From positions 70,596,181 to 70,660,180 of the forward strand of contig NC_058340.1 in NCBI RefSeq assembly GCF_905475395.1: a stretch of DNA of 64,000 bases. The letters run 5' to 3'. Shown here one piece after another: positions 1-64,000 of the stretch. Position 1 is the stretch's first letter, and each line of letters opens with the position of its first letter. The notes beneath the pieces were generated by a model. That model was not told the DNA's origin and did not search any database. It saw nothing but the letters and a program-made list of their open reading frames with translations. This DNA comes from Chrysoperla carnea (taxonomy: Eukaryota; Arthropoda; Insecta; Neuroptera; Chrysopidae). A program made the translations under genes and the position numbers.

Positions 1-230
1 CAAACTTATTTGTGTTATTTCATATAGTGATACCCATATTACGTCATCAAATTGGATGGCCGTGTTTTTGACAGTTTAAAAAAGGTTTAAAATTACATTT
101 TAAGTTTTTGGCAAGAAAGCGTGTGTATTTTTTCGAAAAAAATTTTTGGTGGCTTTTTATTAGCAAAATCAACATTTTGAAGTACTTTTTCAAAAATAGT
201 AGAATACCCTATTCTCACTTTACGAATTGA
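1..230 (+). repeat. segment duplicated at 47938-48150
   Basis: Bases 1-230 and 47938-48150 are about 90% alike in direct orientation, including tgatacccatattacgtcat and the stretch ggtggctttttattagcaaa. The first copy is cut by the window start. Likely a dispersed element; no coding content. Confidence 0.85.
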
Positions 231-1064
231 AAAGTGAAGTTGGTTTTTAAAATCTTTACTAGTATGCAAGACATGAACGTTTAAAATTTCGAATTAAACA
301 AGGATGAAAATACTCACTAGTGACGTCATGCGTCGTTCAGATTTCATATAACACTTTGCTTTGCTAAAAGGAGATGGGAAACCTTTGAATGCAATTTTTG
401 ATTGCTTATTACTTCTTCGTTTTTTAATCAATTTTAATTTCACTTTCAAATTTTGTCATGGTATCAAGTCTTGTTTTACATTTTTATGGGTAAAATTGCC
501 AATTCGACATCAGGACTATCCCTTATTGAATTTTTCAAGTCTTCCCAAGCAGGAGATCATAACAATTTTTGTAGATTGTTTTATGATCTCGAGAATAGCC
601 TCCAAAATGCACAATCGTTCTAAAACGATAATTTAATAATTTGTGCAATTTTCACGATTAAGATGAAAAAGTCTACAATGAAAAATGGCCGTAAAAATAT
701 TCAAGGAAATCAAAAAAAAATAATAATATAAATCTAACTATTTCATCGATAGATATAACTTCATTACAAAGTTGGCACCAATCCAAAAATTTGTATTTAT
801 TGTTTTATAAATTTTAATAATTTTGTACAAAACAAAAAGTTTTTTTTTTATATATATATAAAATTAAAAATGGAAAATACACAACACAAAAAAAAAATTT
901 TAAATACCATATTTTATATGAATTTAAAATTAAAATAAAATACAAAAAAACAGAAATTAAAAAGAAAATGATTTTAATATAGAAATATGTTCATTTAAAA
1001 TAATTTATATTTGTATATTTATATATAAAACCATATATTACCGGATGACATAAAACTTTTGCCA

Positions 1065-1545
1065 GTTATTTTTTGCTTTACAATACCACGCAACTACAAA
1101 TATATATAATATATTGTGTACAGGTGATGCTTATAAATTTGATAATATAGATATCGCTCTTCAATCATCAATACTCTAAATATAGTCGTATCTGTTTATC
1201 GAATGGTGGATTTTCGATAAACTCAATTAAAGTTTGTTGTTATATCGTCGCCAATCTTATATTTTAAGGGTATTATTATAAACTACAAGATTGTCTAAAT
1301 ATTGTAGATAGTTTTTTATCTAGATTTTTTGATATAGAAATATCCAATTGAAAAAGATAACCTATATGATTCATCCTTTTTTTCAGCTAACTTTGAACGA
1401 TAATATTATACTAAAAAGCCCGATGACCTAGGAATTTTTTGTGATTTTTGGAAATTTTGTTAATCAAATGTTTTATTTAAATCCTTCATATTCTTCAATC
1501 AATCCTTGCATATCTCCTTAATTATGCTTTAAGAACGTATATTTT
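1065..1545 (+). repeat. about 500-bp duplicated segment, copy 1
   Basis: Matches 21581-22085 in the same orientation over nearly its full length at roughly 80% by eye, for example ataccacgcaact, tcttcaatcatcaatactct and taggaattttttgtgatttt. No coding content or inverted ends were seen. An old repeat or segmental duplication. Confidence 0.75.
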
Positions 1546-2209
1546 TAGACATTGTGTACACAAAAAATGGAAAACAACATACAATAGGGCACACAAAACT
1601 AGAAAAGATTATACCAAACATATATATATATATATATAACAAAATATTTAACAAACAAAACAATATTGAAAACAGAGAAGAGAAAACATGAAAAAACAAC
1701 TAAACATGAAAAAAAAAAACTGAAACATTAATATCAAAGAATATTGTTATCAAGAAAAAGAGACTAAAGTTAGGTTATACAAAAACACAGAACAGAAACA
1801 GACAAACAGACAAAAAGATACAACAGATATTCACAACAGACACAGAAAGAAGAGTATAAAATTTTTATCATAAGTATGTGTGTGTTATTCACTAAAAATG
1901 AATAACAAAAACAATGGAAAAATATTGTTGTATCTATATCTCTTTAGAGAAGAAATATCAAATGATAAAACAACAGAAAAGTTGACGATATCAAATGAAA
2001 ATATACGACCCATTCAAGTCAGTCCATCTCAAAAAACCAAGTCCATGATAGTAGCTCTATGTGCTACCATTGATAACGACCTAGCTACCAGTTTTATTGT
2101 ATATTTCATTTTGTATCTATAAAAATGTATAACAATATCTACAGGGTGTTTAAAATACTTCAAAGAAACATGGAACTTAATTAAAATTAGAACAATATGA
2201 AAATTGATC

Positions 2210-2540
2210 AACTTTAGTAGCTCAGTTGGTTAAAGCATAACCAAGTCCGAAAGCGGTATGCTTAAATAGAGGGTCCGATTGCTCCGCCATAACGAAAAAT
2301 TAATTTACTTAATAGTTGTGATGGGCTGGTCTAGTGCACGGAGAAGGTGCATGAAGGAGGATTCATCTATGCATGAGGAAGTGCACTCAGCCTCTTAAAA
2401 TAATTGAGTTGTTTTGATAGATGAAATTATCAACGAAAAAGGTGATAAAATACATATATGGTATAACAATGGGCCCCATGGCATAAGTGTGTGCCTTCAG
2501 CCTTGTGAACAGTCCAGATAAACTAACCTAACATTGGTTG
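2210..2540 (+). mobile_element. tRNA-derived SINE, copy 1 (+)
   Basis: An A-box-like word (tagctcagttgg, 2218-2229) and a B-box-like word (ggtccgattgc, 2272-2282) lie 42 bases apart, as in a tRNA-derived Pol III promoter. They are followed by a body (gcatgaaggaggattc, gtgcactcagcctcttaaaa) and a 3' end gtgaacagtccagataaact. The body and 3' end reappear in reverse orientation at 5708-5995, which defines a family. Confidence 0.7.
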
Positions 2541-2780
2541 AGAAACACTTTGAGAAATATTTCTGAAAAATAGAATAATTTATTTTTTCTTGATCATCTA
2601 GTTGATCGTACGGACTACCCGGATGGCATAACAATGGGCTCTATGGCGTAGGTGTGTGCCTTGTGAACAGTCCATATAAACTAACCTAACATTGGTTGAG
2701 AAACACTTTGAGAAATATTTCTGAAAAATAGAATAATTTATTTTTTCTTGATCATCTAGTTGATCGTACGGACTACCCGG
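2465..2780 (+). repeat. 158-bp tandem duplication of SINE 3' end and flank
   Basis: The unit ending gatcgtacggactacccgg occurs twice, ending at 2622 and 2780, exactly 158 bases apart. The second half of the units is identical; the first half (SINE 3' end) has several substitutions and one short deletion. A local tandem duplication after SINE insertion. Confidence 0.9.
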
Positions 2781-3847
2781 TATCATTTAACTCCAAGAAA
2801 GGCAAGTTTTCACTCTTCCTGGAGGTAAAAAAAAGACCGGTGCGGCAAGATTGTACTTTGGGCTAAGGTATCAAGAAGAAAAGGTAAACCTACAATCCTC
2901 GGCCAGAATGTTGGATGCTCTTGCATATGTGATCTTGACTAAGAAATTCTTTCTGGCAAGTGAAATCAATTCTAGCCAGAAATCATGAACAATTCTTTTC
3001 CAAGAAAGGCCGCCGTGGATTGTTTCAAGTGATTAATCATTCATCAGGTGATTAATTCATCTTAACTAATCTGCATCCGTACTTTTTTTCTTATTTAGAT
3101 ACGCTCTTTGTTTTCTCGCCTCGTGCACGCACTGAATCACTTAGATACTAGTGATAGAGCAACTTCAAGGCTTTTTTTCTACAATTAAATATAATGTTCG
3201 GGCATTAGGATCCTGTACTAAACACTTCCTCTTAAGATTGGTTTAAGCCGATTTTAAAATATAATTAAACAGTTAATTTTCTCGTCTCTTGATTTCAGCA
3301 TTTCAAGGGATTATTAAATTTTAAGCTTTATTTTTCTTTTTTTGACAACGCGGTACAAAAACAAGAGTTAAAAGAAGTTAGCGACTTTCGAAAATGTTTA
3401 AGAAAAAATTCTCCGTATATGAAAATGGACTACACAACGGTACTTGATACACAGAGAATGGGAACGCGAGGTAGAAATGGACTGCAAATATGCGAAGGTG
3501 GAGGCTCCTCGATGGTGATGTTTCATCAGAACAGATATTTATATATATATTTTTTTGTTTTTCGAATGGTATGAGAACTGCTAGTAGGTACAAGAAAAGT
3601 TATGTATGGCGAATATACACCATTTTCATTTCTGTATGTCGTCATCATAAAGGTTTTTCATTTCTTTTATATATATATTTTTCCATTTTGGCATAAAACA
3701 CATATCAACAAAAAAAAAGGAAACGCGGAAAGATAAAATAGAATTGGAATCATCGAAGTGGAATGTGAAGACTACTAAGACTACTATACACAAACTGATC
3801 GAACAACGAATATATATGTATATATATATATATACATACATATACAC

Positions 3848-3893
3848 ACCACCAAACCTTACAACCATTTTTCTCCGAATAGAATTGTGTAGG
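3848..3893 (+). repeat. 46-bp word, first of two flanking direct copies
   Basis: caccaccaaaccttacaacc and the following ttttctccgaatagaattgt are repeated with one mismatch at about 5080-5125. The two copies bracket a 1.2-kb stretch that includes repeat family A copy 1. Confidence 0.8.
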
Positions 3894-4315
3894 GTAGTGT
3901 GTAGTACCCGAGATTATTTCTACCTTGGATCATCTTTAATTTTGTAAAAAGCATTAGTCCCTCACAGAGAACTCTGCAGATGTTTTTAAGGAAGATGAGT
4001 CAATCGGAATTCACAAATTCGTATTCTGTGTCAATGCATAGGTCAACACGAGATCATCATTTGGGATAGACTGAATTGTACTCAAGTGAATAAAATGAAA
4101 TATCTCTCAGAAATATCTAAAGTTGATTAAAGCCGCAGATCTTGTGAAGCACTTTTGAAGCAAAAGATTCTGTAAAAGAAACCTGTAAAGTTTTCCATCT
4201 TTCAATAACATACTTTTAACGCTGTTACTTAGAAGAAACTGTAATGATTGCAGGTTGAAGAGAACACCTTCAAGAAGTACAATCGGTGGGGGGTGATGTA
4301 GGATACACTATAATA

Positions 4316-4352
4316 TGATTCATGGTACATAATGCTTTTGTACCATGAATCA
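4316..4352. repeat. perfect 14-bp hairpin
   Basis: tgattcatggtaca (4316-4329) and tgtaccatgaatca (4339-4352) are exact reverse complements with a nine-base loop. No T run or other feature explains it. Confidence 0.75.
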
Positions 4353-4383
4353 CAACTTTTTAAATTCTCAAAAATGATTTTAA

Positions 4384-5028
4384 ACAAGTGAAAACAAACA
4401 ATTGACTGAGTTAATTGTTGAAATACCATGTATAGGCAGTGTTGATAACTCTGTCACATTTCACATACATACATATCTGACATATTTAACTGATATTCTC
4501 ATATAATGCGCAAGTGTTGATGCGCAATCGTTTGTTTTTTTGACGTCACGTAAATAACAAAAGATATTCACTTTGATATTCCTATATTAATACATACTAT
4601 AAAATTTGCACCTAATTAACGCCCTCGTGGGTAAACAGTGATGTTTACAAAAAAATGTTTCAAACAAAAGTTTTTTATTTTTTTATAAGCAACATTTTTT
4701 ACATTTAAACTTTTGTTCTATCTCTAACGGTTTACAAGATGGGTCCTACGGACCCAAGACCCAATTGACCTATGATGCTCATTTACGAACTTGACCTGAC
4801 TTTTTACGTCCTGAGTACGCTGTAAGAATTTCAGATCGATATCTTTTTTCGTTTTTGAGTTATCGTGTCCACAGACGGACGGACGGACAACCGGAAATGG
4901 ATTAATTAGGTGATTCTATGAACACCTATACCAAAATTTTGTTCGTAGTATCAATATTTTTAAGCGTTACAAAGTTGGGACGAAACTTAATATACTATGT
5001 ATATTTCATATATACATGGTATAAAAAT
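4384..5028 (+). repeat. dispersed repeat family A, copy 1
   Basis: Starts aagtgaaaacaaacaattga and ends after tatacatggtataaaaa. Near the left end is ataccatgtata and near the right end its reverse complement-like tatacatggtat, so the ends are partly inverted. Body words shared by copies include cggacaaccggaaatggatt and tttaagcgttacaaa. No coding capacity. Confidence 0.8.
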
Positions 5029-5079
5029 AATTTAATTAATTTTGATCCATTGGTATTACAACACTCTCCCCCAATAATA

Positions 5080-5125
5080 CACCACCAAACCTTGCAACCA
5101 TTTTTCTCCGAATAGAATTGTGTAT
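5080..5125 (+). repeat. 46-bp word, second copy
   Basis: Same sequence as 3848-3893 apart from an A/G difference. Too long for an ordinary target-site duplication, so duplication of a flank or of a small repeat is more likely. Confidence 0.8.
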
Positions 5126-5707
5126 ATTTGTGTTCTGTACAATATCCAGAGAAACATCATCATCTCCATTGACTACTAGGTGTATTCGCTCGTGGTGGTT
5201 GTTGTATTTCTATATATATTTTTTATTTTTTCTGTTTCTTTGTAACGAGAATAGAGAACATAGAAATTGTACATCATAATATCTCGAATAGTATAGAACT
5301 GTGGATATAAGCGTACAGGATGGATTAAAAGCACGTCGGGTAATCAAATCTACACTCTCAATCTCCACAAAAAATTATCGGAATTGCTATATGACAATCT
5401 TTTCGGCGAATATGTTTTACTCTTACGTGCCAACCTCATGAATGCCTTGTCAAATTCAATGTTCTAGCCAAGAATATCGCACTCAACCTCCTAAATATTG
5501 GGAAGTCAAATGACAGAAGGTCGGACACCTTTGCGATACCAGAATGAATTACTTTTTTTGTGTCTAGACTAATTTTGCAATATCAGAGGAATGAAATATC
5601 AAGTCGTCAATTGATAAAGCTAGCTGAAAGCTTGCATTGTATTTCTAAGTTTAGATTGAGCCAAATCAAAAATCATTTCAGAAAATAAGTTTTCTCTAAA
5701 GTCATGG

Positions 5708-5995
5708 GTATGTTAGGTTAGGTAAGGTTATATTGGCTGCCCACGAAGGACACACTTAAGCTCTAGATCCCATTGTGATACCATTATGTGTTTTACCACC
5801 AATCCGTTGATAATTTGATTTATCAGAACATCCGGTTATTTTAATAGGCTGAGTGCACCTCCTTCGTGCATATACCATACACTACAGTAGCCAATCACAA
5901 CTATCAATTAAATTAATTTTTGTTGTGACGACAAAAATCGAACCCGCTACCCTAGACATTATCTCTCTGTCTGAATAAGTGAGGTTTTGTATCCT
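5708..5995 (-). mobile_element. tRNA-derived SINE, copy 2 (-)
   Basis: The reverse complement has a B-box-like gggttcgattt (5935-5945 on the + strand as aaatcgaaccc) followed by the same body (atagttgtgat, gtgcactcagcctattaaaa) and 3' end (gtgtccttcgtgggcagcca, then a TAACC-rich tail). The A box is degraded. Confidence 0.7.
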
Positions 5996-7599
5996 TTTCT
6001 TCCTGAGGTTTTTGGGGAGGCAAGATACGCTAGTCTTACAAACAGCTTTGGAATTGTAAAAACGCGATCATGGGAAGGATTTTATTCTTTCTGGACAGTT
6101 TCAAAGATCATTCAATATACATTTTTGTATAATAACTCCATCGAACGATAGATACCAATCATTGTGTATAAAATATAGCTATGAGGTATATAGCTTCATA
6201 GATAGTATATACTTTTTACTGTGGCTTTAGTTTGCTTGTTTTGTGTATAGTAGATAGATAGTGTAGTGGTCGAAAAAAAACTTTGGTTTGATTCGTTCTT
6301 CTGTTCATCATTCTATATGTTCAATATATATATATATATATATATATTGATTACTTATATATGTATATTGTAAAGATACAAAATGTATATAATGTATATA
6401 CTTTATATATAGGATCTATAAAAAGTTCTTAGTAATATCGAAACATTCAATCCAAATTAACCAGATTAAGAATTGGTGTATCCTTTTCATTCCATTTCTT
6501 TCTTAATATTTTGCGCTACTTCTAAATTTTTAGAGTAGAATGTCCCAAATTATTTGCTTCAATTATTTATAACAAATTTTTATAAATAGAAAAGCTTTTT
6601 TTTCATATTTCCAATTTTGTTTGTAAAATTTTTGATTAAAATATTTTCATACGAACACAACGTCCTTCGCCTTTTTCAAAAATCTTAATTAGAAACTAAT
6701 AAAAGTTATTCGAAACTGCCCGAAACCGCTGCCCAAAACAATGAAATTTTGTAATTTCCAAATTGGCAACTGTGGAAAAAAACCGTTTTTCCGAATGATG
6801 GATAGAAAATTTTCGTATACTCATATGATAACATTATAATCACACTGTATTCAATCCAATATCTTCTACACTGCGATATTTTCTGTTTTTATTTTAAAAA
6901 GAAAATATAAAAAAGAAAAAAAAAATTATTTTTTGGTGAACAATTTCTATGAATTTCTTGAATGATATCCATATACATATATAACTCAATAAATCTATTT
7001 CATATATTCTATTACAATGTTTCTATTTGAAATATCTTCACAAAAAAAAAGAAAACATTAAAGTCCTAACGAAAAAATAAAACTTCATCTTTTCTTTATT
7101 CTAAGATATATATATTTCGAAAAGTTATTCTTTTATATGTAAAATAGTTTTTATTTATCTGCTGCAGAAACGAGTATCCCTATTCGAACTGATGAAAAAA
7201 TAAAAATAAAAAGACGAATAATATTGGGTATAATATTATATTTTATTTATAGATTGAATAATATTATATCTATATAATATATATTTACAAAATGTGTACA
7301 AAATGTCGTATCCTCAAAAAGAACATTATTTGTTTTGATCGAAACATTCAGAAAAATGCCCAATCATTTGTCACAGTACGATGTTAATCCAAAATTTACA
7401 ATTCAATTAAAGTTACAATTAAAAATGCCAAGATATCAATGTTTTCAAAACATCTATAATCTATATATGTATATAAGAATGAGGTTGACTGATCGATCAA
7501 CACGCAGCTGAAACCGCTAGTTCTAGAAGCATTAAGTAACGTAAGGCAGCACTAGGAAGGCATTTTCGGAAATTAATGCCTCAAGAAGTTAAAATGTGT

Positions 7600-7960
7600 G
7601 TTGAAAGAGAAAAATAAAGTGTCAAAATTACCTTATATACTGAGTTTTATCAAAATTGGAGATAAAAAAATTTCTCAATTTTTTGCAATTTTTTTAAACG
7701 GTACCCCTTCGAAAAAATAGAGAAAACCGCAAAAAATTTTTGTTGAAACTTGGTGGATGGGGTAATTTTGACCCAAAAAGTATAAAAATCCGATTAATTT
7801 AATGATTGGATGCAGATTTTGGAAGATATCGCAATATTTGAATCGATTTTAGTCCGCATCTCAAAAACTATTCAACTAGAAGTATAAACTGATGTTCATC
7901 TAAATTGGAGATAAAAAAAATTCTCGCATTCACGTTAATAGTTTTTTTTTAATATTACAA
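7600..7960 (+). repeat. family B repeat unit
   Basis: Contains aaaattaccttatatactga, tttttgcaatttttttaaac, a ggggta word and ccgattaatttaatgattgg, a set found again at 17070-17800 and 55870-56420. Successive units read in alternating orientation, giving internal inverted symmetry. Confidence 0.7.
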
Positions 7961-8656
7961 AGTAACTTCTGATTCTGATCTATGGTTACTTCTAATTACT
8001 GTTCAAAGATGGCTTTTGATATCTATTGTTATAAGTTCCTATTGGGTGTCCCACGACACCTCTCGTTCTTTTTCATAACTCGGATCTGAAACATCCGGTA
8101 AAAATTTTGAAATTTTAAGAATGTTTCATTTTTTCTTTTATAACTCTTCGTAAAGTTGCCAGCTCTATTTATTTTTTTTTCTTTATTTTTTTATGATTCT
8201 TTACTATATTTCTGATCTACATTTGCTTTACTGTTTGTGATATTTTTTTAATGGACTACGTTACTACGTACTACAAGCTTTCGTTGTTCACAGTCAGATT
8301 ATTATTATTGATATAACCTGATGGCCTCTCTCATAGATGAATAAATATTATTACAAACTACTCTTTACTAGAATTTTCTATTTTATATATTTTAAATTTC
8401 CAACATACTTAAAAACTAAATACATCTATCTAGTTATTGACCTTTTTTTTTTTGTTCTTTTTGAGTTACAATTTTTATAAATAAGTTGCCATTTTATAAA
8501 TTCAACAACCCTAAAACCGAAAAAGGTCACAGATTTCTTGTCATGAGGGTGATGTAATAATTCTGCCAGCAAGAAGAAGTTTGTCTAGAAACAAATAACG
8601 ACCATAAATTATAATCTTCAAATCTAATAATAATTCTAATTTCTTTTGCTTTTCAG

Positions 8657-8806
8657 TGGATGCAATTCATGAAAACACATCAGATGGTAATTCAGAACAC
8701 AATTCATCAGGAGATGAAGACTCACAATTAAGATTGCGATTGAAACGAAAACTACAAAGAAATCGAACATCATTTACCAATGAACAAATTGACAGCTTAG
8801 AAAAAG
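8657..8806 (+). CDS. toy: twin of eyeless (Pax6 class), exon with linker and homeodomain N-terminus
   Basis: First visible coding exon of a Pax6-type transcription factor. It starts after acceptor ttttcag and ends at donor AAAAG|gtatac; the first codon is split (phase 1 in) and the last base begins a split Glu codon. It encodes the acidic linker [17 protein letters not shown] followed by [15 protein letters not shown] and NEQIDSLEK, i.e. the N-terminal arm and helix 1 of a paired-class homeodomain. The linker wording is close to that of Drosophila Toy. The product is a nuclear DNA-binding regulator at the top of the insect eye-determination network, acting upstream of eyeless. The break after SLEK is the same homeodomain intron position that I recall from vertebrate PAX6. 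Paired-domain exons are upstream of the window, so this gene is partial here only because of the window edge. Confidence 0.96.
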
Positions 8807-9185
8807 GTATACAAACAAAATTTTGAACATTCATTCACCATTTTTTTTGTGTCATATATAAGAAAGCTGATAATCCTGTTATTTCGTAGTTGTCCTAGGA
8901 AATTTTTGAGTTAATTTCACTGATTAAATTTTACCCATATTGATAAAATCATGAAAATATATATGACCAGATGAATTATCATGATCGATAACAAGTCTCT
9001 TGGTTACACACTTTTGGACAATTTATTACGTTATACACTCATGGAAAATTCCCGATAGCCATAATAATAGTTAAAACTACTGATAAATACTGATAGATCT
9101 CATTAATTTTTAATTATTCTACCTGTCACAAATTCAAACCACGAGACTGTATACTCTAAATAAAAATCGAAAAGTAACGGAAAAA

Positions 9186-9807
9186 ACAAGTGAAAACAAA
9201 CAATTGACTGAGTTAACTGTTGAAATACCATGCATAGTCAGATTTCTTTATCACATAACACATACAAAAATGTGACACATACAAACATGTGACATAACTA
9301 ACAAAGTATAGTACATATGTAAATGACTTTATAGGTTTCTGCATTACCGACCGACATTTAGTGTATAGTTTGTACACATATTATAAAATTTCCGCCTAAT
9401 TGGCGCCCTCACAGGTGAACAGTGATGTTAACGAAAAAATGTTTCAAACAAAAGTTGTTTAATTTTTGATAAGGAACATTTTTTACATTTAAACTTTTGT
9501 TCTATCTTTAACGGTTTATAAGATGGGTCCTACAGACCCAAGACCCAATTGACCTATGATGCTCATTTACGAACTTGACCTCACTTTTTACGTCCTGAGT
9601 ACGCTGTAAAAATTTCAGCTCGATATCTTTTTTCGTTTTTGAGTTATCGTGACCACAGACGGACGGACAACCGGAAATGGACTAACTAGGTGACTCTATG
9701 AACACCTATGACAAAATTTTTTTCCTAGCATCATTATTTTTAAGCGTTACAAACTTGGGACTAAACTTAATATACTATGTATATTTCATATATGCATGGT
9801 ATAAAAA
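9186..9807 (+). repeat. dispersed repeat family A, copy 2
   Basis: Near full-length, in the same orientation and about 90% like copy 1, including the tail ggtataaaaa. It has extra deletions near the left end. Confidence 0.8.
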
Positions 9808-9835
9808 GGAACGGTCTTCTCACGCAAGTTGTCAG

Positions 9836-10205
9836 ATGTTATGCTTTTGAGTTGCCATATTAAGGACGTTCCCAAAAAATCATTTTGTCTAAGGAGCATC
9901 TTTAAATCTTGCGTATGAATTCTCATTAGTGCCTTTCTTAAGGAAATAAATTTATTAATATCGCTTACGGTGCTTAACTAGATATGCTTTAATATGTAAC
10001 AAGGTCAATTTTCATAAGATTAATTTGGAAAACTAATATCCGTTTAACTAATATTAGTTAAAAGCATGAAAAATATTTTCCTACCAAGAAAATTATAAGA
10101 AGCAGCACTGGTTTTTCCATAAAATACATTTAAAGTGATGAAATGAATGGCATTTGTGTGTTATTTCTTCTGTAAGTGATTTTCTCTGAATCTTTAGGCA
10201 TCAAT
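9836..10205 (+). repeat. family E repeat, copy 1
   Basis: Shares with 10750-11105 the words tttttccataaaatacattt, gtgatgaaatgaatggcat and gtgtgttatttcttct, in the same orientation. Confidence 0.75.
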
Positions 10206-10749
10206 ATATCAAAAATTATGGTATATTACTCTAAATTTTCGTCTAATTTTCCCAATTTTTAAAGATTCCACCCTTAAAATTTGAAACGTATTTTCTAAAA
10301 TATTTTCATATTAAACCGAAAATCTACTTTTATTGATTCATAAACAATCTTTTTTTATCACAGTGTACATATAAAATATTAAATCTAGTAAGTTGTTATA
10401 TACCTCAACAATACATCATACCAGGTTATATTGTCTTTATTTATATCTCTAAGTTGTTGAGTATTCCCCATAGAGACTTGAAATTAAATCTTTTTAGTCT
10501 TTACACAACACAGATAGATGAGATATATATAAAACATACCTACCTACTACCTATTCTATACAACAAATACTCTTTTTAATATCTCAAAAGCGCAATAGCT
10601 TATTTCACTTTAGTTTCACAATATTTTATTTCTTTTGCTGCTTTTTTGTTTGCTTTTTTTTTTTTTTTTGTATACAAAAAGCTTTTCATATGTACTGAGT
10701 GTCCCGTTAATAAATATACAAACTTTATAAAATGAACATTTTTAGGTCA

Positions 10750-11105
10750 AAAACATCATTTTGTCTAAAACCAATCGGTAATGAATCTAAAAAAACGTAA
10801 TTTTCGACGTTTGACTGACGTTTCAGAATGGCTGCAAATTTGAGAAGCTGTTGTTAAGGTCATATGTTTATTCTATATTGAAGTGTTTTTAAGGGTATGC
10901 TTTATTATGTAAGAAGGCTAATTTTAAAAAGATTAATTTGAAAAACTAGTATTCATTAGTTAATAGTATGACAAATACTTTCTTATAAAGAAAATTATAA
11001 CAAGCGGCCTTCGTTTTTCCATAAAATACATTAAAAGTGATGAAATGAATGGCATCTGTGTGTTATTTCTTCTATAAGTGATTCTCTCTAAATCTTAAGT
11101 CATCC
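10750..11105 (+). repeat. family E repeat, copy 2
   Basis: Direct copy about 900 bases after copy 1, roughly 80-85% alike over its 3' two thirds. Confidence 0.75.
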
Positions 11106-12889
11106 TATTTCGGTATATAGTGGAAAAAATTTACTGTTAATTTTCGTCTAATCCAGAAGAGAATCCACTCCCGAAATGTCCTTAAGTGTAGGTATGTCAA
11201 TGAGATTTATGAAGCATTTTCAGTTTTTATTGATAAAAATGGAACTAAAATCTAAGAAAAAATATATTTCGAAGTAAAAATTATCAGATTGGAAATGTTA
11301 ATGAATTCTAGTCTGATCTATCAAATTGTTGATATTCAAATTAAATGATGATTGAGAGTGTCTGTTATCTAAAATCTTGAAAAAAGCAAGTTTTAAGATA
11401 TTGGACAAAGGAAATGTCATTCTTGAGTGTTTTAGAGGAATTAGAGGAGCCACCCTGTATATTTATATGGGTGTATTGTTGTAAAATAACATTGCAATCA
11501 TATAAATATGTACAACAAAAAAGACATTCCTCCAATGCTTTTACTCTAAAAGTCATAGTAGTATAGTGACTTTATTAAAAGTAGATTTTGTATTATTTTT
11601 CATAAAAAACATTTTCTTTTTGTATGTTATTTGCCATTTTATAAAATTCTTTTAGAACTCCTCTTTTCTCCTCTCTGTTTTTGTAATTATTTTGTCGAAT
11701 AATTTCTCCGTTTTAAAAGGATTCCGTAGAATGAAAAATACTTCTCGCTAAATGCAGTCTAATATGGTATAAGAACTAGCAAGATCAAGAAAACGGTAAC
11801 TTAAAAACGCCTGAATTTTTATACTCCATTTAGAGAAAATTTTTATAAAATCATTTTCATGCCCTTTTAATAATATAAATTATAACTGCCAGACATTTCT
11901 GCCCTTGTTAACACCACGCTAAATTATATTCTAAATAAGAAAAATAAGTCATTTTCAAGTCATTTTATTAAGAAAGAAATTTTAATTTGCCAAACAAAAT
12001 TATGCTACTTTACAAGCTTGCGTTAGTTAACTTAACCATTCTCAGGTGCAAGACATACTTCTTCAGTACTTAAAATAAACGAAAACAATGGCACCATAAA
12101 CAGAAATCATTAAGGTTAAATTTTTACACAGTTCTTTGAAGTAGAAGCGCTTAAATTCTATGCTTGTAAATACAAAGATAAACTTTTTTCTTAGTCTAGA
12201 TTATTACAGGCTCCGTCTCAATTTGAAACACTTAACAAGTAAGCCCGGAAAATGATGACGATATCTTCAGAATAGCTCTCCAAAGAATATCATTTCAATT
12301 GCTTAGTTTAGGTGAAGCTTTCTAAACTGAATACTTCCTTTTTCTCTAACGACATTTTATAAATCCACTGACGAAACTGTTTGAACCTATTTCACACTTT
12401 TCAGTTTTTTTTTTTTTTTTTGTAATAAAATAATTCCTTTGAAACTATAAACAGTTATTATTTTATTGTTTGATAAGTAAAAAATGATTCCCTCTAGTTT
12501 TACACGTTATTATTTACTGAATACAAAAATTTTAAAGCTTTTGAGAAGTTCAAAGAACTTCTATATAGTTATTAAGTACACATGTTTTTTTTTTGTCTTA
12601 ATTAGATAAAACAGATTCAGGTAATTATAATTTTTAACAGTATCATTTTTAGATCAGTTTTCAGGGGAAATAAATGGTGAAGAAAAAATGTTTAATTCCA
12701 AGAGACTAATGAAGCTTTAATGCATAACACAGTCCTTTTCATAATCAGAGAATTTCGTAAATAAAGAAACTTTAGAAACTTGTCGTTTTAAGCTCAAAAT
12801 AAATCAAATTTTCTTGTCTTTGAATTTCATTCAAGTGATAATCAATTACCAATTAAATATTTATTTGCCAAAATCGCTCCCGAAATAAA

Positions 12890-13480
12890 AACTTTTAGTT
12901 AATATCTCAAAAATCATTCATCCAATCATTAAATGAACCGGATATTATTCTTTAGGGGTCAAAATTACCTTAGCTACCAAGTTTAATCAAATTCCGAAAA
13001 AAAAAATATTTCCCGATTTTCCCTTTTTTCAAGAAAATTGTAACAAATCGAATGGAATTTTGTGATCGAAAATCTTCAGAAATCGTGTTTCATTATCGAT
13101 TAAACAAGCAGTTATCGAAATATCGACTAAAACCGTATACGAAAGGTGATATTGATACTTCAGAAACAAAAAATCAACTACAAAAATCTCAAAATCAAGC
13201 TGATTATTTAGAAGAATAAGGGTTCAGAATATATAAAAATCAGGATACGATCCAAAATAGAAGCTTGTCTTGTTGACTTGTGTCGTACACGATTTTGGAT
13301 GATCTCAAAAAACATTCACCCAGACGTTATATAAACCCTTTTTGTTTCAAAATTACCCTATACACGAAGTTTTTTCAAATTACGGCACAAAATTTTTTCC
13401 AGATTTTCTCGATTTTGTAACAAAGTTGCTAAAATCGGAAAGACTTTTTTGTCTCTGATTTCTATCATTTTCTATAATAA
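12890..13480 (+). repeat. diverged family B repeats
   Basis: Words such as ccaatcattaaatgaaccgg, gggtcaaaattaccttagct and caagtttaatcaaattccg match family B but with many substitutions; at least two degraded units. Confidence 0.55.
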
Positions 13481-13738
13481 TTTTAACCAAAAAAACTTCT
13501 TCTAAAACGATTAGACATGAAGTTTGAGATATAACCTATAGCTCTAAAAAAAGCTTGATTCCAGGAAAATTAAATTTAATATCTCCGTACTTTTATTCAA
13601 TTAAATCAAAGTCCAATGTCAGAAGTACTGTGTTCCCTTCAAAATTTTCCTGGATCTTGAATTTTTCGAAGAAATTTCAGATCATTTTCCCCTCAGATCA
13701 TGTTTTAAACTCTTCATGACCAATTAAAATTATAATAA

Positions 13739-13894
<156 letters not shown>

Positions 13895-14579
13895 TGATAA
13901 AAACTATACATAACACATAATACTTACCACACAATATCACCTCAAAGTACATTCATTACTACTTACTAAACATTTAAATACTATTCTGATCTCTAATAAC
14001 AATAATAAGTCCCAAAACTAAATATATAGTTTTCAAAACAATTTTAACACTTTTAACACAATAACAATCATATATATTTCAACAATAACACGAATAACAA
14101 TAACATCTATTCAAATACCATAAACAATTGTTGAACACTTAATATTTGATATTATTAATAAAGTCAATTAAATATATTAGTTTTACAAATACGGTAAGTC
14201 TTTTTAATTTTACTGTTTAGACGTAATTTATTGGAAATTTTTTTCAGGGCCGGTTAATTTAAATTTACTTTATAAATTAGTTTTAATTAATCATGGCACA
14301 TGCTCGTTAATAAAGTCCATAAATCCGAAAATATACCGGGATTTGGAATTTTAACATGTTGGGGAATAGCAACTGTTAAATGAATAAATTCATTTTCGAT
14401 AATATTGCTCCATCTTCTAAAGATTAAAAGTCTACTTTTATAAATTAAATTTAATAAAAATATAGTTTGATGAAGATTTTTGTAAATATCTTAATTAAAA
14501 AGATAAAAAATTCACGAAAATTTTCATCCAGCAAGATGGACAGAGCCAAAAGACGATTATTTATTATTTTGAAACCCCC

Positions 14580-14645
14580 GAATTAAATAGGCTCTATAGC
14601 CAAAGTGTGTCGTTCGTGGACAGCCAATATAACCTAATCTAACCT
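14580..14645 (+). mobile_element. truncated SINE 3' end, copy 3 (+)
   Basis: Only the last 65 bases of the family are present: ggctctatagccaaagtgtg through gtggacagccaatataacct and a TAACC-type tail, as at the 3' end of copy 2. 5' truncation is typical of retroposition. Confidence 0.6.
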
Positions 14646-14649
14646 AGCT

Positions 14650-14990
14650 CCCGAACTAAAACAAAAGGGTATTATAGTCTGACCGCTATGTGTGTGTTTT
14701 TGTTTGTCTGTCTGTCTGTACCATTGTAGCCCCTAAACGGGTGAACCAATTTTAATTTTTTTGGTTTTGTTTGAAAGGCATGTTAATGGAGAGTGTTTGT
14801 GGCTATGTATCAAGTGCTAATTTATGGTTCCGTACCAGAAAAAACTAAAAATTGGCCAAAATCATCCAAATCGGCTCAATTTGGAAAAGGCTTTAAGGAA
14901 AAAGACAATTTAATAGAGAGTGTGTTTAGATAGGTTTCAAATGCGAGTTTAGGGTTCCTTAGCCGAAAAATTTTTCGAGAGTTTTTTAAA
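14650..14990 (+). repeat. non-LTR-like dispersed repeat
   Basis: gtttgtctgtctgtctgtac, cccctaaacgggtgaaccaa and the later gagagtgt...ggtttcaaatgcgagtttag resemble a 3' region widely seen in insect retroelement-derived repeats. Family assignment is from memory and not certain. Confidence 0.45.
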
Positions 14991-16238
14991 TTTTGTAAAT
15001 TTCACTTATAATAAACACTTAATGACATAAATCCGACTAGTGATGCTAGATGCTATCTAAATAGTAATTAATTTAAAGATTTTAAAGTTGTTAAATCTGT
15101 TTAAAAAAAATTTTGTGTGCTGTAAAAATACAGTGTACTTACTGTTCGATCAGCTTTAAAGAATATGATAAAAATTATTTTGAAATCGAAAATAGATAGC
15201 TAAAGCTTTAAATAAGAAATTTTAAGCAAAACATATTCTGTGTCTTTTTTATCTTTATTAGACTTTTTCTCAATATTACACCAAGTAATTCTATCATATT
15301 AAAAATATTTTAGTTTAATTAACGGATTTATTAACGAGCTTGTGAAAGTTGAAATCGTAAACACAATGAGGTAAGTAGTTTTTTTCAGTTAACAAAAAAA
15401 AAAATATTGAAGCATTTTATATGAAATAAATTTTTTTTTTTTTACATTAAAAAATTACATAGTCCAAAATTTTTTATGTTCAACTTTACAAATTTGTATG
15501 TATCTCCAATAATAAAAATAGCAAAAACATATACAAGTTATTGATTAATATATAAATACAAGTATAAAAATAAAAATATACACCTATATTACAGCATGTT
15601 TCAGGAATAATAATAATTTTTAATTTTGTACCAAAAAAACATAGTCCAAATTTATGAAAATGATTGATTTCTCTCTTTCATTCTTCTTATACACGAAAAG
15701 GAATATAACATGAAAAAGTGACGACTTATGAAGTATTTCTAAAATTGGGAATAAAAAAATATTTACTTGAAGTTATTTCTCATTCATTTTTAAAATGATT
15801 TTATTTCGTTAATAATTAACTCAAAATTATTTTTACTCTTGGGCTTTTAAACATTTTTTTCATTCAATTTTTTCTCGATTTATAAAGTTTACGAAAAACT
15901 GTTCTGGGCATAAATTGATATTGAATGAAGTTCTAATATAAATTTCTGTGATCTCAGTGAAGGACATTATGAAAATTGTATCACGATAACTCGATTATCT
16001 TTTTAACGTGCTTTTATTAGCTTCATGCGTATGTTTGTATATTATTATGTAACGGAATCTTTGAACATGATTTTGACCCCCTTCGAAAAGTCGTATTAAC
16101 TCGAAATTTGGCATACTTATCAAGGACCGATGACAATACAATAATTTAATAAGTTTATTCAATTATCATTTATTACAAATTTGCGTACATTTACTTGCGC
16201 TTCTACCATATTTTTACTGAATTTTTGATAAACAAAGC

Positions 16239-16555
16239 AAATAATAGTTTAAAAAACGAAAAAACCACACACTTTTGTAACTAGCTGAACTAAAAATGTA
16301 GAAAATAACTTCTTTAAATTCAAAAAAATCGTTTTATCGTAAAAATGCATGGTGTACTTTTTAAGATATTATAATATCCCTTTACTTTTACCAATATCTG
16401 TCAATAAAATATTTACAATAATAGGAAAATAAACCACCCCACGCTTTTTTATGATAAAATGATTGTTTTTGAATTTAAATAAATTATTTTCTACCTTTTA
16501 GTTCAGCTACTTACAAAAGCGTGTTTTTCTAGTTTTTTTTAAAACTATTATTGTT
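16239..16555. mobile_element. foldback repeat, about 115-bp diverged arms
   Basis: The left arm (16239-16354) includes acttttgtaactagctgaac and atgtagaaaataact; the right arm (16432-16555) includes their inverted forms ttattttctacct and gttcagctacttacaaaagc. The preceding text ccccttcgaaaagtcgtatt may belong to the same element. Confidence 0.65.
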
Positions 16556-17069
16556 ATCTATCATGACCTTTCGTTATCATTCTGTACACATTCTATTGTA
16601 CATAGTAATTTAAACAAAAAAAAAAAGAATGCAAAATACAAAATACAAAAACGACCAGTGTTATTGTATACAAAAAGTTATTCGTCAGTGATTTCAATAT
16701 AAAATTGGAAACATTTTCATCATTTTAAATGTTTATTTGAAAGCATTTATACAATAATGTATACATAAAGCACCTATACATACATACCTTGATACATTTA
16801 TATATATTTATTATTACTATAAATGCTTTTGATGATTGCAAAATACAATTTTCAGTCAGATGTTCCAGAATTTCAGATCTACGGGAAAACACTATTTTTT
16901 TAATATGTTTTTTTGTTTTTTGTTTTGCTTTGATACACGTGATACAACCGATTATACAAGTGTCGATCTTTTTGGAATATATTCTTTACCAGACACTTTT
17001 CCCGATATTTCCATTTCAATATGATTTTCAGTATAATTTTTCGAGAATAGCTTTACTTTCGAAGACGAT

Positions 17070-17800
17070 TTTTACACCAAATATTGCGATATCTCAGAAA
17101 CTCTACATCCAATCATAAAATTAACCTGATTTTATTCTTTTTTGTATCAAAATTACCCCATGCGCTTTTCTCGATTTTTTCAAAGAGGTACGTACCGTAA
17201 GGTACGTAAGGTAATATGGATCCAAAAAGTACAAAAATCGGGTGCATTTGATGATTGGTCTAATAGTTTTTGAGATACGGACTAAAATCGATCCAAATAT
17301 TGCCATATCTCAGAAACTCTGCATCCAATCATTAAATTAACGATTTTTGTACTTTTTGGGTCAAAATTACTTTATATACTGAGTTTAATCGAAATTGGAG
17401 ATAAAAAAAATTTCTCAATTTTTTGCTATTTTTTCAAGGGGAAAAATCGCAAAAAAAATTTGTGTTTTGGAATTGGATGAAACTCGGTGGAGGGGGTAAT
17501 TTTGATCCAAAAAGTATAAAAATCCATTTAATTTAATGATTGGATGCATTGTTTCTGAGTTATCGCAATATTTGGGTCGATTTTAGTCCGTATCTCAAAA
17601 ACTATTCGACCAGTCATTAAATGCACCTGATTTTTGTACTTTTTGGGTCAAAATTAACTTATATAAGTTTTATTGATATTGGAGATTTTTTGAAGAGAAA
17701 ATTTTTCGATTTTTTGGAACTTTTTTAAGGGTACTCCTTTGAAAAAATCTAGAAAAACGCAACAAAAAATTTTGTTCTGATGTAAGTCTATTCATTATAA
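17070..17800 (+). repeat. family B repeat array
   Basis: Two to three units of about 300 bases: ttgcgatatctcagaaactc / tgccatatctcagaaactct, each followed by catccaatcattaaattaa and later tttttgggtcaaaatta. It also holds a short palindromic GGTACGTAC/GTAAGGTAC patch near 17186-17212. Confidence 0.75.
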
Positions 17801-18261
17801 AATTGCAAATCAAACCAAAAACAAAGAAATTGTGTGCTTTCGGGTACTTTATTAATCGGAAAAACTTTCCCCTTTTTTGGATGATCTAAACATCGACTAC
17901 TTTACTTCATGGAAACTCTTCCCTTTTTGCATGTCTGAAACATCTTATACATATATTTATTATTACTATTGAATAAATGATTTTGATTCTAGTAAATACA
18001 TTTGTATAACGAATAACCGGTGTTTTATACTAAAAAACAGAGAAGAATGAGGATTTGGGGTAGCTAAATATATAAATTTTCGAATAGGAAAAACATCATG
18101 CACCCAAACATTAAATTGTAGGATACCTCCAGCTCTACCTGCAACTCCACTCATTCACTTACTATAGATATACTCTGTTGATTCATCATCATTATTATTA
18201 TAATAAAAATTTTGGCCATTTTGTAGAGATTTTCACCAGTCTTTGATACACTTATTTATAT

Positions 18262-18750
18262 ACTAGAGTGATACCCACCCGCTTCGCTGGGTTTAAATGT
18301 AAAGATTAATAAAGATTGCTCTCGCTTATCCCCTTTCTATAACACTCAAAATAATGGTAATAATTGTTTTACACAGGTAAAATATATGTATGGTTTTACA
18401 TTTTTTTAAATGTATAATAGTCGTAATTATCCATTGAGTATATCAGAAAAGATGGCCGTGAAATATTTTATATTGACTACTTTTACAGAAATCTGTAATT
18501 TATGGCAATGTAAAATGACTACTTTTACAGAAATCTGTAATTTATGGTAATGTCAAATTAAATTAATTTAAAAAAATTTTTTTATTAATATATCTTTATA
18601 AATTATATCTCATGTGTTATTCTGAAGTATGAGCTATATTGTTGTACAGTTTAATTAAAAACCATTCGCTAGTTTTAGCGTGAAAGCGAAACAAACAAAC
18701 AAACTAACAAAAATGAAATAACTTTCGCATTTATAATATATAGAGATTTC
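18262..18750 (+). repeat. repeat with non-LTR-like ends
   Basis: Begins near tagagtgatacccacccgct and ends aacaaacaaacaaactaaca then aactttcgcatttataatat. Such ends are common in insect retroposed repeats. An internal 35-base phrase (actacttttacagaaatctg...) is duplicated at about 18476 and 18517. Confidence 0.55.
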
Positions 18751-20321
18751 TGTTTTAAATATGCTCATAACGCGAGTGCTGGCGAGTTAAGAAAAGTAAA
18801 ATTTGACTAATAAACGACGTTAAATTAGTATTATAATGAAAATTGGTATTATATAAGTATTTATAACAAATCTTTAACACATTTTAATGGGTTATATTTG
18901 GTATCCATTTGGTAAAAACCATTTTCTTTATATTAAAATACATAATGAATATAATAATATACAAAAAACCACTGTTTGAATAAAAATGAATACTATACGA
19001 GTATATGTTTAACATTTATGGTTGGCTCATCACCAATGATATTATTATTGCTTACTCCATGCTCCCCGGTTCGATGGTTTTACGCTGTGCATTTATTTTT
19101 GTTATTTTTTTATTTATATATAAATATTTTTGTATACATATATAAATATTTTCTTTCAAATGCTTTTCTTTCCACATATCTATTGAAACAAAATAGTCTT
19201 TTTTTTCTCTAGTCTTTACTATTTAGTATAGGAAGCTTTCATTTTGATTTATTTTACATTAAAAAAAACATGTACTTACTTATGGTTTCTCCATATGTGT
19301 ATATGCAAACAAAATTAAAATCTTGTAAAAAGCTTTTCACATATTGTGTGCTTTTTTTGTTATTGTAGATAATTTTGAATTTTCATTACATTTGCCAACT
19401 AAGTTTTTTTTTGTTTTTAATTTTAATTTTTTTAATAGTGATGTTAATTTTGTTAAAAACTATTTTTTGATATAAAAAAAAGTTTGTTCGAGCAACATTC
19501 ACGATTACGAAAAAAAGCCTAAAAGGACTTAGTCTGTTTTAGGGCATAATAAATTACTATAAATGAGTCTCGATCATTCAAAGTAAACAAAATTTATTGG
19601 ATTGAAGTAAATACGTTAAATTGGATGTTGATATTCTTATAAGAAGTAAATATTTATTGAGTCAACGCTCTCTGATGTAAACCTGGTGATCTGTAAGTTA
19701 TTCTAGGTGAAACGAGCTATCAGAAAGGAGCTATTTATAACGGACACAAAAGTAAATTTCGTATTTGGTCTACCATATTAGATGTTGTTGTTTCTGTTAT
19801 ATTTTCATGGTTACTTGTTATGTAATAAATTAATTCAATATTAAATTCTATACAGTCCTAGTTGTATCCTATGATTTAAGATTCATTCGAAAGATTAAAT
19901 CTAGAGCTAAGCACTTTCATGGTAAGCAATATAAGCTGAGAAGGCAAGGGTCGAATTAAGTGGCTTAGTCGAAGGCTGAATAGATAATTTTGTATATCCC
20001 TTGTTTGTTATTTTTGAAAAATTTTCAATTGTCCATCGAAGTAATCGAGTAACGGCCAGTATACGTATATATATATATATATATTAATAATAAAAAATAA
20101 TGATAACCCAGACCATTCATCAGTGTTATATATTAACATTTATATACACATTATATAATACAAACATTATATTATATGTACAACCTCATTCAGTAAAGTC
20201 AGTCATAGAAATTGTACCTACATTATATATGTTATATAATATATATAAAACTTTACATTTAGAGGTAACTAACTCTCTGTTTTGTACAATAATAAATAAT
20301 TACAGTACCAGTAATGTACAT

Positions 20322-20570
20322 GTGCGGATCCAAAGATGGGTGAAAGACATCATCTTTTACAAATTTTGGTCTTAGGGTTGAAATTATTTGTATCTTATTT
20401 TCAACTTTGATGATGAATTTTGTAATAACTTCATGAATGTAGACGAAAAACAATAATAAAATTTCTCGATATCTGCCTTGATTTTTTGAAATATCGAAAG
20501 CTAAATAGTTAAACAAAATTTTCAATTTTAGATATTTTGAAAATAACTCCAGATATCGAAAAATTTTAGT
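20322..20570 (+). repeat. family D repeat, copy 1
   Basis: Shares with 30178-30415 the words ttgatgatgaattttgtaat, atgtagacgaaaa, tttctcgatatctgccttga and gatatcgaaaaatt. Confidence 0.7.
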
Positions 20571-21315
20571 CTTATTTTTCGTATTATATTGTCATGTAAT
20601 AACATAATTCACCATCAAAATTGAAAATATATATTTTTTTAAATTTATGTCTCCAATACCGTGCATATACATCCTTAATTAGTCGAGCACAACCAATTTT
20701 TTGTTTTCAATAATGTACTAAGGTTTTAACTTTACTTTAAATAGTTTTTTTTTAATTTCCACCAACTAGTTTTGGTGAAATCTACGAAAACAAATTATTA
20801 ATCTACCGTTTTCCTATAAGACCAATGTTAAATACGCCTACTTTTGAAGTCATTTATTTATTTATATAATCGGACAATCCCCTCTTAAATTTTCAGAATT
20901 GATTAAGACTTTATCCAAAATTACTCAAAAATGCTCATAAAAACTTCATATTCCCCTCTCCAAATAATTATCTGTATCCGTGCTTGATTAACGGTATACG
21001 TATATGTATGCAAACCAGCAACTCCACCTCTCTAATAAAACTGTATAGTGTATAGATACCTATGTATGCTCTCTGCTCGTCCATTTTACGCTTCTTTACA
21101 TCTGTTTTACAACGCTTTTATCATGATGAGATGAGACCTTTTTCTTCCCTATTTCAATTTTTTTTAAATATATTACTATGTATATATGATGGTTTGTATG
21201 TTTATATATGTTTTGAGTTAGTGGATTGAATGTGCTTTTTCTAAAGTTTACTTATAATATGAAATGAAACTCTTTTTAAAATTTAGTAGATGAAATATAA
21301 TGTATGTATATTATA

Positions 21316-21317
<2 letters not shown>

Positions 21318-21383
<66 letters not shown>
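21318..21383. repeat. (TA)n microsatellite, about 33 units
   Basis: An uninterrupted TA dinucleotide run. Shorter TA runs lie at about 1619-1638, 6323-6347 and 20066-20084. The open frame through it is an artefact. Confidence 0.95.
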
Positions 21384-21386
<3 letters not shown>

Positions 21387-21580
21387 TTATAATTATTATT
21401 ATAGAAATGAACTTTATATGAAGATCATAAACAGTGTGGTTATTAAACTAGAATACATCGAACAATTTAAAAGAGTATCGAACTAATGTTGATTTATTAT
21501 GTAATGATAGTTTTGCCTTATATCAATTTTTTTTATTAACGTATTACAATTTTGTTCCAAAAATTTGTACTCAAATAATG

Positions 21581-22085
21581 TGTTATTTTTAGCTTTATAA
21601 TACCACGCAACTTCAAAAATATGTAATATATTTTGTGCAAGTGTTGCTTATAAATTTGATAATATAGCTATATATCTCTTCAATCATCAATACTCTAACT
21701 ATAGTCGTCTCTGTTCATCAAATGATGGATCTTCGATGAATTCATAATTAAATTAAAATTTTGTTTTATATAATCAACAACCTTATATTTGTATGGTATT
21801 ATTATAAACTACCAGATTGTTTAAATATTTTAGATAGTTTTTTATCACACTCTCTAGTTTTTTTAATTTTGAAATATCCAATTGAAAAGGATAACTTATA
21901 TGATTCATCATTTTTTCAGCCAACTTTGAACGATAAAATAATAATAAATAGCCCAATAGCCTAGGAATTTTTTGTGATTTTTGGAAACTATATTTATTAA
22001 AAAATGTATGTATTTATAAAGTTTTATTGAAATCCCTGGAATTATTCAATCCTTGCATATTTTCTTAAATTTATTAGCCCGAAAA
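21581..22085 (+). repeat. about 500-bp duplicated segment, copy 2
   Basis: Counterpart of 1065-1545, about 20 kb downstream in another toy intron. The two have diverged by substitutions and short indels. Confidence 0.75.
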
Positions 22086-22530
22086 AACAGACATATACAA
22101 ATCTCTAACAAAATTTTTTTTAAAAGTCAGAAACATAATTAGAAAACGGAAGGAAAGTAATGTATTTTGAACAAGCCATATTGTAAAATATAATTTTACT
22201 AATATATGTTATATAAATATAAATGCTAATATGTATATGTAGAGTTGTTGAGTAGTATTATATTATACATATATATAGTTACATATTATATATTTTGTTC
22301 ATAAGCATTAACTGTATCAACATTACTTACATAAATTACTATTCATAAAATAAGAACTTTTTATTTATAAAGAATCACAGATAAATTATCAACTCATACA
22401 TACCATTTTATAAACTTACATTACATCCACATACATAGTCTAAAAATCTTTTTCTATTCATACATTTTACAAAATGAAAACGGTTTAATTTATATAAAAT
22501 TTTCAAACCACCTTGAAAAAAATTATCTTT

Positions 22531-22566
22531 TTAGTATTGGAGCTGGGGTAAAAGCTCCAATACTAA
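22531..22566. repeat. perfect 14-bp hairpin
   Basis: ttagtattggagct and agctccaatactaa are exact reverse complements around an eight-base ggggtaaa loop. Confidence 0.75.
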
Positions 22567-24119
22567 ACAAAAGTTGTACCTTGATGGCTTCAGTTTATCG
22601 AAAAATATTGCATCCAAATAGAATGTTATCTATGATGAATTATAATCTTGTATCATTGATCACAAATTAATAAAATGTAAATAAAAGTGATATCTGTTTC
22701 ATCAATGATCATTATGTAGTTCAGAATTTGTCTCTTATAAAGCCCTTTGCGGCCTTTTTAAAATCAGGGAAAAATGAAAAAAATTATTGATAATACAAAA
22801 ATTTAGAAACCCGACCATCGTAGTCAAAAAAAGTAGTCAACCTCGGAATCTAACGGAAGAAGCTTCATTTTTTTTTACAAAACCTTTATTTTGATAGTAC
22901 AAATGTTGTCTCAAAAGTCATATATGGTCACGCATGCGCGTCCTTAGATATTCAAGGTCAAAGCTCGCAAAAATCAGTTTTTTTAAATATCTCGCTTTCT
23001 TTTTGCCTTCAATCGTATTAACATTTATTTCGAAAGTTGTAGAGAACACGAGAAAATATGAACGCCTTTAAAGCTAAATAATACTGAAAATTCGAGAATT
23101 TTCGAATTCATAACATAACTTTTATATTACCATATAAGTAGAATTAACAGAAAACGATTTAAGAAATATTCCTTCTAGAAACACACATATAAAAATCATC
23201 CTCTTTTTAAAAGCTATTTTTGAAAGCACTTTTATATTTTTATTAACATTTATATGATGTATAAAAAAAATTTTTAATATAGATAAGTAAATTTTTATAA
23301 ACAATTTTTATAATTGGATAACATATTATAATGATATGTCTATGTATAATTTATTTTAAGTGGTATAATGAATAATATATATATGGTGAATAATATGAGC
23401 TTGAGAATATATAAGCTTTTCTATTGAAAGCTTGAATATAAACTTCTACTATTCTATACTACTTAACCGTGTACGCATTTCATTACTACGTATAGAATAT
23501 ATTAAATAATATGCTTCAATTAATAAAATTAATATTTCATTAAAGTTTTTAACATTAATATATAGAGATAAGACTATATTATTATGATTTCTATATGTTC
23601 ATTCTTCTAATTCTATAGTTTAATACTGAAACGTTTTTCACGAAAAATTATTTTATTGTTTAAGAATGTATATATTTACCTGAGCTCACTACTTTAAACT
23701 TTTAGATTTGAGTTTTTAAAATTTGCATTTTTAACAAGTAAATCCATTATTGAAGTGTTTTTAAAGGTCGAGATATGATGAATGATAGAGAAGACTACCA
23801 GTGAGTTCCCCTTCTGCTAATTTATATGTCATTGGCTACATATTGTTTACATTATTGCTATTAAGTAAATAGTTAAAAAACGATTTATGGAATATTATTT
23901 AATACATTAAAAGTTAAAAGTTAATAATGACTTTGACAAAGACACAAGGGAACTTACAGGCTAACAAATCTCTCGCGTTCTCTATATATAATATCTTATG
24001 ATAAAAACAGCGATTATATTATGCCTTAGTCATAGCAATTCTTCGTCAAAATACTTCCGGTCAAGACTGTTCTTAATTACTTGGTGAAAATTGTATACAA
24101 AAAAAAAATTAACAATATT

Positions 24120-24180
24120 TTTTTTTTTTTTTTTTAATATTTTGGCAAGGGCCATTAAGCCAAATAAATAAATAAATAAT
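24120..24180 (+). repeat. possible non-LTR 3' tail
   Basis: ttggcaagggccattaagcc followed by aaataaataaataaataat looks like the end of a jockey/CR1-type element with an (AAAT)n tail. The body is not recognisable. Confidence 0.35.
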
Positions 24181-25029
24181 AATAACGATACATAGACGCT
24201 AGGATGTAATACACAGGATTGAGGAAGGCGCTACCGAAACCCATCGGAGCTAGGTAAAGATTACAAACATAAATGTTGGGGGTCATGGATTGTTAGACAG
24301 TAGAGAAAAGTTAGTGTGACATTTAAAAGACAGCACAGTGTATTTTAAGGGGGATTTAGACATCGATGTTCGAAGATTTAAAGAAATGGGCTATATATTT
24401 AAGGATATTTTTATTGTTTAGGGACAGGAAACAATTTTATTGGAATGAAAATTAAATTAAAAATTTTGAAAAAGACAAAAATATTTCGAGTATTAAAAGC
24501 TATAAAATAATTTGGTAGAACTTCGGTATTAAATGGCGATAATGAACAATATAACTTTATAATGAGACTTTAATATTCTGTTATAATTGTCTATACTTGT
24601 GTATGTATGTATGTATGTTTTATATCGTATTAATAAAAGTATTTAGGGATTCAATAAATTTTGAACCAACAATAAAATACAATCAACCAAACTTTATGCT
24701 ATAAAAAAAATATAAATACCTCTTTTTTTAGTAGCTACTTCCATTATTTGTTTTATCGAAATATCGAAAAGTTCTAGTTTGGAAAAACGATAAAGAAATT
24801 AAAGTATTGGAACATTCTATGATGTTAACCTGGTCTGAGTAGTTTAAGTTCCGATTGAATATAAATTTGTTTCGTGTTACTTATAGTTTTTTCATAGTAG
24901 TTCATATTTAACTAATCAGAAATGAGACAATACGAATTCATGTTTACAAAAAAAAAGCAATGTAATAAACTCTTGGAAGAGAATTAAGTTTTATTTATCA
25001 GCTTTCATTTAAGGGCGTTTAAAAATGAG

Positions 25030-25490
25030 TGTATGGAAATATTTGAGACTTACGTTTCAAATTTTGAGGGTAGATTCTGTTAGAACTTCAGACGAAAATT
25101 AAGAGTAAAACTTATCGAAGATCTATATTATAGTTTTTGAAATATTGATGCCTAAATATTTATGCAGGGATTTTCAGCAAAGCTAATCGAAAGCGTTTTT
25201 TTTAAGGAGTAGTCATAAGATAACATAAAACTATATTTTTAATAATAAATTTACCTTGGAATATATAAAAACAAATTTCCTGTTTAAAGAAGCTCATAAT
25301 TTTGTCGGCAATAAAGTCATTGTATATAACACTAAAATTCAATGATTTTAATGAAAACAAAATTATGAGCTTGTATAAACATGAAATTTGTTTTTACACA
25401 TTCCAATTACTTTATAGGCAAATATTTGACATGCTTTTAACTAATAAATAGTTTAAGTTTTCCAAATTAATATTAAGAAAATAAGATGAT
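25030..25490 (-). repeat. family E repeat, minus-strand copy with nested foldback
   Basis: The reverse complement carries aatttggaaaactt...ttagttaaaagcatg and tttaggcatcaatat as in copy 1. It is interrupted by the inverted repeat at 25258-25407. Confidence 0.55.
25258..25407. mobile_element. foldback element, about 47-bp arms
   Basis: ggaatatataaaaacaaatt (from 25258) and aagctcataattttg (25290-25304) reappear inverted as caaaattatgagctt (25360-25374) and aatttgtttttacacattcc (ending 25407). It sits inside a minus-strand family E copy, so it inserted later. Confidence 0.65.
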
Positions 25491-26911
25491 CCTAAGAAAA
25501 CTTCATTTTTTGGAAAAGTATTTAAACTATTGGATAAAATCAAACGATTTTTATCAAGTTCAGTGCCGAAATGACGGAATATTAAACCATATTGGACTCT
25601 ACTAAATGATAAGGAGATTATATGACGGAAGTTATGATATGATGTAGCTCAAAGTATTAGCTCATATTAAACTGGTTATATCATGTTTTTTTTGTTCCTC
25701 TGATAGCATAATACATAAAACTGTATATATGTATAGAAACATAAAAAAAAAAACTATTATGTTCATTATTACCCTCTTCGTTGTATATATCGTTGTAATT
25801 TATGTTGCAAAAATAGAAGGCGTACATAACAGTTACAGAGTAACTGAGTACTTATATTTATTTATGTCATTCATTTAATACTGTCATGATACATGATAGG
25901 GTCCTGCAATTTTTATACATACACATGATTATATTGTGAATTTGTTATTTATTGAAGGGGGCATGCTTTTATTAATAAGGGACGATGAATCCATTCAAAT
26001 TGATTAAAATTATCAGTGAGTATATATATGGAAAAATATTTGATTATGTCAATAAAAAAAACTGCCTTTTCTTACATTAGCGACCCAATTACATAAAAAA
26101 CTTATGAACTGGGAATAAACGTAGCGAATCTTAACTTTAAGTATGGGAAAAATTTTATCGAGTAATTCAATCAAAAACTAGAAAGGACTAGGGAGAATCT
26201 TAGTCCTATAATATTTCTTCCTCCTTCTAGATCCCCTTCTTTTGCAGTTTGATTAATTTCGGTAACAAACTTTATCGAAAATACCAAGAAAAACTTATTC
26301 AATAGCATTCTCAAAAATTGTGGCCTCTTTAATCAAGGCTAAGAAAGCCACAATTGTTTTCTAAGACATAAAACAAATTTGTAGAAACATCGTCTCAAGG
26401 CTTGTTTTTGGACTACGTATTGGATCAGAATACGTGTTTTTCCCGAACTTGTTTTCACTCTCGTCAAACAATAAACAAGGCTCGTTGGTGGCTCAGTTAT
26501 CAAATTTTGGAACATTATTTAAAACAATGCCAAACTTATTTATTTCATAAAAATATTTCGTAAATATTCTTAATCCGTCATTACCCGCGCTAAGAGTATT
26601 TTGCTCACACTTAACTTAAAACTATCTACAGTTTTTTTAAATATATTTTTAAGTCCCCTGAGGAATTGTGAGAGTTTCTCTCAGCACGAGAGTAAAGATG
26701 TAAAAAAAAAAATATTAACTTCGGAAATTTTCAAACTCTTTTCGTGTAATTTCGTTAATTTAATGTTTAAGTTGTACTCAGTAAATTAAAAAACCTTGTG
26801 ATAGAAATATGATGAAATTAGTTAAAATGAATTTATTTCTTTAGATTATTTCTCCTCTCTAATGTTTTCACGTTCTATATAGAGTTTATAATTTACAAAG
26901 TTAAAGAATAT

Positions 26912-27013
26912 TTAACCCACGAAACATTTAACGCATGAGTAAATCTCTAATGTAAATCTCTAATCACGCGGTCTAAGATTACCGAACGATTAACGCGAGT
27001 ACTGACGGGTTAA
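26912..27013. mobile_element. piggyBac-like MITE
   Basis: A 102-base element starting TTAACCC and ending GGGTTAA, with TTAA at both ends as expected for the piggyBac target site. The inner ends are imperfectly inverted (ttaacgcatgagt versus attaacgcgagtactg). Confidence 0.45.
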
Positions 27014-28104
27014 ACTTTTTCACATCTTTTAAACATGAAGAATGAAACAAGTAAAAACATAATTTGAACAAAATATGGTTAATACAAATAATCTGCCTGT
27101 AAGTTGATAATTCTTCCTATAATCTATAACAAACTCTGTGTACATATAATATATATTTTTGTTATATTTATATAATAAATGTTTGACAAGTTCAATATTG
27201 TCATACAAACAATAATCAACAAAACACCATTCATAATAATACATAACACTAAAAATGTTTGTGGCAGCAATGATCTGCAGCAGTTCACCCTTTTTATAAA
27301 CTAAAACGACCGACGACAAAAAAAAAACTTTATATATATTTGTTGCATTCGATGTGAACGTCTAATGTTAATATTATTTTGATTAACATTTTTAACATTC
27401 GTTATTCTCACACCGAACGAATATGATGACGTGTGTCTGTCTGTATGTATGTGGATAGAAGAAAATTGTTCCTATACTTTTTATATCGAAGGTCATTTAC
27501 AATCGATTTCATTCAACTGGAAAATAATTTTACTATTTTTCACGATTCACAAGACACAGAAATACAGTTCGGGTTTTCACCCCTTACGATTTTTGTTTGT
27601 CTACACGTCCGATGCACACTTGTGAATTTTACCTTTAAATTGAGAAAAAAGTGCATACGTTTATGTAAGGGACTTTAATTAAGGGAGTTTGGGATGATAT
27701 TTCGTTATTAAGAGCGGTACATGATGAAAAAAACATTTTATGGCACTAAAAAACATACTTTCACCATTCAAACTTAAATTAAATAGCTCAGGGCAGAAGA
27801 TAAAAATTGGGCAAAAATAGGCAAGTATTTTGAAAAAAGGTAAAAAAGTAGATATAATATTCTTAGTTATAAAAAAAGAGACCCATTGACATCATGCGAT
27901 TAAAGGTAAGCGATAATAATTTCTTTATAGCTTAGAAATAAATCACTCACACAAACATACACCCACAACAACACTTAGTCCCACTAATCTTAATTTTACG
28001 CTCAAAGAAAAAAAAAAACAAATCGTTTCAATAGCAAATCGTTTCAAAATAATCGTAAAACGTAAAAAAGTAATATAATGTTTTTGTTTCTGTTGGCCTT
28101 ACAG

Positions 28105-28292
28105 GTATGGTTTAGTAATCGAAGAGCTAAATGGCGACGTGAAGAGAAATTACGTAATCAAAGGCGTGCAGTTGAACAAGTCGCTGCTGTAAGTCCACCA
28201 GCTCCAGCACCACGATTACCAATTAATTCTGGTTTTAATTCAATGTATTCATCGATACCACAACCTATTGCTACAATGGCTGATACTTACAG
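28105..28292 (+). CDS. toy: twin of eyeless, recognition helix and proline-rich region
   Basis: Exon between acceptor ccttacag and donor TACAG|gtaatg. It begins in phase 0 with [21 protein letters not shown], the DNA-recognition helix and basic tail of the homeodomain. Position 50 is Ser, the diagnostic residue of Pax homeodomains. It continues with an Ala/Pro-rich stretch and the blocks [11 protein letters not shown] and [14 protein letters not shown], which are shared with insect Toy but not with the divergent C-terminus of Drosophila Eyeless. This is why I call the gene toy rather than ey. It ends with two bases of a split Ser codon. Confidence 0.97.
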
Positions 28293-28323
28293 GTAATGTA
28301 AAAATGTTTCCATTATTTAAGAA

Positions 28324-28893
28324 ACAAGTAAAAACAAACAATTGGTTGAGTTAATTGATGAAATACCTTGTATAGAAAGTGTTGAAAATTTGTGCTTGCA
28401 TTATATTTTTATAAATTAGAAGTGTTTAAACACATATTTATAGCGTCATTTAGTTACAGCTACCTGCAAATTTTCAGCTGTCTATCATTTATAGTTTTGG
28501 AGAAAATGGACACCCAAGTTCTGTCCTAATTTGCGCCCCCATGGATAAACAGTTTCAGGTTTACGAAAAAATGTTTCAAGCAAAAGTTGTTTAATTTTCT
28601 ATCTCTAACGATATACCGGGTGGGTCCATCGGTCCCAAAACCCAACTAGCTTAAATTGCTCATTTACAAACTTAGCCTCGCTTTTTACGTCCTAACTCAG
28701 GTTGATATCTCTTTTCGTTTTTGAGTTATCTTGTACGGACACGACAGACGGACAGACGGGCAGTCGGATATGGACTAATTTTATGAATATCTATAACAAA
28801 ATTTTGCTCGTAGTTTCAGTATGTTTGGACGTTACGAACTTAGGACTAAACTTAGTATACCTTGATGTATAATACATAAATATAAGGTATAAA
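28324..28893 (+). repeat. dispersed repeat family A, copy 3
   Basis: A more diverged copy just 30 bases after the toy recognition-helix exon. It keeps the left-end word aaaacaaacaattg, the gacagacgg segment and the tail ggtataaaaa. Confidence 0.7.
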
Positions 28894-29745
28894 AATTAAA
28901 AAAGTTAACGCAAAATCTTCTTTACTCTGAATGTTTCGGGTTTGCCGATGAAATAATGATCAAGTAATATCTTCGTTTGCTTGAGTTTTCTCTTCCGTAT
29001 CTTCTTTGTGAGTTCCAAGACTTGCTGTTCATTTTTATGAAATTTTTGTTTTTCTGCAGTAATTAAATAAATTAAACTGTCATACATTTAAATAACTTTT
29101 CCAATATCAATATCAACGGTTTGTAATTTTTAAACAATTAATTTACCCAATAATTTACTCTCTCCCGTACAATTAATTAATAGTTATTTCTCTAAATAAT
29201 TCATAATATTCTAATTTTATATGATCAAAAATATATATTATATATGTAATATAATTGTATCTATAATATAATATTACATTATTTGAAGCCTGCTACCAAC
29301 TATATAATATAATATATAGTAAATGGTAATGGCTTAATCCTAAGACTAATTACTTTATAATCCGATTTATATATCGATATTATTATACATATAGAAATGT
29401 ATATAGAAATGTAGCATTTAGAAAGCTAAAATATACACTGATGGTCACAGAATATAGTTACTAAACTAATTCTCTACCATAGTACCTACGCTATTCGAAT
29501 GAGAAGTTTACAGTAAGTGTTTACTGATAATATTTTAGACAATTATATATACATCCATGATGGTCTAAAGTACTATTTTAATAGACTTCAATATTATATT
29601 AACCCCCAGAGAAGTGGACATGTGATGTACGTTAAATATAGTCTAGAACCTGGCGGAGTATTTGTCATAACAGAAAGGAAGAAAATTTGAAAGTTTGTTA
29701 ACAAGGTCGTATTATACCTAGCAACTTCTTTTTTAAATTCAATTA

Positions 29746-30175
29746 CAGTCAAACCTGGGTAAGTGAGAAATGGATAAGTGAGAAAACTCTATAAGTGAGA
29801 GTAATAGCCAGGACCCGTCATTTTAAGCTCTATTAGCAAGAAACAGAAACCTCTGTAAGAGAGAGTCGTTTTTTCCTCATGCACCTCCGTAAGTAAGACT
29901 ACTATTTATCTATACCTCTATAAGCGACAGTCGAGCTTTATTTATTTATATTATTTAGGAGGAACTATAGCTACAATAAATTTTAGCATATTACATATTT
30001 ACTACATTCGTACTTGCTATGACTTGTTATTGCTGCGTCTAGTACTTGCTACCTCTAGAAGAGAGAAACGCTACCCAAGTACCTGCATTAGCGAGAAACT
30101 CGGGTTAGTAGGAAACCTCTATAAGCCAGAATGAGATTATGCTCCCTTGAACTCTCGCTTATCCAGGTTTGACTG
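29746..30175. mobile_element. pogo-type MITE with TA target duplication
   Basis: A 430-base element flanked by TA (29744-29745 and 30176-30177). The left end cagtcaaacctgggtaagtg is the inverted match of the right end, 21 of 23 positions. Inside are many short taagtgaga/taagcgaga-like words near both ends, as in other pogo-family elements. No open reading frame of transposase type. Confidence 0.8.
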
Positions 30176-30177
30176 TA

Positions 30178-30415
30178 TTTTCTTAAGGTAGTACCATCGC
30201 AAGGCAAGTTTACACTTGTGGTTGAAATTTTTTTGCCTTTATTTTCAATTTTGATGGTGAATTTTGTAATAACTTGAATTAAATGTAGACGAAAACTACG
30301 AATAAAATTTTTCGATATCTGCCCTGATTTTCGAAACATCCAAAAATTGAATAACTAAACAAAATTTTCCATATTTTGAAAATTACTCTAGATATCGAAA
30401 AATTGTAATCTGACC
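30178..30415 (+). repeat. family D repeat, copy 2
   Basis: Starts ttaaggtagtaccatcgcaa directly after the right end of the MITE at 29746-30175. It continues with ttgatggtgaattttgtaat and gatatcgaaaaattg. Confidence 0.7.
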
Positions 30416-30649
30416 CAAATAATATGCCTGCCGGGACCTATACCTAAAGGACATAGAAACAGATTTTGACCGATCATTTAAATGTTAGATTAATTTTAAT
30501 GTATTTGGTTAATCGTTATTTACCGATTATATTAAATATTTTATTATATGTCATATATAATTATATTTTTGACTGTTTTAAGTTTATTCGATTGTTTATT
30601 ACTTATTTGCGTATATCTTTTGAATTTATTAAAATATACCTCATAAAAA

Positions 30650-30915
30650 TAAACTTAGCCTACGGACGTAAGACCCAATTAACCTATGTTGCTCATTAGT
30701 CTCACTTTTTACGTTCTGAGTACACTTTAAAAATTTCAGCTTGATATCTCTTTTCGATTTAAATTATCGTGATCACAGATAGACGGACAACTGGATATGG
30801 ACTAATTCGGTGATTTTATGAACACTTATATCAAAATTTTGTTCGCAGCATCAATATTCTTAAGCGTTACAAATTTGTGACTAAACTTAGCATACCTTGA
30901 TATATATTACATATA
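30650..30915 (+). repeat. dispersed repeat family A, 3' part
   Basis: Only the right half is present (acccaattaacctatgttgc through tcttaagcgttacaaa and ataccttgatatatat). Confidence 0.65.
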
Positions 30916-32222
30916 TAATAAAGCAAGAGAAATTGTGGGACATCCGGTAGGAACTAAATTCCTTTCGTATCTTCTTACATTATAACATAAATGTAACGAT
31001 TACTTTTTTATTTTCAAGATATTTTTCTGAAAATTGAAGGTATTGATTTTAGAAATCAAATACTTGTTTTATTATATAAAGAATTTCATTTTTGAGCTAT
31101 TTTTCCTTTTTTTTGTATGAATTAGTTTACAAAAGATATACTTCTGATTTAGATAATTATTATGACGTAACATAAAATTTCCTTGTACTTATTTTAAGTT
31201 ATCTGTATTATCTTTAACTTCTGATAGCTCACTTTCATAACTCATTTTGTTTAATGATAAAACATAAACTTTTTTAGGTTTTACCACCCAACCATCATCA
31301 AACAAATCAGAACGATAACTTGCGATAAGAAACATAGTTTCCAAAACACTAACTAGTTAATTTCTTTTATAAATAAAGAAATATATGACAAATAACAAAA
31401 GTAATAATATTTCAATGAAAGACAAACACAAAAGTATATAAAGTTATTAAAACTAAATACTTAAAATATAGGGTTTTAATTAAGTTATGACTGCAATAAT
31501 TCTACACACATAGTTGTAGTAAAATGTATTAAAGTTAAAATGAAACATTTTCTCAAAACAATATATATAATAATCATAATATAATTCTATTCAGTGTGGA
31601 AGCATTCTATTCTAAATTCATCATAATCATCATCGTTATAGAATATTTTAGAACAATAGACATAGAATTTCTATATAATATTTTATAGTAGGTAGTAGGT
31701 AGTAGGTACGTTTATTCATAATTGTTAACGATCATACTATATAACATTTATGGAACTTATTATTTCTTAGAATTTACTACGAACGTAACGAAGTATACGT
31801 GTACGTTCGAAGGAGAAACGTAGCAAAACGTTCGAACGTAGAGTTTACAATAAACATTTAAATATAGGTATTTATAATATATTATATATAATAATAATAT
31901 ATATAATCTAGGTCTGTTTTTGCTTTGTATAAAGGCGTTCGATGCTAAAACGATAACGTTACCAAAAATCTGATATTTTGAGTATTTAATAAGCTTTCTG
32001 TATAATTTTCAATTGGATTCGCTGTAAGCTTTACGAGAAATAAATTATTAAACAGTCCTTTTTAGATGGTTGTAAATGGAAAAGTCGTAATAATTATTGA
32101 TTCTTAGTGCTTTAAAAAATGAAACCATTTACATAAAAAAATGCTTTTTAATCATACCAAAATTAAGAACTTTCTCAGTCTTATCATTTAATAATTTAAG
32201 TAAAACTGTGCATAAAACCTTA

Positions 32223-32306
32223 AACCATTCTAAGCGACATTACCATAACAATATATGATGTGATTCACCTATAATGTAGTAGTTATAACACTTAGAATGG
32301 TAAAAC
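32223..32306. repeat. small inverted repeat
   Basis: accattctaagcg near the left edge and cacttagaatggt near the right edge are inverted copies with one mismatch about 60 bases apart. Could be a tiny MITE remnant. Confidence 0.4.
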
Positions 32307-33311
32307 ACGTGCATTTTTTTAATGGAGAGTCCAAATAAAATGATACCATCTTTTATGAAAAATTCATACCCTGTGCTATATGTGGTCTATTTTTCGTAAA
32401 TACATTGGCTTTGGTAGTTAATTTCTCATAAACCGTATACAGAGAATTGATATGATTTTTTCACAGAGGGCGTATATAAAAGTATGATTAATTGATCTTT
32501 ATTTTTACGGTATCGAAATACCTTAAGGAAGTTCATGCACACCCAATCTTTAATCGTCAGTCCTCCACTCACTTAGACCAAAATAATTTGTTCACCTTTG
32601 ATGATTTTTAGTCTTCAGGTTTTGACTTTGATCTTCCATCTTGAAAAATTACCTGGCCTTAAAAGCTTTAAGGCCTTAAAGCATTTAAACTTTTAATTTT
32701 TATGTCGCATTTCCTCCGAAAGCTAACAATTTTCGAAGAAATGTTTACATTTAAAGTCTTATTCTATTTCTTACCTTTTAGAATCTAAATTGACTATTAA
32801 AGCGACCCGGACTTTTAAGTTATTTTTTGATTGGTATTAACATACAAAACGACCTTTTAGCCACAATAAATTACAATGGCCTTTTCTGTATATCTTCTTT
32901 TATACATTGAAAATAATACTAATATCGTAGATTTTTACTTCAAAACTAATTTCATATAAAAACAGAATGAATTTATCTATTTGACTCGAACCCAGAACGA
33001 TATCGTCATTTTATATAATGAATAAAATGCGTTCTATATACATATCTATCTACTACAATAATAAATATATACCGTTCTATGAGGATAGACAGCTAGAATA
33101 GTAGTATATGCATAATAGGTGAAGCAAGGAGAAAACAGGTGATTTATATACCTATGTATGGTAGTTATGTACACGTATGCAATGTTCAGTGAATGATTTA
33201 GTTATCTTCTACCTTCCTTCTAGCTAGACAACACTAGCTAAAGTAGTTACGTTACGTAGATATAACTCTTGTAGCTTGTAGCTTGTGTGCTACAACTAAT
33301 ATAGACAGCTT

Positions 33312-33352
33312 CAATGCTATGCAATGTGCAATGCCAATGTTGCAATGCAATC
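33312..33352. repeat. cluster of GCAATG words
   Basis: tcaatgctatgcaatgtgca and atgccaatgttgcaatgcaa contain CAATG five times within 41 bases in a toy intron. Either a decayed microsatellite or a cluster of binding sites. Confidence 0.4.
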
Positions 33353-34339
33353 AAATCACTGAATCCCTCTCTAGTATACACTACCTCTCATACTTACCTT
33401 AACAATTTATAATCTATATAGTCTTGTACACTTATACTCATAAATAATTGAATCTATGTCAATAAAAACAAGACGTAGTAACAATACTTTTTGTATCCTC
33501 GTAATCTTCAAGAGAGGATTTCAGGAGTAACTCGAGCGGGTCCGAGTATCATATGAGACGTTCCTTGGAATTTCCTAAGTACCATCATCAAATAGTAGCC
33601 CTTTCTATTCAGATAAATAATCGGATAAGATCAAATAAGTTAAAAAAAATCCATAGGTGAAATAACTTGAGCGCGTCAGATTAAGATGTAGGAGGTTAAC
33701 TACATGCTTAAAAGTGTACATTTCAATAATCTGACGATTTTGTAAACAGAAATTACTGCCGAGAAACTACAGAATGATTAAGGGTACAATGGTCTAATGC
33801 AAATGATCCAGGCCCCTATCAAAATATAGCAGGTCTAGGCTCTTGATGCATTGATCGATTCAAATTTTTCCAATTTGTTTTTACACATACCATAAACATA
33901 CCTTCAATAATAACCGTACCTACATATAACGTCTATAATAACGTACCGTTATATATCTATAATACGTTCGACGTTTACGTCGTGTTGTTAAATCACTTAA
34001 TACATTACGCACCATTACACGCCAACTTAATTAATCTTGCTCAACAACAAGCAAACTGAAGCACAAACCTTCTCTTCCACAGAGTTACAGTTGGTATATG
34101 AAAAGAAGAAAAGCAATGCATACACACAGTACATTTAGTCTTTCTGTCTCTATTCATCTGTCTATGTGTCTGCTGTCTGACTAGTATATATATATAATAC
34201 ATGTTTACTTGCATCTCTTTAATTTTATAGTATCGGTTAATTAAATTCTATTTAATGTCATCATTAGATAAATCAATTCAAATGAAATTTTATTGATATT
34301 TGTCAGTCTATGCCAATAAACAAATCAAAAGTAATGTAT

Positions 34340-34415
34340 GATGTAATTGGTGTCATGGTTAAGGTACTTGGCTCATATGCAGGAGATCCCCGGTTCGTAT
34401 CCTGGTCTAGCTATA
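34340..34415 (+). other. tRNA-Met(CAT)-like pseudogene or SINE head
   Basis: tggtgtcatggttaaggtac resembles a tRNA D-arm/A box, cttggctcatatgcagg forms an anticodon arm with CAT in the loop, and ccggttcgtatcctgg forms a T-arm with a near-canonical B box. It is followed by a 17-base T run that could stop Pol III. The acceptor stem does not pair and base 26 is missing, so it is not an intact tRNA. Confidence 0.45.
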
Positions 34416-34494
34416 GTTTTTTTTTTTTTTTTTCTTTATTAATTAATGTATAATATTTTTGTAAATATAACAATGTCCATCTAGTGTATTGGGT

Positions 34495-34705
34495 TTTTCC
34501 ACGGAGAGAGGCTTTATCTCAGCTACGTTTGAAAGTAAATCTACGCAATCTGATATATGATGGATAGATAGATGAATGTTACTCTTTCATGCAAAAACTA
34601 CCGAATGGATTTGGATGAAACTTGGCACTGAGACTTGATTGATTAATAAAAACTCTCAAAATCTCTTTTTATCGCGAGTAACACCGCGGGGTGCAGCTAG
34701 TTGAA
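34495..34705 (+). repeat. possible retroelement tail after the tRNA-like head
   Basis: ctaccgaatggatttggatg, aaacttggcactgaga and gcgagtaacaccgcggggtg then cagctagt resemble the ends of common insect retroposed repeats. Together with the tRNA-like head it may be one SINE. Confidence 0.4.
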
Positions 34706-35461
34706 TGTAAAAGACCGAGGATTCTCAAAAGTTTGTCAGCCTGATTTAATGTCTAAACAGAATAAATTATTTTTAAATAACAAAAATAAATTTTCGTCGT
34801 CGAAAAATAATAATTTATGACTTAATATATTATAATACTTAATATAATATTAAAATGAGGCAGTTTTTCAACCCTCCCTCCCCCATTTTAAATAAAAAAT
34901 AATTATTGATATTCAAATCAGTTTGAATTACAAAAAAAGATTATTTAAATGCAAAATAGGTCTTATTAGAAGCTATCAAAAAAAAATGCGTTGATCGATA
35001 TCTTTCAATAATTTTAAACCGGAAATAGAAACGTGAACGGAAAAAGAATTTAAATAATATTATTATTAATATATATAAGCGCATCGTGTGTGCACACATG
35101 CGTGCGTGTATATATGTGTTATCCAATATAGTAGAGGTCGACCGGAGCTTTGTGTGATAACGATCAAATGGATGTGTAACCCGATGCGATGACAGACAGG
35201 AAAAGTTAGGGGAGTTCAACTTTTTTTTATATATGTAAAAAATCACTGCAGTTTTTCGATGCTTTTTTATCTGTTTATATTTGACAATTAATTTTGTATC
35301 ATCAAGTATGTTTAAGAATTAATAAATTTTTAAAATTCTATGTCTAATTATAAATTTAAATAAATATCCTTCGAATAATTTCAATCTAATTTCCCAAAAT
35401 ATGAAACAAGTAATCAAAAAAATATCTCTATTTATTGAACTCTGAAACATTTATGTTAATA

Positions 35462-36227
35462 CAGTAGAATCTCGATAAGTTAAAGTCCAAGGGAAACAAA
35501 AAATATTTTAAGTTATAGAGGTTTTTAGTTATTAAGGGTCTATGTTATTGAATGCATCAGAAGGATGGGATGTTCTAAATTAGGGAATTCGGCATTTTTT
35601 TGTCTTTTACATTGAAGATTTCCTCCTGATTCTTGTTTCTTCAAGATTTCAGCTTCTTTTTTAATGATGAGAGACAATGTACTCTCATGTATTCCAAATT
35701 GAGCCGCAACTTCTTTCCTTTTCAATCCATTTTTCACTGCTTCTATAGCTTTTAATTTATCAGCGTAGGTGAGGGTTGTTAGTTTTCTTTTTGTACTCAT
35801 TTTAAGACAGTTTTATCACACAGTAAGTAAAGCGATGTTTCCAGAACAACAATCAAAAAACTTATGATGCAAGTATGTCGTTGCCACAAAGCTAACCACC
35901 GCAAAGCTTTGAAGAATTTAGATAAAGCAAACAATAGGTAATGTTATTGTTTACGTTAACAAGTAAAAACGTGCAAGCAATAAATATCGAAACCATTTGT
36001 TTTGACACTCTTTCAAAATGACTCATTCACACAATTTTATGTTATAGAGGTTGTGGAAACATTTCTTTTAGTTACTGAGGGCCTAACAGAAATTATTTAT
36101 TTAAGTTATAGAGGTTGCGTATTTTAAGCTATAGAGGTTTTGGGCTCTGATGGGAAGGGAACGTAGTATTTTTTGAAGTAACTAAGGTTTTTATGTTACC
36201 GAGGTTTAACTTATCGAGATTCTACTG
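35462..36227. mobile_element. pogo/Tigger element with truncated transposase
   Basis: A 766-base element with perfect 23-bp terminal inverted repeats (left starts cagtagaatctcgataagtt; right 36205-36227) flanked by TA on both sides. Subterminal words of the type agttatagaggtt are repeated several times. It carries a broken transposase frame on the - strand and so is a non-autonomous deletion derivative. Confidence 0.93.
35540..35800 (-). pseudogene. pogo/Tigger (CENP-B-like) transposase, N-terminal remnant
   Basis: 86 residues starting MSTKRKLTTLTYADKLKAIE, with AVKNGLKRKEVAAQFGIHES and TLSLIIKKEAEIL: the helix-turn-helix (psq/CENP-B N) DNA-binding domain of pogo-superfamily transposases. 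The frame then ends after about 35 unrelated residues. The second DNA-binding domain and the DDE catalytic domain are missing, so it is catalytically dead. If expressed it could still bind the element ends. Confidence 0.88.
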
Positions 36228-36934
36228 TATCGGGAATCGGTAGAAACTACACTAATCCTGAAGTCTCCCAATCAAATCTGTAAAGATTTTCAACCCTATT
36301 TCTATGTAAAAATTATTTTTAGTAAAATAAAAATACATATTTTAGTTAATCAGAAAGTTAATAACTTCTAAAGGTAATTTTATTCACATAATTTTGCAAT
36401 GATAATACAGAAAAGTTATTCGTCGTAAACTAGAAATTATAAACAGTTTCAATTATTTTCTATGTTTAGAAAATACAGAAATACTTGCATATAGTTACCG
36501 CAGGCAAAAACTATGTTTCGTATGTTTCGTATGTTGATGATGGCATGTTTTACAAGATAATGTTTTAAGTCTTTCTATTTCCAATGATATTGTACAATTA
36601 TTTTCTTGTTTATTATTTTATCATAATAAATTATTGTTTTCTACATTTCATATATTTTATTAAAATTATAAGATATTTATGGTTTATTATTTTAATTATG
36701 TTTACAATAATTTTATAAAATCACTGATAATTAAATCAGTAAATGATTCAATACTTTTCATATTTATCTGCGCTTCCACCAAATTAAATATAAACTAATA
36801 TATCCTCTCAAATTAAAAAAATCTTGTTCAATATTGAAATGTATTTGTTTTGAAGGTAGTTTGCTCGTAAATATACTTTTCTTAAGTATTTGATGAAATT
36901 GTTTTTCTTTTCGAAAACTTTTTAAGTATTTTAC

Positions 36935-37395
36935 TTGGAAATTTTCAACTTCCTATCTTTTATAGTTTTAGAGCAAATAGACACCACAGTTTTTTCTAAT
37001 TTTCAAACTCACGGATACACAATTATGATTATGAAAAAATGTTTCAAACAAAAGTTATTAATTTGTTTATAAGAAACATTTTTTACATTTAAACTTTTGT
37101 TCGATCTCTAACAGTTTACAAGATAGGCCCTACAGAGTCAAGAGTCAATTGACCTATGTTGATTTACGAACTCAAATTTACTTTTTACGTCCTCAGCACG
37201 CTATAAGAAATTCAGCTTGATTTTTTTTCACTTTTGAGTTACCGTGTTCACGGAGAGATGGACAGACGGATAGACAAACGAAATTGAACTAATTCGGTGA
37301 TTTTATGAACCCTTATACCAAAATTTTGTTCGTATCGTCAATATTTCTAAGCGTTACAAACTTGGAACTAAAAATCACCGGTACAGGCTATAAAA
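36935..37395 (+). repeat. dispersed repeat family A, internal and 3' part
   Basis: It keeps tagttttagagcaaatagac, the aacattttttacatttaaac word and the tail up to ggctataaaaa. Confidence 0.65.
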
Positions 37396-38084
37396 ACAAC
37401 AATATGTGTGCGTATATTGAGTATATGTATACATACTTCGCCTAAGTATTTTGTACAGTATTTTCACAAATTGTGCACGTTTTTATGAACTTAACTATGA
37501 TAGTCTTACTACCTTAATAATTTCTAGAAACCTACAGTTCCTTGATTCTTTTAATAAACGAACCTTTTATACGGTGAACTTATTTTTAGCAAAAGAAACG
37601 AATAATCATTCAAGATATTTTAAATTAAAAACTTATCTTTTTTTGTGCGTGTACAAAAATGTTAACTTTTGATATATGTATTTTATGGTTGACAAATTTT
37701 TTATTGAATATATATTTAAATATTCTATTTAATATATATAAATAAATTTATATAATATAACTTTCAATATATTATATTTATTATCATAATATAATATATA
37801 TAATTCAATTGAAAAGTGGACAACTGTAAGAGCTTAATGTCAGGATTTAAAATGACATTTCTAAGTACTAAGTTAATCTTATGTATATAGTGTAGAGATG
37901 ATTTTGTTTCCGATATTATTTTGTATTATGATGACTGATGACTGAATGACACATTTACGTAAAAAGTACTTCAATTTATTTTATCCATTCATATCCATTA
38001 AATTAATTAATTTATTATTATTAAAAATTATATAAACTTTTTGTAAATTATAGTGTATGAAATTCAGGAAATTTATTTTCATAC

Positions 38085-38380
38085 CCTGTGTATATATTTT
38101 AAGATATACTTATTTTAATCCCAAATTTGTAACGCTTAGAAATATTGACAATACAAATCAAATTTTGGTATAAGTCTGTCCGTTCTTGTAAATCGTTTGA
38201 AATAGAACAAAAGTTTAAATGTACAATGTGTTCCTTATAAAAAAAATAAACAACTTTTGAAAGAAATAATTTTTTTGTAAACGTCATTGCTTATCCGTGA
38301 GGGCGGAAATTAGGACACTTTGGTGCCCATTTTCTCCAAATGGATAAAAGATCAGGAGTTGAGAATTTGCAGGTAGATTA
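38085..38380 (-). repeat. dispersed repeat family A, minus-strand partial copy
   Basis: Reverse complement of the family: tttgtaacgcttagaaatat corresponds to the atatttctaagcgttacaaa tail word, and gttcctta corresponds to the taaggaac word. It lies about 180 bases before the transactivation exon. Confidence 0.65.
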
Positions 38381-38560
38381 TGAAAGACTTTTGAAAAACG
38401 ATAATAGAAAATACTTTCGAAAACATGAAATAGAGTATTGACAAGGAATACTAAAAATGACGTTGTTTTTATTATATGTCATATAAATCGTTAGTGTAAA
38501 GTTATGTGCGTGACTTGATGTCATAAATTTAAAATGGTTTTTCTTTTTTTTGTGTTCCAG

Positions 38561-38808
38561 TTCAATGTCAACAAGTTTAACAAGTATGAGTAGTAGCTGC
38601 TTACAACAACGAGATCCAACAACAGCATATCCATATATGTTCCATCATGATCCATTACATCAATTAAGTACAACATATAATCAATCACGTGCTGCAGCCG
38701 TATCAGCTGCATGTAATTCAGCTGTGGCACATGCTCAATCAGCTGTAAATACACATCCATCGTATGGGAGTGCATCGGGTACAAGTTCTGCACCAGCTAC
38801 TGGCACCG
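38561..38808 (+). CDS. toy: twin of eyeless, Ser/Thr/Ala-rich transactivation exon
   Basis: Exon between acceptor tgttccag and donor ACCG|gtaagt. Its first base completes a split Ser codon and its last G begins a Gly codon finished in the next exon. It encodes a Ser/Thr run (SSMSTSLTSMSSS), the Toy-like block CLQQRDPTTAYPYMFHHDPL, and an Ala/Ser/His-rich low-complexity tail. This is the C-terminal activation region of Pax6-class factors. If the donor were not used, the frame would run on through the intron to a stop ending at 38948, adding about 46 codons. That alternative has no conserved content that I recognise. Confidence 0.95.
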
Positions 38809-39974
38809 GTAAGTACATCAAATCATCAAAATTTTCATATTATCCCATTCCCTTTTCATTCCTGTATTTTAAGCCAGTATATATAAGGAGAAAGCCAAAA
38901 AGCATTAGAGTCTTCCAGAATATTGGTTGGAGAATGTCCTATAGATAGTAATAATTTTGAAATTTCCCTAATATTCCAAATCCTTAAAGTTTCTTAAGGA
39001 CGTTTCAAAAAAAATCATGTTTTCTAAGAATCATCTTTAAATCGTATGGGTTGGGTTTTCTCATTAATGCCCTTTATAAGCCTAATAAAAAATAAGTCAT
39101 TGAATTATTTATTTAAAATTCCGAATAAAAAATAAGCCATTGCTTTATAATATCTACTTTTCATATTTTTCTGCGCTTCCACCAAAATTAAATATAATCT
39201 AATATATCCTCCCAAATATTTTTTTATAGCGCAGTTTCTCGTAATTCTATTTAATGATATGACTTGTTCATCTGTCCCATTTGATTGATGTCTTCAAAAA
39301 TATCGATTAGTCGCTTTTTTACTCTTCTCAAAAGACTTTCAAAATTACAGAAGTTTCTTAACGTGGAAAGAATTCATGTTTCTTTCTGCAAGCTACAATT
39401 CATCATCCCAATTGCCACTTTCTCTTGTTTTTATGTTAATTTTTTTGTTTCCCTTCTTCGTTACTCCGTTTGTGTCCAAACTTTTAGCACTGAAAAAAAG
39501 TACAATATTTTCATAGTTTTTCGTTGAGCATTATTACATTTGTTTGGGAAACACTGATTTAAAAAATGAAAATCGAAAACAACTGATGAAATGTATATAC
39601 ATAAATATATTTTTATTCCTGTAATGAATTATCAAGCATAAAATGATGATATTTAAGGATAATTAGTTATCAATTCGTGCGTATAAATAAATTTATCTAA
39701 AAACATGTCCTACGATCATTCTGACTTTAATAACATTTGTTCACGATTTTCAAATAAAGAGAGAAAAATAATTGTTATTTAAATAAAATATAATAATTCT
39801 TAGGAATATTCTCTAAAGTGATATTCTCTGAAATCAACAAACATGATTTGTAAGCGAACCAATTTTTACAAACATAGATATTTTTTTATTTATCTTTTAT
39901 GTTTTATACTAATATTATAAAGTTGAAAGTATATTTATTTGTTTACGTCGAATTTTAGAGATAGTTAATTGATT

Positions 39975-40100
39975 TTTTAAGGTAGTACGAACGCTAGGGC
40001 AAGTTTAGACTTGTCGTTGAAATTATTTGTAACTTATTTTCAACTTTGATGATGAATTTTGCTATAATTTCATGAATGAAGACGAAAAGTAAGAAAAAAA
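39975..40100 (+). repeat. family D repeat, copy 3 (5' part)
   Basis: ttaaggtagtacgaacgcta, gggcaagtttagacttgtcg and ttgatgatgaattttgctat match the 5' half. The start word gaacgctagggcaa recurs at about 60610. Confidence 0.7.
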
Positions 40101-41010
40101 CGACCAAACGACCCAATATTTTTGGGGGACACTATTATTCTCTCTAACTATATTCAATTATCTTGCATTCAAGAAAGAAGCAAATGGTTGTTCATATTTT
40201 TTCAATACGTCGTTTAATTGAAATGTTTTCTATTTTCCACATTAAAAACGCCCCAATTTCCGTAAATGTTAACGTTATAGGTTAAGCTGAAATGAAGCCA
40301 CTCACGAAGTTTCATAAGAGAACTATCCACGAAACAATACTCACCTTTGTACTGTAGATTCTTCTATTTTTTCCGTCTAATTTTCCCATGACAATTCTAG
40401 CAATCAAGAAAAAAACAGTGGAAATAAATTAAATTTGATACATACTGTATCAGATGTTGAACAATATTTTTTGAGAATTATATTTTGATATCAGAAAATG
40501 AGATTCTTCCTTCAAAATACACATAAAGCAGATAGCAAGCAAGAACACATACAACACAATCAAACATATAAGTAAGAAAACAAGTAAAGCAAAGCATTTG
40601 TGTGTATATATCTAGACAACAACAAGAGTAGCACTTACGAGAAAGTGATCTGATTAAGTTAGTCATGCAACCTTGTTGAGGACATCCCAAGAGATCACGC
40701 CACGCCATTGGCCTCCAACGAACCTTGCAACCAGTCAGTGAACGCTATGTTAAACAGGGAACTATATGGAGAGAAATATTTCCTATATATATATAGTATA
40801 TAGCAATGTATAATTCCCTATCTTTACACAATTGCTTTTTAAACATTGGCGTCAGAACAATGTATTCGGATTCACGCGAGTTTTCTTTGTTTTATCCTGT
40901 TTAATATGACACATAGGCATGTAACTAAACTCTTAGGAAACCTAAGATACACTTACTTGTTGAATGATAATGTTAGTTCATTGCGTACAAGATATACAAG
41001 CACAGCAATA

Positions 41011-41035
41011 TTAATCCGGCTCGAAGGACCAAATT
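41011..41035 (+). repeat. 25-bp word shared with 45402-45426
   Basis: ttaatccggctcgaaggacc followed by aaatt is identical at both places, while the sequence on either side differs. Probably the conserved core or end of a dispersed element. Confidence 0.6.
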
Positions 41036-42742
41036 TAGCTATGCATAGTACTTCTTAAAAGAAGAAATCTCAATTATTATTATATCAAAATAATAACTAG
41101 AAAAATTTTTTCTATTATTAGAAACTATCTTAATTTTTGTTTTTGAACAATTCCACGGAATACATAAAATTATGCAATACTAGAGATTTATCAATGGGAT
41201 TACCTTACAAATAAGGGTCTTCGAATTGTATATATAAGTATCTTCACCCAAATGCTGTCTGAAAATCTTATTATTTCGACAAAAGACCATTCAGACTCAT
41301 AAGACAGGGAGATCACCACCCTTCAGATTGCATTATAATATCCCTGCAATTCACTGCAAGCTGTTCATGTGAATGTCACTCTTATGATCCACACATTAAA
41401 CTTCTGATTTAATTTTCCTCCTTCCCTAACGCTGTTGGCAGTCTTTTCAAGACATCTTGATAGGCTATGCATTACCAAAAAGTCATGAAATATCACCGAG
41501 TACACATACCCACACGCGTAGACATAAATCCAAAAGTGGTTTTAATATATTGTCTCGACCATGTAAAGTAAAAATATGGTGAAAATTTCGATTTGGATTT
41601 TAGAACCGATTACAAGAACTTTTCTCTACTAGGAAGTTAAAAAAGAGTGTTGAATTCAAATGACTGTTAATCTATGTATTTCCAATTAATTAACACCATT
41701 ATAAAATTGAAATGACGCCAATGTTAAAATCCATCACGTGTGAAGAAGGTTAGAACATTATATTAAACGATAGATATAGTCTCCATAGTACCAGCAGAGC
41801 CAAAGATCGTGAAGTGAAATAATAGGAATCCACCTCAATTTGACGTGAAAGTGGCGCCACCTTACTATAAAACTATATACTACACAACTGTAAGTTGGAC
41901 GGAAATCAACATTGAATATATATACGACGAAGTACTCAGAAAAGATCTCATTCCCTTTCAACACCACTACTGTTTCCGTTTAAATGAATTCACAGTCGTT
42001 CACCGGATGCAAATGACTGCCTTCTTAAAACCGTACAATATATATTATGTATTCTATGTAGAGAAAAACACATTCCTTCTTCTTTTTCTTCATCATTTTC
42101 TATATCGCCATTATAGAAATTATTTTTTTTTTTTAAACTACACAATCTCTAAATAATATCTTATGAGGTTATAAACTTCATATTATCTTTCATAATGCTT
42201 TTAAAAATTCACGTAAGGGAATTTTTCCATTTTGTACAGATTATTTTAGTACCCAGCACCGGATTTAGAAACTTGCAGGTAGTAGACACTAGTAAAATTA
42301 TGCATATCATGACATGCTCTTTGTTAATTATAGGCCCCTTCAACTAAAAACTTGAACATTGACTTTTTTTCTAATTGGGAATAATTTAAAAAACTAAAAT
42401 TTTTCATGTGCTGTTATAGGCCTGGGTCTTGTCGATTTACCGGTAAATCCAGCGCTGGTAGTATCAAAAAGTCGTGCTTAAACATTCTCTACTGTCTTGG
42501 TTTTTCGATTACCTTATTCGTCCCGTTTGTGTATAGAACCTCATTTCAGATTCTTATCTTTAGAATCTCTCTTCAGACATCAAGCGACAATTTTGTTGCT
42601 TCTCTTGACTTTCGAATATTTCTTGTTGCCGCCAAGATCCTGAACATTTAATTATCTTTGATTTCAATTTTCCAATTCACTTATAATCTAAGTTTGATTT
42701 TGCTTAACAATTATTTATATCGAAATATTTATTTTGTTGCAG

Positions 42743-42831
42743 GTGTAATTTCAGCTGGTGTATCCGTACCAGTACAAATACCAAGTCAAACGCCCGATTT
42801 AACAACAAATTATTGGCCACGAATTCAGTGA
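42743..42831 (+). CDS. toy: twin of eyeless, terminal exon with Pax6 C-terminal signature
   Basis: Follows acceptor ttgttgcag. Together with the preceding G it encodes GVISAGVSVPVQIPSQTPD and LTTNYWPRIQ, then TGA at 42829-42831. The GVSVPVQ...YWPR(L/I)Q ending is the classical C-terminal motif shared by vertebrate PAX6 and insect Toy, so this TGA is the ancestral and expected stop. The visible part of the protein is about 251 residues. Unusually, the frame stays open for 57 more codons after the stop (see next entry). Confidence 0.96.
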
Positions 42832-43005
42832 TCGCAACTATTCGGGTTTCCGCCGCCGAGAATACTCGTGCATTCGGATAACCCGCCATCAACAGTAAAT
42901 ATGCAGCACAACAATTCCATATCACCATCGATAACGGCTACATCCACATCACCGCCAATTGTTGCACCAACCATTTCCAATATTGATCCACAACATTCAA
43001 ACTAA
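42832..43005 (+). CDS. toy: candidate stop-readthrough extension of toy (57 codons plus TAA)
   Basis: Directly after the TGA the same frame continues SQLFGFPPPRILVHSDNPP, then STVNMQHNNSISPSITATS, then TSPPIVAPTISNIDPQHSN, ending at TAA 43003-43005. Seen: no stop in 57 codons, Pro/Ser/Thr-rich content like the activation domain before it, and base composition clearly richer in G+C than the AT-rich sequence after the TAA. In sequence this AT-rich, 57 stop-free codons by chance are unlikely, although the local GC content weakens that argument. Inference: a readthrough product, stimulated by the stem-loop listed next. It could instead be an open stretch of 3' UTR. A separate start at ATG 42901 would give only a 34-residue peptide. 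No splice route was found that removes the TGA and keeps this frame. Confidence 0.5.
   Translation, partial: SQLFGFPPPRILVHSDNPPSTVNMQHNNSISPSITATSTSPPIVAPTISNIDPQHSN
42843..42885 (+). promoter_or_regulatory. stem-loop just downstream of the toy stop codon
   Basis: CGGGTT (42843-42848) pairs with AACCCG (42880-42885); TCCG (42849-42852) pairs with CGGA (42875-42878) with T42879 bulged; CGAG (42857-42860) pairs with CTCG (42865-42868) around an AATA loop. That is 14 pairs, mostly G-C, in otherwise AT-rich surroundings. The stem begins 11 bases after the TGA, the kind of spacing known for RNA structures that promote readthrough (for example Drosophila hdc and alphavirus UGA sites). Pairing was worked out by eye and no folding energy was computed. 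Confidence 0.55.
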
Positions 43006-43063
43006 ACAAGAAATTTTCTAAAAGTGTGTTACTATAGTTCGGGATTTAAAAAAAAGAAACACA

Positions 43064-43069
43064 AATAAA
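43064..43069 (+). promoter_or_regulatory. candidate toy polyadenylation signal (AATAAA)
   Basis: Canonical AATAAA about 60 bases after the TAA of the extended toy frame and 233 bases after the TGA. In sequence this AT-rich such hexamers are common, so its use is uncertain. Confidence 0.3.
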
Positions 43070-43740
43070 CAAAAAAAGTATATTATAACACCCGGTGTAC
43101 AGGGTAAAAACACAAAAATTGTTTTAACTTTTCGATTTTTTTTTTTTGTAAATAACCTAATCTCAATGTGCCAAAAATTATGATATTTATTCTTGTCAAC
43201 ACAAATTTGATGAAAAATTTACAAATCGGAGCCGAAAAAAGTGATATGGACTCCTATTTCTAAGAGAAACCGCGGCCAGAATTGTAATTAATGCAGGCAT
43301 TTCCTATTAATGCAGGCACTAATTCCGTCTCGAACAACACTTTTAAAACGAAACGCACTTATAAGCGTAAAATATTCCAAGAAATATAAGAGTCTGTAAC
43401 AATTTTTCAGCTCCATTTTGTAAAACCTAGATTTAAGTAAAATTAAATGCGTTAGTAAAATGAAAACATATTCGTTCGGAAATGGTTTTAATCAAAAAGT
43501 AAGTACCTAAAAACAATTTTATTGTTTAAAATGGTCACATGTATATATAAATTTTATTAGTAATTAGTAGAATCGCTCTTTTAAATTAATTAATACATTA
43601 ATTGTAATATTTATTACGTATTATTACTTACACAATTAAATTTATGGTTTTAATTAGTTATTTTTTTAAAAACAAACATCCCTTAATAAGTATATCTATT
43701 ATATAGATATGTATATAAAGATTTTTGACATGTATTTAAC

Positions 43741-43778
43741 CATAGATGTGAATAGCATTGAGGTTATTCATATCTATG
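43741..43778 (+). repeat. hairpin in the toy 3' region
   Basis: catagatgtgaata (43741-43754) pairs with tattcatatctatg (43765-43778), with a ten-base loop and one G-T pair. It would form a stem in the toy 3' UTR if that UTR extends this far. The arms are too short for a typical miRNA precursor, and function is unknown. Confidence 0.5.
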
Positions 43779-45401
43779 ATTTTTAACTATTTAATGTGTG
43801 GTTTTAACGCAAGGTGGCACTTTACAATTATTTTTTGACAGTTGTTGCTCCTTAGTTATGTTTTTTATCGTAATTTAAGAATCATCCTAGTTTTTGTGAA
43901 TACATGAATACACGAAACATTTTTTTAAACTTTACGAATTTTCCAACGAGTAACCAAAAATAATAATTATAATATTCACCAGATTATTTACTAGTCAAGA
44001 TAGTTGCCGTTTTCGTATAAAAAAAATTCAATTGTTTTCAACGACAGAAATTACAATTTGGCAACATCAAAATGAAAAAAATAACTACACATGATTTAAT
44101 GAAACATCTTTTATTAAAAGTTTTTTTTTTTTTTTTTAAATACAAAACTGGATTGAAATAATCCAACTGGTTTTTTGTTTTTTACAAGTAAGCTAATATT
44201 TTTCTTAATTAAAATAAAAATATATCTATTTGAATATATTAAAATAATTATAGTAAAACCTAATAATACTTATTAAATATTTTACTTACAAACAGAAAAA
44301 TAATACTCAAATTTTTTATGTGTCTACACAAACAAAACAGTTAACATTTATTATAAAACTACAATTTTCGAAAATATTTTAATTCGCTTGAATTAATTTA
44401 ATTAATTTACCAGTCGTGGATTCTTCCATTCTTTACATGTATCCTCCAAAACTCAGACATACATAAACTCTTCTGTATTAGTGTTTTTTACTCAAATCTG
44501 AAAGAATAATTGGTGGTTTTTGAAATAGAGAGTATCAATCATAAATAGAAACAGATTTGCAATTTTGATGCTACATTGAAGTTTTTTTGGATTCAAATAT
44601 CAACAGAATTTCGTTTCTCTTCGAATTCGGTGATCCAAGTAAAAAAATTCAATTTTTTTTCTCTTCAAATTCAGAAACAATGACTTTTAAAGGTAATTTT
44701 ATCCAAAAGAAAATAATATTCGGTCCAAAATAATGTCAGGCTCGTAGTTTTTTGTTTAAGACTTTTAAAACTCCTTCTAGAACCAAAAAATCAATATCCG
44801 CCTGTGGGAACCCAAATTTTAATATACATAGGGTATATAAAAAAAAATTAGATTACTATTTAAAAAAAAAAATGAATTGAATAAGACAGTGATATATAAA
44901 AATCCAATTTTATATACAGAAATCAATTTAATTTTCTCTTCGCATACGGTTTTCTCTCATACTTAATAATCTGACGGCTGTGTACCCTACTCCGACTGCC
45001 TAGCTCTCAACTCATGCTATACTCACTATATATTGTTGATGCTTAGTCGAAATTTACACAATTCAGTGAGCACATAGGAAAGGGTGGTAATTTGTTAAAC
45101 TTGCAGACAACTAAATAGTAGAACATGTTTTATTAAAACCCCATAGTTTCGCATAATTTATTTATTTATTTTTTTCATTTTATTTTAAATTGTATTATAT
45201 TGATTTGAAGAAACTAAAAAAAAAAATTTCACAGATTTTGAACACATTACCCGAGCCCCGTTTATTTACTCTTTTTTCTTTTGTTCGAAAGGGGTAGATG
45301 ACAAATTTTTTCGTAAATTATATTAAAATTCATAACATGAAAGAAAAATAATTAAATAATATTTCAAAAAGATTTAGCTCAAATTAATTTATAAATTAAA
45401 A

Positions 45402-45426
45402 TTAATCCGGCTCGAAGGACCAAATT
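45402..45426 (+). repeat. 25-bp word shared with 41011-41035
   Basis: Exact second copy in the same orientation within very AT-rich sequence. Confidence 0.6.
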
Positions 45427-47937
45427 CAAGATTAACGTTAAGTTAGAAAATATGTAATCGTTTTTTTACTAAAATGTCATTTTGAAAACTCATAATGATA
45501 CTAATAGGCGTAAATAAACCTCATTCAATTTAACTTGGCAATCAATTAACACTGAAAGCTCCGATTTTCCAAATTGTAGTTTTGTAATAAATATTTCAAT
45601 TGAAAAGTTTTTTAATTGTAATTTTAAAAAAGGCTTATACATATTTATAAGTTAAAATAAATAGCAATAATGAAGAAATCAGTATTAATAAATCATATTG
45701 AAAACAAAAAAAACTGAGAAATCAAGCAATTTATGTAAATAATTCTGATTTTTATAAAAATCGCTTACGTATGATTTCCTAAAAAATATTTCTCGTCATA
45801 ATATAAAAGTATGCAATCCTTGTATATTGTTGGTACAGAACCCTAATTTTATTTAAACACACTTGAAATGATTACCTTACTGACATCTATGTTCGTTTCA
45901 CATAACTAAGTTTAAATTCAAATTTAAATATTCCTGAAAAGCAATATGTGGTCAAACTTCCTATCGAAAAGCTAAAATTCTGGTAGAAAAGTATTTAAAA
46001 AACCTATTTTATCAAAATTGATTGCACAATATAGGTACCAGAAACAACGAAAACCTAAAAACATGTCTTTAAAACGCACAAGTAAAAAAGTTTTTTTGCA
46101 TCATATCGAATACTTTTATATTTTGTTGAGGAAAAAATGATTATTTTAGGTATTTAAGGAACTTATTACGTCAATCTCGTTCACAAAATCAACTTCTTAT
46201 TTTAAATAAAATGGACGTAATGATGTCTTTTTTAATTTCCTAAAAATAGAGTTTGTAAATATAAAAAAATTCAAAATCGTTTTTAAAAGAATTCAAATTT
46301 GTAAAATAGTTATCTCAGATAGATCTCAAAAACGTTTAATATTAAAAGACCAGTATTAATTCTTTGTGCCAAAAAATAATTTTATACCGTAAATATTTGT
46401 GTCAAAAAAAAAGTAAGTCTAATTTGAATTGGAATTGTACAAACGCTCAAAAACACGTTATCTTTTTTTATATGAAGCTTGTATTACATTAATGTCATGC
46501 AAATTGCCTATCTACCAAAACAAAATTACACAATCAATCTATTTTATAGGCAATAAACATAATAGTTAATGTAATAGATTGTCTATAAATAAGGATTAAG
46601 AAATAATTTTGTATTCTAACTGTCTGTCTCTAATAAGGGAGATTTCATTTATTACCACAGGGCCGGCAGACGGAATTGCCTTAGCTTTCTGTTATTGGAA
46701 AAAAAATAGGAGATAACGGTTTCATTCAAATATGTGGGAAAACTGAGGTCTATCTGAGATGGTGAAACGAGCGTTTCATTTTTTTTCTAAATTGATGATT
46801 GGTACGAATGCGCATATGTAAATATTATAAATTAATAATAAAAATAATTGAAAATAATGATTATTTAATATTTAAATTAAAAAACTAAAAAATAAGATGC
46901 ATTTGATGTTGTGTATATTGAATTTAAAAATAACAAAAAATAAAAAAATGAATATTGTTGCTGTGATTATGTACCATTTTACTTATAAATTATATTATTA
47001 TTAATTCGTAGATATTTAGTTGTACAACAATATTTAATTTAATTAAACAATTTAATAATTAATTTAATAATTATATATAAAAAACACAAAATCAAAATCA
47101 AAAAAATAAATGCCTAGTTGTTTTCAATGTGTACCTAGATCACTTAAAACTATACAAATACAAAAAATAGATGTGGCATAAAAAATGAAAAATAAAGAAA
47201 CAAAAAATATTGTTAAAAAATATAAAAAACTGTGTAAATTATTTTTCGAAAATCATTTTTTCTACTTTTTCAGCCTTCTCGATAATGACTGTCTTCAGTG
47301 TATAAAAAAAAACTTTCCATTGGCTTATAATTTGAGAAACTAATAACTAGATGGCGTTGAATAAAATATTTCTGACTCGTTTTTGTATAGAAGTTAGACT
47401 ACTTCAAAATATCAAAAAAAGTCTATGTTATTATATTTTTAAAATGTTTTCTTAATAACCAGATGCAGATTAGGATCTAGTTCCAATGTATTATTGGAAA
47501 TAGAAGAAGTGAAAATATTGTGAACTTTATATGAAGCTAAAAATTCTTCAAGCCAAAGAAGTTGAAATTCGCGTTTTCATGAAAATTAAGCTAGCACAAT
47601 GGATTACAATTCGTTGGGAGTAAGATAATAGGGTATTATCGTTAGTCAAAAATTAATCACGGAATTTGAAAAAAGTTAAAATTTATATAAAAATATACTT
47701 AAATATTCAGATTTCGAGTCATAAAAGCACACTTTTCTTTTAAAATATTAAAATGCAAAATCGTAATTTTTAAACTGTATATCACGTGACCTAAAACGCG
47801 GGTAAGCTCTGCTGTGATGTCATAGCGGTATGAGTCATAGACCATTAATTAGTTCAGTGTAGACAGCTGGGTATAATAATACATAGATGATAAGCATTTA
47901 TATTTATTATAATCAGATGTCTATGAATATATCTGTC

Positions 47938-48150
47938 AAACTTATTTGTGTTATTTCGTATAGTGATACCCATATTACGTCATCAAATTGGATGCCCGCG
48001 TTTTTGACAGTTTAAATAAGGTTTAAAATTTAAGTTTTTGGCAAGAAAGCCTGTGTATTTTTCCGAAATAAATTTTTGGTGGCTTTTTATTAGCAAAAAT
48101 AACATTTTGAAGTACTTTTTCAAAAATAGTGGAATACCGTATTACCTACA
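47938..48150 (+). repeat. second copy of the segment at bases 1-230
   Basis: Direct-orientation copy with small indels. It lies between toy and TM7SF3. Similarity fades after about 48150. Confidence 0.85.
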
Positions 48151-48554
48151 AAACACAAAACAAAACTTTAGATTTCTAAATGCTGTCACTAATCATACTC
48201 AAGGCCCACTAATGATTCTAACTTGAAGTTATTTGAGTCGCTACAGGCTTCCCAAAAAAAATGATATAAGGTACAATTCTCAAACTAATCTCAAAGAATC
48301 CTTAAAAAAATAACAAAAACAAAAATAAATTGATAAAAAATTTATTTAAAATATTATATTTACATTTGCATTGTTCATATTAAAAAACGCCTGTGCCCAA
48401 AGCTTGAGAGGAACGGCAAATCTTCCATGTAAAGAAGACATTTTAAAGTAATAGGACAAAGCACTTAATGAATTATCAAAATTTACGTTAACTCCAATAT
48501 GATTAAAAAAAAAAACTTCAAATGGCACTTTTTGGACGTAAGTCAGTGTTTAGT

Positions 48555-48560
48555 TTTATT
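48555..48560 (-). promoter_or_regulatory. candidate TM7SF3 polyadenylation signal (AATAAA)
   Basis: TTTATT on the + strand reads AATAAA on the - strand, about 87 bases after the TM7SF3 stop codon. This is a plausible distance for the 3' end of that transcript. A further copy lies at 48341-48346. Confidence 0.45.
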
Positions 48561-48646
48561 TTTGGTATTAAAATTTAGAGACTATTCCATAAAAACTAGA
48601 CTAGAATTATACGAATATCAGATAATTAAGAACATAAAATAATAAA

Positions 48647-48870
48647 TTAAAGAGCCAGTTGAGATCCACTCGGTGTTGTCAAAATTGCTTGATACTGTTT
48701 CACCGCTCGACTTGCAACTAATGGTTCACGTTCAGATCTTTGTAAGTGTGTTTCCAAGCGACGTTGCATATATGGTGGTGGTGGGAATGGGGGTCGTCCT
48801 CTTTGTTGATAATATTGATAACCATAGCCACTAATTGCTAGAGCAGCCCATAAAATATACAATGCTAGAT
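48647..48870 (-). CDS. TM7SF3: TM7SF3 orthologue, last exon (TM7 and cytosolic tail)
   Basis: Final exon on the - strand after acceptor tttgttttag. A Gly/Asp-type split codon is completed, followed by LALYILWAALAISGYGYQYY (seventh membrane span), then QQRGRPPFPPPPY, which matches the conserved RGRPFFPPHPY-like segment after the last span of vertebrate TM7SF3, then a basic tail ending SGSQLAL and TAA at 48649-48647. The gene converges on toy. TM7SF3 is a seven-span membrane protein reported in mammals to be p53-inducible and to dampen cellular and ER stress; its role in insects is not established. Confidence 0.93.
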
Positions 48871-49069
48871 CTAAAACAAAGAGAAAAAATCAAATTTATA
48901 GCTTAAAACCCTTTTCAATAGGTACGTTCAGTACTTTGTATTTTAAGAGTCCAATCCTTCTTTAATTAATGAACTTTGTGGTTTTAATGAACTTTGTGGC
49001 TTCGTTCTAGGCGCCGTTCCACTTTCATAACAACCTTAAAAGAAGCATTCTTATAAAACAGAACATTAC

Positions 49070-49330
49070 CTCGATTTTGGAACGGTGGATCAATTATAAC
49101 ATTTTGAAATTCTGGTTCAGTAGCTCGTCGTAAAACATTAATTAAAATATATTTTAAATTCGCTCCAATATATCGATCCAATGGTATAATCACACAATAT
49201 CCACCCAAAACACTACAAGCTAAAATATTAGCGTGTTGAGTGATGATCGATAATGACATTGCGGCTGATAGAATTATCGAAACAAATAACATCCAATAGT
49301 TTACATCAAGTTGCATTATTTGGAAATCCG
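49070..49330 (-). CDS. TM7SF3: TM7SF3 orthologue, exon with TM5 and TM6
   Basis: Acceptor tttttgtag and donor CGAG|gtaatg on the - strand, phase 1 at both ends. It encodes two hydrophobic spans, WMLFVSIILSAAMSLSII and ANILACSVLGGYCVIIPL, followed by the TM7SF3-type segment DRYIGANLKYILINVLRRA, whose vertebrate counterpart reads similarly (D-Y-...-L-Y-I-LNVLKRA), and FQNVIIDPPFQN. All reading frames join cleanly with the neighbouring exons. An open frame continuing past the donor is intron readthrough only. Confidence 0.93.
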
Positions 49331-49389
49331 CTACAAAAATTAAAAATAATTAATATTCAATGATTTTAGGATTTATTTTTTAAACTTAC

Positions 49390-49542
49390 CAAGACCAACG
49401 TGATAAAAAACCGATGCAATTACAAATCCTACAACTAAATTCGGTAAAGTCACTGCTACAATTGGTATTCCGAAATAGCTCCATACTGATAGCCAAACTA
49501 ATCCACTTGCAATTCCAATTAATAGGGAACTTAAAATATTCG
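49390..49542 (-). CDS. TM7SF3: TM7SF3 orthologue, exon with TM3 and TM4
   Basis: A 153-base exon, acceptor ttctattttag and donor TTG|gtaagt on the - strand, phase 1 in and out. It encodes SNILSSLLIGIASGLVWLSV then WSYFGIPIVAVTLPNLVVGF and VIASVFYHVGL, i.e. two membrane spans. The W-x-x-F-G-I-P/L motif between them matches the mammalian W-W-R-F-G-I segment. Confidence 0.92.
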
Positions 49543-49564
49543 CTAAAATAGAAAAGTATTTCAT

Positions 49565-49870
49565 CTATTAAAATACTCCCTGGCGTTAAAGGGAGTGAAA
49601 CAGCAGGCTCGTTGACACGAGAGGGGTAGTAACAAAGGCTCCTTTCACTTTAGCCTGTCATTACTATAACAAGATGTTCCAGAATTTACCAAATCATGGA
49701 ATGGCTACGACAAACCTATCTTGATTACTGGGACTTGGCACAGGGCAGGAGATAGAACAAACTGTGTATAACCAAAGCTAGGCGAATTGAACTACCACCT
49801 TCATAACATAGGGATGTCGAATGAACCCACTTGAAGGGCCTGTATGGAGCACAATGAAATAAAAATATAA
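49565..49870. repeat. possible transposable-element remnant in a TM7SF3 intron
   Basis: This 300-base stretch of the intron is less AT-rich and more complex than the surrounding introns and ends, on the + strand, in an A-rich tail (aataaaaatataaaaaa near 49858-49874). This looks like the 3' end of an old retroposed sequence, but I cannot name a family and no target duplication was identified. Confidence 0.3.
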
Positions 49871-49887
49871 AAAAGATTATAGCTTAC

Positions 49888-50055
49888 ATTCAAGACTTTC
49901 ATCCTCTGCAATAGAAATAAGAATATACGAAACCAGAGATCCAGTAAATAATCCTAATAAAAATACACCAGTCTTGAAAAATTTATGTCCAAAATAACAG
50001 CCAAAAAGTCCCAAAAAGAATACAACTCCAATCAGACTTTGTAAGAACGGTGAAG
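49888..50055 (-). CDS. TM7SF3: TM7SF3 orthologue, exon with TM1 and TM2
   Basis: Acceptor gtgttttag and donor GAAT|gtaagc on the - strand. It encodes SPFLQSLIGVVFFLGLFGCY (TM1), the FGHKFFKT loop that matches mammalian FGHRFWKT, then GVFLLGLFTGSLVSYILI (TM2) and an acidic turn. The FGH-F-KT motif is the strongest single link to TM7SF3. Confidence 0.94.
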
Positions 50056-50130
50056 CTAAAACACACACATAAATTCATAGTTATTAACTTGGTCATGGTG
50101 GTCCAAAAAAATTGTCCACACAATACTTAC

Positions 50131-50302
50131 TTATATCTTCACAATAATTTGACCATTGTAAAATATCACAGGAATAAGACACAATCGGTACATACGCAGA
50201 CGATTGATTATTATACGTGGCGATCATCGCAAATACTTCGCCCAAACCATGATAGGTACTGTATTTTCGACGTAAATATGGACTATTCAGTGGAGCTGGA
50301 AC
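50131..50302 (-). CDS. TM7SF3: TM7SF3 orthologue, extracellular exon before TM1
   Basis: Acceptor catgttacag and donor ATAA|gtaagt on the - strand. It encodes a luminal segment containing FAMIATYNNQSSAYVPIVSY and SCDILQWSNYCED. The SAAYIPxxTYAC motif of vertebrate TM7SF3 is recognisable as SSAYVPIVSYSC, and the cysteines are likely paired. It starts in phase 0 and ends in phase 1. Confidence 0.92.
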
Positions 50303-50450
50303 CTGTAACATGGATTTTTATATTATTGTAACTAACAAAATAGTCGAAAGCTACCAGACGCTACTTTACAACGGTGGTTCATCAAGTGATTTTCACATCA
50401 GGTGAATATTAAGTCACGTAAAAGTATTATTTTAATTTTTAAATATTTAC

Positions 50451-50704
50451 CTTATGACCATTTTCTAAAATATTTGAAACGGTCATTAGTTGACGTATCC
50501 CATTGAAATATGTTTCCGGCGTAAAATCTTGCTCTGGTAAGAATAAATGATACATATCATACTGTATCTTTTGTTTATCGCATGTTGTATTACTGATCGA
50601 TGCAGCTTCACCATCCACAGTTATTACACTATCAGTCGAAGTTAATTTTAAATATGGTGCAATTTCTGTATTAAATTCCAAATTACAACCACCAGGAACA
50701 GGTA
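50451..50704 (-). CDS. TM7SF3: TM7SF3 orthologue, extracellular exon with PVPGGCNLEF
   Basis: Acceptor tttttcaacag and donor CATAAG|gtaaat on the - strand. It encodes VPVPGGCNLEFNTEI, matching the invariant DPVPGGCNLEF of vertebrate TM7SF3, and IQYDMYHLFLPEQDFTPE, matching the vertebrate QYDVYQYFLPENDLTEE segment. Two conserved cysteines are present (GGCN and TTCDK). This is part of the large luminal N-terminal domain. Confidence 0.95.
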
Positions 50705-50769
50705 CTGTTGAAAAAATAAACATTTTCAGTGAACAAACACACAAACCTGGCAGATATTCTTAAAGCCCA

Positions 50770-50985
50770 CTCAATAATTTCATTCTAACTAACAGCCGTC
50801 CCCCTTCCCAGGACCAGATTAACATAAACATCATAATTGCCGGAGCCCACAGCCGGCTTCTCTTACAAATTTGTGTCCTTTTCTCTTTTGACTTCTCCTT
50901 TTTCCCGAGGCCCCTAGGCAATCGCCTTCTCCGCTTTATGCTTAATTCGCCACTGTATACCGCCCCCTTCCCCCGTAACATACTC
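50770..50985. mobile_element. GC-rich insertion in a TM7SF3 intron, possible hAT-like MITE
   Basis: About 220 bases are strikingly richer in G+C than all surrounding sequence. They include cccgaggcccctaggcaatc and, read on the - strand, a start resembling cagtggcgaattaag, a type of end I associate with insect hAT-type MITEs. I could not define a clean inverted repeat or an 8-bp target duplication, so the class is a guess. An open frame on the - strand here is compositional. Confidence 0.3.
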
Positions 50986-51000
50986 AAACAATCAACTTAC

Positions 51001-51336
51001 CATTATTAGTATAAAGAACTACGCTTAACATCGTAGTAACATTAACTGGATTCGAATTAAATATCCAAAATGATATTGCTAATTTATTATTTAGAAAATA
51101 TAAGCCGACATTTGTACCATTTACATACATATGTGGCTGTAAAACAACGTCCGTATACGATATCGATACATTATATCGAAAGGTGTGCGCTTCACATATC
51201 AAAAATGAATTTGGTGTTTTAGGAATATCCGTTACATGAATTGATTGTATAGTGTTTGGAGATATTGTGGTCATGGTCTCGAATATTTCATCACCACTCG
51301 AATTGGACGTCTTAAGTGATATCGTAATGGGTGGAC
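51001..51336 (-). CDS. TM7SF3: TM7SF3 orthologue, first identified exon (luminal domain)
   Basis: Acceptor tttttttccag and donor AATG|gtaagt on the - strand. The exon codes for 111 residues of a luminal, N-glycosylatable domain (several N-x-S/T sites: NSS, NVS, NGT, NVT). With the other six exons it gives about 521 residues, against about 570 in human TM7SF3, so only roughly 30-50 N-terminal residues including the signal peptide are missing. That exon should lie between 51337 and the ANKS1 start. I did not find a convincing one. The split first codon is N|GT. Confidence 0.85.
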
Positions 51337-53443
51337 CTGGAAAAAAAGAATTTAAAGATTCGTTATCAATTTAACCTTTTGTAATTCCGTTGATAATGAA
51401 TTTTTTTTCAAGGCGAACTGTGATAAAAATAATCTTATCACCAAAAAATCATCATATAAATACTATGTTAAAAAAATATTATTACATATTTCATAGACTT
51501 GGAAACAATGACACAAAGTTTCAATCCTTTTGTTACAAATTGGGCGATCATTAATACGTCACAACTATGGAGGGTAGAGATAAGGAGAAATATATCTGTA
51601 TATGGAGTGTCCACGAAAAGCAGAAAATTGATGGCTCTTTTGTAGTAAAATTTTAAGTTTTAAAGGAAGTTAGAGTAAGATAAAGATATAACCAAGTTGT
51701 AAGAGGACGATAGAGACCGCCACATCAAACACCTTTTGCTAAACAAGCGATATTCTGGTCAATTTTAGAATTTTAATTTTACTGTTTTCCTGGACACAGT
51801 TTTACTGTTTTTTTACTTTAACCCTTATTTAAAATTGCCCTCCTTATCTCTACCCTCCATGGTTACAATTCTGGCCAAGCTTGACTATAGAAAGAACTTG
51901 TAACAAGCTTAATTTTATTTGTAACTTTTTTAAAAGCATACCTTCAGTTTAAATTGAAAAATCGTTAGACACGATTATTACAATTATTTTTAAAATAAAT
52001 TTTTATCGAAATAAAAGAAAAACTTTTCCAAAGTAAATTAATATGCACTAAAAAGTAAAAAAATAACGATAATTTAATGTAGTTAAAATTATTGTTATTT
52101 TTGGAGTCGGTGTCAGCCAAGGAAACAACTCCGACAGAACAGTTTGCTACATTAGCTTGGCTGACACCGACTCCAAAAATAACAATAATTTTAACTACAT
52201 TATAGTATCGTTATTTTTTTACTTTTTAGTGCATATTAATTTGTTTTGGAAAAGTTTTTCTTTTGAAATCGGTTTTCTTTTTGTTAAAATTTTTTTTATT
52301 TTGTGATTTTTAGTAAATATGAAGTACACTAACTAATTTTTCACTAAAAAAAGAATCATCTAAATCGGTTGGCGTGATATTGAGTTATTCGTCCTCTTAT
52401 CCTGCATACTTAATGCAGACTTTTATGGTTTTCTCATGGATGCCGTTGTCAGAACTGGACTAAAATGAAATGGGACCACACGGGAAACAGCTTTCAAACA
52501 GATAAAGAATCATCAAAATTGGTTCACCCAGTCGAAAGTTCTGAGGTAACAAACATAAAAAAAAAAAATACAGCCGAATTGATAACCTCCTCCTTTTTTG
52601 TTTGAAGTCGGTTAAAAAGAGATCGTGACATGCAAGCAGAAAAAAATGTTAAACAATGAAGACATTTTTTTATTTTGTTGGTACTGAATCTTTAAGATAA
52701 AGTAAAATCAGCGCTTTTACAAAGATTAAAATTTATTTACGATTCATTGATAAGATATTAATAATAAATGATGGTATTATCATCCCATTTTCCTATAAAT
52801 TTTTGTTTTTTTTTTTAAATGAAAATATCTTCGCCTTCATTAAAAGACTTTTTTTTAAGTACATTAAATAACAAAGGTTTCATTTCTGTAAATATTTCAG
52901 CAAAAAAAGACACGCAATAATTTGACTTTCAAATTTTTTATTTACCATTTTGCATTTGACAGAAGATAACATTCCATGTAACCATGAAAAGTAAGGTTAA
53001 GTATATGACAGATAACAACACATTTCGCTCACGCATTTTATTTCAAAACAAAAGAACAACATAAAAACTAGTACACATCTATTTACAAAAAAAAAAAGAA
53101 ATTCACACTCCAACACTTTTTTAAAACAATAGATAAACTTCGATATTCATTTGTTTTAATGATGACATAATGTTGGTCATATAAGAAAAACAAAACACTG
53201 AGATGATAACACGAAACGCCTGCCACTGACATGGATATCAGCTGTTGTTGGTAAAACTCATTCCTGTAATATCGATTCACATTAAAATAGTGTTCAGTGC
53301 CGTGTAACATGGCCGTGTACGATCAATGAATGGGTTTATATGAAAAAAATGTACATTTAAAAAAAAAAACAATTAAGTGTGTGGAATATGTTTGAGTGTG
53401 AATTTTTTTGAAATAAAAGTGGTGAATTTTGTGTAAATGGGCA
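51337..53443. other. divergent interval between TM7SF3 and ANKS1
   Basis: This interval should contain the missing first exon of TM7SF3, the promoters of both genes and the ANKS1 5' UTR. Seen instead: AT-rich intron-like sequence, a 105-110-bp near-perfect inverted repeat (52011-52265) followed by a tail resembling insect non-LTR 3' ends (to about 52615), and a T-rich stretch to 53300. The short open frame on the - strand starting at ATG 53310 has a hydrophobic run but no good donor in the needed phase. Confidence 0.6.
52011..52265. mobile_element. foldback element with about 108-bp inverted arms
   Basis: The left arm (52011-52121) is the near-perfect reverse complement of the right arm (52157-52265), separated by about 35 bases. 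For example ggagtcggtgtcagccaag at 52103-52121 returns as cttggctgacaccgactcc at 52157-52175. The arms differ by only a few substitutions and short indels, so the insertion is young. The sequence that follows (to about 52615), with aacctcctccttttttg and gaagtcggttaaaaag, resembles a common insect repeat tail, and the foldback may be part of that element. Confidence 0.7.
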
Positions 53444-53547
53444 ATGGGAAAAGATCAAGAGCTGTTAGAAGCAGCTCGAAATGGCAATATTGCTGTCGTG
53501 GAAAAAATACTTGGCCAAAAAGCTAAGAGGAGTGGTCCTCTTGCAAG
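53444..53547 (+). CDS. Anks1: ANKS1-type ankyrin/SAM adaptor, first coding exon
   Basis: Begins MGKDQELLEAARNGNIAVVE then KILGQKAKRSGPLA, which matches the start of vertebrate ANKS1A/ANKS1B (MGKEQELLEAARTGN...). It ends at donor GCAAG|gtgggt in phase 2, just where the ankyrin repeats begin in the family. The ATG at 53444 is chosen by homology. An upstream ATG at 53437 is in another frame and overlaps it. ANKS1 proteins are cytoplasmic adaptors with ankyrin repeats, SAM and PTB domains that act on receptor tyrosine kinase signalling. All downstream exons lie beyond the window. Confidence 0.88.
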
Positions 53548-54649
53548 GTGGGTTGTTCATTATTGCACTTTTTTTGTTCGAATTTTTTTCTTAATATCTT
53601 TTAATCCAAATTCCAAAGTTCTAAATAATATAATTTTACTGAAATTTCTCATTTTATTACGTTTGATTGTTAATTTAATTTATAAAAATAAACAAATTAA
53701 TTAATATGATAATTATTTTGGGTAATTGTTGTGAGTCTGATCTAATTTTGTTTCGCTTTTATAAATCGATTACTTCCTCATAAAATATAACTTCAATGTA
53801 AATTTATTTAATTTTATTTAAAAAAGGTATGTGCAGATTTCTTTGCGAAAAATCTTTTAACGCATGTTTTAAACGATCGAGCAATTTTTAGTACAATAAG
53901 ACGATACCATTAAATTAAAAGGGAAATAGGAAATCTATAAGCTTAATATTATGCACTTTTTAAATCGGGTTTAAAGTTGATTCTATATTCCGTCATATTT
54001 TCTAATTGTTCGATTATATAAAGAAAAAAATTAGGTTAAGATTTTTCGAATCTCGTATTTATGTAAATGAAATAATAAATCTTGCTATATTTGCAGTTTC
54101 TTTGTTTATAAACTTTTGCAGATGTAGGTATAATAAAATTTTAATTAGTTATAAATTTTATTAGAGATAAAAATGTATATGTTTACTTTGTGGTTTACTA
54201 ATCTGTATAATATATAAAAAAATGTCGGTGTATTTCCCCGAATTGAGTTAATCTCGAAAAACATATTTAAAATGTAATTTACTACAAAATTTTATCTAGA
54301 TTAATTGTCAATATGTTGTCTAAGGGCTTTGAAAATTAATAATTTAACGACTTTTCAAAGAAAAATAATTAAATTGATGAAATAAATTTTATCAATTTTT
54401 TGTTAACGAATTTTCTTTGTAAAATGAGTTTTTCCTGTTATGTTTAATATTTATTTATTAGAATTCATTAGTTTTAAATTGCTATTGAACTCACATGGGT
54501 TTATTGGGAAATATAAATATAGTTTTCAAAGAAATAAAATTGATTTAAACTCCAACCCGTTGTGGTTAATTTTTTTTAGTCAATGGGTAATTTTGTTCGT
54601 TGACCCTAACATGCAAATTCATATCCTTCAGATTTAGGGCTCCGTAGCA

Positions 54650-55390
54650 AAAAATTATCACTACTGAGTAATAATAACTTTTATTTTTTTTCATGGCGAT
54701 GTTTTCAATTCAAAAATCATTGCATATCGGAAAAAATTTGGCTGTGCTATCAAAAGAATCGATTTTGTAAATTTAATAAAGTCATCAAAATCAAAAAAAT
54801 TGTATTTGTCAAATTACATCCAATTTTGATAAACCAAGTATGTAGTCCAAATAAATTTGGGTAATAATTTTCAAATTTATGGTCAAATTTATCCTATTTT
54901 TAATAAATTTCATGAATGATGGGTCCTTATCCCTACTTTTGGGACAACGGTGAATGGTAGCAAAAACTACCATCAAGGATGAAAAATTTGACCTTAAGTT
55001 AGTGGGATTAAAAAAAATTCCATACAGATCGAATAAAATTTGGTGAAGCCATCCAAAAAAATCGATTTTTTGAACTTAATGACATCATCAAAATCCAAAA
55101 AATTTAATTTTGCTCTATTCCAAATCATATCCAATTTTGATAAACCAAGTAATCAATCCAACTAAATTTGGGTCATACTTTTCAAATTTGTGGTCAAATT
55201 TAATCTATCTCTTATAAATTTCAAGAATGATGGGTTCTGATCCCCAAATTTGGCACAGCGGTGAATAGTAGCGAAAAACTAACATCAAGGATAACAAATT
55301 TGACCCAAAACCAATGAATACTCAAAAAAATTCCATTTAGATCTGATTAAATGTGGCGTTATATAGCAAAAAAACATTATTTGGGTTCTA
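54650..55390 (+). repeat. family C tandem repeats, cluster 1 (311-bp period)
   Basis: ccaattttgataaaccaagt at 54820 recurs at 55131. Words such as ggtcaaattta and tcaagaatgatgggt recur with the same spacing. This is the most diverged cluster. Confidence 0.75.
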
Positions 55391-55869
55391 TTTTTTTACT
55401 ACTGAACCCCTTTTTTATTAATAATTAATACAATATGTTTTTATTTAGAATTTAATTAAGATTAAATAAATGTTTAGGTGAAACAATATAAATATTTTTA
55501 TTAAATTTTCTTCGAATTAATAAACTAATATTAATTTATTTATTTATAAACTCGTGTTCAAATGAAATTAATATATGATTGATAACTTTCTAAAAATCTT
55601 TCAAGATAGCTAGTTAAGTGTGATTTTGTTGTTTTTACTATATTAAGTACTATAAAAATTTAAAGAAAGTTGAAATTTATAAATTAAATAAATACCAAAA
55701 AAGAAATTTGTTATTTATCTGCCTTTTAAATCAGTGCAGCAAGTGTCGTTAACATCATGTAGAAAAAGGTACATAATTAGTCACTTGTGAAAATATTATA
55801 CAACTAGCATATACCTTTGTTAAAAACAAAGGCTATCACGTTATAGCTCTCACTTATCCTCCCTTTTGT

Positions 55870-56420
55870 TCACAATTTTATGGATTTTTATACTTTTTGA
55901 ATCAAAATTACCCTATCCATCGAGATTCATCAAATTCCCCAACAAAACTTTTTTTTGCAATTTTCTCGATTTTTTCAAAGGGGTAGTACCCCTTAAAAAA
56001 ATTGCAAAAAATCGAGAAATTTTTTTTATCTCCAATTTCGATAAAACTCAGTATATAAGGTAATTTTGACCCAAAAAGTACAGAAATCGGGTGCATTTGA
56101 CGATTGGACAAATAGTTTTTGAGATACGGACTAAAATTGATACAAATATTGCGATATCTCAGAAACTCTGCATCCAATCATTAAATTAACCGGATTTTTA
56201 TACTTTTTGGGTCAAAATTACCCCATCCACCGAGTTTCATCAAATTCCCTAACATTTTGTTTTTGTTGCAATTTTCTCGATTTTTTCTCCTTAAAAAAAT
56301 TGCAAAAAATCGAAAAAAAATTGTTACCTCCAATTTCGATAAAACTCCGTATATAAGGTAATTTTGACCCAAAAAGTACGAAAATCGGATTGATTTAACG
56401 ATTAGAAGAAAAATTTTTAC
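55870..56420 (+). repeat. family B repeat array
   Basis: At least two units. tcgattttttcaaaggggta (55967-55986) is followed at once by its near reverse complement taccccttaaaaaaattgca, so each unit is built around an inverted symmetry axis. Confidence 0.75.
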
Positions 56421-56512
56421 GATATCGCTAAAAATTCTATTCGAAAAGCATCTATTTCGAAGCGATTCTGGATATAATTCCAAAATATTCATATTATCAT
56501 GAAATTTTGTTA

Positions 56513-56535
56513 GTTGGGTTGGGTTGGGTTGGGTT
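56513..56535 (+). repeat. (TTGGG)n pentanucleotide run
   Basis: Four uninterrupted TTGGG units. A short simple repeat that resembles a telomere-type motif. Confidence 0.8.
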
Positions 56536-57084
56536 TTATCTGTTTTTTGGGTCTTAATTACCTAAAATGAACTATGAATACGCAAATTTGGTTGTTTTTG
56601 CGATGAAACGATCACATTATCATCCAGTGCTTCAAAATCTCTTATCCGATGATTGGCTATTCCGATTATTTTGTTAAAGCAATAGAGGGAAATATTTGAA
56701 ATGATTTACAACATTAACTACTAAGTACAAAATTTGCTAAGTAACTTCCAAGGTTAATGACCATTTAATTGAGTTATTATAATTGAATTTGTAAAATCAA
56801 AATTGAATTCTTTTTTCAAACATATTACGTCCGTCCGGTAATTGTTTTTATCTTGATAACTTTGATATTTAAGTATAAACAAAAATTTACGTTTCTAAAA
56901 CCATTTATGGACAAAAAATTTAAAAAATATTTGAACAAATATAGTGAAGTTCATTGTTATTATCATTATAATTATAATTACATTTTATTTAATTGAAGCG
57001 ATGCGATGAAGATAACACAACCATAACATTTTTAATAAAACTTGTTTCAAACTATACACTTTAATAAACCATTAAAGTGTTCCA

Positions 57085-57800
57085 TTTGGGTCATAATTTT
57101 CAAATTTACGATCAAACTTAACCTAGCTCTAATAGATTTCAAGAATGTGGAGTCCTGGTCCCGGAATTATGCACAAAAGTGACAGCTAGCGAATAATTGA
57201 CATCACATCTGAAAAGAATACCCCAAAGTTAGTGGGTTTCAAAAAAAATTCCAATAAGATCGGCTCAAATTTGCCTGTGTTATCAAAAATTTGAATTTTT
57301 AACTTTATGACGTCATGAGAATCCAAAAAATTTAATTTTGCTCTATGACATCCAAATTTTATCCAATTTTGATAAATCAAGTATGTAATCCTATTAAATT
57401 TGGGTCATTATTTTCAAATTTGTGTTCAAAATTAACCTAGCTCTAATAGACTTCAAGAATGTGGAGCCCTGGTCCCGGAATTAAGCATATAAGTCATAGC
57501 AGGCGAAAAACTAACATCACAGCTGAAAAGAATACCCCAAAGTTAGTGGGTTTCAAAAAAAATTCCAATACGATCGGCTCAAATTTGCCTGTGTTATCAA
57601 AAATTCGAATTTTTTAACTTTATGACGTCATCAGAATCCAAAAAATTTAGATTTGCTCTATCATATCCAAATGTTATCCAATTTTAATAAACCAAGGATG
57701 TAATCCTACTAAATTTGGGTCGAAGTTTTCAAATTTGCAATCAAAATTAACCTAGCTCTAATAGATTTCAGGATGTGGAGTCGTGGTCCCTTAATTAAGC
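57085..57800 (+). repeat. family C tandem repeats, cluster 2 (315-bp period)
   Basis: aactttatgacgtcat begins at 57301 and again at 57616. Other shared words are aagaataccccaaagttagt and ctaaatttgggtc. Each unit carries a TGACGTCA palindrome or near form. Confidence 0.85.
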
Positions 57801-59119
57801 ACATAGAGGTTTGCTTCGTCCCACTAACAGAGATAATTCAGTGTCAAAGTGTTTGGACCTCAGTATGAGTTCCAGTTATGGAAGTTTCTCACTTATCCAG
57901 TTCCCACTTAAGGACGTTCATGCGTCAACAATATTAGTAGAGAAATAAAAAACAATATGATAATGCGATAATTTAAATGATTTTTTATGATTTAAGACAG
58001 GAAAAATAACCTGTTATCGAATTAATTTAAATTTTTAATTTAAAAAATGACTAAAAGTAAGTTTTAACATGGGACTAAATGAAAAATATAAATCGATATT
58101 TTTCAAAAATTGTATTGATAACCATACTTGAAACTTTTACCAGTTAATAATTATTTAAACTTTTAACAGAATTTCAAAAAAATTTTCTATTAATTTAAAA
58201 TTCTTTAAAATTTACATACTGTTTCCCTATGAACGCACATAGCAAACAGGTACACGCATGAACGTTCTTAACTAAGTTTCACTATAAAATATTTGAAGCT
58301 ACTTGGTAACGATAATATAAAACTACAACACCATAATAGCAGTAGTCGTTCCACTTGACAGATAATATAAACTTTATAATATCTAAAAAAACATTAATCT
58401 TAAAATATTTGAATGAATCAAAAAATCCATTTTAATAAGAATATTTTAATTTTTAATCATAAAACTATGATGACTCAATCAAATTCACTTCATGTTTTTA
58501 TTCGGAACTGATTGATATATTGTTTTAAATAACCTTGTAGCTATAAAATTTTATACAAAATTGTTCAATAACAAGTTTATTGATTCTAGTTAATTTATAA
58601 AGTGTATCATCTGTACATAGGTTTTTTTTATTTATATTTTATACTGAAGTCAGTCCAGTCATAAAATAAATTATAATAATAGACCGGTAACTAGATAAAA
58701 GTCTGATTTAAAACGCCTGTCATGTTAAACGATGCACCCGAGAAGTTTCCGTTGCCGATTAAGGTCGATTTCATGAGGAAATTTCAATAAAAAACCAGGG
58801 TGAAGCCAGTGCCCTCAATCAACCACGGAAACTCGTTGAGAAATTTTTTGGCGATATCTCTATGTAAGTAAAGACGTGAACGCAATACTGTATGGTTTCA
58901 AGATCTTTTCGGATTGAAGATTAGGAAGATTAGCTTGACTGGCCATAATAAGTTGTTAAAAATTCTATGCATTGGAACCCCGTGAGGGTCCAAAAAGTTT
59001 CCAGGTTTCTCAATATATTAAAAACGATCCTGGTTCTATGAATTTAGATTTCCGGCGTTTTGTAAATTATTTACAAATTCTAGGTTAAGTATTAATTATA
59101 AGTTAGTGAAAAGTTTGAA

Positions 59120-59725
59120 GAAAATTCAACAATTGTTATCAAAAAATTCGAATTTTTTAACTTTATGGCGTCATCAGAATCCAAAAAATATAATTTGGCC
59201 TATCAAATCCAAATTTTATAAATCAAGTATGTAATCCTACTAAATTTGGGTCATACTTTTCAAATTTGCGATCAAAATTAGCTCTAATTGTTTTCAAGAA
59301 TGTGGAGTCCTAGTCCCGGAATTAAGCACAAAAGGGATAGCAAGCAAAAAACTGGCATCACAGCTGAAAAAAATACTCCAATATTATTGGATTTCAAAAA
59401 AAATTCCAATAGAATCGGATCAAATTTGCCTGTGTTATCCAAAATTCGAATTTTTTAGCTTTATGACGTCATCAGAATCCAAAAAATTTAATTTTGCTCT
59501 ATCACATCTAAATTTTATCTAATTTTGTTACACCAAGTATGTAATCCTACTAAATTTGTGTCATACTTTTCAAATTTGCGATCAAAATTAACCCAGCTCT
59601 AATTTATTTCAAGAATATGGAGTCCTGGTCCCGGAATTAAGCACATAAGTGATAGTTAGCGAAAAAGTAACATCACAGCTGAATAAAATACCCCAAAAGT
59701 TAGTGGGTTTAGTTAGTGGGAACAA
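59120..59725 (+). repeat. family C tandem repeats, cluster 3 (about 298-bp period)
   Basis: ctttatggcgtcatcagaat at 59161 and ctttatgacgtcatcagaat at 59459. Units match cluster 2 throughout. Confidence 0.85.
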
Positions 59726-61700
59726 AATTCAATAATTGGTCCAGATCTGAATCGTGACCTATTTTTCGAGCTAGCTACACGATTATATTATTATAATTAA
59801 TAAGACAGTAATGTATGTAATAATAATGAATGGCTACTGGACTTGTTGACTCCGTTCACTGTTGATTAGCATGCCGTCCGTTTTAAAGTTATGATGTCAT
59901 AAAACAATTTAGTAAAATTAAATGAATTTGAATGGATATTTCTTGTTCTTCACTTTGTAGTACTGTGACTCTGTTATTTATTTATTTACATATAATTGCT
60001 TTTAAAAACATTCTATAATGTACACATTTGTACAGGGTGTGTAATGAAAAACCGGTCCTAATTTTAAAGTAGTAAGTTACTAAAATTCAAACTTATTCGC
60101 ACCGTGCGTCAGTTTTATTGGAGGCGTTTCCATGGTAACGATACACTACTTTAATTATAGAATTGTATGGATGCATATATAATTGTATGGATTGCATTTA
60201 TGACTTACATTGAAAATTTAATATTATTGTCTCACAAATTTAAATAAATAATTATGATAATTTACATTTGAAAAATAATATTTGTGCAATTTGATTTCTT
60301 ATTTTTACAATTTTTAATGCATTAAGTCATTTTCTATAACATTAACATGTAAAGAATTGCAAATTAGTTATAACAGCCTCCTTTATCGCCAAAATTTTTC
60401 GCTGGAAGCGCTGGCATCGTTTTTATTGTCCCTACCATGACTACGCACACAACGAATAGTTAAATTAACCATAAGATTAAGGTATTTCTAACGACATGCT
60501 ACTAAAAATACTTTTGTACGAAAAATTCCAAATATGTCGTTTTTGAGACCATAGACCATCTCTGTTAGTTGATATAAATTTTTTAAGTTGTCGATAGTTA
60601 AGGATATACGAACGCTAGGGCAATTTTGGATAGAAGGCTTGATTTTTTTAAATATGAAGTTGGACTAATTTTAGGAGGGAGGGTTGCCACTTCAATATAG
60701 GATTTATGTTAAAACGAAAACTTTAACAGCTCAAATCTAATAATTTTTATCGGACATGTTTCCTATTCGATTTTATCTATGCGTTTTACGTACACACTTT
60801 TTCTGAGACATTCTGTACATAAACACAACTTCTTATAAATGTGTTAAATCATTATAAATATATAAATATTAGTTATATTAATATTTTAGCATATATTAAA
60901 TGTAAAAATGAATGAATGAATTATTGAATGTGGGTTTACGAGTATTAGTAATAGTATTGAATTTCCTAAAAGGAAATTGTATTTATTTAACTAAAAGATT
61001 GTTACTTCTACTTCCTATGAAATGATGACGACATCATCATTATGACATCACGATCCATTCATTCATGAGCTCGATTTTCAATAAATGTGATAAAAACTGA
61101 TATATTCTTCTATTTTTTTGAAGTAGCAGTTACTTTCAAGCTCAACTTGCTAAAGACAACCCGTTGTGCCCGACTAATTAAGGATGTATGAGCACGGTAG
61201 TGTGGACACAAATTAAAAATAACTGTTTTTTCAATTTTTCAGCTCACTTTTGATTCTTTTGACTTGAAAATGATTCTTTTGAAAATGATTGATTGATTTT
61301 GATTCTTTTGAAAATGATTGATTTTGTCACTTCCGGCGCCAAAATCAATCATTTTCGGAAAGTCGTCAAATTGAGTTTTTAGGCTCAAAAATGCAGTTAT
61401 TAAAAATAATAAAACAGATCTTGTAGATTTAGGTCAGTATAACCTAAAAATACTACCCATTGTAAGTTTGATCAATATCCCGATTTTTGAACTCATGAAA
61501 AGTGGTAAGGTAAGTGATTAGCGCACAAAATCACTCCTTAGAAACGTATTTTCAGCCATTCGCGATTTTTAACCTACCCGGAGACTGACTTAATATACTG
61601 AAAAGTTTTCGAGAACTTTTCATAGGTTATTTCTTGCATCGGAATAAAGATAATCCCGGTGAAACTTTGAGTTATATTAACTGTCGTGTAAGTTTTGAAA

Positions 61701-61829
61701 CTTTTTCCTCAGAAAATTAAAAAAAGATCCGCTAGATGACAGGAAATCAAAATATAGGTAATCAAAATATTTGTACCTCTCCTAGTTCTGCCATCTAGCG
61801 GATCTTTTTTTAATCTTCTGAGGAAAAAG
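61701..61829. mobile_element. foldback element with 41-bp arms
   Basis: tttttcctcagaaaattaaa followed by aaaagatccgctagatgaca (61701-61741) is mirrored by ccatctagcggatctttttt followed by taatcttctgaggaaaaa (61789-61829). The spacer is 45 bases with no coding. Confidence 0.75.
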
Positions 61830-62123
61830 GCTAATTAAAGCATTATATTTTTTAAATAATACTAATAAAAATTTTCAACTAACTACATAAGACAAATTAT
61901 AAACATTATCATTAAATTTAATTATTATCATTAAATCCTGACATTCAATTATTAATAATTCCAGACAGTTTCGGTAGTGACTAACTAAAGAATAGTTATC
62001 ACCGATTGACATTTTCAAAAAGGTTTGTTTCCATAATGCCCCACAAGTCACAAGTGCACTTGTTGAAAGTGAACTAGTTGGTTTTATATTTGTGGGTAGT
62101 ACACATTTAAAAAACAAACTATA

Positions 62124-62690
62124 GTACAAGATCCGAATTAAGGTCGACCTTCACCCATCTGTTTACCGAATGAAAGTTATTTTTTATGAAATGTAAAATA
62201 TTTACAAATATTCCTGTTGTGGGTTGCCCTAAAAAATATGGTCCAGACAACTTTTAATAAAAATATCAAAACTTGGAAAACTTGTAAACTTTATTTTTTG
62301 ACTGATATTTTGTGGACAATCATATAGCACCGTATTTGCAATAAAATTATCTTTATTTATATATGTGAGGCAATGAATTAACAGATGAACGTAATTACTA
62401 TTCACAACTTGTATAAATGCGAAAATAGTGAACGAAAAGAGACAGACAGCATAGCTGCTGCATATTCTTTATGGCTTTTACTTTCGAGTAGATCAATATT
62501 CGTTAGATATGCAAGTCTGAAAAATTTCAAAAAATTTTACTCTTGATATTTTCACTAAAAGTAGTCTTGACCACATTTTTTTAGGCAACCCATTGCAGGG
62601 ATATTTGTTAACATTTTATATTTCATAAAAAATAACTTTCATTCGGTAAACAGATGGGTGAAGGTCGATCCTAATTGGGATCTTAGACTA
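62124..62690. mobile_element. long-TIR element, about 150-bp inverted arms
   Basis: The left arm (62124-62274) contains cgaccttcacccatctgttt and accgaatgaaagttatttt; the right arm (62540-62690) has them inverted (aaaataactttcattcggta, aaacagatgggtgaaggtcg). Arms are about 88-90% alike. The 265-base middle has no open frame of note. Confidence 0.8.
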
Positions 62691-63576
62691 CTATGAGACA
62701 TTCAGACTTCCGTACAAAAGTTAAACTTTTAAACAACAATCAAATAATTTCATCCTACCTATTTTTCTATTTTTCCTAACCCTCTATATTTATTTTTCTT
62801 ACGATTCATTTGATATATGAAAATAAGCAAACAAACAAAAAAATATTATTTTCATTCTCTTATTTCGATAAATATTTTTGTCAATTAGACAAACGATTTT
62901 GATAGAGGAAAAGTTTACTGTTTTATATTAAACAACAAAAATCAATGCACTTTTCCTGGTGTTCTCCCCTTGCACTAATAATATTGTCTTTGTAGTGTAA
63001 GTGTCACGTATATGTCATGTCTTTTGAGATATTAACAAATATTTATTTAAGATATAATTTTTTTCCATTTTGTTTTTTCCCATTTAATATAATATAGAAA
63101 GGATATTGGTTTGTTTTTGATTGGTTATTGATCGAGAAATAAATATTGTTAAAATGTATAGAAAGCCAATAATAAACTGATAAAATAAATAAAAATATTG
63201 TCTTAGAGAAATATTCTTGGTCGAAAGTAAATTCCATTGAAGTTTATGGTTTTTAGTGGAGTCAATGAGTGTTTTTACTTGGAAGTCCTCAGGAACAGCT
63301 CCGATTTTGATGATTTTTTTTTCAGAACGATTCTTTTTGTATATTATTTAAAATCAGAAACATTTCAGATGGGGGAAATAATCTGGAGGGGGAATAGCCA
63401 ATGTCGTGACTGATATATCGACTCCCAGCCTAAATCGCTAATGATAGAAGTTTGAAATTTCGAGAAATTATTGATTTTATACTATAAATGTCACATAAAA
63501 AAGGATTTTTCGAAATTCATCCCCTAAAAGGGTGAAATAGGGGATGAAAGTTTGTATGAAAATATATAAAAACCGT

Positions 63577-63800
63577 CATTTTTGAGTTCATTTCTTAACC
63601 GATTTTAAAAATTCTTTCACCTATATAATGCTATATTATCAGCAAGTAAAATGGGCTATATTTTATTTTGAAAAAAATTAAGGTTTCGTAGCAAAAGTTA
63701 AAATCAATTAAATACTGAAACCGACATTTTTGAGTTCACTACGTTACCGATTTTAAAAATTCTTTCACCTATAGAATGCTATATTATCAACAAGTGACAT
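63577..63800 (+). repeat. 148-bp tandem duplication
   Basis: catttttgagttcatttctt at 63577 and catttttgagttcactacgt at 63725 begin two copies sharing accgattttaaaaattcttt and cacctatagaatgctatatt-like words. Confidence 0.8.
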
Positions 63801-64000
63801 GGCCGAATGTTCTTTTGAAAATTATTCGGGATTCGCACTAAAAGTCATGGTCAGGACAATCCATTAAATAGTGAACATAAGGGAACTTAAGAGAATTGAA
63901 GACTATAACGTGGATAACTATTAGTTATTTATATTGTTTAAACAATATTTTTGCAACTTATATAAAAAAATTCATTCTTGCGTGATTTTTTTCCACGCAC

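Follow-up and report, generated by a model that had tools for sequence, protein, structure and literature searches.

An in-frame 57-codon extension with a predicted hairpin behind the UGA of a putative lacewing twin of eyeless gene: a candidate for stop codon readthrough

Pax6, a master regulator of eye development, is sensitive to dosage, and C-terminal run-on mutations of human PAX6 are harmful. In the 64,000-nucleotide stretch of the Chrysoperla carnea genome analyzed here (the window), a gene with a Pax6-type C-terminus ends in TGA, and the same frame continues beyond this stop. Is the continuation translated in some of the proteins, or is it a 3′ UTR whose frame happens to be open?

The exons of the gene were found by tblastn, with a Drosophila melanogaster Toy sequence as the query (Table 1). 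The five exons (8657-8806 through 42743-) form one frame of 252 codons that ends in NYWPRIQ-TGA; the first of these codons includes one assumed base (G), which comes from an exon upstream of the window. The exon at 38561-38808 encodes a C-terminal region that, by analogy with the family, is presumably the transactivation region. In the joined protein, the paired-class homeodomain was recognized by Pfam (PF00046, E 8.3e-24), and the best PDB match was the Pax6 homeodomain 2cue (E 7.4e-35). No paired domain was matched within the 64-kb window by tblastn with the Toy sequence; it should lie upstream of the window. At the acceptor of the last exon (42743), TGTTGCAG stands before the junction and GTGTAATTTC after it, and the in-frame tail, GVISAGVSVPVQIPSQTPDLTTNYWPRIQ, directly precedes the TGA.

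A YWPR(I/L)Q C-terminus is typical of Pax6 and twin of eyeless. YWPRIQ-TGA ends both the window gene and a second Pax6 gene of the same genome, whose tail (C4:5934268-5934354, minus strand) lies on contig C4, as the window does, and is 59% identical to that of the window gene. Compared with the Drosophila Toy tail, the identity is 75% for the window gene and 55% for the second gene. Because its tail is the nearer of the two, the window gene is provisionally called the lacewing twin of eyeless (toy), a probable assignment based on these tail identities.

Table 1. Features of the toy locus, in window coordinates.
Feature	Position	Strand	Basis and remarks
toy exon, start of homeodomain	8657..8806	+	tblastn, splice boundaries, frame; split codon at 5′ end
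toy exon, middle of homeodomain	13803..13885	+	tblastn, splice and frame fit
toy exon, end of homeodomain and start of Pro/Ser/Thr-rich C-terminal region	28105..28292	+	tblastn, frame
toy exon, C-terminal region	38561..38808	+	tblastn, frame
toy last exon, tail ending in NYWPRIQ	42743..42828	+	tblastn, frame; 74-75% identity to D. melanogaster Toy tail
First stop, TGA	42829..42831	+	read from sequence; context CAG TGA TCG, +4 base T
Predicted RNA hairpin, about -20 kcal/mol	42843..42885	+	folding; begins 11 nt past TGA
Weak alternative acceptor, skipping TGA in frame	AG 42894-42895, exon start 42896	+	in-frame test; score -10.0
In-frame 57-codon extension, SQLFGFPPPRILVHSDNPPSTVNMQHNNSISPSITATSTSPPIVAPTISNIDPQHSN	42832..43002	+	frame, composition tests; genome match
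Second stop, TAA	43003..43005	+	read from sequence
First AATAAA polyadenylation-like signal past TAA	43064..43069	+	motif match only

Several other features lie in the window. A TM7SF3-type gene (48647-51336, minus strand) follows toy and is oriented the other way, and two of its exons match Pfam TM7S3_TM198 (E 6.9e-13 and 1.4e-7). An exon-like open reading frame with MGKDQELLEAARNGNIAVVEKILGQKAKRSGPLA (53426-53704, plus strand) was not matched by Pfam with an E cut-off of 0.1; presumably, it resembles the start of an ankyrin/ANKS-type protein. One toy intron contains an open reading frame with a CENP-B N-terminal domain (35540-35812, minus strand; Pfam E 2.9e-11), which is probably a remnant of a pogo/Tigger-type transposon. 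About 740 bases past the TAA, a near-perfect hairpin was recognized by eye (43741-43778, plus strand), and folding of 60-nt windows gave -20.9 kcal/mol at both 43720 and 43740. Its Rfam match was sub-threshold only (miRNA family MIR774, E 4.5); the hairpin may be the precursor of a small RNA or what is left of an inverted repeat.

The sequence-only reading from which this work started had placed 57 open codons between NYWPRIQ-TGA and a TAA at 43003, and these coordinates were confirmed. In a sample of 20 stretches of the same genome (200 kb), 131 of the 7172 TGA triplets have at least 57 open codons behind them. Within the window, 47 of 2374 stop-to-stop runs initiated by TGA reach this length. 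Dinucleotide shuffling of 42829-43505 left the frame open in 65 of 2000 cases, and shuffling of the extension alone did so in 1109 of 5000. Openness by itself is an event of about 2-3%, and of 22% when the composition is granted.

The composition was also examined. The extension had been described as GC-richer, and its GC content is indeed 0.456 versus 0.288 in the following 500 bases. The accompanying statement that the sequence becomes AT-rich at once after the TAA holds approximately: by composition, the change point is best placed at 42979 (GC-only change point, 42973), and its central 80% interval (42971-43011) includes the TAA. A GC content of at least 0.45 over the next 171 bases was observed at 24 of 7172 TGA sites. 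Only one of the 7172 sites (200 kb) combined this content with at least 57 open codons, and one combined the open frame with a 60-nt fold of -20 kcal/mol or lower; since this null pools sequence of every type and the toy site was picked for its openness, 1/7172 serves as a guide and not as a probability.

The residues of the extension are rich in Pro, Ser, Thr, and Asn. In a search of the 559-Mb genome with the extension, its own place was the sole match (1 candidate scored). An origin from a transposon or repeat is unsupported by this search. No repeats of at least 12 bases were detected at 42700-43300 by a method that is blind to a bulged hairpin, and Pfam did not match the extension peptide with an E cut-off of 0.1. 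Among viral and prokaryote contigs, 12 and 54 pattern matches, respectively, were obtained, none of which was confirmed as a relative. Thus described, the anatomy of the extension is unusual for the C. carnea genome.

The main rival to readthrough is that the extension is an untranslated, structured element of the 3′ UTR, consisting of a hairpin and a C-rich, G-poor tract and possibly regulatory, in which the frame is open by chance. We regard this as rather unlikely. The number of open shuffles of the same composition is in its favor, whereas the inclusion of the TAA in the change-point interval argues against it.

The coding signal of the extension was analyzed next to these data. Its three-base periodicity was reached by 57 of 5000 shuffles. 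This periodicity stems from the second half (51 of 5000 shuffles), and the first half has no clear periodicity (654 of 5000). In the two adjoining downstream stretches of 171 bases, no periodicity was present (1170 of 2000 and 401 of 2000 shuffles). For the codon scores, a table of 802 codons from three genes in the window was used, and 13 known exon blocks were scored leave-one-out. When the toy frame was compared with the other forward frames, the extension scored 0.46 per codon, and the exon blocks scored 0.18-0.71. The score was 0.57 for codons 19-57, 0.55 for codons 22-57, and 0.07 for codons 1-18. In this single-sequence test, codons 19-57 have a coding-frame bias resembling that of known exons, and codons 1-18 are unlike ordinary coding sequence. 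In the six-frame comparison, the extension scored 0.35, which is close to the lowest values of the known exons (0.29-0.77).

Among open shuffles, 3 of 1500 matched the extension in the forward-frame score (0.46) and 43 of 1500 in the six-frame score. Real open sequence is a harder null: among 132 real open stretches after TGA, the numbers were 16 and 47, respectively. Five of the 132 stretches have a GC content of at least 0.40, and none of the five reached the forward-frame score. Similarly, when overlapping noncoding segments with an open frame were taken from the window (2127 in all), 177 reached the forward-frame score and 632 the six-frame score; with a GC content of at least 0.38, these numbers were 0 and 9 of 116. 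The chance-open 3′ UTR is thereby favored by the match of 16 real stretches and by the absence of coding signal from the first 18 codons; on the other hand, the frame bias and periodicity of the later codons are against it.

The same uneven signal bears on alternative splicing. The sequence-only reading had found no splice path round the TGA that keeps the frame; in our survey (GT sites 42743-42835, AG sites 42829-43002), such routes do exist on paper, and the three acceptors that they use are all poorly scored. The exon 38561-38808 joins in frame to an acceptor at 42896. Small introns within the last exon also keep the frame, namely from GT 42758 or 42785 to 42896, from GT 42745, 42760, 42766, or 42772 to 42907, and from GT 42828 to 42861 (33 nt). 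Use of a second acceptor, most plausibly 42896, would yield a Toy isoform that ends in VNMQHNN...QHSN and lacks NYWPRIQ.

This route accords with the frame, which fits whether 42896 is joined to exon 38561-38808 or to a cryptic donor, for example 42758, with a score of 0.55 (known donors, 0.57-0.87). It also accords with a coding signal that is found after 42896 (codons 22-57) and not before it (codons 1-18). The pyrimidine share before 42896, 0.53, comes close to the 0.58 at 42743, the acceptor of the last exon; the other toy acceptors have 0.74-0.89. Nevertheless, with a position matrix made from 12 acceptors inferred in the window (leave-one-out scores -3.1 to 10.3), the score of 42896 lies at the 50th percentile of all plus-strand AG sites, and acceptors 42861 and 42907 score -14.4 and -12.0, respectively. 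Moreover, the 21 codons from the TGA to 42896 would be open without need, an argument that is weak at such a length. We consider alternative splicing improbable.

Codon 24 of the extension is ATG, and a separate short open reading frame of 34 codons could start there and be translated independently, toward the 3′ end of the mRNA. The coding signal is located in that part. However, this frame is exactly that of toy, and the preceding 23 codons are likewise open. In addition, reinitiation of translation downstream of a long open reading frame is generally rare. We consider a separate short frame very unlikely.

The hairpin stretch 42843-42885 folds more stably than its shuffles (z = -3.9, matched by 3 of 500), in a comparison whose stretch was chosen after the fold was known. 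Windows fixed on the stop are less striking: z = -2.64 for 60 nt (6 of 500 shuffles), -1.82 for 80 nt (23 of 500), and -1.85 for 100 nt (11 of 200). Within the 64 kb, -20 kcal/mol was reached by 2 of 1065 60-nt windows, and a fold of -20.4 kcal/mol or lower was observed at 9 of 4000 sampled TGA sites. Six pairs of the outer stem were checked in four contexts; four had a probability of at least 0.98 and two had 0.62-0.88. No known RNA family was detected at the Rfam gathering score within the window.

The codons of the hairpin differ in their third positions. G or C occupies 10 of 15. The corresponding count for toy is 43 of 252 (Fisher 6e-5); for codons 19-57 it is 12 of 39 (Fisher 0.029), which is slightly above toy (Fisher 0.049). 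Such an excess would be as expected under a constraint on RNA structure. Since the unusual codons cluster within the hairpin, this would explain the atypical codons 1-18, if they are coding. The clustering would also fit a noncoding structured element.

The UGA bases themselves are predicted to be paired in some folding contexts, and such pairing is in keeping with another recoding of the UGA, by A-to-I editing to UGG or by selenocysteine. The predicted pairing at the stop shifts with the stretch that is folded, and this speaks against both. Selenocysteine is unsupported at the toy UGA: of the four Rfam matches that 42743-44000 gave with an E cut-off of 5, none is a SECIS family. We consider editing or selenocysteine very unlikely.

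As controls, ten stops of the same genome were analyzed: those of eight OAR-type homeobox genes, the second Pax6 gene, and the TM7SF3-type gene. A toy-like extension was present at none of the ten, only three of which are TGA, and none showed more than 22 open codons, a GC content of at least 0.45, or a fold of -20 kcal/mol or lower. The OAR-domain genes were obtained by a genome search (13 candidates scored) that includes two weak matches (E 0.04 and 0.5); their stop was taken to be whichever stop comes first when the OAR frame is followed, so that an overlooked intron could mislead. After these eight stops, 0-22 codons are open, the GC content is 0.15-0.43, and the folds are -0.7 to -16.5 kcal/mol. 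The OAR gene at C1:55687561-55687608 (minus strand) is the most extension-like, with TGA-G, 22 open codons, GC 0.43, and a fold of -16.5. The TM7SF3-type gene stops at TAA, which is followed by 6 open codons, GC 0.23, and a fold of -1.3.

The second Pax6 gene ends in QYWPRIQ TGA CCT TGG TGG GCG TAA, that is, with 4 open codons, and the sequence after its stop has a GC content of 0.23 and a fold of -11.7. Its context, TGA-C, is the leakier one, yet only these 4 codons are open. For the chance-open 3′ UTR, the ten real stops are adverse evidence, as the GC content after them is 0.15-0.43 and a fold of -20 or lower occurs in none.

Taken together, readthrough fits best, because of the composition, the frame bias of codons 19-57, the predicted hairpin, the single genome match, and the lack of an extension in the paralogue and the other controls. 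We consider structure-assisted UGA readthrough, which yields a long Toy protein, the best explanation and somewhat more likely than not. The +4 base is against it, being T, whereas C is leakier and commonest, although this preference is a tendency and readthrough does not require it; the T also favors the chance-open 3′ UTR. Also against readthrough is the frame bias of codons 1-18, which is nearly nil. The sequence-only reading had suggested possible readthrough, and that part stands as the best fit, qualified by first codons that are not coding-like and by splice routes that exist on paper.

From these data, we infer the passage of ribosomes through the UGA, the stimulation by the hairpin, and a function of the tail as follows. 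Most ribosomes would terminate at the UGA and release a normal Pax6-type protein with the C-terminus NYWPRIQ. A fraction would decode the UGA by a near-cognate tRNA, probably aided by the hairpin 11 nt downstream. A position 11 nt past the stop lies approximately at the mRNA entry of a ribosome paused at the stop. Ribosomes that read through would add the 57 residues and end at the TAA, and the longer Toy would probably carry a disordered tail behind the C-terminal region. Tentatively, we propose a fuller possibility: one lacewing toy mRNA may give rise to two master eye regulators, a short Toy and, by hairpin-stimulated readthrough, a Toy-long; the 57-residue disordered tail, its use being regulated by tissue or stage, would occur in one of the two Pax6 genes found.

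If true, a natural, regulated C-terminal extension of Pax6 would illustrate how insects alter such a protein while the main product is unchanged. The paralogue without an extension provides a built-in comparison for toy, and the toy hairpin is a clear, testable cis-element.

The window gene shares the homeodomain and the YWPRIQ C-terminus with the Pax6/twin of eyeless family. Proteins of this family are not known to continue beyond the YWPRIQ stop; the second Pax6 gene of the lacewing also has none, unlike the window toy. We found no literature linking readthrough with twin of eyeless, or stop codon readthrough with Neuroptera. No word beginning with "toy", "eyeless", or "pax" is present in the main texts of PMC5100048, PMC8417969, PMC4999894, and PMC3840789, and none beginning with "toy" or "eyeless" in the main text of PMC4528330; Drosophila toy may appear in supplementary lists such as FlyBase File S5.

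Stop codon readthrough is described for many insect genes. The text of PMC5100048 gives at least 283 candidates in Drosophila and 353 in Anopheles; in both fly and mosquito, most readthrough stops are TGA, and the next base is C in 49-63%, depending on the group compared. RNA structures are predicted for 9-10% of the candidates versus <1% of other transcripts (PMC5100048). Among fly transcription factors, readthrough is predicted for 75 of 703 (PMC8417969). As far as these sources describe the class, toy is alike in the UGA first stop, the in-frame second open reading frame with some coding character, the predicted structure within 100 nt of the stop, and the transcription-factor host; it differs in the +4 base, which is usually C and in toy T.

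Two Drosophila genes allow a closer comparison within the accounts given in PMC8417969. In headcase (hdc), a stem loop near the stop is reportedly necessary and sufficient for readthrough. The likeness to toy lies in this stem loop; the toy hairpin is predicted only, and the gene is a different one. The POU factor Drifter/Vvl has a UAG-C stop, immediately behind which a stem loop is predicted; the readthrough of Dfr was experimentally tested, and the extension of the long form (Dfr-L) is termed unusually long (PMC8417969). Drifter/Vvl shares with toy the role as a transcription factor, the predicted stem loop after the stop, and a low-complexity extension, and its UAG-C stop differs from the UGA-U of toy. 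By analogy, toy appears to fit the insect readthrough class except for the T at +4. In a further difference from the sequence-only reading, the mechanism as such is common in insects: readthrough of toy would add an important gene to the known cases, without being of a new type.
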